Made by a program: the position numbers and the translations under genes
Shown here: in pieces, positions 1 through 43,160 of the stretch
How the letters are laid out: every line of letters starts with the position of its first letter
Position numbering within the stretch: position 1 is the first letter of the stretch
Source: an uncultured Bacteroidales bacterium
GTDB lineage: Bacteria; Bacteroidota; Bacteroidia; Bacteroidales; Muribaculaceae
Direction: 5' to 3'
Assembly: GCA_902784675.1 (NCBI GenBank)
Contig: CACZVR010000006.1
Location: 1-43,160 of the forward strand
Length of the DNA stretch: 43,160 nucleotides
The notes under the pieces: generated by a model
Seen by the model: only the letters and a program-made list of their open reading frames with translations
Told to the model about the DNA's origin: nothing
Database searches by the model: none

Positions 1-269
1 AAGGTCTGGTCCTCCTGGCGCTTCCAGTGAAAGCTCACACCGATGGTCACACCCTTGAGTGTGAACGAAGCATTCTCGGCATCGACAGGTTCAAACAGCA
101 GTTCGTCATATCGGTTGCCGCACCACTCCACCATGCCATCGACACAGCGGGCTTGATGCTCGCCGTTGCACACGGTGCCATTCACACGGTAGTCTCCATT
201 GAGCGCGAAAGTGATCGTCGGCTCATTCATGATGCCCACACGCACTTGCGGTATCTGTTTCTCGTCCAT
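1..269 (-). CDS. SpoIID/LytB domain protein, N-terminal part (cut by window edge)
   Basis: Reading the minus strand from the ATG at 269 gives an open frame that runs off the window start (89 codons visible). The visible N-terminus (starting MDEKQIPQVRVGIM, then a DGMVEW stretch, a YDELLF stretch and VTIGVSFHW) resembles Bacteroidota SpoIID/LytB domain proteins, which I recall as neighbours of DUF4922 genes. SpoIID proteins in Firmicutes are lytic transglycosylases that cut peptidoglycan glycan strands lacking stem peptides; LytB-type members enhance amidases. No signal peptide or membrane segment is visible at the N-terminus, so this one may act in the cytoplasm, which would suit a role on imported muropeptide fragments. 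The catalytic region lies outside the window. It starts 45 nt after the DUF4922 stop and is probably co-transcribed with it. Family assignment is from recognition of the N-terminus only. Confidence 0.7.
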   Translation of the reverse strand, partial: MDEKQIPQVRVGIMNEPTITFALNGDYRVNGTVCNGEHQARCVDGMVEWCGNRYDELLFEPVDAENASFTLKGVTIGVSFHWKRQEDQT

Positions 270-314
270 ATTATTCTGTTACAAATTGTTTAATCCATCA
301 TAGAAAAATAGTCG

Positions 315-1262
315 CTAATTTCCCCATGGGTTGGTGAAATTGTTGATGACCAGAGTGAGGTCATTGCGGCTCAAGCATAGTTCATTGTAGAGTGCCTGTA
401 CCATTTCGGGGGTGAGGCTGTCAAAATCCTTGCGCTCGGGGACGGCCCAGAGGCCACCCAAGTCAACCGAAGCCGGGCTGAGCAGCAATTTGCCTTCGCC
501 CTCGCCATAACATGCCGGGCGGTGCTTGCGACGGGGGAAAATGACCAGATGCCACAGACGGTCGGTCTTATCCCACCAACACAACACGTTGACCATGGGT
601 TCGTCGGCACCCTCGGGGACCGGCAGCAAATCCAACAGCCGCAGTGCATATCGCTCGGCAGCCCGCTGGGTAGAAGTCTCTATCGTGAAGAGGCTGCGCC
701 CCAACATGTCCACATAGCCGATGAACCCTTCGTCGCCATCGGCCAGCAGATGGGTCGTGGCATGTGCCATCTCGTCACACAACGGCATCTCACCCTTGGC
801 TCCCGCCTGGAAATGCATGTGATCGGGGGCCGAGGCACCGCATTGCGGTCCGTTGTAGAAGATGACAAAATCGGGCAGTCCTTTGGCTAAGAGCAACATA
901 TCTCCCACCCTGCCGGCAAGGCGCTGCGGCAGGTGACGCAGGTCGGCTATTGTGAGGTGACGCTTGAAGATTGGATAGGGATTCACTTGAATTTTGTAGT
1001 GGTCACCCCACAGCACGGCCTTTTGCTTAGCGGGTTGGTTCTCGGTACACAGGAAACACTTGCGTCGCGCCAGCGAGCGAGTGTCAATCTTGGCAGCCGA
1101 CGAACGGCGCCGCTCGGGATTGAACTGCAACGTGATGGTTGACTCACCCAGTTGCAACGAGCGCGTGAGGGCACTGGCGAGCGCCGCATAGTTACGTCTC
1201 GTCTCATCCCAGTCGCGCAGTTGCCTGGCGAAAAGTCTATCTATCACCTTGCTGTAGTCCAT
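315..1262 (-). CDS. DUF4922 family protein, HIT/GalT-like
   Basis: A 315-residue protein without signal peptide or membrane segment. Residues 148-152 read HMHFQ inside GASAPDHMHFQAG, which fits the HxHxQ active-site motif of the branch of the HIT superfamily containing Ap4A phosphorylases and related nucleotidyltransferases. Residues 69-72 form a CFLC pair like the Cys pair near the N-terminus of GalT-like enzymes, followed by an NPYPIFKRH stretch (94-102) typical of that fold. The family is annotated DUF4922 with no proven reaction that I know of; a phosphorolytic or uridylyl-type transfer on a sugar phosphate is plausible. It sits between a glycosyltransferase gene upstream and SpoIID/LytB downstream on the same strand. 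Its start lies two bases from a run of heptamer repeats that would form its 5' leader. Family call is firm, function is inference. Confidence 0.8.
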   Translation of the reverse strand: MDYSKVIDRLFARQLRDWDETRRNYAALASALTRSLQLGESTITLQFNPERRRSSAAKIDTRSLARRKCFLCTENQPAKQKAVLWGDHYKIQVNPYPIFKRHLTIADLRHLPQRLAGRVGDMLLLAKGLPDFVIFYNGPQCGASAPDHMHFQAGAKGEMPLCDEMAHATTHLLADGDEGFIGYVDMLGRSLFTIETSTQRAAERYALRLLDLLPVPEGADEPMVNVLCWWDKTDRLWHLVIFPRRKHRPACYGEGEGKLLLSPASVDLGGLWAVPERKDFDSLTPEMVQALYNELCLSRNDLTLVINNFTNPWGN

Positions 1263-1263
1263 T

Positions 1264-1333
1264 TTAGGTGTTAGGTGTTAGGCGTTAGGTTTTAGGCGTT
1301 ACATCTAATGCCTAATGACTAAAGCCTAATGCC
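1264..1333. repeat. Heptamer tandem repeats arranged as two inverted arms
   Basis: Five consecutive 7-bp units of the form TTAGGYG run from 1264 to 1298 (TTAGGTG, TTAGGTG, TTAGGCG, TTAGGTT, TTAGGCG) and end in TTA. After a 4-base spacer CATC (1302-1305), four 7-bp units of the form TAATGCC run from 1306 to 1333. The second set is the reverse complement of the first with transitions. Pairing 1274-1301 with 1306-1333 gives 28 positions: 21 Watson-Crick, 4 G-U on plus-strand RNA, 3 mismatches. The element fills the gap between the DUF4922 start and the stop codon of the glycosyltransferase. There is no T-run after the hairpin on the minus strand, so it is not a standard terminator. Confidence 0.85.
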
Positions 1334-2818
1334 TTATTTTTTATTCAGGGCAATGCGTGCCTGGAGTTCCCAGGTGCGAATGCGGTCCTTGTAGAGGTTG
1401 TTGCGATTCATCTTCTCGACGTCGAGCGCGGCATCACTGTTGTCGTCCCAACGACGGCACAAATAGACGGGCGTAAAGACGCGACCAATCTGATAGGTGC
1501 GTGAGATGTTCAGGCCCAGAGCATAGTCCTCACCGAACGAAGTGTTGGGAATCTTCACATCACGCAGCACAGGCGTGTAGAAGGCACGCGGAGCGCCCAA
1601 GCCGTTGATGCGCAGGGCGTTGTTGCGACCGTTCTCGGGGGTCCACTCCTTGTGGTCGATGATGCCGGGAGGAATGGGATTGAGATGGATGTCGGTAATC
1701 TCATAGGTACCCACCACCATGGCTACGTTCTGCTCATAGAAGGCGTTGACCATCGTCTGCAATGTGTGTTCGTCCTTGTACATGTCATCGCTATCGAGCT
1801 GCACAATGAACTTGCCGACGTTTTGACGATGAGCGGCAAGGTTCCAATAACCACCGATGCCCATGTCATAGTAGTCGGCGATGATGTGGATGAGTCGCGG
1901 ATCGTTGTACTCGGCGATGGCCTCACGGGTGCCGTCGGTGGAGAAGTTGTCCACCACCATCAGGTTGAACTTGAAGTCGCACTGTTGCTTGAGCACCGAG
2001 TCGATGGCGTCGCGGATGGTGCGAATGCGGTTGCGCACGGGAATCATCACCGTTGCCTCGACCTCGAAGTCGCCCTGGTCAAACTCGATGTGACGGAAGT
2101 TGGGCACCTCCTTGCCATCGACGATGCGCGTGGGGGCCAAGTAACCGCCCACCTCCTTGAGGTGCTCGGTGCAAGCCTGCTCCATCTCGATCTGGCGTCC
2201 ACGGTTGCGCGGATCCACATAGTCGAAGACTTTCTCACCGCTCTTGCGGGTGTCCAGTTCAACGTCACTGTAGAGGAACTCGTTGATGTGGGTGATGGCA
2301 GCGAACTGTGAAAGTTTGAGGCGCAAGTCATAAAGGCCAGCAAACTCATAGTCGGCTTTCATCGCCGCTGCAGCCTTCTTGTAGCACTGGGCGCAGAAGA
2401 ACAGCACCGAGCCGAAATCAAAGTCGTCACGCAAACTGCCCATCTGATAGTCGATGACGGGGGCCTTGTCGGCACCTTTCTCGGTCACATTGTAGTGGTC
2501 GGCATAGAGCATGCCCGACTGGGTGTCGTCACCCAATTTGGCAAAACGCTCGATGGCAAAGGGAGCCATCTTGAGGGTGTCGAACTTGGTGTAGAGCAAC
2601 ACATAGTCGGCATCGGCACGCTCGGCGATGGCGCGCATGGTTGCGCTGGATGTGAGGCCCTTGACGGGCAACAGTTCGCAGCCCTCGACAGCGATGGCGC
2701 CTTCCTCGGTGGCAAGGAGGTAGATTTTGTTCACCAGTTCCTGTTCACGCAGATTCTGGATGGTTTGCGCGGCCTGCTCGGCATTGGCAAACGGGATAAA
2801 GCAATTGATTCTTCCCAT
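1334..2818 (-). CDS. Family 2 glycosyltransferase with an extra N-terminal domain
   Basis: A 494-residue cytoplasmic protein. The C-terminal half is a clear GT2/GT-A domain: it starts near residue 253 (VEATVMIPVRNR), has a VVDNFSTDGT stretch at 288-297 for nucleotide-sugar binding, and a QLDSDDMY segment at 340-347 carrying the metal-binding DxD (D342, D344). Residues 1-250 form a second domain whose opening (INCFIPFANAEQAAQTI) and DADYVLLYTKFD segment (69-80) look like a degenerate second GT-A fold; that is my reading of the pattern. Sugar donor and acceptor cannot be told. No transmembrane segments are seen. It lies upstream of the DUF4922 gene on the same strand, separated from it by the heptamer repeat, and downstream of a secreted amidase gene. 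Confidence 0.85.
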   Translation of the reverse strand: MGRINCFIPFANAEQAAQTIQNLREQELVNKIYLLATEEGAIAVEGCELLPVKGLTSSATMRAIAERADADYVLLYTKFDTLKMAPFAIERFAKLGDDTQSGMLYADHYNVTEKGADKAPVIDYQMGSLRDDFDFGSVLFFCAQCYKKAAAAMKADYEFAGLYDLRLKLSQFAAITHINEFLYSDVELDTRKSGEKVFDYVDPRNRGRQIEMEQACTEHLKEVGGYLAPTRIVDGKEVPNFRHIEFDQGDFEVEATVMIPVRNRIRTIRDAIDSVLKQQCDFKFNLMVVDNFSTDGTREAIAEYNDPRLIHIIADYYDMGIGGYWNLAAHRQNVGKFIVQLDSDDMYKDEHTLQTMVNAFYEQNVAMVVGTYEITDIHLNPIPPGIIDHKEWTPENGRNNALRINGLGAPRAFYTPVLRDVKIPNTSFGEDYALGLNISRTYQIGRVFTPVYLCRRWDDNSDAALDVEKMNRNNLYKDRIRTWELQARIALNKK

Positions 2819-2866
2819 GATTTCTTATTTATATTAATGTTAATTATTTTTCTTTATGACAGGGCC

Positions 2867-2908
2867 TTAAGGGCTTTAAGGACTTTAAGGTCATTAAGGT
2901 CGTTAAGG
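2867..2908. repeat. Five 9-bp tandem repeats TTAAGGnnn
   Basis: TTAAGG occurs at 2867, 2876, 2885, 2894 and 2903, an exact 9-bp period with variable 3-base spacers. The array lies in the 102-bp gap between the stop codon of the amidase gene (2921) and the start of the glycosyltransferase (2818), in the leader of the latter. No inverted second arm is visible, though the first unit (CCTTAAGG) is itself palindromic. Confidence 0.85.
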
Positions 2909-2920
2909 AGTGTTGGTTTT

Positions 2921-5900
2921 TTAGCGATTGAGATATTCCATGATGCGGGTCATGAGGCTGGTGCGCTCCTGAACGGTGGTCACCGTCTCGAGCGGGAAGC
3001 CCATCACAACCGTGCGGTAAGTGTCGCGGTCACTTGCGATGGCTGCTGGCAGACCGTTCTCGCCGTAACGCAACCAGGTGAAGCCACGGTCGTCGCTGGC
3101 ACGGATGGCGTCGGGCGACTCGACAGCATATTGCTTGTCATTCAACGTGTTCACGAATGTCCATTCGCCAGGAGATGACAGGTTATTGGACTGACTGTCA
3201 ACAGCTGTGACTGTGCCATCGAGCGAAGCACGGCCTTGCAAACCCTCAAAGCCGAGTACATCCTTGACAAAGGACTTACCCGCCTCGTCGGTGTTGCCAG
3301 CGGCATTGTCCCACAGGTCGCTGCCCACATAGGCACCCGAGAGCATGACACTGCCGCCACGGCCTGTGAAACGACGCAGGGCATCCTTCAGTCCTGCGGT
3401 ATAAATCTTAAAGCGCGAAGGCTTGAGGCCGCTGCCGGTGGGAATCTCCTTCTGCTTACCCAAGATGAGGTCCAACAGGCTGAAACCGTCGGTATCATAA
3501 TTATCTTCCAAGGCCTGCTGGCTGCACGACACAAAGGAGTAGCCCGCATTCATCAACGCCTCGCCATGCACCGCCGGGTAGTCGAAGGTGTTACCCGCCA
3601 CATTCATGGTCTCGTGGTCGCTGCGACTGCTGCCGAAGCCAGGCGCATCATCGTCTTTCCACTCTAGGGAACGACGGAACTCATACTGCGAGCCCAGGTA
3701 ATTGATCTGTTGGATGTAAGGCACGCCGTGGTCCTTGTTGTCGTCAAAGCCAGCACGGTCGGGGCCATCAAACCAGTCGGGGGCACTCACACGGGTGAAG
3801 CCGTTCACCACCAGCACATCACCCTGGCTGCCCGCCGCCTCGCCCAGACTCAGCGTCTCGCTGGGGAAACTGCGTCCGCCATCGTTCATGGCGATGAGGC
3901 GGTAGGAGTGGATCTCGTGGTCATTGATGCGCACGCTGTACTGCGGTCCACGCGTGGTGGCGATTTCCTTGAAGGCACCGTCCAAACCCACACGCTCACA
4001 CACGATGTAGCTTGTGGGATCGGCATTGTCACTCAACTCGTCATGGGTGGGATCCCACGTGAGCAAGTAATGATGCTTGTCGGTCTTGTTGATGGCAAAA
4101 TTGTTGACCGGCAACGGCTGCACCACATAGGAGCGGTGGTCGCGCTGGGCGATGAACTTGAGCATACCTTTATAGATAGCACGGCTCACATCGAAGCGGA
4201 ACATCGGGTCAAGGCCGTATTTCATATCGGCGAAATTCTGGTGCGAGAGCAACTCCATGAGCACCGCGGGCACCTCGGGCACACGAGCCTCGTAGTAGCT
4301 CTTGTCCCACATGCCACGGCGCGTCCAGTTGGGTTCCCACTTGGCACGGATGTCCTTGACAATCTCGGTCGAGAGCAGGTTGCAATAGCGACGCGAGAGT
4401 TCGCGCGGTGTGCCGTTGGCATACTTGCCGAATTTCTTGCCACCACTGTTGGTGCAGTAGATCAACAAGGTGCCGACAATCTCGTTGTCGGGCGTGGTGC
4501 CGGCATCGGTGTGCAGGCAGAAGGAAATGTCTACCGGCACATTCAAGCCGCCACGATCGGGCAGCACATCGCTGCCACCGGCCAGGTAGTTCACCCACTC
4601 GCCACGGCTGCGGTAGTCGTCGGTGTAGTCGTTGATGCCATGGGAGGTCGAATAGACGCTGTCGGGGAAACCAGCCCATTGCAGGTAGTAGCGTGAACCA
4701 AGGTGGAACCAAGGATGCTCGCCACTGCCGATGTAGCTGTATTCAATGCCTTCTTTTCCCAAATATTTCTCATTTTCCTGCTCAGCAGCGATGAGGCGAT
4801 TCTCCTCGGTGGGCAGAGCCACACGACGGGCGATGTTGCCCTTGCCGCCACCCACCTTGATGGCATCGGCAGTAATGACAGCGTCCTTGTCGTCGCTGAG
4901 GTTAGACACTTCGACCACAGCCTTGTTCAAGCCCTTGGCCAACGGGAACATGCCCAGAAATACCCACACGCCTCCTGCCATCGTCTGGTCGACGCGGAAC
5001 TGGCGAGTCCCGCTCAAGCTGTTGACCGTGTAGGCCACGTCGCGGGCACTGTTGGGCAATGACTTGTAAGAGATATAAACGGCAAACTCGCCGGCCTCGG
5101 GCATATCCACGTCCCATGAAGCGGTCGAGAGTTTCTTCTTGTCCTTCTCGGCTTTGACCATGCGGTAAGAGCCCTCGGTGAAAGGATTCTCAAAGTCCTT
5201 GTATTGCTGACGCAAGTAGGCGAAACCGTTTTCGGTGCCGTCTTGCCATCGTTGCTTGCCGTTGTGCTCGTTGTAGCCCTGCTGCGCCTCGCCGCCGTCG
5301 TTATCAACCACAGCACCGAAGTTGTGGGTGTCGCGCTCGCGGGCATTCCACACATAGGCGCCCGCGTTCTCCAACATGGGGATGAGGAACGGCAGTACAT
5401 AGCTGTGGGTGTACATGTCCTCGACCGTCTGCATCAGGCGGGCGCGCTGCCACTCCCAGCGGTTGAGCTTGGGCTCGAAATACCAGCCATGGCTGGGCCA
5501 CATCGCCACGATGTTGCCGTCCAGACCGTGCTTGTAATGACGGTTGGCGTCCATCTCGCTGATGAAGGGGTCGTGACTGCGCTTGTAGGCCGGTTCATAG
5601 TCGGCAAAGTACTTGTTGATGTCATTGCCCACGATGGTGATGAACACGGGACAGTCATTGAAATCACGACCCAGCGCTTCGCGGATCTCGTCGCGCATCT
5701 GCTCTACCCCAGCCTGGGTAAACGGCACGTCACCGAAGTTCTCGCTCACGTCCACCTTGAGGGTGTCATTCTCCAGCGTCAAAGAACGCAACTTCAACTG
5801 GCCCACACCCATGTGCTCGGGCAGTTTGCTGGCAATAACCTGTTGCACGGCATCCTGCTGCTCCTGGGTAAAATCCTGGGCCTGCAGATTCAAGACCACT

Positions 5901-5956
5901 GTCATACAGAAGGCCACACTCAGCAATACTCGATACAAATGTTTCATTATCTTCAT
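2921..5956 (-). CDS. Secreted xanthan-lyase/golvesin-type N-acetylmuramoyl-L-alanine amidase
   Basis: A 1011-residue exported protein with a signal peptide (residues 1-27, ending LNLQAQ). The amidase_3-type fold appears split: an N-terminal part around 148-215 with SHGWYFEP (H156), then a golvesin/xanthan-lyase carbohydrate-binding-like domain (about 262-372), then the rest of the catalytic fold at 450-605 with FCLHTDAGTTPD (zinc-ligand candidate H482) and VPAVLMELLSHQ (catalytic Glu candidate E568). A fibronectin-III-like module follows (about 612-705), then a flavodoxin/GATase-like domain (from about residue 715) to the end. It probably cuts the amide bond between MurNAc and the stem peptide in the periplasm or at the surface. 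No type IX sorting tail is evident. An alternative start is M4. It is one of three amidase-type genes on this strand within 14 kb. Confidence 0.8.
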   Translation of the reverse strand: MKIMKHLYRVLLSVAFCMTVVLNLQAQDFTQEQQDAVQQVIASKLPEHMGVGQLKLRSLTLENDTLKVDVSENFGDVPFTQAGVEQMRDEIREALGRDFNDCPVFITIVGNDINKYFADYEPAYKRSHDPFISEMDANRHYKHGLDGNIVAMWPSHGWYFEPKLNRWEWQRARLMQTVEDMYTHSYVLPFLIPMLENAGAYVWNARERDTHNFGAVVDNDGGEAQQGYNEHNGKQRWQDGTENGFAYLRQQYKDFENPFTEGSYRMVKAEKDKKKLSTASWDVDMPEAGEFAVYISYKSLPNSARDVAYTVNSLSGTRQFRVDQTMAGGVWVFLGMFPLAKGLNKAVVEVSNLSDDKDAVITADAIKVGGGKGNIARRVALPTEENRLIAAEQENEKYLGKEGIEYSYIGSGEHPWFHLGSRYYLQWAGFPDSVYSTSHGINDYTDDYRSRGEWVNYLAGGSDVLPDRGGLNVPVDISFCLHTDAGTTPDNEIVGTLLIYCTNSGGKKFGKYANGTPRELSRRYCNLLSTEIVKDIRAKWEPNWTRRGMWDKSYYEARVPEVPAVLMELLSHQNFADMKYGLDPMFRFDVSRAIYKGMLKFIAQRDHRSYVVQPLPVNNFAINKTDKHHYLLTWDPTHDELSDNADPTSYIVCERVGLDGAFKEIATTRGPQYSVRINDHEIHSYRLIAMNDGGRSFPSETLSLGEAAGSQGDVLVVNGFTRVSAPDWFDGPDRAGFDDNKDHGVPYIQQINYLGSQYEFRRSLEWKDDDAPGFGSSRSDHETMNVAGNTFDYPAVHGEALMNAGYSFVSCSQQALEDNYDTDGFSLLDLILGKQKEIPTGSGLKPSRFKIYTAGLKDALRRFTGRGGSVMLSGAYVGSDLWDNAAGNTDEAGKSFVKDVLGFEGLQGRASLDGTVTAVDSQSNNLSSPGEWTFVNTLNDKQYAVESPDAIRASDDRGFTWLRYGENGLPAAIASDRDTYRTVVMGFPLETVTTVQERTSLMTRIMEYLNR

Positions 5957-6154
5957 TCGATTTTAGTCAAAATGTTATGCAACAAAATTACTCAAACCAA
6001 ACGAAAAACCAAAACCAACCACCCTAAACGGCCCGTTTTACAACATTATTTATATATTAACTACATTTTTTAAGGATTATTTTGCGTGATAACGCAGCCA
6101 GCCACTCAGAATGGCCTTTTTATTCAACAGACAGCAATGATAATAGAAAAAGCG

Positions 6155-8791
6155 TCAGCGCTTGGTGACTTGTTGGGTGCCACGGATGAGGTCACCACCG
6201 GGTGTAACGCCTTCGATGAGGATGGTATAGGTCGTGTGAGGGGCATCGTTGCAATAGAAGTCGAAGTGCGCCTTGCCGTCTTGACCCACCTCCACATTGG
6301 GGTTCCAGTAAAGCACACGACGGAGGTCATTACCAGGCTCGATGCCACAATCCCCTTGATCATAGCGCGGCATGTAGAATTCGACCGGTTGCTGCGCACC
6401 CATCGGGTGTGCAATCTTGATGTATGGACTTGGTTCTTTCCACACCCTGCCACCAGGTTTGCGGCTAAAGTTTACCGTTATTATTCCTCGACGGCCACGT
6501 GAAAAATCGATATAATCGACATTCTGCATGCTAATGAAGCCATCGGCAATCGAGACATCAGCCAAGTCATAGCTCGTTCCCGTATTGAACGGCGCGTAGC
6601 TGATGCGCTTGAGCTTATCGTTTTTCCAATCGTTGGTGACAAGTGTCAAAGCATCCTGAAAAGTCTCGGTATCAGTGAAATAGTAGTTCTTAATCGGTTC
6701 ACCATCAATCAAAATATTGACTTTTTCAAAATCAGACACTCCTATCGCACGCAAGGCTCCATCGACCGAAGTAATCCCCAATCTGGAAATGTCATCGGCA
6801 GTAAAGTACCTGTTAGCCTCAATCGTGGGTTTGCGCAGACGTCTAGACGCCGACACCACCAGCTCATCAAGCATGACATGCCGCCAGTCGCCTTGGGTAA
6901 CCAATCGCCAGGACTGCTCATCCTGCACATCGGCAGTCAATCCGTTTGAGGTTGCTGCATCGATCAGGTAATAGGTCTCGGGGGATTGTTCTTGGGCCAA
7001 TTCCAGATTAGACTGTTTCTTCCCTTTTTCGTTCTCGGCCAGGACGATGCACTCCACATCTTCGGGCACAAGCGGCACGGGGATTGAGAAGCAGCCCAAT
7101 GAGTCGGTTTCGGCCAAGGTAGCAAATTCCACTTTCGGGATAATCAGGCTAACCACCGCACCAGGCACGGGTTTCTTGCGCCACTCGCTCAGGACGCGCC
7201 CAGCCACCACCTGCGACGCCTCGATGGGATATTGCGGTTCGGCGATGAGCCCTTTGAGCACACGGGGGATGTCATAGCGGCGCCACCCCTGGGTGAGCAT
7301 GAGCATGTCCAGATGCCGGGCACGCTCCCGGACATCGACGCTGTCGCCCTGCTCAAAGTAATATTCCGGAGCGTGAATGTTTCCGCGCAGGTCGCTCTGC
7401 AACAACAAGTTAGACCAGATATCACCCTCGCTGGCAACGGCTGCACGGTTATCGAGTACCGTCACGGCACAGTCGCCACCATCGGTTATAGTCGCCAGAT
7501 TGCCCAGGTCAACACTCACCTTGACTGCCTCACGGTCGCCATAGGCCGGTCGTGCCGTCTTCACTTGCGCAGCCGCCAGACTTTCCTGCCCTGCGAAGAA
7601 CAGTCGTTCGCTCAAGCAATGCCCATTGTCATCCAGCAACAAGGCCTGCACCACACCTGGCGCAAAGTCGTTTTCATTCATGGTGATGGCATCACCTGAT
7701 GCCGTGATCAACTGTCCCCGCTGCTGCAGCACCAACACAGCGTCAGCCGTATGGGCACCGGCAGCCTGCACGATGACCTGTCCGTCTGCACCACGGCGCA
7801 CCTGCACCACGGAGGCTTCGGGCCGCACTTGAGGCAGTTCAAACGTCACATATTCATCGAAGTTGTCACGCCAGCGCGCCGTGTACCGGTCTCCAGCCTG
7901 CGGTGTGAACCGCACCACGCCCATGCCATCGTGCTCGGCAAAAAGCGAGGCAACAACCTGTCCTTGCTCATTCACCAACTCGCCTGACGCTTTGACAGTC
8001 AGGTTATTGGGGTCATGCATCTTGAAAGTGACGACATTTTCCACGGCAGGCACCAGATAACCGCCCTCGGGATAAAAATCAACCAGCACTTTGCTGCTAG
8101 GGGGCAGCGGAACGTACTTGGCATAGCCGTCAATCTCAACGAGCACAAAGGGCTCCTGAGCCTCTTTTCCCTTGAGCGTGAGGCGCGCTTCGCCGTTGCC
8201 GCCTCCCAAGGATTTCATATATCCATACTGGTTCAAGTAACCAAAAAACTCGTATTGGCTGGGCCCACCCGACATGTCGGTGTAATGCAGTGTCACCTCG
8301 ACCTCATCGTCAAAACGCACACAACGGGCGGTCATGTGCTGACGCAACGACATCAAACCGGCAATGTCAACAGGCTGACGATAGAAGTATTCGGCGCCCG
8401 AACTCTGCATGAACAAGGTGTAGGCCGTCAACTGGTAACGACCCTCGGGCAAGTCGTCAGAAATGTGCAGATAGCCCTGGAACACACCATTATCGTCCTG
8501 ATGGATTTTAACGCGTTCGCAAACCGAGTCGGTTGGAGACAGCAGCTCAACATACACGAACTTGCTTGCCGACACAGGCTGATGCGTCGCCGCATCGACC
8601 ACCCAAGCCCTCAACCTGAGGGTATCGCCAGCAAGATAGGCGCCCCGGTCGGTCATCACATGAATCTTCTCTTGCGGGAACACATAACGCTGATGGTCGA
8701 GACGCTCGGCAATGGCTTGAACGTCCTGAGCACGGACGCTCGACACAAAGGCCAAGGCCATGATCATCAATTGTAATAGCCTATTCTTCAT
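6155..8791 (-). CDS. MG2-domain protein with C-terminal TonB-plug-like domain
   Basis: An 878-residue exported protein; signal peptide at 1-21 (ending SSVRAQ). Residues about 35-140 (KIHVMTDRGAYLAGDTLRLRAW region) form an MG2-type macroglobulin domain; further beta-rich domains follow; a carboxypeptidase-regulatory-like segment is likely near 530-600. From about residue 645 (VVSASRRLRKPT) to 775 the sequence resembles a TonB-dependent-receptor plug, with GALRAIGV, VNILIDGEPI and RRGIITVNF segments, but no beta-barrel follows: the protein ends about 100 residues later in another beta domain. Such proteins are common in Bacteroidota and usually annotated as TonB receptor plug domain proteins of unknown role. 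The absence of a barrel argues against transport. A -7 promoter box lies 66 nt upstream of the start. Confidence 0.75.
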   Translation of the reverse strand: MKNRLLQLMIMALAFVSSVRAQDVQAIAERLDHQRYVFPQEKIHVMTDRGAYLAGDTLRLRAWVVDAATHQPVSASKFVYVELLSPTDSVCERVKIHQDDNGVFQGYLHISDDLPEGRYQLTAYTLFMQSSGAEYFYRQPVDIAGLMSLRQHMTARCVRFDDEVEVTLHYTDMSGGPSQYEFFGYLNQYGYMKSLGGGNGEARLTLKGKEAQEPFVLVEIDGYAKYVPLPPSSKVLVDFYPEGGYLVPAVENVVTFKMHDPNNLTVKASGELVNEQGQVVASLFAEHDGMGVVRFTPQAGDRYTARWRDNFDEYVTFELPQVRPEASVVQVRRGADGQVIVQAAGAHTADAVLVLQQRGQLITASGDAITMNENDFAPGVVQALLLDDNGHCLSERLFFAGQESLAAAQVKTARPAYGDREAVKVSVDLGNLATITDGGDCAVTVLDNRAAVASEGDIWSNLLLQSDLRGNIHAPEYYFEQGDSVDVRERARHLDMLMLTQGWRRYDIPRVLKGLIAEPQYPIEASQVVAGRVLSEWRKKPVPGAVVSLIIPKVEFATLAETDSLGCFSIPVPLVPEDVECIVLAENEKGKKQSNLELAQEQSPETYYLIDAATSNGLTADVQDEQSWRLVTQGDWRHVMLDELVVSASRRLRKPTIEANRYFTADDISRLGITSVDGALRAIGVSDFEKVNILIDGEPIKNYYFTDTETFQDALTLVTNDWKNDKLKRISYAPFNTGTSYDLADVSIADGFISMQNVDYIDFSRGRRGIITVNFSRKPGGRVWKEPSPYIKIAHPMGAQQPVEFYMPRYDQGDCGIEPGNDLRRVLYWNPNVEVGQDGKAHFDFYCNDAPHTTYTILIEGVTPGGDLIRGTQQVTKR

Positions 8792-8856
8792 AATTTGATT
8801 ACTATATCATCTTGATATTTGACCAAAATATGTTAAAAAGGTTTAATAGGCTATAA

Positions 8857-8864
8857 CAAAATTA
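8857..8864 (-). promoter_or_regulatory. Bacteroidota -7 promoter box
   Basis: Minus-strand TAATTTTG matches the TAnnTTTG consensus of the Bacteroidota primary sigma factor. It lies 66 nt before the start of the MG2/plug gene. No clear TTTG -33 element is seen at the usual spacing. Confidence 0.55.
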
Positions 8865-8927
8865 CTCTCTTTCACTCATAAACTGGTCTTTCTTCTTTCC
8901 TGCATGGTAGCGCGCGATACAGCCAAT

Positions 8928-9785
8928 TCAAGCTTGGTCGCTGTGATAGGCCACGAGGCCCGGCATGGAACTGAGGAGGATTTTGCGCACCGTGGCGCCG
9001 AAGTCGTTGGCCACCTCGAGAAGGATCTCGCTGTAGGTAGTAGCAATGGAGCCGACGAAGTTGACCGGATAGTTCTTGTAATCATACTGGCTCACATTGC
9101 GCTCAAAAAAGCGCCTGAACTCATGCGCAATCATGTCATGGACATAGGGGCTGTCGAGATGCTCACTCAAGAAGAAGGAATAGGCACGCAGGTTGCGCGT
9201 GGCGGCAGGGTTGTTGAGCACTGCATCGAGCACCTCGGCGCGCGTCACCTTGTACTTGTCAAAGAATGCCTCGGTCAGTTCCTTGGGGGCAAGCCCCTTG
9301 AGCGCATCGCCCAGGAACACGCGACCCAACGCAGCGCCGCTGCCCTCGTCACCCAAGATGAAGCCCAACGCGGGCACATTCTTCACAATCTGGTTGCCGT
9401 CATAGAAACAGGAATTGCTACCAGTTCCCAAGATGCAGGCCAAACCCGGCCCGCGCACCAAGAGTCCGCGCGCAGCACCCAGCAGGTCGCTCATCACCGT
9501 CACGGGCGTCTTGAACTGCGCCACCAATGACCCCTCGATGATCTTATTCTTCTCGGGACCCGAACAGCCGGCGCCATAGAAATAGACATGGCTCCAGCGG
9601 CGCTTGAAAAACGTGGGCGGCAACTCCAGGCGGATGCTGTGACTGATCTCGCGACGAGTCATGAAAAACGGGTTCAAACCCGAAGTGAACGCGTGTTCCA
9701 CCTCTTGACCGTTCTCAATCAACGACCATTCGGTTCGCGTCGTGCTGCTCTCAGCAATCAAGATTGTATTTTGACCTTTTATCAT
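8928..9785 (-). CDS. BadF/BadG-family amino-sugar kinase (N-acetylglucosamine kinase-like)
   Basis: A 285-residue cytoplasmic ASKHA-fold kinase. The N-terminal phosphate loop reads LIAESSTTRTEW (residues 9-20) where the family usually has a D(G/S)GxT-type motif; the second phosphate and adenosine motifs are seen as CILGTGSNSCF and GFILGDEGSGAALGR. The BadF/BadG/BcrA/BcrD family in Bacteroidota includes GlcNAc kinases and the MurNAc/GlcNAc kinase MurK. Family and length fit a sugar kinase; the sugar is inferred. Its position among amidase genes and a SpoIID protein suggests it phosphorylates amino sugars released from peptidoglycan. It has its own -7 box upstream, so it need not be co-transcribed with the MG2/plug gene. 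Confidence 0.75.
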   Translation of the reverse strand: MIKGQNTILIAESSTTRTEWSLIENGQEVEHAFTSGLNPFFMTRREISHSIRLELPPTFFKRRWSHVYFYGAGCSGPEKNKIIEGSLVAQFKTPVTVMSDLLGAARGLLVRGPGLACILGTGSNSCFYDGNQIVKNVPALGFILGDEGSGAALGRVFLGDALKGLAPKELTEAFFDKYKVTRAEVLDAVLNNPAATRNLRAYSFFLSEHLDSPYVHDMIAHEFRRFFERNVSQYDYKNYPVNFVGSIATTYSEILLEVANDFGATVRKILLSSMPGLVAYHSDQA

Positions 9786-9859
9786 CAGCGAAAAGTTAAT
9801 TTTTGTATTGCTGTGTTAATTTAACAGCAAAAACGGGCATTCATCATATTCCTCGACTA

Positions 9860-9867
9860 CAAAATTA
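9860..9867 (-). promoter_or_regulatory. Bacteroidota promoter for the amino-sugar kinase
   Basis: Minus-strand TAATTTTG at 9860-9867 matches TAnnTTTG. A TTTG at 9891-9894 (minus) could be the -33 element, though the 23-nt gap is longer than usual. It lies about 75 nt before the kinase start. Confidence 0.5.
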
Positions 9868-9951
9868 TGCAAATTCAATGTGAAATGACACAAAAATTCA
9901 CACGAATACGCATCATTAAGACCGATTTAACACACATAAACATCTGTTAAC

Positions 9952-9995
9952 TAAAAAATCACCACCCACCACACCAATTGATGTGGCAGGCGGTG
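9952..9995 (-). terminator. Intrinsic terminator after the small heat-shock gene
   Basis: On the minus strand 9995-9980 pairs with 9975-9960: a 16-bp stem with four G-U pairs and an AATT loop, followed by ATTTTTT (9959-9953). It lies 77 nt after the Hsp20 stop. Two shorter hairpins (10015-10031 with a 7-bp stem, and a GGCGC/GCGCC pair near 10047-10065) lie between the stop and this terminator. Confidence 0.75.
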
Positions 9996-10072
9996 AATGC
10001 AAGTTACTGCTTTCAGTCAGGCCAAGCCTGACGTTGAGACGTCTGCGGCGCGATGAAAAGCGCCAGCATCAT

Positions 10073-10528
10073 TTAACCGATCTCGATGACACGGTCCATC
10101 TTCTTCTCGGGTTCGGGAGCGAGCTTGGGCATCTCGATGGAGAGGACACCGTCTTCGACCTTGGCGCTGATATGCTCCTTGTCCACCTCATCGGGCAGGA
10201 TATAGGTCTGCTCGTAGTTGGTGTAGGAGAACTCGCGGCGCACATAGTGGAACTTCTCGCCCTCCTTCTCGCTAGACTTGTCCTCATGCTCGGCCTTGTG
10301 TTCGATCTTGACAACCAGGTTGCCCTCGTCATTGATGTTGACCTTGCAGAACTCCTTCTTGAGACCCGGAGCGGCAACCTCCATGGTGAAGGCCTTATCG
10401 CTCTCCTTGACGTTGACGGCAGGGGCGGTAGCGACGCAGCGCGGCGTCCAGTCCACGTCAAACAAGTCGTTAAATGCGGTGTCTAACCAGTTGTTAGTGC
10501 GGTTGTTACGAATTACAGGAAAATACAT
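10073..10528 (-). CDS. Small heat-shock protein, Hsp20/alpha-crystallin family
   Basis: A 151-residue cytoplasmic ATP-independent chaperone. The alpha-crystallin domain spans about residues 35-150, with APAVNVKESDKAFTMEVAAPG at its start (TMEVAAPGLKKEF), the FSYTNYEQTYILPDEVD segment, and AKVEDGVLSIEMPK near the end. Length is normal for the family. The start codon at 10528 is fixed by a full Shine-Dalgarno AGGAGGT seven nucleotides upstream, unusual for this phylum. It is monocistronic: its own terminator lies downstream and a separate terminator ends the amidase gene upstream. No heat-shock operator (CIRCE-like) is seen in the leader. Confidence 0.93.
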   Translation of the reverse strand: MYFPVIRNNRTNNWLDTAFNDLFDVDWTPRCVATAPAVNVKESDKAFTMEVAAPGLKKEFCKVNINDEGNLVVKIEHKAEHEDKSSEKEGEKFHYVRREFSYTNYEQTYILPDEVDKEHISAKVEDGVLSIEMPKLAPEPEKKMDRVIEIG

Positions 10529-10535
10529 AATCTTT

Positions 10536-10542
10536 ACCTCCT
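10536..10542 (-). promoter_or_regulatory. Strong Shine-Dalgarno site of the hsp20 gene
   Basis: Minus-strand AGGAGGT, 7 nt before the ATG at 10528. It is the only full-length SD I noticed in this window; the other starts checked have A/T-rich leaders without one. Confidence 0.85.
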
Positions 10543-10706
10543 AATTTTTTATTTTTGTTTATGAGTCTATTAATTGTCTTTTTACTCTCGCACCCGGTCG
10601 ATGGCCATGGTGTTCACCTCAATTTAAGCAAAACCTGTGCCACGGGGTCAAAGTTTAACCAGCGTTAAAAAACCCAGCCAGCGTGTCAGGTTTTTCACAA
10701 AAATTA

Positions 10707-10739
10707 AACAGAAAACTGACAAAATGTCAGTTTTCTGTT
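10707..10739 (-). terminator. Intrinsic terminator after the T9SS-tailed amidase gene
   Basis: A perfect 15-bp inverted repeat (10707-10721 with 10725-10739, 3-base loop). On the minus strand it is followed by TAATTTTTG, so it would end transcription from the amidase gene whose stop is at 10786. On the plus strand it is followed by GTTTTC. Confidence 0.7.
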
Positions 10740-10785
10740 GTTTTCGGTGGGATAGAAGCTATAGATACTATAAAAGCTATCGCAT

Positions 10786-13209
10786 TTAGTTGAGGAGAAT
10801 CTTTTGGGTTGAGGAGGTGCCGTTGATGTGAACGCGCACGAGATAGACTCCGCGTGCAAGGTCGGCCACATTCAAGCAGTTGCCAGCGGCGGCTTTCACG
10901 CATCGGCCGTTCATGTCGATCAGTTCAATGCCCTGCACCCAGGTGTCGGCACTGGCGACAATGTAGTCGCCATCACACTTCACCTTGAGGTTGGCCATCT
11001 TAACCTCGTCGATGCCACTAGACTCACCTCTCACCATATCATCCAACTTGAGGGTGCCTGTCTTACCCATCATCTCGCTTCCGCACCGCAGTATCAATTC
11101 CTTCAAGAAATAATCATTATCCGGAACGAGATCTTTCAAATTCACCTCAACATACCGCCATCCATGGAAGTCAATCTTGCAAAGCGGAACTATGACGACA
11201 CCGCTCACTGTGGGCGAAATGAGTTTCATCGAGAGATCATTATAGGACATATCTCCCCACACATGGATACCCAGCTTGTTACCGCGAACGAAAGGCTGTT
11301 CCCACTCTTCTTTCTCCAATCCCCAATCAGGAGAATAAGACAAGAAGATCTGCCCGTCCATATTCGCAAATTGGTAGTCGATCACCAAGGCGCCACCCAG
11401 CAAGCCTAAATCATATTCACTATTGCAACTGGCATTGCCGTTACTTCCCATGCCCAAGTAGGGATGATCCTCCCAGTAATCAAACCCCTCGACCAACGCC
11501 ATACCCGGTTTGTCGGCTCCAGCATCGACAGCATGGAAAATGATGTCGCGGGCAGCAGGCAAATGGTTGCCGGCAGTGTCGGCGATGTCAGCGTCGAGGA
11601 TGAGATGGTAATCTTCGTCCGGAACGAGGTCTCTGACGAGTGGAATGCGCACGAAGCCATAATCGTCCCCCCTCTTGTTGTACTTGATGCTGCGCTTGTT
11701 CCAAGGCACCTCTTCGCCGGCACTGTTAAGCACACGCATGCGACGGAACAAATTGTAGGTGTCGAGCAGAGAATCCACACGCAATTCCACGGTGGGGGTC
11801 GTGTAGTGGACCGGAGCGTCCTCGTAGGGGAAGACGGCCAGCTCGGTGAGGTGATTGCGTGCCTGGGTATAGAACTGCATTGTGAAGTCCTGCGCCATGG
11901 GCGTGCCACCGCTATGCTCGGCTGATTTCTTGAGCGTGAACGTGTAAAGGGTGTTCACGTCAAAGGCATCCTCGGGTGTGAAGGTCAGGCGACGATAGGA
12001 ATCCTCCCATTTGAAATTGCCCCCGGCAGGGGGATTCAGGGTGAAAGCGCTGCACGTCGTGGCACTGTCCATATTACAGTTGAAGGTAAGGACAATGGGC
12101 GTGCTGCAGTTCACGGCCGGGTCACCCTCATGCCACACGGGGCAGTACTCCACCACCTCGGGAGGTGCGTCATCGATGCTCTTGAGGTAGAAGTTCTGGT
12201 AGATTGGCACGTTAGCATTCACCATGACCGTCTTGCTCTGGGTGATATGCAGAGGGCTGCCCACCTGTAGGGTGTAAGTGCCCGGGGTGACATACTTGAA
12301 AAGATAGATGCCGTTGCGCAGCGTGTCGGTTGTGCAAGTCTGCACCACGTTGCCGCTGCCGTCGAGCAGCCGCACCTCGGCATTGTGGACGGGCATCAGG
12401 TCATCGTCGCCGAAGACGACGAACGGTTGGGCACATTCCTGAAGGCGCTTGTTGTGTTCATCGCGCACGTTACCGGTGACCACGCCCAAGCCATAAGTGC
12501 CCACACGGCCGAAATACAAGTCGGCGCCTAATGAGATGTTCCACCCCTCCATCCAGCAGTAATAAGGGCTGAGCAGACGGTAAGCCTCGGGGATGTAATC
12601 GTGGAACGAACCTTCGCTCAAGTTGGCGACAGCGTAGTTGCCGCGCAGCACGCCATATCCCTGTGTGCCCCACTCGGGACGGAACGACCAGTCGCCCCAA
12701 ATCTGGTAGCTGCTGGTCCATACAGTGTTCTTGTTGGCATACAGATAAGGCTCCAAGTCGGCCGCCAGCACATCGGCATAGGCGACCTGAGGCGAACCCG
12801 TGTAGCCTCGATAAAACACCATCGGGTAATTGCATCGTGCGCTCGTGCCCGTGGCATTGCTGTGCACCGAATAGAAAACGTCGGCACCGCTCTGGTTACA
12901 CAGGGCCACGATGGTCGAGAGCGCCAGATCGTCGGCGGTGGTATTGGTCACGCGCGAGATGGAGGTATTGTAGCCTTTCTTCTGCAGAATCTCCTGCAGG
13001 GCGAGACCCTTGCGCAGATTGGATTTGGACTCCCACGAGCCTGCCGTATCGCCCTGGGCGAACGGATAGATGACTACGTTGCGGTCATCGCTGTCATAGC
13101 CACCATGCCCTGGGTTGATATAGACATGGGGCTGCTGGGCAGTTGCGACACTCACGACAAAGGCCGCCAGCATCGCCATGACCGCAAATCTGAAGAAATC
13201 CCTTTTCAT
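10786..13209 (-). CDS. Secreted N-acetylmuramoyl-L-alanine amidase with T9SS sorting tail
   Basis: An 807-residue exported protein: signal peptide 1-24 (ending VATAQ), amidase_3 domain at about 27-225, carboxypeptidase-regulatory-like module (about 240-345), an SbsA-type Ig-like domain (about 355-450, with CNMDSATTC), further beta domains, and a type IX secretion sorting tail at the C-terminus (ending GVYLVRVHINGTSSTQKILLN). Zinc-site residues are visible: H35 in NPGHGG, E60 in SWESKSN, H116 in VHSNAT, and catalytic E199 in LSEGSFHDY. The T9SS tail predicts export across the outer membrane. The amidase and following regulatory module are clearly paralogous to the C-terminal half of the protein at 14166-16112. 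The gene starts 14 nt after the stop of the separate propeller gene (13224-14117), so the two are surely co-transcribed. Confidence 0.88.
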   Translation of the reverse strand: MKRDFFRFAVMAMLAAFVVSVATAQQPHVYINPGHGGYDSDDRNVVIYPFAQGDTAGSWESKSNLRKGLALQEILQKKGYNTSISRVTNTTADDLALSTIVALCNQSGADVFYSVHSNATGTSARCNYPMVFYRGYTGSPQVAYADVLAADLEPYLYANKNTVWTSSYQIWGDWSFRPEWGTQGYGVLRGNYAVANLSEGSFHDYIPEAYRLLSPYYCWMEGWNISLGADLYFGRVGTYGLGVVTGNVRDEHNKRLQECAQPFVVFGDDDLMPVHNAEVRLLDGSGNVVQTCTTDTLRNGIYLFKYVTPGTYTLQVGSPLHITQSKTVMVNANVPIYQNFYLKSIDDAPPEVVEYCPVWHEGDPAVNCSTPIVLTFNCNMDSATTCSAFTLNPPAGGNFKWEDSYRRLTFTPEDAFDVNTLYTFTLKKSAEHSGGTPMAQDFTMQFYTQARNHLTELAVFPYEDAPVHYTTPTVELRVDSLLDTYNLFRRMRVLNSAGEEVPWNKRSIKYNKRGDDYGFVRIPLVRDLVPDEDYHLILDADIADTAGNHLPAARDIIFHAVDAGADKPGMALVEGFDYWEDHPYLGMGSNGNASCNSEYDLGLLGGALVIDYQFANMDGQIFLSYSPDWGLEKEEWEQPFVRGNKLGIHVWGDMSYNDLSMKLISPTVSGVVIVPLCKIDFHGWRYVEVNLKDLVPDNDYFLKELILRCGSEMMGKTGTLKLDDMVRGESSGIDEVKMANLKVKCDGDYIVASADTWVQGIELIDMNGRCVKAAAGNCLNVADLARGVYLVRVHINGTSSTQKILLN

Positions 13210-13223
13210 GATGTTGTAGTGGT

Positions 13224-14117
13224 TTACTCGTGAATGTTGATGGTCATCTCATAGAGCAGGCCGTCGATGGTCGTGTAGACGATGCGGCCACCACCGCAGG
13301 TGGGTTGCATCGTCATTGAGGCCGGCTTGGTCAGTTCGGCTTTGAAGGTGCCATCGGCCTTGAGCAGCAGAATCTGTGAGGATGTGAACTGGTGTCCGTC
13401 ATCCTTGGCGTTTTGCGCCACCAGGTAGTCGTTGTTGTACCAGCATGGCATTTCATAGTTGCCCAGCATGGCTAGCATCTGGCCGCGCAGGTCGATGATC
13501 ACGATGCCCTTGCCCGCCGCAAAGAACGCCACACGTTTGCCATCGGGCGAGAGCGAGGCCCACAAATAGCCCGCCCAAGAATCCACGGGTGCAAAGACAC
13601 GTTCCTCGCCACCCACAATGACGTGGACACGGCTGCCCTCGGTCCAGGCAGCATCGCCGATGTCATCGCTCGAGGTGTAGTTGGCAGCAGGCGCCCTGAG
13701 GGTTCCACCGCGAGTTGCAGACACGGCACGCACTGCTCCGTGCTGCGGCTGGGTGATTACAGCACTGCGGCCCGTCACCAGGTCATAGCTGTTGCCCGTG
13801 CGGTAAATCAAGTGGTTTTCATCCATCTGCTGGGTGACGAAATAGACCTTGCCGTCGCCGCCGAAACAGGCATCGTTGCCCGCCACATAGTCGCGCGTCA
13901 CCACTTGAGTCACATTGTCGGAAAAGTCATAGACCTTCAATGCCCCATTGTCGCTGGCAAACAACAAACGGTCGCCCGACTTGTTGAGCACGGGGTGAAA
14001 AGCAGGTCCCTCAACACCCTCGAGCAGACGCTTGAGCGAGGTCACTTCCACCTCTTGGGCGCACACCGGCTGCAGCATGGCAACCAGCGCCAAAATGACG
14101 ACCAGTTTTTTCATCAT
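13224..14117 (-). CDS. Secreted TolB/WD40-like beta-propeller protein
   Basis: A 297-residue protein with signal peptide (MMKKLVVILALVAMLQPVCAQ; M2 is an equally good start) and a propeller-type repeat architecture. It parallels residues 30-297 of the propeller-amidase at 14166-16112 segment by segment: FGGDGKVYFVTQ against FGGDGKVYYVTQ, LIYRTGNSYDLVTG against LLYRTGHCYDPATG, LWASLSPDGKRV against LWASLSPDGTRV, MPCWYNNDYLVA against MPCWYNNDYIVA. It stops just where the amidase domain begins in the paralogue. No catalytic residues or T9SS tail are seen, so it should remain periplasmic. It lies 48 nt after the propeller-amidase gene and 14 nt before the free-standing amidase gene. Function unknown; a ligand-binding partner for the neighbouring amidase is the natural inference. 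Confidence 0.8.
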   Translation of the reverse strand: MMKKLVVILALVAMLQPVCAQEVEVTSLKRLLEGVEGPAFHPVLNKSGDRLLFASDNGALKVYDFSDNVTQVVTRDYVAGNDACFGGDGKVYFVTQQMDENHLIYRTGNSYDLVTGRSAVITQPQHGAVRAVSATRGGTLRAPAANYTSSDDIGDAAWTEGSRVHVIVGGEERVFAPVDSWAGYLWASLSPDGKRVAFFAAGKGIVIIDLRGQMLAMLGNYEMPCWYNNDYLVAQNAKDDGHQFTSSQILLLKADGTFKAELTKPASMTMQPTCGGGRIVYTTIDGLLYEMTINIHE

Positions 14118-14165
14118 CCTAATTTCTTTTAATCTATCATTATCAAGAAGTCACATCGGTGAAGC

Positions 14166-16112
14166 TTATTTTTTCTTTTTCTTGGGCTTCATGTCCTTCT
14201 TCATCTTCAAGTTCTTGTAAGTGGTCTGGTTGCTCTTTGCCTTCACATGGGTCGTGATATACAGATCCTCGTTGCCGTAATAGAGCTCCAGCTTGTACTT
14301 GTCTTTGGGCAGATTGGTGAACACGAACACGCCGTTATCGCGGTTGTCAAGCGTGTAGATGCGTGCAAGCACGCCACGGCTGTTATACAGGCGCAGCAAC
14401 GCACCGTTCAACGGTTTCAAGCGGTCTTCGCCGAAGACGCGCTGGTCCTGGTCGCGGCGCGGGGTATCTTCCCAACGCACAGCGCCGGCAATCACGCCGT
14501 TCTTGAATTTGCCCTCACGGCCAAAGTATTCATCTATGCCTATCGACTGGTTCCACGCCTCAAGCCAGCAGTAGTTGTCACAGAACAAGCGTTCGCGCTC
14601 GGGAAGGTAGTCGTGGAAGGAGCCCTCGCTCAACATGCCAGGCAACTTGTTGTAGCGCAACACACCCAAGCCGACACGATAGCCCCAATCATAGAATGAC
14701 CAGTCGCCACGGCTGCGCTCCTTGTGAGACCACACGGCAACATCGTTCAGGTAGAGGTTTCTCATCACCGCCTCGCTGAGTTGGAGACTGCCCTCGACAG
14801 CCGGTTTGCCATCCCATCCGCGGTACAGCCCCAGCGGGAAGTTCACACGGTTCTGTGTGCCAGTGGCATTGCTGTGAATGGCGAAGAAGATGTCGGCACC
14901 ACTGTTGGCGGCCAAAGCCACGATTTCAAACAAATCCAAATCGTCCTCGGTGGTGTTGGTCGTGCGTGAAATGGCCGTCTCGTAGCCCTTGTTTTCCAAA
15001 ATTTCAACGAGGGCGAGGCCCTTGGTAAGGTTAGAATTGGACTCGTAGTAATGTAATGTGTCACGAGCACCGATTACCCATGTGGGGATGTGACGGTCAT
15101 CGCTGTCATGTCCGCCGTGGCCAGGGTTGATGAACACACGAGGCACATCCTTCTTGCTCACGGGGTCCTTCACCTTTTGGCTCTTGCCCTTGCCCGACGC
15201 CATGACCGGCGAAGCAGCAGGAGCGAGGTTCAGTTCTACTTGCTTCACCTCGCCGCTGTACTGAATCGTGTAGATGACCTTGCCGCTGGCCACCATGGGC
15301 TGCACAGCACGTTCATCCTCAGGCGAAATGGGTTCACACACGCGCCCGTCAAGCGATAGCAACCAGATGCGCGATCCATTGATGAGCGAGTTGCCTGCGT
15401 TGCTCATCGCAACGATATAGTCATTGTTGTACCAGCAGGGCATCAGGAACGGGCCCAGCTCATTGATGATCTGGCCGTTCAGGTCACAAATCAGAATGCC
15501 CCTGGTCGCTGACTCGAACATCACCCGCGTTCCGTCGGGTGAAAGCGAGGCCCACAACAGGCCATTGCTCGTTCGGTCGGGCTGCATCGAGCGTGTGACA
15601 CCCTTCTCGTCAACCAGATAGAGGGAGGTGCCACGCGTGTAGGCATAGGCGCCCACCTTGGAGTTGCTGTGATAAACCTGTTTCTCGCCATTGATGACGA
15701 CGCCATGTGCCGCCTGCAGTGGCTGGACGCGGCCATGCTGCGCCTTGAGCACCACCTGATCCTTGCCTGTGGCGGGGTCATAGCAGTGGCCCGTGCGATA
15801 TAACAGGCCGTTCTTTTTGCGCGCCTGTGTGACGTAATAGACCTTGCCGTCGCCACCGAAGATGACATCAAAACCCGGATAATCCTTTGCCGCAATAACC
15901 TTCTCGGTCCCTGTCGACAGATTTTTCAACATCAGCTGGGTGGCATCGGTGGGTGAATAAAGCAGCCACAGACCATCAGGACTCAACTGCGGGAAGAAGC
16001 CGCAACTGTCAACCAGTGTCCTCGCACTGCCCGGTTTCACAACCTGGGCAGTTGCTGTCATTGCGCACAAGAGGCACAACAACATGAATAATTTCTTTAT
16101 CATTTCAGCCAT
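14166..16112 (-). CDS. Beta-propeller/N-acetylmuramoyl-L-alanine amidase fusion
   Basis: A 648-residue exported protein. Signal peptide at 1-23 (ending TATAQ; an alternative start is M4). Residues 30-297 form a TolB-like propeller (FFPQLSPDGLWLLY, WASLSPDGTRV). A linker (298-325) leads to an amidase_3 domain at 326-530 with H332 in NPGHGG, E357 in YESNSN, H413 in IHSNAT and catalytic E496 in LSEGSFHDY. A carboxypeptidase-regulatory-like module follows (about 548-635), and the protein ends in a lysine-rich tail (KKDMKPKKKKK). There is no T9SS tail, so it is expected in the periplasm, where it would cleave stem peptides from peptidoglycan. It is the first gene of a three-gene unit with the split paralogues downstream, and has a -7 box 18 nt upstream of the start. 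Confidence 0.88.
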   Translation of the reverse strand: MAEMIKKLFMLLCLLCAMTATAQVVKPGSARTLVDSCGFFPQLSPDGLWLLYSPTDATQLMLKNLSTGTEKVIAAKDYPGFDVIFGGDGKVYYVTQARKKNGLLYRTGHCYDPATGKDQVVLKAQHGRVQPLQAAHGVVINGEKQVYHSNSKVGAYAYTRGTSLYLVDEKGVTRSMQPDRTSNGLLWASLSPDGTRVMFESATRGILICDLNGQIINELGPFLMPCWYNNDYIVAMSNAGNSLINGSRIWLLSLDGRVCEPISPEDERAVQPMVASGKVIYTIQYSGEVKQVELNLAPAASPVMASGKGKSQKVKDPVSKKDVPRVFINPGHGGHDSDDRHIPTWVIGARDTLHYYESNSNLTKGLALVEILENKGYETAISRTTNTTEDDLDLFEIVALAANSGADIFFAIHSNATGTQNRVNFPLGLYRGWDGKPAVEGSLQLSEAVMRNLYLNDVAVWSHKERSRGDWSFYDWGYRVGLGVLRYNKLPGMLSEGSFHDYLPERERLFCDNYCWLEAWNQSIGIDEYFGREGKFKNGVIAGAVRWEDTPRRDQDQRVFGEDRLKPLNGALLRLYNSRGVLARIYTLDNRDNGVFVFTNLPKDKYKLELYYGNEDLYITTHVKAKSNQTTYKNLKMKKDMKPKKKKK

Positions 16113-16130
16113 TAATTATATAAGATGTGG

Positions 16131-16138
16131 CAAAGATA
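16131..16138 (-). promoter_or_regulatory. Bacteroidota -7 box of the amidase unit
   Basis: Minus-strand TATCTTTG, a full TAnnTTTG match, 18 nt upstream of the propeller-amidase start. Transcription would begin close to the ATG, so the leader is very short. Confidence 0.6.
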
Positions 16139-16306
16139 GTGAAAACCCTCCGCAACCGAAACTCATTTTTTGCTTTTTTCACAATATTTTTGTTGACAAC
16201 GCATTTTCTAACACTACGTCCAAATCATGAAATGCGTGTAGACAATAGCGGCGTTGGCAACACCACAGACGGGACCTTTATTTGATGTGTTATTTGCTTT
16301 ACGAGC

Positions 16307-16352
16307 AAAAAGAACGCTAACAACCAAGCATTAATTACTTGATTGCTAGCGT
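16307..16352 (-). terminator. Intrinsic terminator of the tRNA-Gly gene
   Basis: On the minus strand 16352-16338 pairs with 16328-16314 over 15 positions (13 Watson-Crick, 2 G-U) with a 9-nt loop, followed by TCTTTTTG. It begins 13 nt after the tRNA 3' end. Confidence 0.8.
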
Positions 16353-16365
16353 ATTACTTTGTTTG

Positions 16366-16438
16366 AGCGGTAGACGGGACTCGAACCCGCGGCCCTCAGC
16401 TTGGGAAGCTGATGCTCTACCAACTGAGCTACTACCGC
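16366..16438 (-). tRNA. tRNA-Gly (anticodon CCC)
   Basis: A 73-nt cloverleaf on the minus strand: acceptor stem GCGGTAG/CTACCGC with discriminator U, D-arm GCTC/GAGC, anticodon stem TCAGC/GCTGA with loop TTCCCAA giving anticodon CCC, a 5-nt variable region, and T-arm GCGGG/CCCGT with loop TTCGAGT. CCA is not encoded. A terminator follows. The lipoprotein gene upstream is on the same strand and could be co-transcribed. Confidence 0.96.
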
Positions 16439-16487
16439 AATACTATATAAAGACGCCGCTGCGCCTTGATTTTCTTTACCTTTTTAA

Positions 16488-16820
16488 TCAGGTGAGGGCC
16501 TCGTTAATGACCTTGATGACGCTGTCGCCGCCCTGGGTCTCGACATACTTGATGGTGAGGGTGTCGTTGATGTCCCACGAGTCGCGGTCGTCGCTGTTCA
16601 AGTCGGGATAGGAGAACTCGAGCGTGTCTTCACCCACCTTGAGATAGACGCTGTTCATGGCACCGTCAACAGCCACACCGGTCACTTGCTGGGTGCTGTC
16701 CACCACCACCGTGTCAACGGGCTGGACTTCATCGTCGGTGCTGGTACCGTTATCACGGATACACGACATGATCATCGGGAGCGCGCACAAAACGGCAAAC
16801 GCAAAAATCAATTTCTTCAT
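16488..16820 (-). CDS. Small lipoprotein of unknown function
   Basis: A 110-residue protein from the ATG at 16820 (MKKLIFAFAVLCALPMIMSC). An upstream in-frame ATG at 16853 would add 11 residues ahead of the signal peptide and is unlikely. The lipobox is IMSC, so the Cys at residue 20 would carry the lipid. The acidic stretch right after the Cys (CIRDNGTSTDDEVQ) fits the Bacteroidota surface-export tendency of lipoproteins with acidic +2 to +6 residues, though weakly. The remainder is a beta-rich domain (VYLKVGEDTLEFSYPDLNSDD, shortened) that I do not recognise. It lies 49 nt upstream of tRNA-Gly on the same strand. Confidence 0.75.
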   Translation of the reverse strand: MKKLIFAFAVLCALPMIMSCIRDNGTSTDDEVQPVDTVVVDSTQQVTGVAVDGAMNSVYLKVGEDTLEFSYPDLNSDDRDSWDINDTLTIKYVETQGGDSVIKVINEALT

Positions 16821-16923
16821 AATCACTAATGGTTTGTTGTTACGGGGCAACAAAATTAGTTGAATTTATTGATGCTGCAAAATAAATCGCCTGTTTTTCG
16901 CCAGTGAGCCGGCAAAGAAGAGT

Positions 16924-17487
16924 TCAGAACTTGTAGTTGTCGCTGTCGAGGCTGTCCATCTCGTCGAAGTCAGAGATTTCGTCCTCGTTATACTCCTCGT
17001 CACCATAGAACTCGCTGCGGTCAATGGGCTCGATGTTGTTGGCATCGGGAATCTTGGGCAGGGTGATGAATTCGGTGATGTCCACGTTCTCGGCAGGAGG
17101 TGTACCCAACTTGAGTTCGCACAAGGGATCGTGCAAGGTCTTACCGGGGATGGTTTCCTTGAGTTTGATCTTGAAGAAACGCTCGGTCATGTAGTCAAAG
17201 ACGAACTTCATGCGCTGTCCCTCGTCCTCGATGATCTCGTCGAGTTGTGCATCATCCATGATCCAGATGTCCTCGTCGGTATCGGTTCCCATGTCCATGC
17301 AGGTGACCTCTTTTTCCTTGTTCCACTCGTCGTCACAGATGTAGAATGAGTCCATCTGTTCCTTGCTGTAGCCTGCAGAATCCAGGATGACATTGCGCAA
17401 CTGCATGAATGTCGCCGTCGAGTCGATGGCGATTTGTAACTTGAAGTTATCAGCTTCGTCCGAAACTATCACGAATCTGTAAATCAT
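16924..17487 (-). CDS. Plasmid pRiA4b ORF-3 / IS1096 TnpR-like family protein
   Basis: A 187-residue cytoplasmic protein. Residues about 1-130 match the pRiA4b ORF-3-like domain (MIYRFVIVSDEADNFKLQI, QLRNVILDSAGY, SFYICDDEWNKEKEVTCMDM in pieces), a family often named IS1096 element passenger TnpR. The family name comes from an element passenger gene; there is no transposase or inverted repeat here, so it should be seen as an ordinary conserved gene of unknown role. The last 50 residues are strongly acidic (DRSEFYGDEEYNEDEISDFDEMD in pieces) and end SDNYKF. It stands alone between the lipoprotein gene and spt. Confidence 0.75.
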   Translation of the reverse strand: MIYRFVIVSDEADNFKLQIAIDSTATFMQLRNVILDSAGYSKEQMDSFYICDDEWNKEKEVTCMDMGTDTDEDIWIMDDAQLDEIIEDEGQRMKFVFDYMTERFFKIKLKETIPGKTLHDPLCELKLGTPPAENVDITEFITLPKIPDANNIEPIDRSEFYGDEEYNEDEISDFDEMDSLDSDNYKF

Positions 17488-17610
17488 AATATAAGTAGTG
17501 TTGTTCTATCGGTTTGACGTTGCGAAATTACTAATACATTTTCATCAAACAAGTATTTTTGCAGTTTTTTTCACGGATATACCGAAAAAATGAGGTGTAG
17601 AGGATGCAAA

Positions 17611-17637
17611 GGAGCCGCGCCGAGGTGGCGTGGCTCC
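17611..17637 (-). terminator. Likely terminator of spt
   Basis: An 11-position stem (17611-17621 with 17627-17637) around a 5-nt loop, 33 nt after the spt stop codon. One pair is A-C on the minus strand. It is followed by TTTGCATC, a short T-run. Confidence 0.5.
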
Positions 17638-17669
17638 TGTTGCTTGTATCAAATGGTGATTTTCGCGTG

Positions 17670-18857
17670 TCAGGGCACGAGGCCGTAGGCACGGAAAACC
17701 TTCTGGATTTTTTCCAGAGCATAGCTCACCTGCTCGTGGGTGTGCGTTGCCATGAGGCTGAAACGGATGAGCGTGTCGTTGGGTGCTACAGCAGGCGAAA
17801 CGACAGGATTGACGAAGATGCCCTCATTCAACAAGTCGCGCGTGATAGCGAAGGTCTTGTTGTTGTCGCGGATGAACAAGGGGATGATGGGCGTCTCGGT
17901 GTGGCCGATCTCGCATCCCATGTCACGGAAACCTTGCAGTGCCTCGTGAGTGATTTTCCAGAGGTGCTCCTGACGCTCGGGCTCGGCAATCATGATGTCG
18001 ATGGCCTTCATTGCCGCTGCTGTCGAAGCCGGCGTGATGCTGGCGGTGAAGATGTAGCTGCGGGAATGATGGCGCAGGTAGTTGGTGATGACCTTGCTGG
18101 TGGCGATGAAGCCGCCCAGCGAAGCAATTGACTTGGAGAATGTGCCCATGATGAGGTCCACCTCGTCGCGCAGGCCGAAGTGGTCGCACACGCCACGGCC
18201 ACCCTCGCCGAAGACGCCGATGCCGTGAGCCTCGTCAACCATGATGCTGGCGTTGTACTTGTGGGCAAGGTCCACAATGTCGGGGAGCTTGCACACATCG
18301 CCCTCCATCGAGAATACACCGTCGGTGACGATGAGCTTGACGCGGTCGGGCTCGCATTTCTTGAGCTGATTCTCGAGCGACGCCATGTCGTTGTGCTTGT
18401 ACTTCAAGGAGTTGGAAAACGAGAGGCGACGGCCCTCGATGATCGAGGCATGGTCCTGTTCGTCCCACAGGATGTAGTCCTCGCGACCGGTGAGCGTGGA
18501 GATGACGCCCAGGTTCACACCGAAACCAGTGCTGTAGATCATCGCGTCCTCCTTGCCCTCATACTCGGCCAACTTTTTCTCGAGCTGTTTGTGCAGGTCG
18601 AGCGTGCCGTTGAGGAAAGGCGAACCGGCGCAACCGGTGCCGTATTTTTCGGTGGCCTCGATGGCTGCCTGCTTGATGCGTTCATCGTTGACCAGGCCTG
18701 AATAACAGTTGGAACCGAACATGAGTACCTTCTTGCCATTCATGATGACCTCGGTATCCTGCTCACTTGAGATAGCGCGGAAGTAAGGGTAGATTCCAGC
18801 CGCCTTGGCTTTTTGCGGCTCCTCGTATCGAGCTAACTTACTTTCTAATAAGTTCAT
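17670..18857 (-). CDS. spt: Serine palmitoyltransferase (alpha-oxoamine synthase family)
   Basis: A 395-residue cytoplasmic PLP enzyme. It condenses L-serine with a long-chain acyl-CoA to 3-ketosphinganine, the first step of sphingolipid synthesis in Bacteroidota. Visible features: Schiff-base lysine K242 in GTFSKSIASLGGF, D208 in VDEAHG for the pyridine nitrogen, H136 in DQDHAS stacking on the cofactor. The opening (LLESKLARYEEPQKAKAAGIYPYF in pieces) and MFGSNCYSGL resemble the Bacteroides Spt sequence as I recall it, more than glycine C-acetyltransferase (Kbl) or BioF, which are the alternatives. It is transcribed alone, with a -7 box 73 nt upstream and a hairpin downstream. No other sphingolipid gene (for example the ketosphinganine reductase) is in the window. 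Confidence 0.85.
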   Translation of the reverse strand: MNLLESKLARYEEPQKAKAAGIYPYFRAISSEQDTEVIMNGKKVLMFGSNCYSGLVNDERIKQAAIEATEKYGTGCAGSPFLNGTLDLHKQLEKKLAEYEGKEDAMIYSTGFGVNLGVISTLTGREDYILWDEQDHASIIEGRRLSFSNSLKYKHNDMASLENQLKKCEPDRVKLIVTDGVFSMEGDVCKLPDIVDLAHKYNASIMVDEAHGIGVFGEGGRGVCDHFGLRDEVDLIMGTFSKSIASLGGFIATSKVITNYLRHHSRSYIFTASITPASTAAAMKAIDIMIAEPERQEHLWKITHEALQGFRDMGCEIGHTETPIIPLFIRDNNKTFAITRDLLNEGIFVNPVVSPAVAPNDTLIRFSLMATHTHEQVSYALEKIQKVFRAYGLVP

Positions 18858-18929
18858 ATCGTTTTGTCTAAATTCATTAACAGCGATGTTTGAGCAATGT
18901 CAAACATGGCCTCACTACATAATTGGCTG

Positions 18930-18937
18930 CAAATATA
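18930..18937 (-). promoter_or_regulatory. Bacteroidota -7 box of spt
   Basis: Minus-strand TATATTTG, a full TAnnTTTG match, 72 nt before the spt start. This predicts a leader of about 65 nt. Nothing else is recognised in the 236-bp gap 18858-19093. Confidence 0.6.
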
Positions 18938-19093
18938 TAAAAAGAATTCTTAACGAGATGTTAAAAAGGCATCAAAAAGTGACATTTGAGGGAAATCATT
19001 AAAGATTAACCCCTTGTGGCACATGAGATGTCGCCTTGTTAATATTTTTTAAAAGGCAATTTTGACCGACATTCTCGCACTGGGCGAACAACG

Positions 19094-19279
19094 TCAGTCA
19101 CGATCGGCATCGTCCATCTCAAGCTCGGCGTTCTGCAAGAGGTCATAGTCCGAGAACTCCACACCGTCAAAGTCGCCGTCCTCGAACATCAGGTAATCCT
19201 GACGCAGACATCCTGAAAACATGGCACACATGACAGTCAGCACTGCCAACGACACCAAGCATTTCAATATCTTTTTCAT
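19094..19279 (-). CDS. Very small acidic lipoprotein
   Basis: A 61-residue protein with signal peptide and lipobox FSGC (Cys at residue 24). The mature part is only about 38 residues and highly acidic (YLMFEDGDFDGVEFSDYD, then ELEMDDADRD). The size and charge make it look like a lipid-anchored acidic peptide; I do not recognise a family. It is on the minus strand, divergent from ligA. Real-gene status rests on the clean signal peptide and lipobox. Confidence 0.65.
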   Translation of the reverse strand: MKKILKCLVSLAVLTVMCAMFSGCLRQDYLMFEDGDFDGVEFSDYDLLQNAELEMDDADRD

Positions 19280-19400
19280 ATACTCAAATGGTTATCATCA
19301 AAAAACACTGCAAAAATAACAAAAAATGACATGCGTTGCACATTTTCTCGTCTAAAAAGCTTAATTTAGCGGTTCAAAACCACGAAATTTCATCAGCCAC

Positions 19401-21407
19401 ATGGACTTATTTGAACAGCGAATCAAGGAATTACGGGAAATCATCAACCGCCATAACCACAACTACTATGTGCTCAACGCGCCCACGGTGAGCGACCAGG
19501 TGTTTGACGCGTTGCTGCGCGAGTTGCAGGACCTGGAACGTGACTATCCCCAGTATCAAGACCCGCTCTCCCCCACCCAACGCGTGGGCAGCGACATCAG
19601 CAAGGGGTTCACGCAGGTGCGACACGAGCGACCGATGATGTCGCTGTCGAACAGCTACAGCATCGAGGAGGTTCAGGACTTCCTGCGCCGCGCCCAGGAC
19701 GGTCTGGGCGGCGAAGCCAGTGAGATCGTGGGCGAGATGAAATATGACGGCACCTCGATTTCGGTGACCTATGAGCACGGGCGGCTGGTGCGTGCCGTGA
19801 CGCGCGGCGACGGTGTGCAAGGCGACGATGTGACGGCCAACGTCATCACCATCAAGAGCGTCCCCCTTGAGATCACTGGTGTCGAAGACCTGCCCGACAA
19901 GTTTGAGGTGCGTGGCGAGATCGTGCTGCCGTGGAAGAGTTTCGAGAAACTCAACGAGGAGCGCCAGTTCAATGAGGAACCGCTGTTCGCCAACCCCCGC
20001 AACGCCGCTGCCGGTACGCTCAAGCTGCAGAACAGTGCCGAAGTCGCTCGTCGTGGCTTGGATGCGGTATTCTACTTCCTGCTGGGCGACAACCTGCCGT
20101 TCGAGACACACTATGAAAGCTTGACGGCGCTCAAACGCTGGGGCTTCAAGACCGGTGTGATGACCATCCTGCCCAGCATCGACGCAGTGAAAGACTTCAT
20201 CAATCACTGGGACGTGGAGCGCAAAACGCTGCCTGTCGCCACCGACGGACTCGTGTTCAAAATCAACTCGCTGCGCCAGCAACTCAACCTGGGCGCCACT
20301 GCCAAATCGCCACGCTGGGCCATCGCCTACAAATTCGCACCCGAGCGAGAATGCACCAAGCTGCAGTTCGTGTCGTTTGAGGTGGGCCGCACCGGCGTCA
20401 TCACGCCTGTCGCCAATCTTGACCCCGTGCTGCTGAGCGGCACCATAGTCAAGCGCGCATCGTTGCATAATGCCGATATCATCGAGCAGCTCGACATCCA
20501 CGAGGGCGATATGCTGTATGTTGAAAAGGGCGGCGAGATCATTCCAAAAATCGTGGGCGTTGACGAGAAAAGGCGTGAGCCCGGCAGCCGACCCATCGCC
20601 TTCGTCACCCATTGCCCGTCATGCGGCACACCATTGCAGCGTGTTGAGGGCGAGGCAGCCTGGGTGTGCCCCAACAAGTGGGGCTGCGGCCCGCAGATTT
20701 GCGGTCGCATCGAGCATTTTGTGGGTCGTCATGCCATGGACATCGACGGCATCGGCGAGGAAGTGGCTGTCATCCTCAACAAGAGCGGACTGGTAAACGA
20801 CGTGGCCGACCTGTACGACCTCACTCAGGAGAAACTGGTTGCCCTTGACCGTTTCCAGGAGAAGAGCGCCCAACGCATTCTGCGGGGTGTGGAAGCCAGC
20901 CGCCAAGTGCCGTTCGCCCGCGTGATTTTTGCCCTATCCATCCCCTTTGTGGGCGAGACGACCGGCAAGGTACTGGCCCGCCACACCCGCGACATCGACA
21001 CCTTGATGTCGCTGCCTGCCGAAGAACTTGCCGCAATTCCTGAAATCGGTCCCAAGATCGCTCAATCCATCGTCGATTTCTTTGCCGAGGAGCGCAACCG
21101 TGTCATCGTCGAGCGCTTGCGGGCTGCCGGTGTGCAATTGTCGCTCACCGAGGAAGAGACCGCCAGCCAGACCGACAAACTGCAGGGCAAGAAAGTCGTC
21201 ATCAGCGGCGTGTTCGCCAAACACTCACGCGAGGAGTACAAAGCAATGATCGAGCAGAACGGCGGCAAGAACGTGAGCAGCATCTCGAGCGCCACAAGTT
21301 TCATACTCGCCGGCGAGAACATGGGTCCAGCCAAACTCGAAAAAGCGCGCAAACTGGGTATCGACATCATCAACGAGGACCAGTTCCTGGAGATGATTGC
21401 CGATTGA
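19401..21407 (+). CDS. ligA: NAD-dependent DNA ligase LigA
   Basis: A 668-residue enzyme that seals nicks in DNA using NAD+. Domain order is standard: Ia domain (1-65, with [15 protein letters not shown]), adenylation domain with catalytic K114 in [11 protein letters not shown] fold, four-Cys zinc finger (CPSCGTPL ... VCPNKWGC), helix-hairpin-helix region, and a C-terminal BRCT domain (from about residue 590, [12 protein letters not shown]). Length is normal. It starts 121 nt from the divergent small lipoprotein gene; the gene at 21446 follows 38 nt downstream and is likely co-transcribed. Confidence 0.97.
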
Positions 21408-21445
21408 GTGGGAAACAACGCAGAAAACGGCTTATATAATTAAAG

Positions 21446-22072
21446 ATGAGAAAAATCATGAGCGCCATCCTCTTTGCAACCAGCTGCCTCATGTGCAGCG
21501 GACAGGGGGTCACGGACTTTGTCACAGCAATGTTGCAGCAGTACCCACAGGCGCGGTTGCTTGACATCTACAAGTCGTGTTTCCAGGATTACATGGGTCC
21601 CGAGCATCTGGTGAACGACATGGAAAGCGCCCGTTCCTATCTGGAGCAAGAGCTGTCTACGGCCGAAGGTGACACCTTGCAATCATGGTATTGGGAACCG
21701 TGCGGCATCGGCGACAATCATGTGCGCGTGAGCCTGCAGGCGGTGTTTGACGGACTCATCACAGCCGACGCGCTGCTTGAGGCCTTTGTCAACAGTGCCA
21801 ACACCGAGCACCCCACCGTTGAACAGTGGGCAGCACGCTGGCACGAAATCATCAGCGTGATTGACGACATGGCCCTCACCCTGCCCCACTATGACGAGGA
21901 CAAGCAATTTATCGAGGATGTACTGGCCATGGGGAAATATGCCATCAGCCACTCTCCAGAATACCGCGAGGCCTATTCGCCACATTACCGCATCGTCAAG
22001 CGCGACATCTTTGAACAAGAGCTCAAACCGCTATTAGAGGCAGGAAGACCCGGTTGCTGCAGAAAACCTTGA
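21446..22072 (+). CDS. Conserved secreted protein of unknown function
   Basis: A 208-residue protein with a short signal peptide (MRKIMSAILFATSCLMCSGQ). The mature part is helical with striking conserved-looking stretches: LLDIYKSCFQDYMGPEHLV, EPCGIGDNHVRVSL, and YAISHSPEYREAYSPHYRIV. I recall similar Bacteroidales proteins, always annotated hypothetical, and know of no function. The many His, Asp and Glu residues in conserved-looking blocks could suggest an enzyme or metal site, but no catalytic motif is clear. It lies 38 nt after ligA and ends before a strong terminator. Confidence 0.8.
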   Translation: MRKIMSAILFATSCLMCSGQGVTDFVTAMLQQYPQARLLDIYKSCFQDYMGPEHLVNDMESARSYLEQELSTAEGDTLQSWYWEPCGIGDNHVRVSLQAVFDGLITADALLEAFVNSANTEHPTVEQWAARWHEIISVIDDMALTLPHYDEDKQFIEDVLAMGKYAISHSPEYREAYSPHYRIVKRDIFEQELKPLLEAGRPGCCRKP

Positions 22073-22096
22073 AGCCAGACAGCTAGTGCATATAAA

Positions 22097-22140
22097 GCGC
22101 CCCGCTGAGTCGCCGGTGACTCGCGGGGCGCGGCTTTGTT
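22097..22140. terminator. Shared terminator between convergent genes
   Basis: Stem of 9 bp (22097-22105 with 22123-22131) continued, after one unpaired T, by 5 bp (22107-22111 with 22118-22122), loop GCCGGT. On the plus strand it is followed by GGCTTTGTTTG; on the minus strand by TTTATATG. It likely ends both the gene at 21446-22072 and the DUF4251 gene. Confidence 0.75.
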
Positions 22141-22189
22141 TGCTCCTGTTGGAGCTACCATCTATTACCGGCATTTATCTTGAATTCGA

Positions 22190-22801
22190 TTAACGATGAT
22201 CATTGTCACGATAAGGCAGGATTTCGCCATAGATGGTGATCTCGGGGGTGCCGTTGATGCGGGCCATCGCCTGTTTGCCATTGTGGTAGAGCGTGATATA
22301 CACCTGGGTGTTTACCGAGCCACTGATCAGATTACACTTGAAAATCACGTCACCGTTATCCTTCACCTTGTAGTCCTTGTTGCGCACATTGCCCTTACCT
22401 GTCCATCCACCAAGGCCGTTTGAGCCAGGATTAACTCCATTGAACGCATACTGGATGATGCCGTCGTCGCCCTGAATAAGGATGAAATTGGAACGAGGGT
22501 TGATGCCATAGTGGCGATAACCCATACGGCCGAACTGAACATAGTCGGCCACGAGTACAAAGTATCCGCGCCGCATCGAGTTGCTGGCTTTGGCATAGGC
22601 CACATCATCGTTCAACTCACGCAGCTTTTTCTCGCGTTCCTTGATTTCCTTCTTGCTCTCCTTGACAGGCTCGGCGGGCGTAATCATCTCGAGCTGCACG
22701 TTCTCGTCGGTCACAATTTCGATCTCATCGGGGACAATCTGTGCCGAGGCACCGAGTCCCATTGCAATTATCGCGCTTAGCGTCATCAATATCTTTTTCA
22801 T
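22190..22801 (-). CDS. DUF4251 family secreted protein
   Basis: A 203-residue protein with signal peptide (ending MGLGASAQ). Residues about 30-70 are a highly charged linker (KESKKEIKEREKKLRELNDD in part), probably a short coiled coil. The DUF4251 domain follows (about 75-203: FVLVADYVQFGRMGY, SNFILIQGDDGIIQYA, TQVYITLYHNGKQAMARI). DUF4251 proteins are typical of Bacteroidales, periplasmic or surface, with unknown function. It is divergent from the CPBP protease gene. Confidence 0.85.
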   Translation of the reverse strand: MKKILMTLSAIIAMGLGASAQIVPDEIEIVTDENVQLEMITPAEPVKESKKEIKEREKKLRELNDDVAYAKASNSMRRGYFVLVADYVQFGRMGYRHYGINPRSNFILIQGDDGIIQYAFNGVNPGSNGLGGWTGKGNVRNKDYKVKDNGDVIFKCNLISGSVNTQVYITLYHNGKQAMARINGTPEITIYGEILPYRDNDHR

Positions 22802-22863
22802 TATTCCTTGAGGTTTTAAATGATTATTCTATGTCTTTTAGACAAGACAATTTGATTTTTGTT

Positions 22864-22871
22864 TAATTTTG
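22864..22871 (+). promoter_or_regulatory. Bacteroidota -7 box before the CPBP gene
   Basis: TAATTTTG matches TAnnTTTG. It overlaps an in-frame TTG at 22869, so translation cannot start there; the ATGs at 22884, 22893 or 22911 are the candidates, with the first nearly leaderless. Confidence 0.55.
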
Positions 22872-22883
22872 CAAGGCAAAAAA

Positions 22884-23747
22884 ATGACAGACATGGAAAG
22901 AAAGACAAACATGAAACTGAGCACGCGGCTGCTATTGCTGCTTTGCCTGATGGGCGCAGGACTGGTTGTCGCCAGCGTGGGCGGTGTCCTGCTTTCTAGC
23001 ATGGGCTTGCTCACGATGCTCACCGTGCAGGATGTGCTGGCTTTTATCGTCCCGGCTATCGTGGCGATGGCCATTTTCTACCGCCGCCCCTTGCATGCCA
23101 TGTACATCGACAGGGCTCCGAGTTGGCGGGCATTGGTGTTAGTTGTTGTGTTCTATGTCGTGTCACTTCCTGCCATGAACTGGCTGGTAGAAGCCAATCA
23201 AGCCATGAGCCTGCCCTCATGGATGAGCGGCATTGAACAGATGATGCGCTCGCTTGAAGACAGCGCCGCCGACGCCACCGAGCAGTTACTGGACATCAAC
23301 AGTGTGGGAAAACTGCTTGCCTGCCTGTTTGTCGTCGGCTTCATGGCGGGGTTGAGCGAGGAAATTCTCTTTCGCGGAGCGATGCAGCGCACCATGCATG
23401 ACAGCCGCCTGGGCATCCATGCCGCCGTGTGGATCACAGCCATCGTGTTCAGCGCTTTCCATCTGCAATTTTTCGGGTTCTTCCCCCGCATGGTGCTGGG
23501 CTTGTGGCTGGGTTATCTGTTGGTGTGGAGCCGCAGTCTGTGGGTACCCATCATCGCCCACACGCTCAACAACAGCAGTGTGGTCATCTTCAGTTATCTC
23601 GCCAACAAAGGGGCGGTGTCCGAAGGATTTGGCGACCATCTGGGCCTCCCCGCCCAAGGCGCCATCCCATGGGTCGCCCTTGCCAGCCTGATCGTGAGCC
23701 TTGCCGTTGCCGTGCGGGCACACCGCCATCAGGAAAAGCTCAAGTAA
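22884..23747 (+). CDS. CPBP-family intramembrane metalloprotease
   Basis: About 287 residues from the ATG at 22884 (22893 and 22911 are other in-frame ATGs; the last gives the most natural membrane start, MKLSTRLLLLLC). The protein is polytopic with about six to eight membrane segments. The Abi/CAAX protease motifs are complete: EEILFRGAMQR (EExxxR), FSAFHLQFFGF (FxxxH) and HTLNNSSV (HxxxN). Members are Rce1-like glutamate intramembrane proteases; in bacteria some act in bacteriocin self-immunity or signalling. No bacteriocin gene is nearby. Substrate unknown. Confidence 0.88.
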   Translation: MTDMERKTNMKLSTRLLLLLCLMGAGLVVASVGGVLLSSMGLLTMLTVQDVLAFIVPAIVAMAIFYRRPLHAMYIDRAPSWRALVLVVVFYVVSLPAMNWLVEANQAMSLPSWMSGIEQMMRSLEDSAADATEQLLDINSVGKLLACLFVVGFMAGLSEEILFRGAMQRTMHDSRLGIHAAVWITAIVFSAFHLQFFGFFPRMVLGLWLGYLLVWSRSLWVPIIAHTLNNSSVVIFSYLANKGAVSEGFGDHLGLPAQGAIPWVALASLIVSLAVAVRAHRHQEKLK

Positions 23748-23780
23748 CTACCCTAACATTTCCAGAAAAACCATCGAACG

Positions 23781-23807
23781 CAACGGTTGTTTAACAACAC
23801 TGTTGTG
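23781..23807. other. Cluster of GTTG/CAAC inverted repeats upstream of rprX
   Basis: The segment holds a 13-bp palindrome (GTTGTTTAACAAC at 23786-23798) overlapping a second one (ACAAC, ACT, GTTGT), preceded by another CAAC at 23781. It lies about 85 nt upstream of the rprX -33 box. It could be an operator (for example autoregulation by RprY) or a weak terminator of the CPBP gene; there is no T-run directly after it. Confidence 0.35.
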
Positions 23808-23882
23808 AAGTGGATGTTTTGACTTCAAAAGTGCTCCGTTTAACATTTCAAGTTAATTTTTTCAGCAAAAAGTGAAAGAAAA

Positions 23883-23914
23883 TTTGGCATTTTCACAATT
23901 AAGTGTTAATTTTG
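23883..23914 (+). promoter_or_regulatory. Complete Bacteroidota promoter of rprX-rprY
   Basis: TTTG at 23883-23886 as -33 element, 20-nt spacer, and TAATTTTG at 23907-23914 as -7 element. Both boxes and the spacing match the consensus. It is 47 nt from the rprX start. Confidence 0.75.
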
Positions 23915-23961
23915 CCGTTGATTGTTAAAACGATAATTCTGACAAAAGACACAAAACTCTC

Positions 23962-25467
23962 ATGAAGAGATCAACGATATGGATATTGACTGTTGTGATG
24001 GCGATCGCCCTGCTGGGACTGCTCGCCATGCAGATCGTCTATCTCGAAAAGATGGTCGCAATGCGCAACAGCCAGTTCAGTGAAATAGTGATGCGCAGCC
24101 TCTACAGCGTGTCTCGCATGCTCGAACAGAACGAAACGAAATATTTCCTTGACAAGGATCTTGCCGAGGCCGAGCAGGCATACTCTGGCATCAGTCAGAA
24201 CAGTTTCAACTTCAGCGACCGTCACGAGGCGACAATCGACACGACGTTCACCCCCGACGAGCGCCCCAAAGACAAAGTACGTCCCGCCAACTTGCCCACG
24301 CTGCAAGACCTGAACGACACTTACCAGCTCAAGCAGGAAGCGCTCAAGGGACAGTATCTGTACCAGAAGAGTCTGCTCAACGAGGTCATCCTCACCATCC
24401 TGAACCACTCCAGCGACCGCCCCATCCAGGAGCGTGCCGACAGTGCCACGGTGTCGAGCTACCTGCGCTCTGAATTGGAGTTCAACGGGCTGACACTGCC
24501 ATTTGAGTTCGCCATCGTGAACCGCACCAACGGCATGGTCTACAAGACCGAGGGGTACTCGCCCATGTCTCAGCAGGACGTTTACAGCCTGCTGCTGTTC
24601 CCCAACGACCCGAAGAACAAGCAGAACACGCTCAGTGTCACCTTCCCCAACAAGAGTGACTACATCTTCTCGTCGGTGAAATTCCTGGTGCCCTCGCTGG
24701 CATTCACCTTCCTGTTGTTGGGCGTGTTCCTCTACACCATCTCGGTAGCCTTCAAACAGAAGAAGCTGAGCGAGATCAAGAACGACTTCATCAACAACAT
24801 GACGCACGAGTTCAAGACACCCATCTCGTCAATCTCGATCGCCGCCCAGATGCTCAATGACGACAGCGTGCGCAAGAGTCCCGAGATGCTCAAACACGTG
24901 TCGGGCGTGATCAACGACGAGACCAAGCGACTGCGCTTCCAGGTCGAGAAGGTGCTGCAGCTCTCGCTGTTCGACCGCAAGAACGCGACCATGCGCCTTG
25001 AGGAGGAAGACGCCAACGCGAGCATCTACAGTGTGATCAACACCTTTAAACTTAAGGTGGAAAAATACGGCGGGCACATCAGCGCCAACCTGGATGCCGA
25101 GGACCCCATCATCAACGTGGACCGCATGCATTTCACCAACGTGATTTTCAATCTGCTTGACAATGCCGTCAAGTATCGCCGCGAGGACGTGCCGCCCGAG
25201 TTGGAGGTGAGCACCATCAACCCCGACGACGACCACATCCAGATTACTGTTGCGGACAACGGCATCGGCATGAAACGCGAGGACCTGAAGAAAATCTTTG
25301 AGAAGTTCTACCGCGTGTCCACCGGCAACCTGCACGATGTGAAAGGTTTTGGACTGGGCCTTGCCTATGTACACAAGATGATTGACCTGTTCGGCGGTTC
25401 GATCCGTGCCGAGAGCGAGGTCAACCAAGGATCGAAATTCATTATCACTTTACCGCTATACAAATAA
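23962..25467 (+). CDS. rprX: Sensor histidine kinase RprX
   Basis: A 501-residue inner-membrane sensor kinase. TM1 at about 6-28, a periplasmic sensor region of about 210 residues, TM2 at about 241-263, HisKA domain with phospho-acceptor H282 in NMTHEFKTPISS, and an HATPase domain with LLDNAVKY (N box), VADNGIGM (G1), and FGLGLAYV (G2). The layout and the partner next door identify it as the RprX of the Bacteroides RprXY system. It starts 47 nt after a full promoter and is followed after 35 nt by rprY. What the periplasmic region senses is not known to me. Confidence 0.9.
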   Translation: MKRSTIWILTVVMAIALLGLLAMQIVYLEKMVAMRNSQFSEIVMRSLYSVSRMLEQNETKYFLDKDLAEAEQAYSGISQNSFNFSDRHEATIDTTFTPDERPKDKVRPANLPTLQDLNDTYQLKQEALKGQYLYQKSLLNEVILTILNHSSDRPIQERADSATVSSYLRSELEFNGLTLPFEFAIVNRTNGMVYKTEGYSPMSQQDVYSLLLFPNDPKNKQNTLSVTFPNKSDYIFSSVKFLVPSLAFTFLLLGVFLYTISVAFKQKKLSEIKNDFINNMTHEFKTPISSISIAAQMLNDDSVRKSPEMLKHVSGVINDETKRLRFQVEKVLQLSLFDRKNATMRLEEEDANASIYSVINTFKLKVEKYGGHISANLDAEDPIINVDRMHFTNVIFNLLDNAVKYRREDVPPELEVSTINPDDDHIQITVADNGIGMKREDLKKIFEKFYRVSTGNLHDVKGFGLGLAYVHKMIDLFGGSIRAESEVNQGSKFIITLPLYK

Positions 25468-25502
25468 TTAAATCATTATACAAACACTAAAAAAAGACAA
25501 TT

Positions 25503-26213
25503 ATGGAAGACAAGCTGAAAATTCTGTTGTGCGAGGACGACGAGAACCTGGGAACCCTCACCCGTGAGTACCTCGAGGACAAAGGCTTCAAGGCCGAACT
25601 GTTTGCCGATGGCGAAGCCGGTTACAAGGCATTCCTGAAAGGAAAATATGACATCTGCCTGCTTGACGTGATGATGCCCAAGAAGGACGGCTACCAGCTC
25701 GCCCAAGAGATCCGCGCCGTCAACAGCGACGTGCCCATCATCTTCTTGACCGCCAAGGCCCTGAAAGAGGACATCCTCGAGGGCTTCAAGATCGGTGCCG
25801 ATGACTACATCACCAAACCCTTCTCGATGGAGGAGCTCGTGATGCGCATCGAGGCCATCCTGCGCCGCGTCAAAGGCAAGAAGGGCAAGGAAGTCACCGT
25901 TTACAAGATCGGTAAGTTCACCTTCGACACCCAGCGTCAAGTGCTGTTCACCGACGACCGCAGCGACAACCTCACCACCAAGGAAAGTGAGCTGTTGAGT
26001 CTGCTGTGCGCCCACATGAACGAGATTCTGGAACGCAACTTCGCGTTGAAGACCATCTGGATTGACGACAACTATTTCAACGCCCGCTCGATGGACGTTT
26101 ACATCACCAAGCTGCGCAAGAAACTCAAAGACGATCCCAACATCGAGATCATCAACATCCACGGCAAGGGTTACAAACTCATCTCGCCCGAAGCCGAAGG
26201 CGAGGAGAAGTAA
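25503..26213 (+). CDS. rprY: OmpR-family response regulator RprY
   Basis: A 236-residue DNA-binding regulator. The receiver domain (5-120) has the acidic pair E11/D12, phospho-acceptor D55 in LLDVMMPKKDGY, T83 and K105 in YITKPFSMEE. The C-terminal winged helix (about 130-230) contains TTKESELLSLL and ARSMDVYITKLRKKLKDD. The protein resembles Bacteroides fragilis RprY very closely as I recall it. It is phosphorylated by RprX. A strong terminator lies 71 nt downstream. Confidence 0.93.
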   Translation: MEDKLKILLCEDDENLGTLTREYLEDKGFKAELFADGEAGYKAFLKGKYDICLLDVMMPKKDGYQLAQEIRAVNSDVPIIFLTAKALKEDILEGFKIGADDYITKPFSMEELVMRIEAILRRVKGKKGKEVTVYKIGKFTFDTQRQVLFTDDRSDNLTTKESELLSLLCAHMNEILERNFALKTIWIDDNYFNARSMDVYITKLRKKLKDDPNIEIINIHGKGYKLISPEAEGEEK

Positions 26214-26284
26214 AACATCCCCTCCGTCTCTCCAGAATCGTGAAATGCAGCTGGAGATTCACAAATCAACCTGTTATTGACATT

Positions 26285-26319
26285 AGTAGAGGCGCAAGTT
26301 TTGCGTCTCTACTGTTTTT
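26285..26319 (+). terminator. Intrinsic terminator of rprX-rprY
   Basis: A 13-bp stem (26285-26297 with 26301-26313, one G-U) with a 3-base loop, followed by GTTTTTTC. The stem AGTAGAGGCGCAA/TTGCGTCTCTACT resembles a hairpin that I recall as recurrent in some Bacteroidota and cyanobacterial genomes. Confidence 0.8.
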
Positions 26320-26367
26320 TCAACACACCTTAACACCCACTCTGCCCTGTACTCTCAAAAAAAGCAC

Positions 26368-26375
26368 TACCTTTG
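26368..26375 (+). promoter_or_regulatory. Bacteroidota -7 box of the acyltransferase gene
   Basis: TACCTTTG matches TAnnTTTG exactly, 30 nt before the ATG at 26406. It overlaps the in-frame TTG at 26373, which excludes that codon as the start. Confidence 0.65.
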
Positions 26376-26405
26376 CAGGGTAAAAGTAAAGTGATTGATA
26401 AAAAC

Positions 26406-27128
26406 ATGATATACATTTATCGGATATACCAGTGGTGCATTGTGTCGCCCATCATGCTGGTGCTCAGCATTCTCACGGCACTTGTCACCATCATTGGCTG
26501 CCTGTTCAACGAGGAATATTGGGGCTATTACCCTGCCAAGTGGTGGGCAAGGACCTGGTGCCTGCTACACCTTGTGAAAGTGCGTGCAGTGGGCCGCGAG
26601 CTCATCGACCATGAGACGAGCTATGTGTTCGTCGCCAATCATCAGGGGGCATATGACATCTTTTCCATCTATGGTTTCTTGGGCCACAATTTCAAGTGGA
26701 TGATGCGCAAGGGCATCACCAACATCCCCCTCATCGGCACCGCATGCCGCATGGCGGGCCACATCCTGGTGGACACCCACAGTGCGCAAGGCCTGCGCGA
26801 CACGATGGCCGCCGCCAAGAAAAAGCTGCATCGCGGCATGTCGATCGTCGTCTTCCCCGAGGGACGCCGCACCGACACCGGCAAGATGGGACAGTTCAAG
26901 AACGGTGCCTTCAAACTGGCACTGGAGTTTGAGTTGCCTGTTGTGCCCATCACCATCGACGGCAGCTACAAGGTGATGCCGCGCAGCACCTTCAACGTCA
27001 CTCCCGGCACCATCACGCTCACCTTCCACAAGCCCATCGAACACACGGGCGGCAACGACATTGCCCAGGTGAGTCAGCAGTGCCGCACCGTCATTCAGCA
27101 AGACCTGCCCCAAGACATGAGAGATTGA
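26406..27128 (+). CDS. plsC: 1-acyl-sn-glycerol-3-phosphate acyltransferase
   Basis: A 240-residue membrane-associated enzyme from the ATG at 26406 (MIYIYRIYQWCIVSP). It transfers a fatty acyl group to lysophosphatidic acid, making phosphatidic acid. A membrane helix spans about 11-33. The acyltransferase motifs are NHQGAYD with H79 and D84 (HX4D) and FPEGRRTDTGK at 150-160. Length is typical for PlsC. It has its own promoter and ends 1 nt before a perfect terminator shared with the convergent CpsB-like gene. Confidence 0.9.
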   Translation: MIYIYRIYQWCIVSPIMLVLSILTALVTIIGCLFNEEYWGYYPAKWWARTWCLLHLVKVRAVGRELIDHETSYVFVANHQGAYDIFSIYGFLGHNFKWMMRKGITNIPLIGTACRMAGHILVDTHSAQGLRDTMAAAKKKLHRGMSIVVFPEGRRTDTGKMGQFKNGAFKLALEFELPVVPITIDGSYKVMPRSTFNVTPGTITLTFHKPIEHTGGNDIAQVSQQCRTVIQQDLPQDMRD

Positions 27129-27129
27129 A

Positions 27130-27163
27130 CGAAAAAGGCATCGCGGTGGCGATGCCTTTTTCG
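27130..27163. terminator. Bidirectional terminator between plsC and the CpsB-like gene
   Basis: A perfect 15-bp inverted repeat (27130-27144 with 27149-27163, loop GGTG), with five A on the left and five T on the right, so it works in both directions. Confidence 0.9.
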
Positions 27164-27190
27164 TGTATAGTGTATGGTGTATAAGTGTAT
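27163..27190. repeat. Four GTGTAT repeats with 7-8 bp period
   Basis: GTGTAT at 27163, 27170, 27177 and 27185, separated by one or two bases. The array begins in the last base of the terminator and ends 6 nt before the CpsB-like stop codon. Confidence 0.75.
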
Positions 27191-27196
27191 GGGGAA

Positions 27197-27946
27197 TCAA
27201 CCCATGATCATATCATTCTTGACGGTAGTCTCCAATTCCTTGCTGAGTCGTTTCCATTCCTTGGAATTGAGGTAATCCATGATGATGTGGGCATGCTTGA
27301 TATTGTGCATGTCGCTGCCCAAATAGTCTATCATGCCATTCTTGGCAAACCACAACGCGCTATCGCGTGCCTCCTCGCCAAAGTAGCCCGTGAACGACAG
27401 GATATTAATCTGGAAACGTGCTCCGGCATTGTGCAACTCCTCGTAGCGTTTGTGGCGACGTGAATAATAGTTGTATCGCTCGGGGTGAGCCAGGATCGTG
27501 CGATAACCCTTGACCTGCATGTCAAACAGCAGCTCATTCAGGTTCATCAACTCTTGCTGGAACGAGTTCTCCAGCAGGATGTGATTCCCTGGCATGGGCA
27601 TCAGATGATCGGCTGCATATTCCTTGTCAAAATACTCATCCATGCGATACTCGGCGCTCAGACTGAGTTCGATGTCAAGTCCAGCGTCGGTGACGGCATC
27701 CTTGAGTTTGAGGAAGGCGTCCATCAACGACTCACGAGTGTTCTCGAAAGTCACTGCGGTCACATGTGAAGTGAGGATAACGCGGTTGATACCCATTTCC
27801 TGCTCGGCACGCAACATGTCCAGCGATTGCTCGATGGACTGTGAGCCATGATCCACACCCGGCAAGATGTGGCAATGAATGTCGGTATTATAGAAGAGCT
27901 TGACTTGCTCTCGCTTGTGCTTGAATAAACCTCCTAAAAGACTCAT
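27197..27946 (-). CDS. CpsB/CapC-type PHP-domain phosphoesterase
   Basis: A 249-residue cytoplasmic protein of the PHP superfamily, the group containing the manganese-dependent tyrosine phosphatase CpsB. Metal-binding motifs: DIHCHILPGVDHGS near residue 22-35, an SAEYRMDEYF segment with the conserved Glu, LAHPERY, and GSDMHN near the C-terminus. The usual DDG of the first motif is DHG here, with the first Asp kept. In other bacteria CpsB opposes the tyrosine kinase Wzc/CpsD in capsule control. No kinase or capsule gene is in the window, so this is a lone copy. The gene is divergent from trkA and has a -7 box 30 nt upstream. Confidence 0.83.
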   Translation of the reverse strand: MSLLGGLFKHKREQVKLFYNTDIHCHILPGVDHGSQSIEQSLDMLRAEQEMGINRVILTSHVTAVTFENTRESLMDAFLKLKDAVTDAGLDIELSLSAEYRMDEYFDKEYAADHLMPMPGNHILLENSFQQELMNLNELLFDMQVKGYRTILAHPERYNYYSRRHKRYEELHNAGARFQINILSFTGYFGEEARDSALWFAKNGMIDYLGSDMHNIKHAHIIMDYLNSKEWKRLSKELETTVKNDMIMG

Positions 27947-27975
27947 ATCAATACTCTTAAATTCAATTTAGCCTG

Positions 27976-27983
27976 CAAAGATA
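27976..27983 (-). promoter_or_regulatory. Bacteroidota -7 box of the CpsB-like gene
   Basis: Minus-strand TATCTTTG, 29 nt before the ATG at 27946. Confidence 0.6.
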
Positions 27984-28154
27984 AGAATAATTTCGCAAAT
28001 CTATATACCATATTCTGTTTTTTTCCATGAAGAATCACAAATCATCAAAAAACACGTTGATCAACAAGCCATCCGCACTTCAATAATCATGCAGAAATCG
28101 TGTTAAAATAAAAAAAATATGTTTTTCGGTTATCGGCAAACCGTGAAAACACTA

Positions 28155-28162
28155 TATATTTG
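28155..28162 (+). promoter_or_regulatory. Bacteroidota -7 box of trkA-trkH
   Basis: TATATTTG matches TAnnTTTG, 40 nt before the ATG at 28203. This excludes the open frame upstream of 28203 as coding. A 10-bp palindrome GTTGATCAAC (28056-28065) lies further upstream. Confidence 0.65.
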
Positions 28163-28202
28163 CCGCCACAAGAAGACCCAATATAACCAATACTCCACAG
28201 CT

Positions 28203-29549
28203 ATGAGAGTCATTATCGTAGGAGCCGGAGCCATCGGAGCTCATCTTGCCGATTTGTTTTCCAAGATCAAGCAGGACATCGTCATCATTGACGAAAACGA
28301 GGAAAGGCTGGAACGCATCCAGGCCGACAGCGACCTGATGACCATCCATTCCACAGGCAACACCCCGATACAGTCGCTGAATGACGCCGGTGTGAAAAAC
28401 ACCGACCTGTTCATCGCAGTGACACGCGACGAGAACCTGAACCTGAGTCTGTGTGTCCTTGCCAAATCGATGGGCGCCCGTCGCACTGTTGCCAAGGTGG
28501 AGAATGCCGAATTCATCGACCCGCAGATCACCGAGGCCTTCAGGGCTGCCGGCATCACGTCAATCATCTACCCGGACAACCTGGCTGCTCATGACATCAT
28601 CAACGGCCTGCAGCTCACATGGGCCCGCCAGCGCTGGGAAGTACATGGCGGACTGCTCACGCTGCTGGGCATCAAGGTGAGACAGGGCTGCAAAATCCTC
28701 AACCAGCCCTTCAAAGAGATTTTCAAGCCCGACTCGCCCTATCATGTTGTCGCGATCAAACGCGGCAACGACACCATCATGCCGTCGGGCAACGACATGC
28801 TCATTGACGGGGACTTCGTCTATTTCATGACCACCAAGGACTTTGTACCCAACATGAAAGAGATCATGGGCAAGAGCCACTACCCTGACGTGAAGAATCT
28901 CATCATTGTGGGTGGTGGCAAGACTGCGGTCAGGGTCGCCAATCTGCTGCCCAGCGGCATGCACGCCAAAATCTTTGAGAGCAATGCAGCCCGCTGCGAG
29001 GAACTCATCGACCTGGTGGACACCAGCCGCGTGATGGTCATCAATGCCGACGGGCGGTCAGTCGCCAACCTGCTTGAAGAGAACATCAAGGGTTCCCAAG
29101 CCTTTGTCGCCCTCACAGGTAATGCCGAGGCCAATATCCTGTCGTGCCTCACTGCCAAGGAGTTGGGCGTGACCAAGACGATTGCCATGATCGAGAACAT
29201 GGACTATGTGGGCATTGCCGGCAATGTCGATATCGGCACCATCATCAACAAGCAGGCCTTGACGGCAAGCTACATTTACCAGCTGATGCTGAACGGTGAC
29301 GTGCGCAACATCCGCAATCTGATGACCGTCAATGCCGATATTGCCGAGTTCACCGCACATCAAGGCTCACGCATCACCAAGAAGAAGGTGCGCGACCTTG
29401 GATTCCCTGCCGAAGCCGAATTGGGCGGACTGGTGCGTGACGGAAAAGGCATGCTCGTCAACGGTGACACACAAATCCAGCCTGGTGACATCGTGGTGGT
29501 CTTCTGCCACGGCACCGACATCAGCAAAATCGAGAAATACTTCATTTGA
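28203..29549 (+). CDS. trkA: Trk potassium uptake regulator TrkA
   Basis: A 448-residue cytoplasmic subunit from the ATG at 28203 (MRVIIVGAGAIGAHLADLF). It gates the TrkH channel in response to nucleotides. There are two tandem RCK units, each with an NAD-binding Rossmann fold (GAGAIG near residue 7-12, and IIVGGGKTAVRVANLL in the second half) followed by a TrkA_C domain. Length matches the double-RCK TrkA type. The trkH start lies 10 nt after its stop, so the two are translated from one message. Confidence 0.95.
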   Translation: MRVIIVGAGAIGAHLADLFSKIKQDIVIIDENEERLERIQADSDLMTIHSTGNTPIQSLNDAGVKNTDLFIAVTRDENLNLSLCVLAKSMGARRTVAKVENAEFIDPQITEAFRAAGITSIIYPDNLAAHDIINGLQLTWARQRWEVHGGLLTLLGIKVRQGCKILNQPFKEIFKPDSPYHVVAIKRGNDTIMPSGNDMLIDGDFVYFMTTKDFVPNMKEIMGKSHYPDVKNLIIVGGGKTAVRVANLLPSGMHAKIFESNAARCEELIDLVDTSRVMVINADGRSVANLLEENIKGSQAFVALTGNAEANILSCLTAKELGVTKTIAMIENMDYVGIAGNVDIGTIINKQALTASYIYQLMLNGDVRNIRNLMTVNADIAEFTAHQGSRITKKKVRDLGFPAEAELGGLVRDGKGMLVNGDTQIQPGDIVVVFCHGTDISKIEKYFI

Positions 29550-29559
29550 CCCTTCTGCG

Positions 29560-31017
29560 ATGCTTAACAACCGACTGATATTCAAGATACTTGGGACACT
29601 GCTATGGGTCGAGGCGGCCTTCATGTCATTGGGCCTGGTGCTGGCCATCTGTCACATGGAAAGCGACATCATGCCGTTTGCTGTCACTGTGGCCGTCACC
29701 CTCGCAGCCGGCACTGGACTGAGGTTGCTGGGGCGACATGCCTCCAACGCATTGAGCCGCCGTGACGCCTATCTGCTGGTCTCGGTCGTTTGGATTGCCT
29801 TTGCCGCCTTCGGCATGTTGCCGTTCCTCCTTGGAGGCTACATTCACAACGTCACGGATGCCTTTTTTGAAACGATGTCGGGCTTGACAACCACCGGAGC
29901 CACGGTCATCGACCAAGTGGAAGGTCTGCCCCACGGGCTGCTCTTCTGGCGCTCGTTGACCCAATGGATAGGAGGCTTGGGAATCGTGTTTTTCACCATT
30001 GCTGTTATTCCGTCGTTTGTGGGCGGTTCGGTAAGAGTATTCGCCGCCGAGGCCACGGGACCCGTCAAGAGCAAACTGCACCCACGCCTCACGACAAGCG
30101 CCAAAGCCCTTTGGGGCATCTACCTGTTGCTCACGACAATGTGCGCCGTGCTTTTCTTCGTTTTCGGCATGAGTCCGTTTGACGCCGTCAACTATGCGAT
30201 GACGGTGACCGCCACAGGCGGTTTTGCAACCCATGATGCCAGTACGGGCTACTTCAACAGCGCAGCCATCGACTACACCGCCATCGTGTTCATGTTCCTG
30301 TCGGGTATCAGTTTCTCGTTGCTCTATGCTGCACTTCTTCAACGCAAACTCAAACGGCTGTTCAAGAATGCTGAGTTCTGTTTTTATGCCGCCTTGACAC
30401 TGGCAGCGACGGTCCTCATCGTCTATTTCCTGCTCCGCTATAATGATTACAGCATCGCCGATGCCATCCGTGTCTCCCTGTTCCAGGTCGTATCGTTCAT
30501 CACCACGACAGGCATGTTCAACGAGGATGCCGCCCAGTGGCACCACATCACATGGGTGATTTTGAGCCTGTGCATGTTCTTTGGCGCATGCTCGGGCAGC
30601 ACAGCCGGCGGTTTCAAGTGTGCTCGCGGCGTGATTGCCCTCATAATCCTGCGCAACGAGATCCGCCACATGCTCCACCCCAAGGCACTGCTGCCTGTCA
30701 AGGTGAATGACTCGACTGTTCACACCTCGGGGCAAATCACGCTCATGGCCTTCTTCATCGCCTACATCACGTTGTGTTTCACGGCCTATTTCATCATGAT
30801 TCTCGCGGGTGTGGACAGCACCAATTCCATCACCATCGCCCTGAGTTGCGGCAGCAACGTGGGTCCCACACTGGGACTGGAAATCGGCCCGACGATGTCG
30901 TGGAGCATCCTGCCGCAGGGTGTCAAGTGGATCCTGTCGGGCCTCATGCTCATGGGACGTCTCGAAATCTTCACCGTGCTGGTCATCTTCACCCCCTCCT
31001 TCTGGAAAAACCAATGA
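29560..31017 (+). CDS. trkH: Trk potassium channel subunit TrkH
   Basis: A 485-residue polytopic membrane protein from the ATG at 29560 (MLNNRLIFKILGTLLWVEAAF). It is the ion-conducting subunit of the Trk system. The four selectivity-filter loops are all visible: TTTGAT, TATGGF, TTTGMF and SNVGPT. An open frame continues upstream of 29560 but overlaps trkA and is not natural. Length is typical. Confidence 0.95.
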   Translation: MLNNRLIFKILGTLLWVEAAFMSLGLVLAICHMESDIMPFAVTVAVTLAAGTGLRLLGRHASNALSRRDAYLLVSVVWIAFAAFGMLPFLLGGYIHNVTDAFFETMSGLTTTGATVIDQVEGLPHGLLFWRSLTQWIGGLGIVFFTIAVIPSFVGGSVRVFAAEATGPVKSKLHPRLTTSAKALWGIYLLLTTMCAVLFFVFGMSPFDAVNYAMTVTATGGFATHDASTGYFNSAAIDYTAIVFMFLSGISFSLLYAALLQRKLKRLFKNAEFCFYAALTLAATVLIVYFLLRYNDYSIADAIRVSLFQVVSFITTTGMFNEDAAQWHHITWVILSLCMFFGACSGSTAGGFKCARGVIALIILRNEIRHMLHPKALLPVKVNDSTVHTSGQITLMAFFIAYITLCFTAYFIMILAGVDSTNSITIALSCGSNVGPTLGLEIGPTMSWSILPQGVKWILSGLMLMGRLEIFTVLVIFTPSFWKNQ

Positions 31018-31077
31018 TAAAAAAGGCTGATTTTCAAAAAAAAGGAGAAAAAAATTTTCCAGTTCAAAAAATCGTTG

Positions 31078-31085
31078 TACCTTTG
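31078..31085 (+). promoter_or_regulatory. Bacteroidota -7 box of rpmE2
   Basis: TACCTTTG matches TAnnTTTG, 75 nt before the rpmE2 start, giving a leader of about 70 nt. No known ribosomal-protein leader structure is recognised in it. Confidence 0.65.
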
Positions 31086-31160
31086 CACGCCATTACAAAA
31101 AAGAGGCGTTTACCACCGCCACCAGTTTGTAAGTTTAACATTTAAAGATATATCGAAGAA

Positions 31161-31415
31161 ATGAAGAAGGATATCCATCCCAGCAACTATCGCGAGGTTG
31201 CGTTCAAGGACATGTCTAACGAGGAGGTTTTCATCACGCGCAGCACGGTGAACACCAAGGAGACCATTGAGATTGACGGTACCACCTATCCCCTGGTGAA
31301 ACTCGAGATCACCAACACCTCTCACCCGTTCTTCACCGGTAAGCAGAAACTCGTCGACACCGCAGGTCGCGTGGACAAGTTCATGCAGCGCTACGGCAAC
31401 CGCAAGAAGAAATAA
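31161..31415 (+). CDS. rpmE2: Ribosomal protein bL31, type B
   Basis: An 84-residue ribosomal protein of the large subunit. It begins [19 protein letters not shown] and contains the typical [21 protein letters not shown] block. The zinc-binding cysteines of the other L31 form are absent, so this is the zinc-independent type. It has its own promoter and terminator. Confidence 0.97.
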
Positions 31416-31429
31416 GACAAGACATCATC

Positions 31430-31453
31430 ACTGTCGTGAGCGCTCACGGCAGT
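31430..31453. other. 24-bp near-perfect palindrome after rpmE2
   Basis: ACTGTCGTGAGC followed directly by GCTCACGGCAGT: 12-bp arms with one G-U position and no spacer. It lies 14 nt after the rpmE2 stop and before the main terminator. It could be a 3' stabilising hairpin or a protein-binding site. Confidence 0.6.
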
Positions 31454-31466
31454 TACTACAAGACAC

Positions 31467-31511
31467 AGCGACGCGCCCTTCCCAATCGAGGAGGGCGCGT
31501 CGCTTGTTTTT
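31467..31511 (+). terminator. Intrinsic terminator of rpmE2
   Basis: A 13-bp stem (31467-31479 with 31492-31504) followed by TGTTTTTATTTT. On the minus strand no T-run follows, so it serves rpmE2 rather than the convergent DUF3667 gene. Confidence 0.85.
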
Positions 31512-31521
31512 ATTTTGGCTA

Positions 31522-32604
31522 TTACAATTTGACTAATTTCTCATAAGCCTGGTAAAGGTTGATGATTGAGCTGTCTTGACCGGCAATGTAGCACATTCCG
31601 CTTGTCAAAAATAAGGCCAGCGCAGCAATCACGGGGCGCTTGAACACGTGCCACCAGCCATGTTCGCGCCACTCCTTGCGGTTAACCACGCCCACAAGTT
31701 CCATCAGCAGCCACAAGACCACAACGCCATCGGCTGCCGACAGCAGGAGCATCCATATCTGGCGTCCCATGCCCTGCTCTATCAGGCGAATGATCACACG
31801 GCCAAATTGAACAAGAGCCTGCATAACCAATATTCCCATGGGCACCGCCAGTATTGCTCTCCACAGCGTACCCCACCATCCGTAACCGAATAACTGCTTA
31901 AAATCAATCAACAGCATGAGCGGGACCAAAAATATGAACACGATGAGCCCGGCATAATTAGAGGCAGTGTCCAAAAATAGCTCGCCAAAAGCAGCAATCA
32001 ACATCATCCACAACAGAAACTGTGTTGAAGCAAAAACCTGGATATAGAAACCCTGTGGCAATGTGTGGTGTGGATACTTGGGCGCCTCGCGGAACAAGGA
32101 CCAGATGGGTACGATCATGAAACTGAACAGCAGCAGTACCCACCATTCCATATTCCGGTTCAACCAATTGAAGGCCACATCAATATAATGCCTCAACCCT
32201 GTTGGGGCGACAGGGTCTTCCTCAATGACTGCACCAGGATCCAGCCAGTTCCCTAAAAGCAGGATGGCGACTCCCACAACCACCAGCATCTTGACGGGCG
32301 GGAAACTGACCTGACGCTTGCCACTGATGTAGTCACGAATCAAGTAACCCGGACGCCACAACAGTTGCCACAACGTGTAGGGCAACGAGCGTGTGCCCAC
32401 GCCCCACACATCCATGATGCCCTGCCACACGCTGCGCCAAGTGATGGGGCCATAAACGGCCTTCTGGCCGCAACGCGGACAATAGTTGTTCTCGCTCTCG
32501 GCGCCGCAGTTACAACAACCATGATGGTCATGGCTGTCATGATAGTCAAACGGTTGCTGCTGCCAGCGGCGGAATTGACGATATTTATCCTTGATCAGTT
32601 CCAT
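31522..32604 (-). CDS. DUF3667 family membrane protein, copy 2
   Basis: A 360-residue protein with an N-terminal zinc ribbon (CCNCGAESENNYCPRCGQ, four conserved Cys, about residues 30-47) and about five or six membrane segments after residue 90. The block SLPYTLWQLLWRPGYLIRDY and the SGKRQVSFPPVKML segment define DUF3667. The function of the family is unknown. The N-terminal 120 residues parallel the gene just upstream (32609-33706), so the pair arose by tandem duplication. It starts 4 nt after the stop of its paralogue. It is the last gene of a three-gene operon. Confidence 0.85.
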   Translation of the reverse strand: MELIKDKYRQFRRWQQQPFDYHDSHDHHGCCNCGAESENNYCPRCGQKAVYGPITWRSVWQGIMDVWGVGTRSLPYTLWQLLWRPGYLIRDYISGKRQVSFPPVKMLVVVGVAILLLGNWLDPGAVIEEDPVAPTGLRHYIDVAFNWLNRNMEWWVLLLFSFMIVPIWSLFREAPKYPHHTLPQGFYIQVFASTQFLLWMMLIAAFGELFLDTASNYAGLIVFIFLVPLMLLIDFKQLFGYGWWGTLWRAILAVPMGILVMQALVQFGRVIIRLIEQGMGRQIWMLLLSAADGVVVLWLLMELVGVVNRKEWREHGWWHVFKRPVIAALALFLTSGMCYIAGQDSSIINLYQAYEKLVKL

Positions 32605-32608
32605 TGGT

Positions 32609-33706
32609 TCATTCGAAAAGAATAGTGAAAACTCTTAACATATAGCCTGGTTCAAGAATCTCGACCCAGATGTAGATGCCTATTGACACGAAAACAAGCA
32701 ACACAGGCATCAACCACGTTTGTTGCCATCCCTTCTCACGCCACAAACGGCGGTTGATCACATCAATCACCAACAAGAATGTTGAGAGACATAAGACAAA
32801 AAATGTGACACACAGGATAACCGTCAACAATCTGCTTTCCTCAACGGCAAATATCACCGAAAAGTACGATAAAAAATATGCAAAAAATGCTGCCACTATA
32901 ATCATCAGCATCATCAGCCATCGCCACACTGTCCCCCACCAACTGTATCCAAAAATCTGCTTGTAATTGACCAAGACGATGAGCGGGATCAGCGATAAGG
33001 AACTCACCATCATCAAGTTCTCAAAGCTAGAACTGCCTTTATCATAACCAAAATTCGTTCCCGAGAGTTTCACACAAGTGGAGATGATGAACAACCACAT
33101 GATGTACTCGGCAGTCATGAACACCTGGATAAAGAAGCCTTGCGGCACGGTGTGCCGTGCGTTGCGCGGCGAATGCCTGAACACCAGCCATGTGGGCAGT
33201 ATCAGTAACGAGAAGATAAACAAGAGCATCCACTCAATATGATTCCCCATCCACAGACTGAAGTAATCCCAGTAATATTCCCACCCAGTTGAAGTGATGG
33301 GCGTTGAATCCTCTTCAATCATCAAACTCCAGTACTCAGGAAATATCGTCTTACCCAAAAAATAGATGATAAGTGCCACGAGCACAAGCATCTTGACCGG
33401 CGGGAAACTCACTTGCCACTTGCCGCTGATGTAGTCGCTGATGAAATAGCCTGGTCTCCAAAGCAGTTGCCACATCGAATAGGGCAATGAGCGCCCACCC
33501 AGGCCAAACACGTCCAACAAGCCACTTCGGACAGTAGCCCACGTGATGCGCCCGGCTCTGGCCTTTTGTCCACAACGGGGACAGAAGCAGCCGGCATACT
33601 CCTGGCCACAGTTGTTGCAGCAATGCGTTTCACTGCCTAATTCCGGGTATTGACGCGGATTGCGCTGCCAATCACGGAATCGCAGATATAACCGTTTCAA
33701 TATCAT
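32609..33706 (-). CDS. DUF3667 family membrane protein, copy 1
   Basis: A 365-residue protein from the ATG at 33706 (MILKRLYLRFRDWQRNP). The open frame continues upstream to 33967 but that part overlaps the DUF308 gene and is not natural. It has a zinc ribbon (CCNNCGQEYAGCFCPRCGQ) and the same SLPYSMWQLLWRPGYFISDY and SGKWQVSFPPVKML blocks as its paralogue, followed by several membrane segments. Its ATG overlaps the TGA of the DUF308 gene by one base (TGATG), which indicates translational coupling. Function unknown. Confidence 0.85.
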   Translation of the reverse strand: MILKRLYLRFRDWQRNPRQYPELGSETHCCNNCGQEYAGCFCPRCGQKARAGRITWATVRSGLLDVFGLGGRSLPYSMWQLLWRPGYFISDYISGKWQVSFPPVKMLVLVALIIYFLGKTIFPEYWSLMIEEDSTPITSTGWEYYWDYFSLWMGNHIEWMLLFIFSLLILPTWLVFRHSPRNARHTVPQGFFIQVFMTAEYIMWLFIISTCVKLSGTNFGYDKGSSSFENLMMVSSLSLIPLIVLVNYKQIFGYSWWGTVWRWLMMLMIIVAAFFAYFLSYFSVIFAVEESRLLTVILCVTFFVLCLSTFLLVIDVINRRLWREKGWQQTWLMPVLLVFVSIGIYIWVEILEPGYMLRVFTILFE

Positions 33707-34335
33707 CAAATGGAGGGTTCTTCGGAAGACGACACTTCGGCCTGGGTGATGGAATCGTCCTGAGAAACTGGCATTGTCTCGGCTGGCTGGGTGATGGCGC
33801 GGCGAGCACGGCGCTCGGCAAGGTATTCCTGCAGACTGGTGAAATTGAACAACAACAGGCAGATGCCCGTGATGAGTACCACAAGCGAGATGTTGGCCTG
33901 CAACGATGCCACCGTGAATGACAGGATGCCACACAGCAGCACAACGAGCGGGCACAAGTAATACCACCCTTTGATATTTAAACTATTGCGCGACAACAGC
34001 AAATAAACGATATGAAACAGCCCCAAAACCAGCAGCAGTACACCCATGAGCAACTGCAGGATGCCGTCGAACAGGTGGGCCTTGATGATTATGACCAGGC
34101 CGAAGCACAGCCCGCCCACAGCAGGCAAGACACCCAAATAGTCGGTACTGGAGCGGGTGTCGGCATGACGCACGGCGACCATAACCAGGTAAATGAGTGC
34201 CGGCAACAAGAACATTGCGCCAACGACGCGCGAGCCCCACAACATGATAGTGGGCACGTTGTGGAAAATGATGAGAATGATGCCTGCAAGCAGCAAAATC
34301 ACATTCGTGAGGAGGTTAATGCTGAGCTTTTTCAT
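33706..34335 (-). CDS. DUF308/HdeD-like membrane protein
   Basis: A 209-residue integral membrane protein with about six hydrophobic segments between residues 8 and 165 and a short polar, acidic cytoplasmic tail (SQDDSITQAEVSSSEEPS). The layout fits the DUF308/HdeD group (HdeD is an acid-resistance membrane protein in enterobacteria). It is the first gene of an operon with two DUF3667 proteins and overlaps the next gene by one base. It is divergent from the lipid kinase gene. Confidence 0.75.
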   Translation of the reverse strand: MKKLSINLLTNVILLLAGIILIIFHNVPTIMLWGSRVVGAMFLLPALIYLVMVAVRHADTRSSTDYLGVLPAVGGLCFGLVIIIKAHLFDGILQLLMGVLLLVLGLFHIVYLLLSRNSLNIKGWYYLCPLVVLLCGILSFTVASLQANISLVVLITGICLLLFNFTSLQEYLAERRARRAITQPAETMPVSQDDSITQAEVSSSEEPSI

Positions 34336-34349
34336 TATTTCAGGGAACT

Positions 34350-34381
34350 CAAACGATAGTTGTTAATAATTTTTCCACAAA
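34350..34381 (-). promoter_or_regulatory. Probable promoter of the DUF308-DUF3667 operon
   Basis: Minus-strand TTTG at 34378-34381 and TATCGTTTG at 34350-34358, separated by 19 nt. The -7 element has one extra base compared with TAnnTTTG. The start codon is 14 nt downstream. Confidence 0.45.
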
Positions 34382-34429
34382 AATATTGATTTTTCACTGA
34401 TCATCAAAAAATATTCAATAAAAAAATTG

Positions 34430-34437
34430 TATCTTTG
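34430..34437 (+). promoter_or_regulatory. Bacteroidota -7 box of the lipid kinase gene
   Basis: TATCTTTG, full match, 22 nt before the ATG at 34460. It rules out the in-frame TTG at 34427 as start. Confidence 0.65.
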
Positions 34438-34459
34438 CCCAATTAGAGAGACAAGTGTA

Positions 34460-35359
34460 ATGAATCGCAAAAGAATACTTGCTATCATCAATCCCGTGTC
34501 GGGTACAAGCAACAAGGACAAGATACCTCGCCTGATCGACACGGTGGTGGATCATGACCAAAACGATGTGAGTATCATCGCGACCGAATATGCCGGCCAT
34601 GCCCGCGAAATAGCGACCGACGCCGTCAAGGACGGCTTTGACGTGGTGGTCGCTATCGGCGGCGACGGCACGGTCAACGAGGTGGGCAGTTCCCTGTGCG
34701 GCACGTCCACAGCCTTGGCCATCGTGCCCTGCGGCTCGGGCAACGGCCTGGCGCGCCACCTGCGCATCTCGATGAACGCCAGCCGGGCGCTGCAAGTGCT
34801 CAACAACGGTGTGGTGGGCGAGTTTGACTTCTGCACCGTGAACGACAAGCCGTTCTTCTGCACCTGTGGCATGGGCTTTGATGCTAAAGTGAGCGACAAG
34901 TTCGCTAATGAGGGTACGCGCGGTTTCATCACCTACATCAAGACAACACTCACCGAATACATCAAATATAAACCGCAACGCTACATCATCGACATTGATG
35001 GTGTACGCCTTGAAGAGAAAGCGTTTGTCATCGCCTGTTGCAATGCGGCACAGTATGGCAACAATGCCTATATTGCTCCACGTGCCAGCATGCAGGACGG
35101 CCTGATTGACGTCACAGTGATGCACCCCTTCAACATCGTGCAGAGCCCACTCATCGGCGCACGACTTTTCCTGCGGCAGTTGGGCCACGATCATCACGTG
35201 AGCATCTATCGCGGCAAGCATGTGGTGATTGAGCGTGACCACGATGACGTCATGCACATCGACGGCGACCCGATGATGATGCCCGCGAGGCTGGAAATCA
35301 AGAACCGGCAACGGGGCATCCGCATCCTGGTGCCGCCCACATTGCCCGATGATGTGTGA
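34460..35359 (+). CDS. Diacylglycerol kinase family lipid kinase
   Basis: A 299-residue cytoplasmic enzyme from the ATG at 34460 (MNRKRILAIINPVSGT). The DAGK catalytic domain shows NPVSGTSNKDK (nucleotide side), the glycine-rich GGDGTVNEV, and PCGSGNGLARHL. It phosphorylates a lipid such as diacylglycerol or a sphingoid base; the family name alone does not settle which, and a sphingoid substrate would be interesting because spt is in the same window. It is followed after 49 nt, with no terminator or promoter seen, by the glycogen genes and may be co-transcribed with them. Confidence 0.88.
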   Translation: MNRKRILAIINPVSGTSNKDKIPRLIDTVVDHDQNDVSIIATEYAGHAREIATDAVKDGFDVVVAIGGDGTVNEVGSSLCGTSTALAIVPCGSGNGLARHLRISMNASRALQVLNNGVVGEFDFCTVNDKPFFCTCGMGFDAKVSDKFANEGTRGFITYIKTTLTEYIKYKPQRYIIDIDGVRLEEKAFVIACCNAAQYGNNAYIAPRASMQDGLIDVTVMHPFNIVQSPLIGARLFLRQLGHDHHVSIYRGKHVVIERDHDDVMHIDGDPMMMPARLEIKNRQRGIRILVPPTLPDDV

Positions 35360-35408
35360 AATTGGAAATAACAAGTCAAGACAAAATATCATATATATAA
35401 TATAGCTT

Positions 35409-37367
35409 ATGAGTTATCTGAAATTTGATAAGAACCTGATGATCAACTTGGAGCAATCGCTGCCCAAGGAGATGTTGCGTACCAATCAGTCGGGGGCCTA
35501 TCACTGCACCACCATCGTGGGGTGCAACACCCGCAAGCAACACGGCTTGCTGGTGATTCCCGTTCCCGAACTCGATGACAACAACCATGTGCTGCTGTCG
35601 ACGCTCGACGAGACCGTCATCCAGCACGGTGCACCGTTCAACCTGGGTCTGCACCGCTACAAGGGCGACACCTACAGTCCCAACGGTCACAAGTACATCC
35701 GCGAGTATGATTGCGAACGCGTGCCCACGACCACCTATCGTGTGGGCGGTGTAATCTTGAAAAAAGAGAAAATCTTCATCACCCACGAGAACCGCATCCT
35801 CATCCGCTACACGCTGGTAGATGCCCACTCGGCAACCACATTGCAGTTCAGGCCGTTCCTTGCCTTCCGCAACGCTAACGACCTGTGTGTCGAGAACGCT
35901 GTCGCAAGCCGCGATTATAGGGAAGTGAGCAACGGCATTGCCACTTGCATGTATGACGGCTACCCCACCCTGTTCATGCAGATGAACCACAAGCCCAAGT
36001 TCGTCTATGACCCGCACTGGTACAAAAACATCGAGTACACCAAGGACCAGGAGCGCGGCATCCCCTACAGCGAGGACCTGTATGTTCCCGGCTATTTCGA
36101 GGTCGAGATCAAGAAGGGCGAGCCGCTCATCTTCTCGGCCGGTGTCGAGGAGGTGAACACCCGCACGCTGACCAAGATGTATGAAGACGAAATCAAGCCG
36201 CGCACCCCGCGCACGAGCTTCTACAACTGCATGAAAAACAGCGCCAAGCAGTTCTATATCACCAACGCCGAAGGCCACTACCTGTTGGCCGGCTATCCGT
36301 GGTTCAAAATCCGTGCCCGCGACGAGTTCATCGCGTTGCCGGGTTGCACCCTGTCGGTACACCACCGCCAGGACTTTGAACTGATCATGGACACCGCCCA
36401 GCGCGCCCTTAACGATTGGATGCGCGACGGCACCCTCGACAAGCACTTGGACGGTCTGGAGTTGCCCGACATCCCCCTGTGGGCCATCTGGGCAGTGCAG
36501 CGTTATGCCCATGACCTGAATACTGAAGCCGCCCGCGAACGTTACGGAAGGCTGGTCAAGGATCTGATCTACTTCATCACCGACGGTCATCATCCAAACC
36601 TCAAGTTAGACCAAAACGGGCTGGTCACCACCGACGGCACCAAGCGTCCCGTCTCGTGGATGAACAGCACCCACCCCGACGGCACGCCGCTCATCCCGCG
36701 CACGGGTTACCTTGTAGAATTCAACGCGCTGTGGTATAACGCGCTGCGCTTTGTCACCGATGAGCTGTTCGCTGACATTCCCGAGGAGAAAGAGTTTGTT
36801 GAGCGCTGCAGCAAGATTGCCGAGAAGTGCAAACCCGCCTTCATCGAGACGTTCATGACCGACTACGGCTACCTGTACGACTATGTGAACGGCAGTTACA
36901 CCGACCTGAGTGTGCGTCCCAACATGGTGATTGCCGCAGGTCTGGACTACAGCCCCATGGACCGCCGTCAGCGCAAACGCGTGCTTGACATCGCCACCCG
37001 CGAGTTATTGACACCCAAGGGATTGCGCACGTTGAGTCCCAACAGCTACGGTTACATCCCCTGGTATGTGGGAACGCCCGAGGAGCGCCAGACGGCTTAC
37101 TATGCCGGCAGCGCCCGTCCCTGGCTGATGGACTTCTACAGCAAGGCCTACATCCGCGTGTTCGGTCTGAACAGCATCTCGTTCATCGAGCGCATGATGA
37201 TCGGCTTTGAGGACGAGATGAAGGAAGGCTGCATCGGCTCGTTGAGCGAGCTGTTCGACGGCAACCCGCCGTTCATCGGCCGCGGCGCCGTGAGCTTTGC
37301 TCCCAACGTGGGCGGCATCCTGCGCGTGCTGCGCACCTTCAAGAACCTGCACATCATCGACGAATAA
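35409..37367 (+). CDS. Glycogen debranching enzyme (amylo-alpha-1,6-glucosidase, GH133)
   Basis: A 652-residue cytoplasmic enzyme that removes alpha-1,6 branch glucose from glycogen. An N-terminal bacterial GDE beta domain (about 20-280, with GAYHCTTIVGCNTRKQHGLL in part) is followed by an alpha/alpha barrel (about 290-650) with the signature PRTGYLVEFNALWYNAL. At residues 417-419 the sequence is WMN where many members have WMD. No signal peptide. It is followed after 15 nt by the glycogen-synthase-like gene; the cluster order matches that seen in Bacteroides. Confidence 0.92.
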   Translation: MSYLKFDKNLMINLEQSLPKEMLRTNQSGAYHCTTIVGCNTRKQHGLLVIPVPELDDNNHVLLSTLDETVIQHGAPFNLGLHRYKGDTYSPNGHKYIREYDCERVPTTTYRVGGVILKKEKIFITHENRILIRYTLVDAHSATTLQFRPFLAFRNANDLCVENAVASRDYREVSNGIATCMYDGYPTLFMQMNHKPKFVYDPHWYKNIEYTKDQERGIPYSEDLYVPGYFEVEIKKGEPLIFSAGVEEVNTRTLTKMYEDEIKPRTPRTSFYNCMKNSAKQFYITNAEGHYLLAGYPWFKIRARDEFIALPGCTLSVHHRQDFELIMDTAQRALNDWMRDGTLDKHLDGLELPDIPLWAIWAVQRYAHDLNTEAARERYGRLVKDLIYFITDGHHPNLKLDQNGLVTTDGTKRPVSWMNSTHPDGTPLIPRTGYLVEFNALWYNALRFVTDELFADIPEEKEFVERCSKIAEKCKPAFIETFMTDYGYLYDYVNGSYTDLSVRPNMVIAAGLDYSPMDRRQRKRVLDIATRELLTPKGLRTLSPNSYGYIPWYVGTPEERQTAYYAGSARPWLMDFYSKAYIRVFGLNSISFIERMMIGFEDEMKEGCIGSLSELFDGNPPFIGRGAVSFAPNVGGILRVLRTFKNLHIIDE

Positions 37368-37382
37368 AACAAGACAAGAGAT

Positions 37383-38645
37383 ATGAAAGCATTAATGTTC
37401 GGCTGGGAATTTCCGCCTCACATCCTGGGAGGTCTGGGAACAGCAAGCTACGGTTTGACCAAGGGCATGTGGGAAAACGGTGATATGGACATCACCTTTG
37501 TCATCCCCAAGCCCTGGGGTGACGAACCCAAGGATTTCGCACGCATCATCGGTGCCAACAGCACACCGGTGGCCTGGCGTGACGTGAACTGGGAATATGT
37601 GCAGGGGCGCATCGGCGACGTGATGGACCCGCAGCTGTACTACAACCTGCGCGACCACATCTACGGTGACTTCAACTACATGAGCACCAACGATTTGGGC
37701 TGCATTGAATTTTCGGGACGCTATCCCGAGAATCTGCTCGAAGAAATCAACAACTACTCGATTGTGGCTGGCGTTATCGCCCGCACGGTGGACTGCGACA
37801 TCATTCACAGCCACGACTGGCTCACCTATCCTGCCGGCATCCATGCCAAGCAGGTGACAGGCAAGCCGCTGGTTATCCATGTGCATGCCACCGACTTTGA
37901 CCGCTCACGCGGCAACGTGAACCCGACGGTGTTCAGCATCGAGAAGGACGGCATGAACCATGCCGACCACATCATCACGGTGAGCAACCTCACGCGCCGC
38001 ACGGTGATCGAGAAATACGGCATCAGTCCCGACAAGGTGACCACCGTTCACAACGCTGTTGAGCCGTTGAACGAGGAACTGCTCAATCTGGAGGCACCCC
38101 CGGGCAAGACAAGCAAGGTCATTACCTTCCTGGGGCGCATCACGATGCAGAAGGGGCCCGAGTACTTCGTCGAGGCTGCGGCACAAGTGCTGCACAAGGT
38201 GAACAACGCCCAGTTTGTGATGGCCGGCAGTGGTGACATGATGGACAAGATGATCCGTCTGGCCGCTAAACGCGGCATCGCCGACCGTTTCCACTTCACC
38301 GGCTTCCTGAAAGGCAAGCAGGTGTATGAGATGTTGGCCGCGAGCGATGTGTATATCATGCCGTCGGTGAGCGAACCTTTCGGCATCTCACCGCTTGAGG
38401 CAATGCAGATGGGTGTGCCTTCAATCATCAGCAAGCAGAGTGGTTGCGCCGAGATTCTGGACAACGTCATCAAGATTGACTACTGGGACACCAACGCAAT
38501 GGCCGATGCCATCTACAGCATCATCAAGTATCCCGCAATGTTCAACGAGTTGCGCGAGCAGGGTCTGGCCGAGGTGAACCAGATTACCTGGGACAAAGCC
38601 GGCGCCAAGGTCATCAACATCTACCGCAACCTCATCAACCGCTAA
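37383..38645 (+). CDS. Glycogen synthase-like glycosyltransferase
   Basis: A 420-residue GT-B enzyme. The N-terminal glucan/donor motif reads EFPPHILGGLGTASYGL, and the C-terminal half has FLGRITMQKGPEYFVEAA and the ExxxxxxxE motif in VSEPFGISPLEAMQMG. It should elongate alpha-1,4-glucan from a nucleotide-glucose, with GT4/GT5 kinship; the context (debranching enzyme before, GH57 amylase after) supports glycogen synthesis. It is shorter than classic GlgA (about 480 residues), so I do not give it that symbol. Confidence 0.88.
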   Translation: MKALMFGWEFPPHILGGLGTASYGLTKGMWENGDMDITFVIPKPWGDEPKDFARIIGANSTPVAWRDVNWEYVQGRIGDVMDPQLYYNLRDHIYGDFNYMSTNDLGCIEFSGRYPENLLEEINNYSIVAGVIARTVDCDIIHSHDWLTYPAGIHAKQVTGKPLVIHVHATDFDRSRGNVNPTVFSIEKDGMNHADHIITVSNLTRRTVIEKYGISPDKVTTVHNAVEPLNEELLNLEAPPGKTSKVITFLGRITMQKGPEYFVEAAAQVLHKVNNAQFVMAGSGDMMDKMIRLAAKRGIADRFHFTGFLKGKQVYEMLAASDVYIMPSVSEPFGISPLEAMQMGVPSIISKQSGCAEILDNVIKIDYWDTNAMADAIYSIIKYPAMFNELREQGLAEVNQITWDKAGAKVINIYRNLINR

Positions 38646-38661
38646 ACCAACTATAAAAACT

Positions 38662-38677
38662 ACGAATTACACGAATT
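38662..38677. repeat. Two ACGAATT units with 9-bp period
   Basis: ACGAATT at 38662-38668 and 38671-38677 in the 84-bp gap between the GT and GH57 genes. The unit resembles the repeat at the window end (CGCGAATT/CGCGGATT, also 9-bp period). Only two units remain, so it could be chance. Confidence 0.45.
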
Positions 38678-38729
38678 CAACTAATCAGTAGTTTCTTAAC
38701 TAACGAAATCAAATAAAACGAGTATAGAT

Positions 38730-40238
38730 ATGAAAGCGATTTGTTTTTATTTCCAGATTCATCAGCCGTTCCGTCTGAAGCACTACCGCTTCTTTGACAT
38801 CGGTAATGATCACTACTACTATGATGACTTTGCCGACGACGACATCATCACGCGCATCGCCCAGCGGTCCTATCTGCCCGCCAACCAGATGCTGCTCGAC
38901 ATGATCAAGGAGAACGGCAAGAAGTTCAAGGTGGCCTTCTCCATCAGCGGCACCGCCCTGGAACAACTGGAGCAATATGTGCCCGAGTTCATCGACTCGA
39001 TGAAGGAACTTGCTGCCACAGGTTGCGTGGAGTTCCTGAGCGAGACCTATGCCCACAGCCTGTCGTCACTCTATGATCCCGATGAGTTCTACGCTCAGGT
39101 CAAGGCGCACGATGAGAAGATTTTCCAACTCTTCGGCCAGCGTCCCAAGGTGTTCCGCAACACCGAGCTGATCTATGACGACGACATTGCGTCGATGGTC
39201 TATTCGATGGGCTTCAAGGCCGCCATTACTGCCGATGCCAAGCACGTGCTGGGTTGGCGTTCGCCCAATTTCCTTTACAGCTCGGCCTCGGCTCCCAAGC
39301 TCAAACTGATGCTGAAAAACGGCAAACTGAGCGATGACATCGCCTTCCGCTTCAGCAATCCCGAGTGGGCATCCTATCCCCTCACCGCCGACAAGTACAT
39401 CAACTGGATCAACGAGTTGCCCCAAGAGGAGCAGCTGGTGAACCTGTTCATGAACTATGACACCTTTGGAGAGTTGCAGCCTCGCGAGAGCGGCATCTTT
39501 GAGTTCATGAAGGCACTGCCGCGCTTCGCCGCCGAGAACGACATCCAGTTCTGGACCCCCAGCGAGGTGGTTTCGAAGTTCAAACCCGTTGCCGAGCTCG
39601 CTGTGCCCTACCCCATGTCCTGGACCGACGAGGCCCGCGACACCAGCGCATGGTTGGGTAACACCCTGCAACAGGAGGCCGTGCGCAAGCTCTACTCGAT
39701 TGGTGAGCGTGTGCGCCTGTGCACCGACCGCCGCATCAAGCAGGACTGGAACTACCTGCAGGGCAGCGACCACTTCTTCTACATGTCGACCAAGCACAAC
39801 GATGACGGCTCGGTACACTCGCACTACAGCCCCTATGACTCGCCCTATACCGCGTTCACCAACTACATGAACGTGCTGAGCGACTTCATGACGCGCGTCG
39901 AGGAGCAGTACCCCGCCAGCATCGACAACGAGGAGCTGAACTCGCTGCTGCTCACCATCCGCAACCAGGAGCAGGAAATCGAGAAACTGCACCGCGAGGT
40001 GGAGATGATGCGCAACAACATCGTCAAGGACACCACCGGCGACTTCCCCATCGACGAGGAACCGGCCCCCGAGCCCATTCCCGAGAAGAAAGAGGAAAAG
40101 CCCGAGCCCAAAAAACCGGCGGCTAAAAAGCCAGCGGCTAAGAAACCGGCGGCTAAGAAGCCTGCCGCTGCGAAACCCGCTGCTAAGAAACCTGCAGCCA
40201 AGAAGCCAGCGGCTAAGAAACCGACAACCAAAAAGTAA
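38730..40238 (+). CDS. GH57 alpha-amylase with a lysine-rich PAAKK-repeat tail
   Basis: A 502-residue cytoplasmic glycoside hydrolase acting on alpha-glucans. GH57 motifs: FQIHQPFR at 8-15, SETYAHS at 104-110, nucleophile E146 in VFRNTELIYD, and D244 in MNYDTFGEL. After the barrel and helical domain comes a probable coiled coil (398-430), an acidic/proline linker (440-460), and a tail (461-502) of KKPAA units that resembles histone H1-like or HU-extension tails. No signal peptide. It is the last gene of the glycogen cluster and is followed by two terminators. The tail is unusual for the family and is encoded by 15-bp repeats. Confidence 0.92.
   Translation: MKAICFYFQIHQPFRLKHYRFFDIGNDHYYYDDFADDDIITRIAQRSYLPANQMLLDMIKENGKKFKVAFSISGTALEQLEQYVPEFIDSMKELAATGCVEFLSETYAHSLSSLYDPDEFYAQVKAHDEKIFQLFGQRPKVFRNTELIYDDDIASMVYSMGFKAAITADAKHVLGWRSPNFLYSSASAPKLKLMLKNGKLSDDIAFRFSNPEWASYPLTADKYINWINELPQEEQLVNLFMNYDTFGELQPRESGIFEFMKALPRFAAENDIQFWTPSEVVSKFKPVAELAVPYPMSWTDEARDTSAWLGNTLQQEAVRKLYSIGERVRLCTDRRIKQDWNYLQGSDHFFYMSTKHNDDGSVHSHYSPYDSPYTAFTNYMNVLSDFMTRVEEQYPASIDNEELNSLLLTIRNQEQEIEKLHREVEMMRNNIVKDTTGDFPIDEEPAPEPIPEKKEEKPEPKKPAAKKPAAKKPAAKKPAAAKPAAKKPAAKKPAAKKPTTKK
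40110..40235 (+). repeat. 15-bp coding tandem repeats (KKPAA units)
   Basis: About eight units of a 15-bp repeat (GCGGCTAAGAAACCG-like) at the 3' end of the GH57 gene, each encoding PAAKK with synonymous drift. One unit is altered to PAAAK. Such arrays change length by slippage or recombination. Confidence 0.85.
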
Positions 40239-40247
40239 TCCATTCGG

Positions 40248-40278
40248 TGGGGCGCGTTAGAACGCGCCCCATTATTAT
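40248..40278 (+). terminator. Terminator 1 after the glycogen cluster
   Basis: A perfect 11-bp stem (40248-40258 with 40261-40271, 2-base spacer) followed by TTATTATA, 9 nt after the GH57 stop codon. Confidence 0.75.
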
Positions 40279-40295
40279 ACCCCCATAGACGAGAA

Positions 40296-40327
40296 GCGCC
40301 CCCAAGGCATGCCCGCTGGGGCTTTTT
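40296..40327 (+). terminator. Terminator 2 after the glycogen cluster
   Basis: CCCCA/TGGGG stem (extended by GC pairs) closing a loop that contains GGCATGCC, followed by TTTTT at 40323-40327. A back-up to terminator 1. Confidence 0.65.
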
Positions 40328-40440
40328 CTGATGTCAGCCTGGTGGTGGCTTGACAACCGCCGCATCCACCTCGCGCGAGCCATCTGTCTGCTCTTAACAT
40401 CGGATGTGGCCTACATCATGGTGTGAAAATTAGATTTTAT

Positions 40441-40471
40441 TTTGAATTTTTTCCGAAAATAATTATATTTG
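40441..40471 (+). promoter_or_regulatory. Complete Bacteroidota promoter of the LRR gene
   Basis: TTTG at 40441-40444, 19-nt spacer, TATATTTG at 40464-40471. Both elements and the spacing fit. The leader is about 43 nt. Confidence 0.75.
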
Positions 40472-40520
40472 CACCAAATATTAATTTTTTATCACAATAA
40501 CCCTTAAAACTATAACAGAC

Positions 40521-42899
40521 ATGAAGAAATATTACCTATTCAGAGCCTTGGCCCTATTGGCGTTGCTGACCTGTGCTGCGGGTGCCAGCGCCGAGAATGC
40601 GAATTTCTCGTATCATGGCATATACTACTGTTTGACCACCTACGATAATGGTACCGGAGTGGTCAGTGTCGAAAACAATGGTTCATTCAACACCTATTCC
40701 GGTACTGTGAACATCCCTGACAGCGTGCCCTACCAGGGCAAGTACTATCCAGTGACATGCATTGGATTCCAAGCCTTTAAGGATTGTACCTGTCTGACGG
40801 TTGTCACGCTTCCCGAAGGTGTCGAGATGCTTTTGAACGAATCGTTTGCCGGTTGCACCTCGCTGCGCCACATCACTCTGCCCAGCACCGTGCACACCAT
40901 TTATAACAATGCGTTTATCGGCTGTACTAATCTGGATTGGATCACTTGCTTGAGCGAGACCGCAGTGTCGTGCAATACCAACAACTTTGATGCGGCCACC
41001 TATGCCAGCACCCGACTGTATGTTCCGCAAGGTTCGTTAAGCAGTTACCAGAGCACTTCGGCCTGGTCGCAGTTCGCTAACATTGTAGAAGACAACTTAT
41101 TTGTTGTTGACGGCATCTATTACAAGAGAATCAGCAGCAACACGGTGGCTGTGACCTATAGGGACGTAGACCTCTACAGTTATCATTGTAAATGGTATAG
41201 AATCCCTTCACAAGTGACCTATAATGGCGTGACCTACACCGTGACACAGATAGACTCATACGCATTCAGTGGCAGTAAGCCCATACGGGGAAATATCGAC
41301 GTCACCCTTCCCAACAGTGTCACCATCATTGGAACTAATGCTTTTTCTGATTCTTATATCCGCTCAATTGAATTGGATAAGGGAGTCACTTCCATCGGGG
41401 CTCATGCATTTGAAGGATGTGACAGGTTGCTTTATTTCTCTATTTTGGCCGAAACCCCTCCCGCAATTGCGAGCAACACGTTCCCCAGTACTATCTGTGA
41501 GAATGAGGATTTCATGCTTGTTGTGCCACGAGAATCTCTTGCAGCCTACCGCTCAGCCAATAATTGGAACAGCTTTATCGCCGAGAATGTTTGGTACCAA
41601 TCAGACTTTGAAGTGAACGACATCTGTTATCAGAAGACCAGTCCCACAACTGTGGAGGTGAGTCCCCAATTCACCAGATCTGATTCCTTGTCCAGTATTA
41701 CTGCAAAAGCAGGCTACACTCTGGCATACGAGAGCGTTGCCATCCCTGCGACAATCAATGTGGAAGGTACAACCTATGACGTGACCTCGATTGGATATAA
41801 GGGTTGTGCTTTCTGGAATAAAAAGAAGAGCATCACGTTACCTAACAGCATTAAGACCTTAGAACCGTACGCCTTCTATGGTTGTGATAGTCTGGTGAAC
41901 ATCAATTTGCCTGAAGGATTAACAAGCATTGGTCGCTATACGTTTTATGATTGCTGGAAAATTGAGACGGTTAATATTCCCAATAGCGTAAAGACCATTG
42001 ATGAGTATGCATATTGGCGTTGCTATGGTATCAAGACCCTGACATTTGGAAGTGGTGTGGAACTGATTGGCTATAATGCGTTCAATTCATGTGATGAGAT
42101 CACTTCGGTCACTTGCCATGCGCTTGTTCCACCGGCAGTTACCGTACCACCAGGCAATTATCAGGTACTCTTTAGTTGGACGGTTTTCGATAATGCAACA
42201 TTGCACGTTCCCCTGTCATCCCTCGAGGCCTATCAGACCGCCCGAGCATGGGAGAATTTCTATCAAATCGAGACATTTGCCACCCTTGACGACGCGCTGA
42301 ATGTACCCGGCGGCACACTTCACTTCGAGTCCACAGGCGATTATCCGTGGATCGTGATGCAGGAGGGTGATGACATGTATGCCCAGTCGGGCAACGCGGG
42401 TGTGTCAAGCAGCACATCGGTGCTGACGGCCACTGTAACCGCGGCCGATGGCGATATCCTGGATTTTGACTTCAAGGCATGGGGCGAAGGCACGTCAACC
42501 TTCTGGGATAGATGCTCGTTCTACATCAACGGCGTGGAGCAAATCGCTTACGGTGCTTACAAGAACGTCAACTGGGAAACCTATTCGGTGAACTTGCCCG
42601 CTGGGGAATGCACCCTGGAATGGAGATACAGCAAGGACAGCAGCGTGCATCCCGAGGGCGACTTCTTCGCGATTGACAACGTGGTGATCAGGTCCAACTT
42701 TGTCCGTGGCGACGTGAACGGCAATGGCAACGTGAACATGGACGACTTGACGGCGCTGATCAACTACCTGCTCACAAGCAACAGCACAGGCATCAATATG
42801 GCCAATGCAGCCAGCTGCGACATTTCCAGCAGCACCACCGTGAGCATGGACGACCTGACGGCCCTGATCAACTATCTGCTCACCAACACGTGGCCGTGA
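40521..42899 (+). CDS. BspA-like leucine-rich repeat surface protein with dockerin domain
   Basis: A 792-residue exported protein with signal peptide 1-24 (ending AAGASA). Several BspA/Treponema-type leucine-rich repeats follow in at least three blocks (VTLPEGVEMLLNESFAGCTSL, VTIIGTNAFSDS, IKTLEPYAFYGCDSL, in part), interrupted by repeats of the pattern YVPQGSLSSYQS. Residues about 600-725 form a jelly-roll-like domain (WDRCSFYINGVEQI, FFAIDNVVIRS). The last 65 residues are a dockerin type I pair: DVNGNGNVNMDDLTALINYLL with a good calcium loop, and DISSSTTVSMDDLTALINYLL with a degenerate loop. No T9SS tail, lipobox or membrane anchor. The LRR part is visibly richer in A+T than neighbouring genes. 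BspA-like proteins bind host or bacterial surfaces. Confidence 0.88.
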   Translation: MKKYYLFRALALLALLTCAAGASAENANFSYHGIYYCLTTYDNGTGVVSVENNGSFNTYSGTVNIPDSVPYQGKYYPVTCIGFQAFKDCTCLTVVTLPEGVEMLLNESFAGCTSLRHITLPSTVHTIYNNAFIGCTNLDWITCLSETAVSCNTNNFDAATYASTRLYVPQGSLSSYQSTSAWSQFANIVEDNLFVVDGIYYKRISSNTVAVTYRDVDLYSYHCKWYRIPSQVTYNGVTYTVTQIDSYAFSGSKPIRGNIDVTLPNSVTIIGTNAFSDSYIRSIELDKGVTSIGAHAFEGCDRLLYFSILAETPPAIASNTFPSTICENEDFMLVVPRESLAAYRSANNWNSFIAENVWYQSDFEVNDICYQKTSPTTVEVSPQFTRSDSLSSITAKAGYTLAYESVAIPATINVEGTTYDVTSIGYKGCAFWNKKKSITLPNSIKTLEPYAFYGCDSLVNINLPEGLTSIGRYTFYDCWKIETVNIPNSVKTIDEYAYWRCYGIKTLTFGSGVELIGYNAFNSCDEITSVTCHALVPPAVTVPPGNYQVLFSWTVFDNATLHVPLSSLEAYQTARAWENFYQIETFATLDDALNVPGGTLHFESTGDYPWIVMQEGDDMYAQSGNAGVSSSTSVLTATVTAADGDILDFDFKAWGEGTSTFWDRCSFYINGVEQIAYGAYKNVNWETYSVNLPAGECTLEWRYSKDSSVHPEGDFFAIDNVVIRSNFVRGDVNGNGNVNMDDLTALINYLLTSNSTGINMANAASCDISSSTTVSMDDLTALINYLLTNTWP

Positions 42900-42903
42900 T
42901 TTA

Positions 42904-42919
42904 GGCGGCTATCGCCGCC
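42904..42919 (+). terminator. Short hairpin after the LRR gene
   Basis: GGCGGC/GCCGCC with loop TATC, 4 nt after the stop codon. No T-run follows, so terminator function is uncertain. Confidence 0.4.
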
Positions 42920-42921
42920 GT

Positions 42922-42946
42922 GGAGGGTGTAGCGAGGAGGGTGTAG
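42922..42946. repeat. Direct repeat GGAGGGTGTAG, 14-bp period
   Basis: Identical 11-mers at 42922-42932 and 42936-42946 between the LRR gene and the window end. Confidence 0.7.
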
Positions 42947-42949
42947 GGA

Positions 42950-43037
42950 GGCATCCGCATTCACTCGTTATTGAAGACAACTAGGACAACTAGAACAATT
43001 TGGCATCCGCATTCCTGAACGACGGGGGTGCGGATGT
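42950..43037. repeat. GGCATCCGCATTC direct repeat, inverted copy and 9-bp ACAACTAGR repeat
   Basis: The 13-mer occurs at 42950-42962 and 43002-43014; its partial reverse complement TGCGGATG is at 43029-43036. The second copy and the inverted copy form a 9-bp stem (43003-43011 with 43029-43037). Between the two direct copies lie two tandem 9-mers, ACAACTAGG and ACAACTAGA (42977-42994). No coding sequence is seen in 42900-43160. Confidence 0.7.
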
Positions 43038-43050
43038 TGCTATTATAATA

Positions 43051-43108
43051 AACGCGGATTGCGCGGATTATCGCTGATTTTTAAAAAACTATTCGCGTAA
43101 TTCGCGTT
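43051..43108 (+). repeat. 18-bp inverted repeat built from 9-bp GCGGATT/GCGAATT units
   Basis: The left arm 43051-43068 has two CGCGGATT units 9 bp apart; the right arm 43091-43108 has two ATTCGCG units 9 bp apart. Pairing gives 15 Watson-Crick and 3 G-U pairs on plus-strand RNA with no mismatch, and a 22-nt loop. It is followed by TTAAAAAAAG. Confidence 0.8.
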
Positions 43109-43160
43109 AAAAAAAGAACGCGGCAGCACTCAGAAGATTCAGACTTTTCAGTTGTTTTTT

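Follow-up and report, generated by a model that had tools for sequence, protein, structure and literature searches.

The stretch of DNA analysed here (the window; 43,160 nt of contig CACZVR010000006.1 from an uncultured member of the Muribaculaceae, order Bacteroidales) carries three neighbouring ORFs, all on the minus strand, that encode 648, 297 and 807 aa (Table 1); their coordinates had been given exactly in an earlier note made from the letters alone. The 648-aa protein contains a beta-propeller and an Amidase_3 domain, and the two other genes encode these parts separately. As the earlier note had stated, the corresponding parts match. The propeller halves of the fused and separate proteins share 37% identity over 284 columns (E 4e-56) and the amidase and regulatory-like halves share 45% identity over 328 columns (E 2e-82), and the segments MPCWYNNDY, LWASLSPDG, NPGHGG, HSNATGT and LSEGSFHDY are common to both copies. 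Judged from these alignments, the resemblance of both halves far exceeds chance. The two separate genes are divided by a gap of 14 nt (13210-13223), as the earlier note had reported, but its idea of a bare cut at the domain border does not hold, as the separate amidase starts with a signal-peptide-like segment of its own (judged by eye).

Table 1. Features of the propeller-amidase locus and its surroundings (positions in the window)
Feature	Position	Strand	Description
Fused propeller-amidase gene	14166..16112	-	648 aa: signal peptide, beta-propeller, Amidase_3, regulatory-like module, Lys-rich tail
Fused gene, propeller domain	15225..16040	-	residues about 25-296; profile match, AF2 model, Foldseek TolB/WD40
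Fused gene, linker	15144..15224	-	27 residues, basic; occupies the position of the amidase signal peptide; pLDDT 91-97
Fused gene, Amidase_3 domain	14487..15143	-	residues 324-542; conserved His, Glu, His, Glu present
Fused gene, carboxypeptidase-regulatory-like / SpaA-SdrD-like beta module	14202..14486	-	Pfam below cut-off; high-pLDDT strands in model
Separate propeller gene	13224..14117	-	297 aa, signal-peptide-like start
Separate amidase gene	10786..13209	-	807 aa, own signal-peptide-like start; regulatory-like module after amidase
Separate gene, Amidase_3 domain	12475..13131	-	residues 27-245
Separate amidase, Big_5 Ig-like domain	11866..12174	-	Pfam
Separate amidase, T9SS type A C-terminal sorting domain	10792..10992	-	profile match
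Terminator-like hairpin	10707..10739	-	15 pairs, after the stop codon of the separate amidase
Terminator-like hairpin	16352-16314	-	17 pairs, upstream of the fused gene
Amino-sugar kinase, MurK/K1058 family	8928..9785	-	about 285 aa; beyond the hairpin that ends the separate amidase

Both amidases match the Amidase_3 Pfam profile above its curated cut-off of 27 bits (50.6 and 44.6 bits, E 3e-13 and 2e-11); the PD40 matches are weak and below cut-off (E 0.008 and 0.003). These amidases share the fold of known Amidase_3 (PF01520) zinc amidases such as AmiC2 (5emi, TMt 0.86) and CwlV (1jwq, TMt 0.84), as well as the invariant residues of the family, which includes AmiA/B/C. Their domain is longer, with about 220 residues where the profile has 174 positions; they also differ by the regulatory-like module and by the propeller partner, to which the long form adds an Ig domain and a T9SS tail. 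Neither Big_5 nor the T9SS tail has a match in the 648-aa fused protein (Pfam and NCBIfam profiles), and a profile search did not match any sorting tail on the 297-aa separate propeller.

A consensus-based terminator scan of the region found 10 terminator-like sites, against 7.6 expected by shuffling. Since terminator-like hairpins flank the three genes, and since the minus strand between them only holds a weak 5-pair match within the propeller gene (13990-13973) and a weak 8-pair match upstream of the fused gene (16266-16248), it is plausible that the three genes form a single transcription unit. The amino-sugar kinase gene is located past one of these hairpins and therefore appears to be a neighbour rather than a member of the operon. 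Its product matches the structures of the Tannerella forsythia kinases K1058 (334 bits) and MurK (238 bits). The likeness to the MurK/K1058 peptidoglycan-salvage locus of T. forsythia lies in this related kinase, and the excerpt of the paper on that locus does not mention an amidase-propeller pair (PMC10465942). Among 79 loci, many of which are too short to reveal such neighbours, the kinase family is encoded near the pair in 19, a family of NAGPA-type phosphodiester glycosidases in 26 (one member checked, Pfam) and a family of GHL10 hydrolases in 4 (one member checked). GHL10 includes DigH, which is active on peptide-free glycan. By association, these neighbours point to peptidoglycan breakdown.

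The propeller-amidase combination was searched in a sample of 295 genomes from the order and in 297 genomes from the family of the window. In the order sample, 9 of the 295 genomes match, i.e., the window's own genome and eight others, seven of which carry separate adjacent genes and one of which (G260) carries only the amidase, at a contig start; in the family, 92 of the 297 genomes match. G226 and G010 were considered as carriers of fused genes and rejected, their genes being separate despite the same open-frame lengths. A scan of named genomes, from which 78 loci were kept among the best 80 of 312 ranked by likeness to this propeller-amidase family, found the pair (among these best 80) across Muribaculaceae, Odoribacter, Paludibacteraceae, Prolixibacteraceae, Marinilabiliaceae, Melioribacteraceae, Ignavibacteria and others. 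The window and these 78 loci contain 104 amidase ORFs: 75 have a propeller gene immediately upstream, 27 are fused and two have no propeller (L102, located 401 nt from a contig end, and L147:2962-4125, which has no recognised propeller upstream). The separate pairs are tightly spaced, as 68 of the 75 are 30 nt or less apart and 14 overlap, 12 of these by 4 nt. The propeller profile itself matches 21 of 247 genomes of the order sample. All 11 strong matches (>100 bits, in 8 of the 247 genomes) are beside or fused to an amidase; the 13 weaker ones fall in proteins of other kinds, and in 12 cases the open frame exceeds 800 aa.

For the trees, 196 units selected for having both a propeller and an amidase were reduced to 136 by duplicate removal. 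Of these, 73 are long and separate, 24 short and fused, 14 long and fused and 11 short and separate, and the remaining 14 are truncated at a contig end. In the trees of both halves, a branch with support 99 and 100 sets apart the short clade (36 rows, 24 fused and 12 separate), which is joined by long separate pairs from the same family (68 rows, support 98 and 96). The 14 long fused rows constitute one second clade located elsewhere in both trees (support 97 and 95); they come from 13 loci, 11 labelled Paludibacteraceae or Paludibacter and two labelled Bacteroidales. The short fused state requires three changes in each half tree, which could in principle include losses, and a single origin of all 24 short fusions is rejected by an AU test in which long branches were flagged (p 0.0087; concatenated domains, short-clade tree). 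The trees, which contain long branches, are rooted at their midpoints for drawing. By eye, the long group and the three short groups have linkers that bear no relation to each other. All 11 short amidases encoded separately have, by eye, a signal-peptide-like start of their own, and the genes of four of them overlap the propeller gene by 4 nt.

On account of the distribution, both trees, the unrelated linkers, these signal-peptide-like starts and the 4-nt overlaps, the order of events looks as follows: the pair came first, it was duplicated in tandem, one copy lost the tail and the Ig domain, the genes came to overlap in some species and they were fused in several lineages. The earlier note described the pair as a split version of the fused gene and offered two histories, a duplication followed by gene fission or the fusion of a duplicated pair. 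The first would make the fused gene ancestral and the adjacent pair its product; it could explain why both forms lie side by side, but it is hardly tenable, as the separate pair is present in many families and in Ignavibacteria whereas, among the sequences examined, fused genes are confined to the short clade and one further clade, and as the 11 short separate amidases have signal-peptide-like starts of their own. Distribution and trees thus disfavour fission, and it is the pair that looks ancestral and the fused gene derived. The second history agrees with the congruent trees of the halves, with the adjacency of the pair far beyond the genus and with fused forms at more than one place in the trees. 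The same three observations bear out the Rosetta-stone argument of the earlier note, which is well supported once its direction is corrected to the fusion of an ancestral pair. From these trees, the propeller and the amidase appear to have been joined more than once in evolution, and this suggests a lasting functional partnership of enzyme and propeller.

The earlier note had proposed a comparison of separate propeller and amidase trees; once built, the trees of the halves proved congruent. Their distances correlate with r 0.84 over the 136 units (largest of 200 shuffles 0.10), and the mirror-tree correlation is 0.87 over the 120 units left when two odd rows and the 14 long fused ones are omitted (largest shuffle 0.13). 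Such an agreement can reflect the joint inheritance of linked genes, an effect that is reduced, not removed, by comparisons within a locus, which are informative because paralogues share one species history. In the 23 loci that carry two or more pairs, all 25 comparisons favour the own partner over a swapped one. The amidase therefore has a partner that is encoded alongside and coevolves with it, the exceptions being the propeller-less amidases and the solo amidases described below. With a median end branch of 0.21 versus 0.079 for the amidase, the propeller is the faster-evolving half, which is equally compatible with a loose partnership.

There is also a divergent solo amidase of about 383 aa, in which, by eye, a similar module follows the amidase domain; none of the three loci inspected (0/3) shows a neighbouring propeller. 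The 61 genomes of the genus, assigned to classes by hand, comprise 41 with the short form (30 fused and 11 separate), 11 or 12 with the solo amidase and nine with neither; the assignment is unsure for G593 (at the edge of a contig), G614 (solo gene fragmentary, at the end of a contig), G616 (classed as separate, with a stop between its halves) and G603 and G599 (fused, stop counted in the match). Solo amidase and short form occur together in none or one of the 61 genomes against 7.4 expected (hypergeometric P 4e-7 if none, 4e-6 if one, kinship ignored). The one candidate, G613 (67% complete), carries a short pair and, where a contig ends, part of a solo-like amidase that shows 54% identity and lacks an upstream propeller. 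The solo carriers apparently belong mostly to one subclade, together with G590, G600 and G608, as judged by the length of the long amidase. Many members of the genus have other Amidase_3 proteins as well, with matches in 58 of the 61 genomes. As the solo amidase has no propeller neighbour, the propeller is not needed by every relative; in one lineage it appears to be dispensable, or its job would be done otherwise. In the genus of the window, the tailless paired form may take over what the solo amidase does in other species.

A His, a Glu, a second His and a second Glu (positions 35, 60, 116 and 199 of the 807-aa amidase) are invariant in all 136 amidase domains, fused and separate. We take the His, Glu and His to be the metal ligands and the second Glu to be the catalytic residue, as in the Amidase_3 family. 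The active-site residues are thus intact in both forms. The AlphaFold2 model of the fused protein (118 rows) has a mean pLDDT of 94.0 and a pTM of 0.92, with an ordered linker. That of the other fusion type (L113, residues 1-480, 42 rows) has a pLDDT of 85.3 and a pTM of 0.88, and its propeller is shorter, with 17 strands versus 26 in the fused protein of the window (strand lists). The fused protein is thus predicted to be one confident body, since freely moving halves should give a much lower pTM, a measure that is not equivalent to a PAE plot; on this model, the propeller and the amidase may form a physical complex. A Foldseek search with the model of the fused protein found Amidase_3 structures and TolB/WD40-type propellers (TolB E about 1e-9). 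Among the 50 rows listed for either fusion model, no structure described as combining a propeller and an amidase was found, and among the 50 matches listed, of 944 in a Foldseek search for viral relatives, many are nameless and no named one is a propeller-amidase protein.

Related secreted proteins are often encoded side by side without contact. The propeller and the amidase might likewise be two independent wall proteins, joined by neutral fusions whose halves do not touch, and the existence of the solo amidase would fit such a view. This is very unlikely in view of the repeated fusions, the tight spacing, the fidelity of partners in all the comparisons between paralogous pairs of the same locus and the confident single-body model with its ordered linker.

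The T9SS type A tail of the 807-aa amidase scores 40.7 bits against a cut-off of 23. A scan of the last 140 residues found such a tail in 70 of the 86 long members (E 0.01) and in none of the 35 short members. The genome to which the window belongs encodes the SprA translocon protein (2634 bits) and has six tail matches. A crude lipobox pattern is present in only 10 of the 98 separate propellers and nine of the 136 amidase or fused proteins; because this pattern is rare, most separate propellers and amidases look like soluble exported proteins. The long amidase would be located at the surface and the short fused form in the periplasm. Of three fused proteins, L107 and L113 carry the tail and L138 has none by Pfam. 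The propeller must therefore travel with the enzyme in the two former, and the separate propeller is possibly co-exported with the tailed amidase.

A wall-cutting enzyme in transit through the periplasm needs control. The amidase of separate pairs usually bears a T9SS tail, the propeller of the window has no matched tail, most separate propellers look soluble according to the crude lipobox pattern, and the propeller is the first gene of the pairs. All this would suit a periplasmic guard, i.e., a propeller that keeps the amidase inactive or export-competent until its export by the T9SS and so shields the cell's own wall, the short fused form being inactive until a signal is received. Such a role is nevertheless unlikely. 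Propeller and amidase were permanently fused more than once with their active-site residues intact, whereas a partner that must let go should not fuse; the tailed fusions L107 and L113 would export the propeller together with the enzyme; and a propeller is retained by the tailless copies of the tree, although its presence was a condition for entering that set. Permanent fusions that recur while the active sites stay intact thus argue against a dissociating inhibitor, and a standing subunit is favoured because these features are hard to square with an inhibitor that departs.

Three known complexes, CwlD-GerS (7rag), LytH-ActH (7tj4) and AmiB-EnvC (8c0j), are among the Foldseek amidase matches, and in each of them an Amidase_3 enzyme has a dedicated second protein. 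To our knowledge, none of GerS, ActH and EnvC is fused to its amidase. According to the titles of the structure entries, ActH is the activator of LytH and the LytM domain of EnvC is the partner of AmiB. Unlike the partner found here, none of these second proteins (a lipoprotein, ActH and a LytM domain) is a propeller, so that the likeness would be one of logic and not of fold. As indicated in the excerpt of the corresponding paper, the binding of GerS promotes zinc binding by CwlD (PMC8496864).

TolB (2w8b, 4r40) has a PD40-type propeller like that of the fused-protein model and is among the structural and profile relatives of the propeller. The T9SS protein PorE also unites a propeller with a regulatory-like and a peptidoglycan-binding domain, but it is a lipoprotein with TPR and OmpA_C-like domains, and no amidase domain is described for it in the excerpt of the paper concerned (PMC7192894). 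These likenesses raise the prospect that the propeller serves mainly in targeting or carbohydrate binding; it would recognize a polymer of the wall or a partner in the outer membrane, in the way that TolB binds Pal, and leave catalysis unaffected. We regard this as somewhat unlikely, since the propeller does not match any TolB-specific family (12.1 and 13 bits with the NCBIfam TolB models, whose cut-offs are 343.15 and 405) and since the swapping between enzymes that a mere binding module might show is absent from the 25 same-locus comparisons. The folds of the enzyme and of the propeller are known, but the widespread and dedicated combination of both was not found in the open-licence literature searched: among the matches listed from titles and abstract starts of open-licence PMC articles, none describes a propeller-amidase pair or fusion.

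We consider it probable that the propeller is a dedicated and permanent subunit of a secreted zinc amidase, acting as an activator or in substrate positioning, and that the pair has the ancestral history outlined above. This proposal rests on the architecture, the history, the pairing fidelity, the intact active-site residues and the lack of any tail match in the short forms. From these data we infer the contribution of the propeller, the location of each form and their physiological role, and from the model the physical complex, and the following scenario can be drawn. A secreted zinc N-acetylmuramoyl-L-alanine amidase and a TolB-type beta-propeller would constitute a dedicated two-part module of the Bacteroidota, whose ancestral state would be a separate adjacent pair with an amidase that usually bears a T9SS sorting tail. 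In one Muribaculaceae genus from rumen and gut, the whole pair would have been duplicated in tandem, and the duplicate would have lost the Ig domain and the sorting tail. In several lineages, including that of the window, the propeller and the amidase would then have become one chain, in which a linker takes the place of the amidase signal peptide. A further fused clade, mainly from Paludibacteraceae, would have arisen with a shortened propeller and with the tail kept in some members. The propeller would pack on the amidase and stabilise the active enzyme and/or position the glycan strand, a role comparable to those of GerS, ActH and EnvC. The tailed enzyme would act on peptidoglycan at the cell surface and the tailless fused enzyme in the periplasm.

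A broader claim can be put forward tentatively, as possible rather than probable: these proteins may represent a phylum-wide and so far undescribed class of bipartite peptidoglycan amidases in which an essential propeller subunit activates or directs catalysis; this subunit would be the first propeller-type amidase regulator. If this is true, the class would comprise separate, overlapping and repeatedly fused versions, with surface (T9SS) and periplasmic forms side by side in one locus. The control of wall-cutting amidases is a live question, answered so far by a few partner proteins that are unrelated to one another. Owing to repeated fusion, single-chain and two-chain versions of the same presumed complex are available, so that binding, activation and structure are directly testable. 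The propeller would also offer a first functional lead on widespread secreted amidases of the Bacteroidota, which are often encoded near presumed wall-degrading enzymes or an amino-sugar kinase.

Only three Amidase_3 matches were obtained at E 0.001 in the whole genome of the window (86% complete), and all lie within the window. They correspond to the fused gene, to the long amidase and, weakly, to a 1011-aa Golvesin_C protein in which candidate His and Glu positions are discernible by eye. A relative was found in 16 of the 79 loci (the window plus 78 kept from the best 80 of 312). The window also encodes an amino-sugar kinase of the MurK/K1058 family, which gave no match in a Pfam search at E 0.01; its family is found close to the amidase pair in 19 of the 79 loci.

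The fused protein ends with a lysine-rich C-terminal tail of the KPKK type that is common to 19 of the 20 rows of its clade (the exception is locus L039) and is absent from the four other short fusions. In the fusions of about 1000 aa, the propeller profile is matched in its C-terminal half only, and predicted structures give 17 propeller strands for the one modelled, versus 26 for the fused protein of the window.

Other arrangements of the pair were observed. In two species of the genus (G464 and G580) the locus comprises a long propeller-amidase pair together with two short ones, three in total per species, and every pair is separate. A more divergent pair (280 and 849 aa, 8-nt gap) from the same genus, at L189, has a dockerin-like end, as judged by eye. 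On an Ignavibacteriae contig (L149), two tandem propeller genes precede a single amidase.

Coordinates of the features (L, loci on contigs of other genomes; others, window)
Feature	Position	Strand	Remark
Fused gene	14166-16112	-	Amidase_3 match 1 of 3
Lysine-rich tail	14166-14202	-	
Long amidase	10786-13209	-	Amidase_3 match 2 of 3
Golvesin_C protein	2921-5956		Amidase_3 match 3 of 3, weak
Kinase	8928-9785	-	
Triple-pair loci	L058:4044-11703, L059:1884-13462		G464, G580
Divergent pair	L189:213-3613		
Tandem propellers, amidase	L149:4009-5977		
Fusions of ~1000 aa	L113:5299-8379, L107:5344-8424, 11 more loci		Mainly Paludibacteraceae
Solo amidases	L185:1294-2445, L186:1074-2297, L188:1248-2513		Other species of the genus

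The solo amidase of other species of the genus is tailless (about 383 aa) and no propeller neighbour was seen in the gene neighbourhoods inspected at its three loci. It co-occurs with a short pair or fusion in none or one (G613) of the 61 genomes of the genus, a count that ignores kinship. The solo amidase and the short pair or fusion may be functional alternatives.
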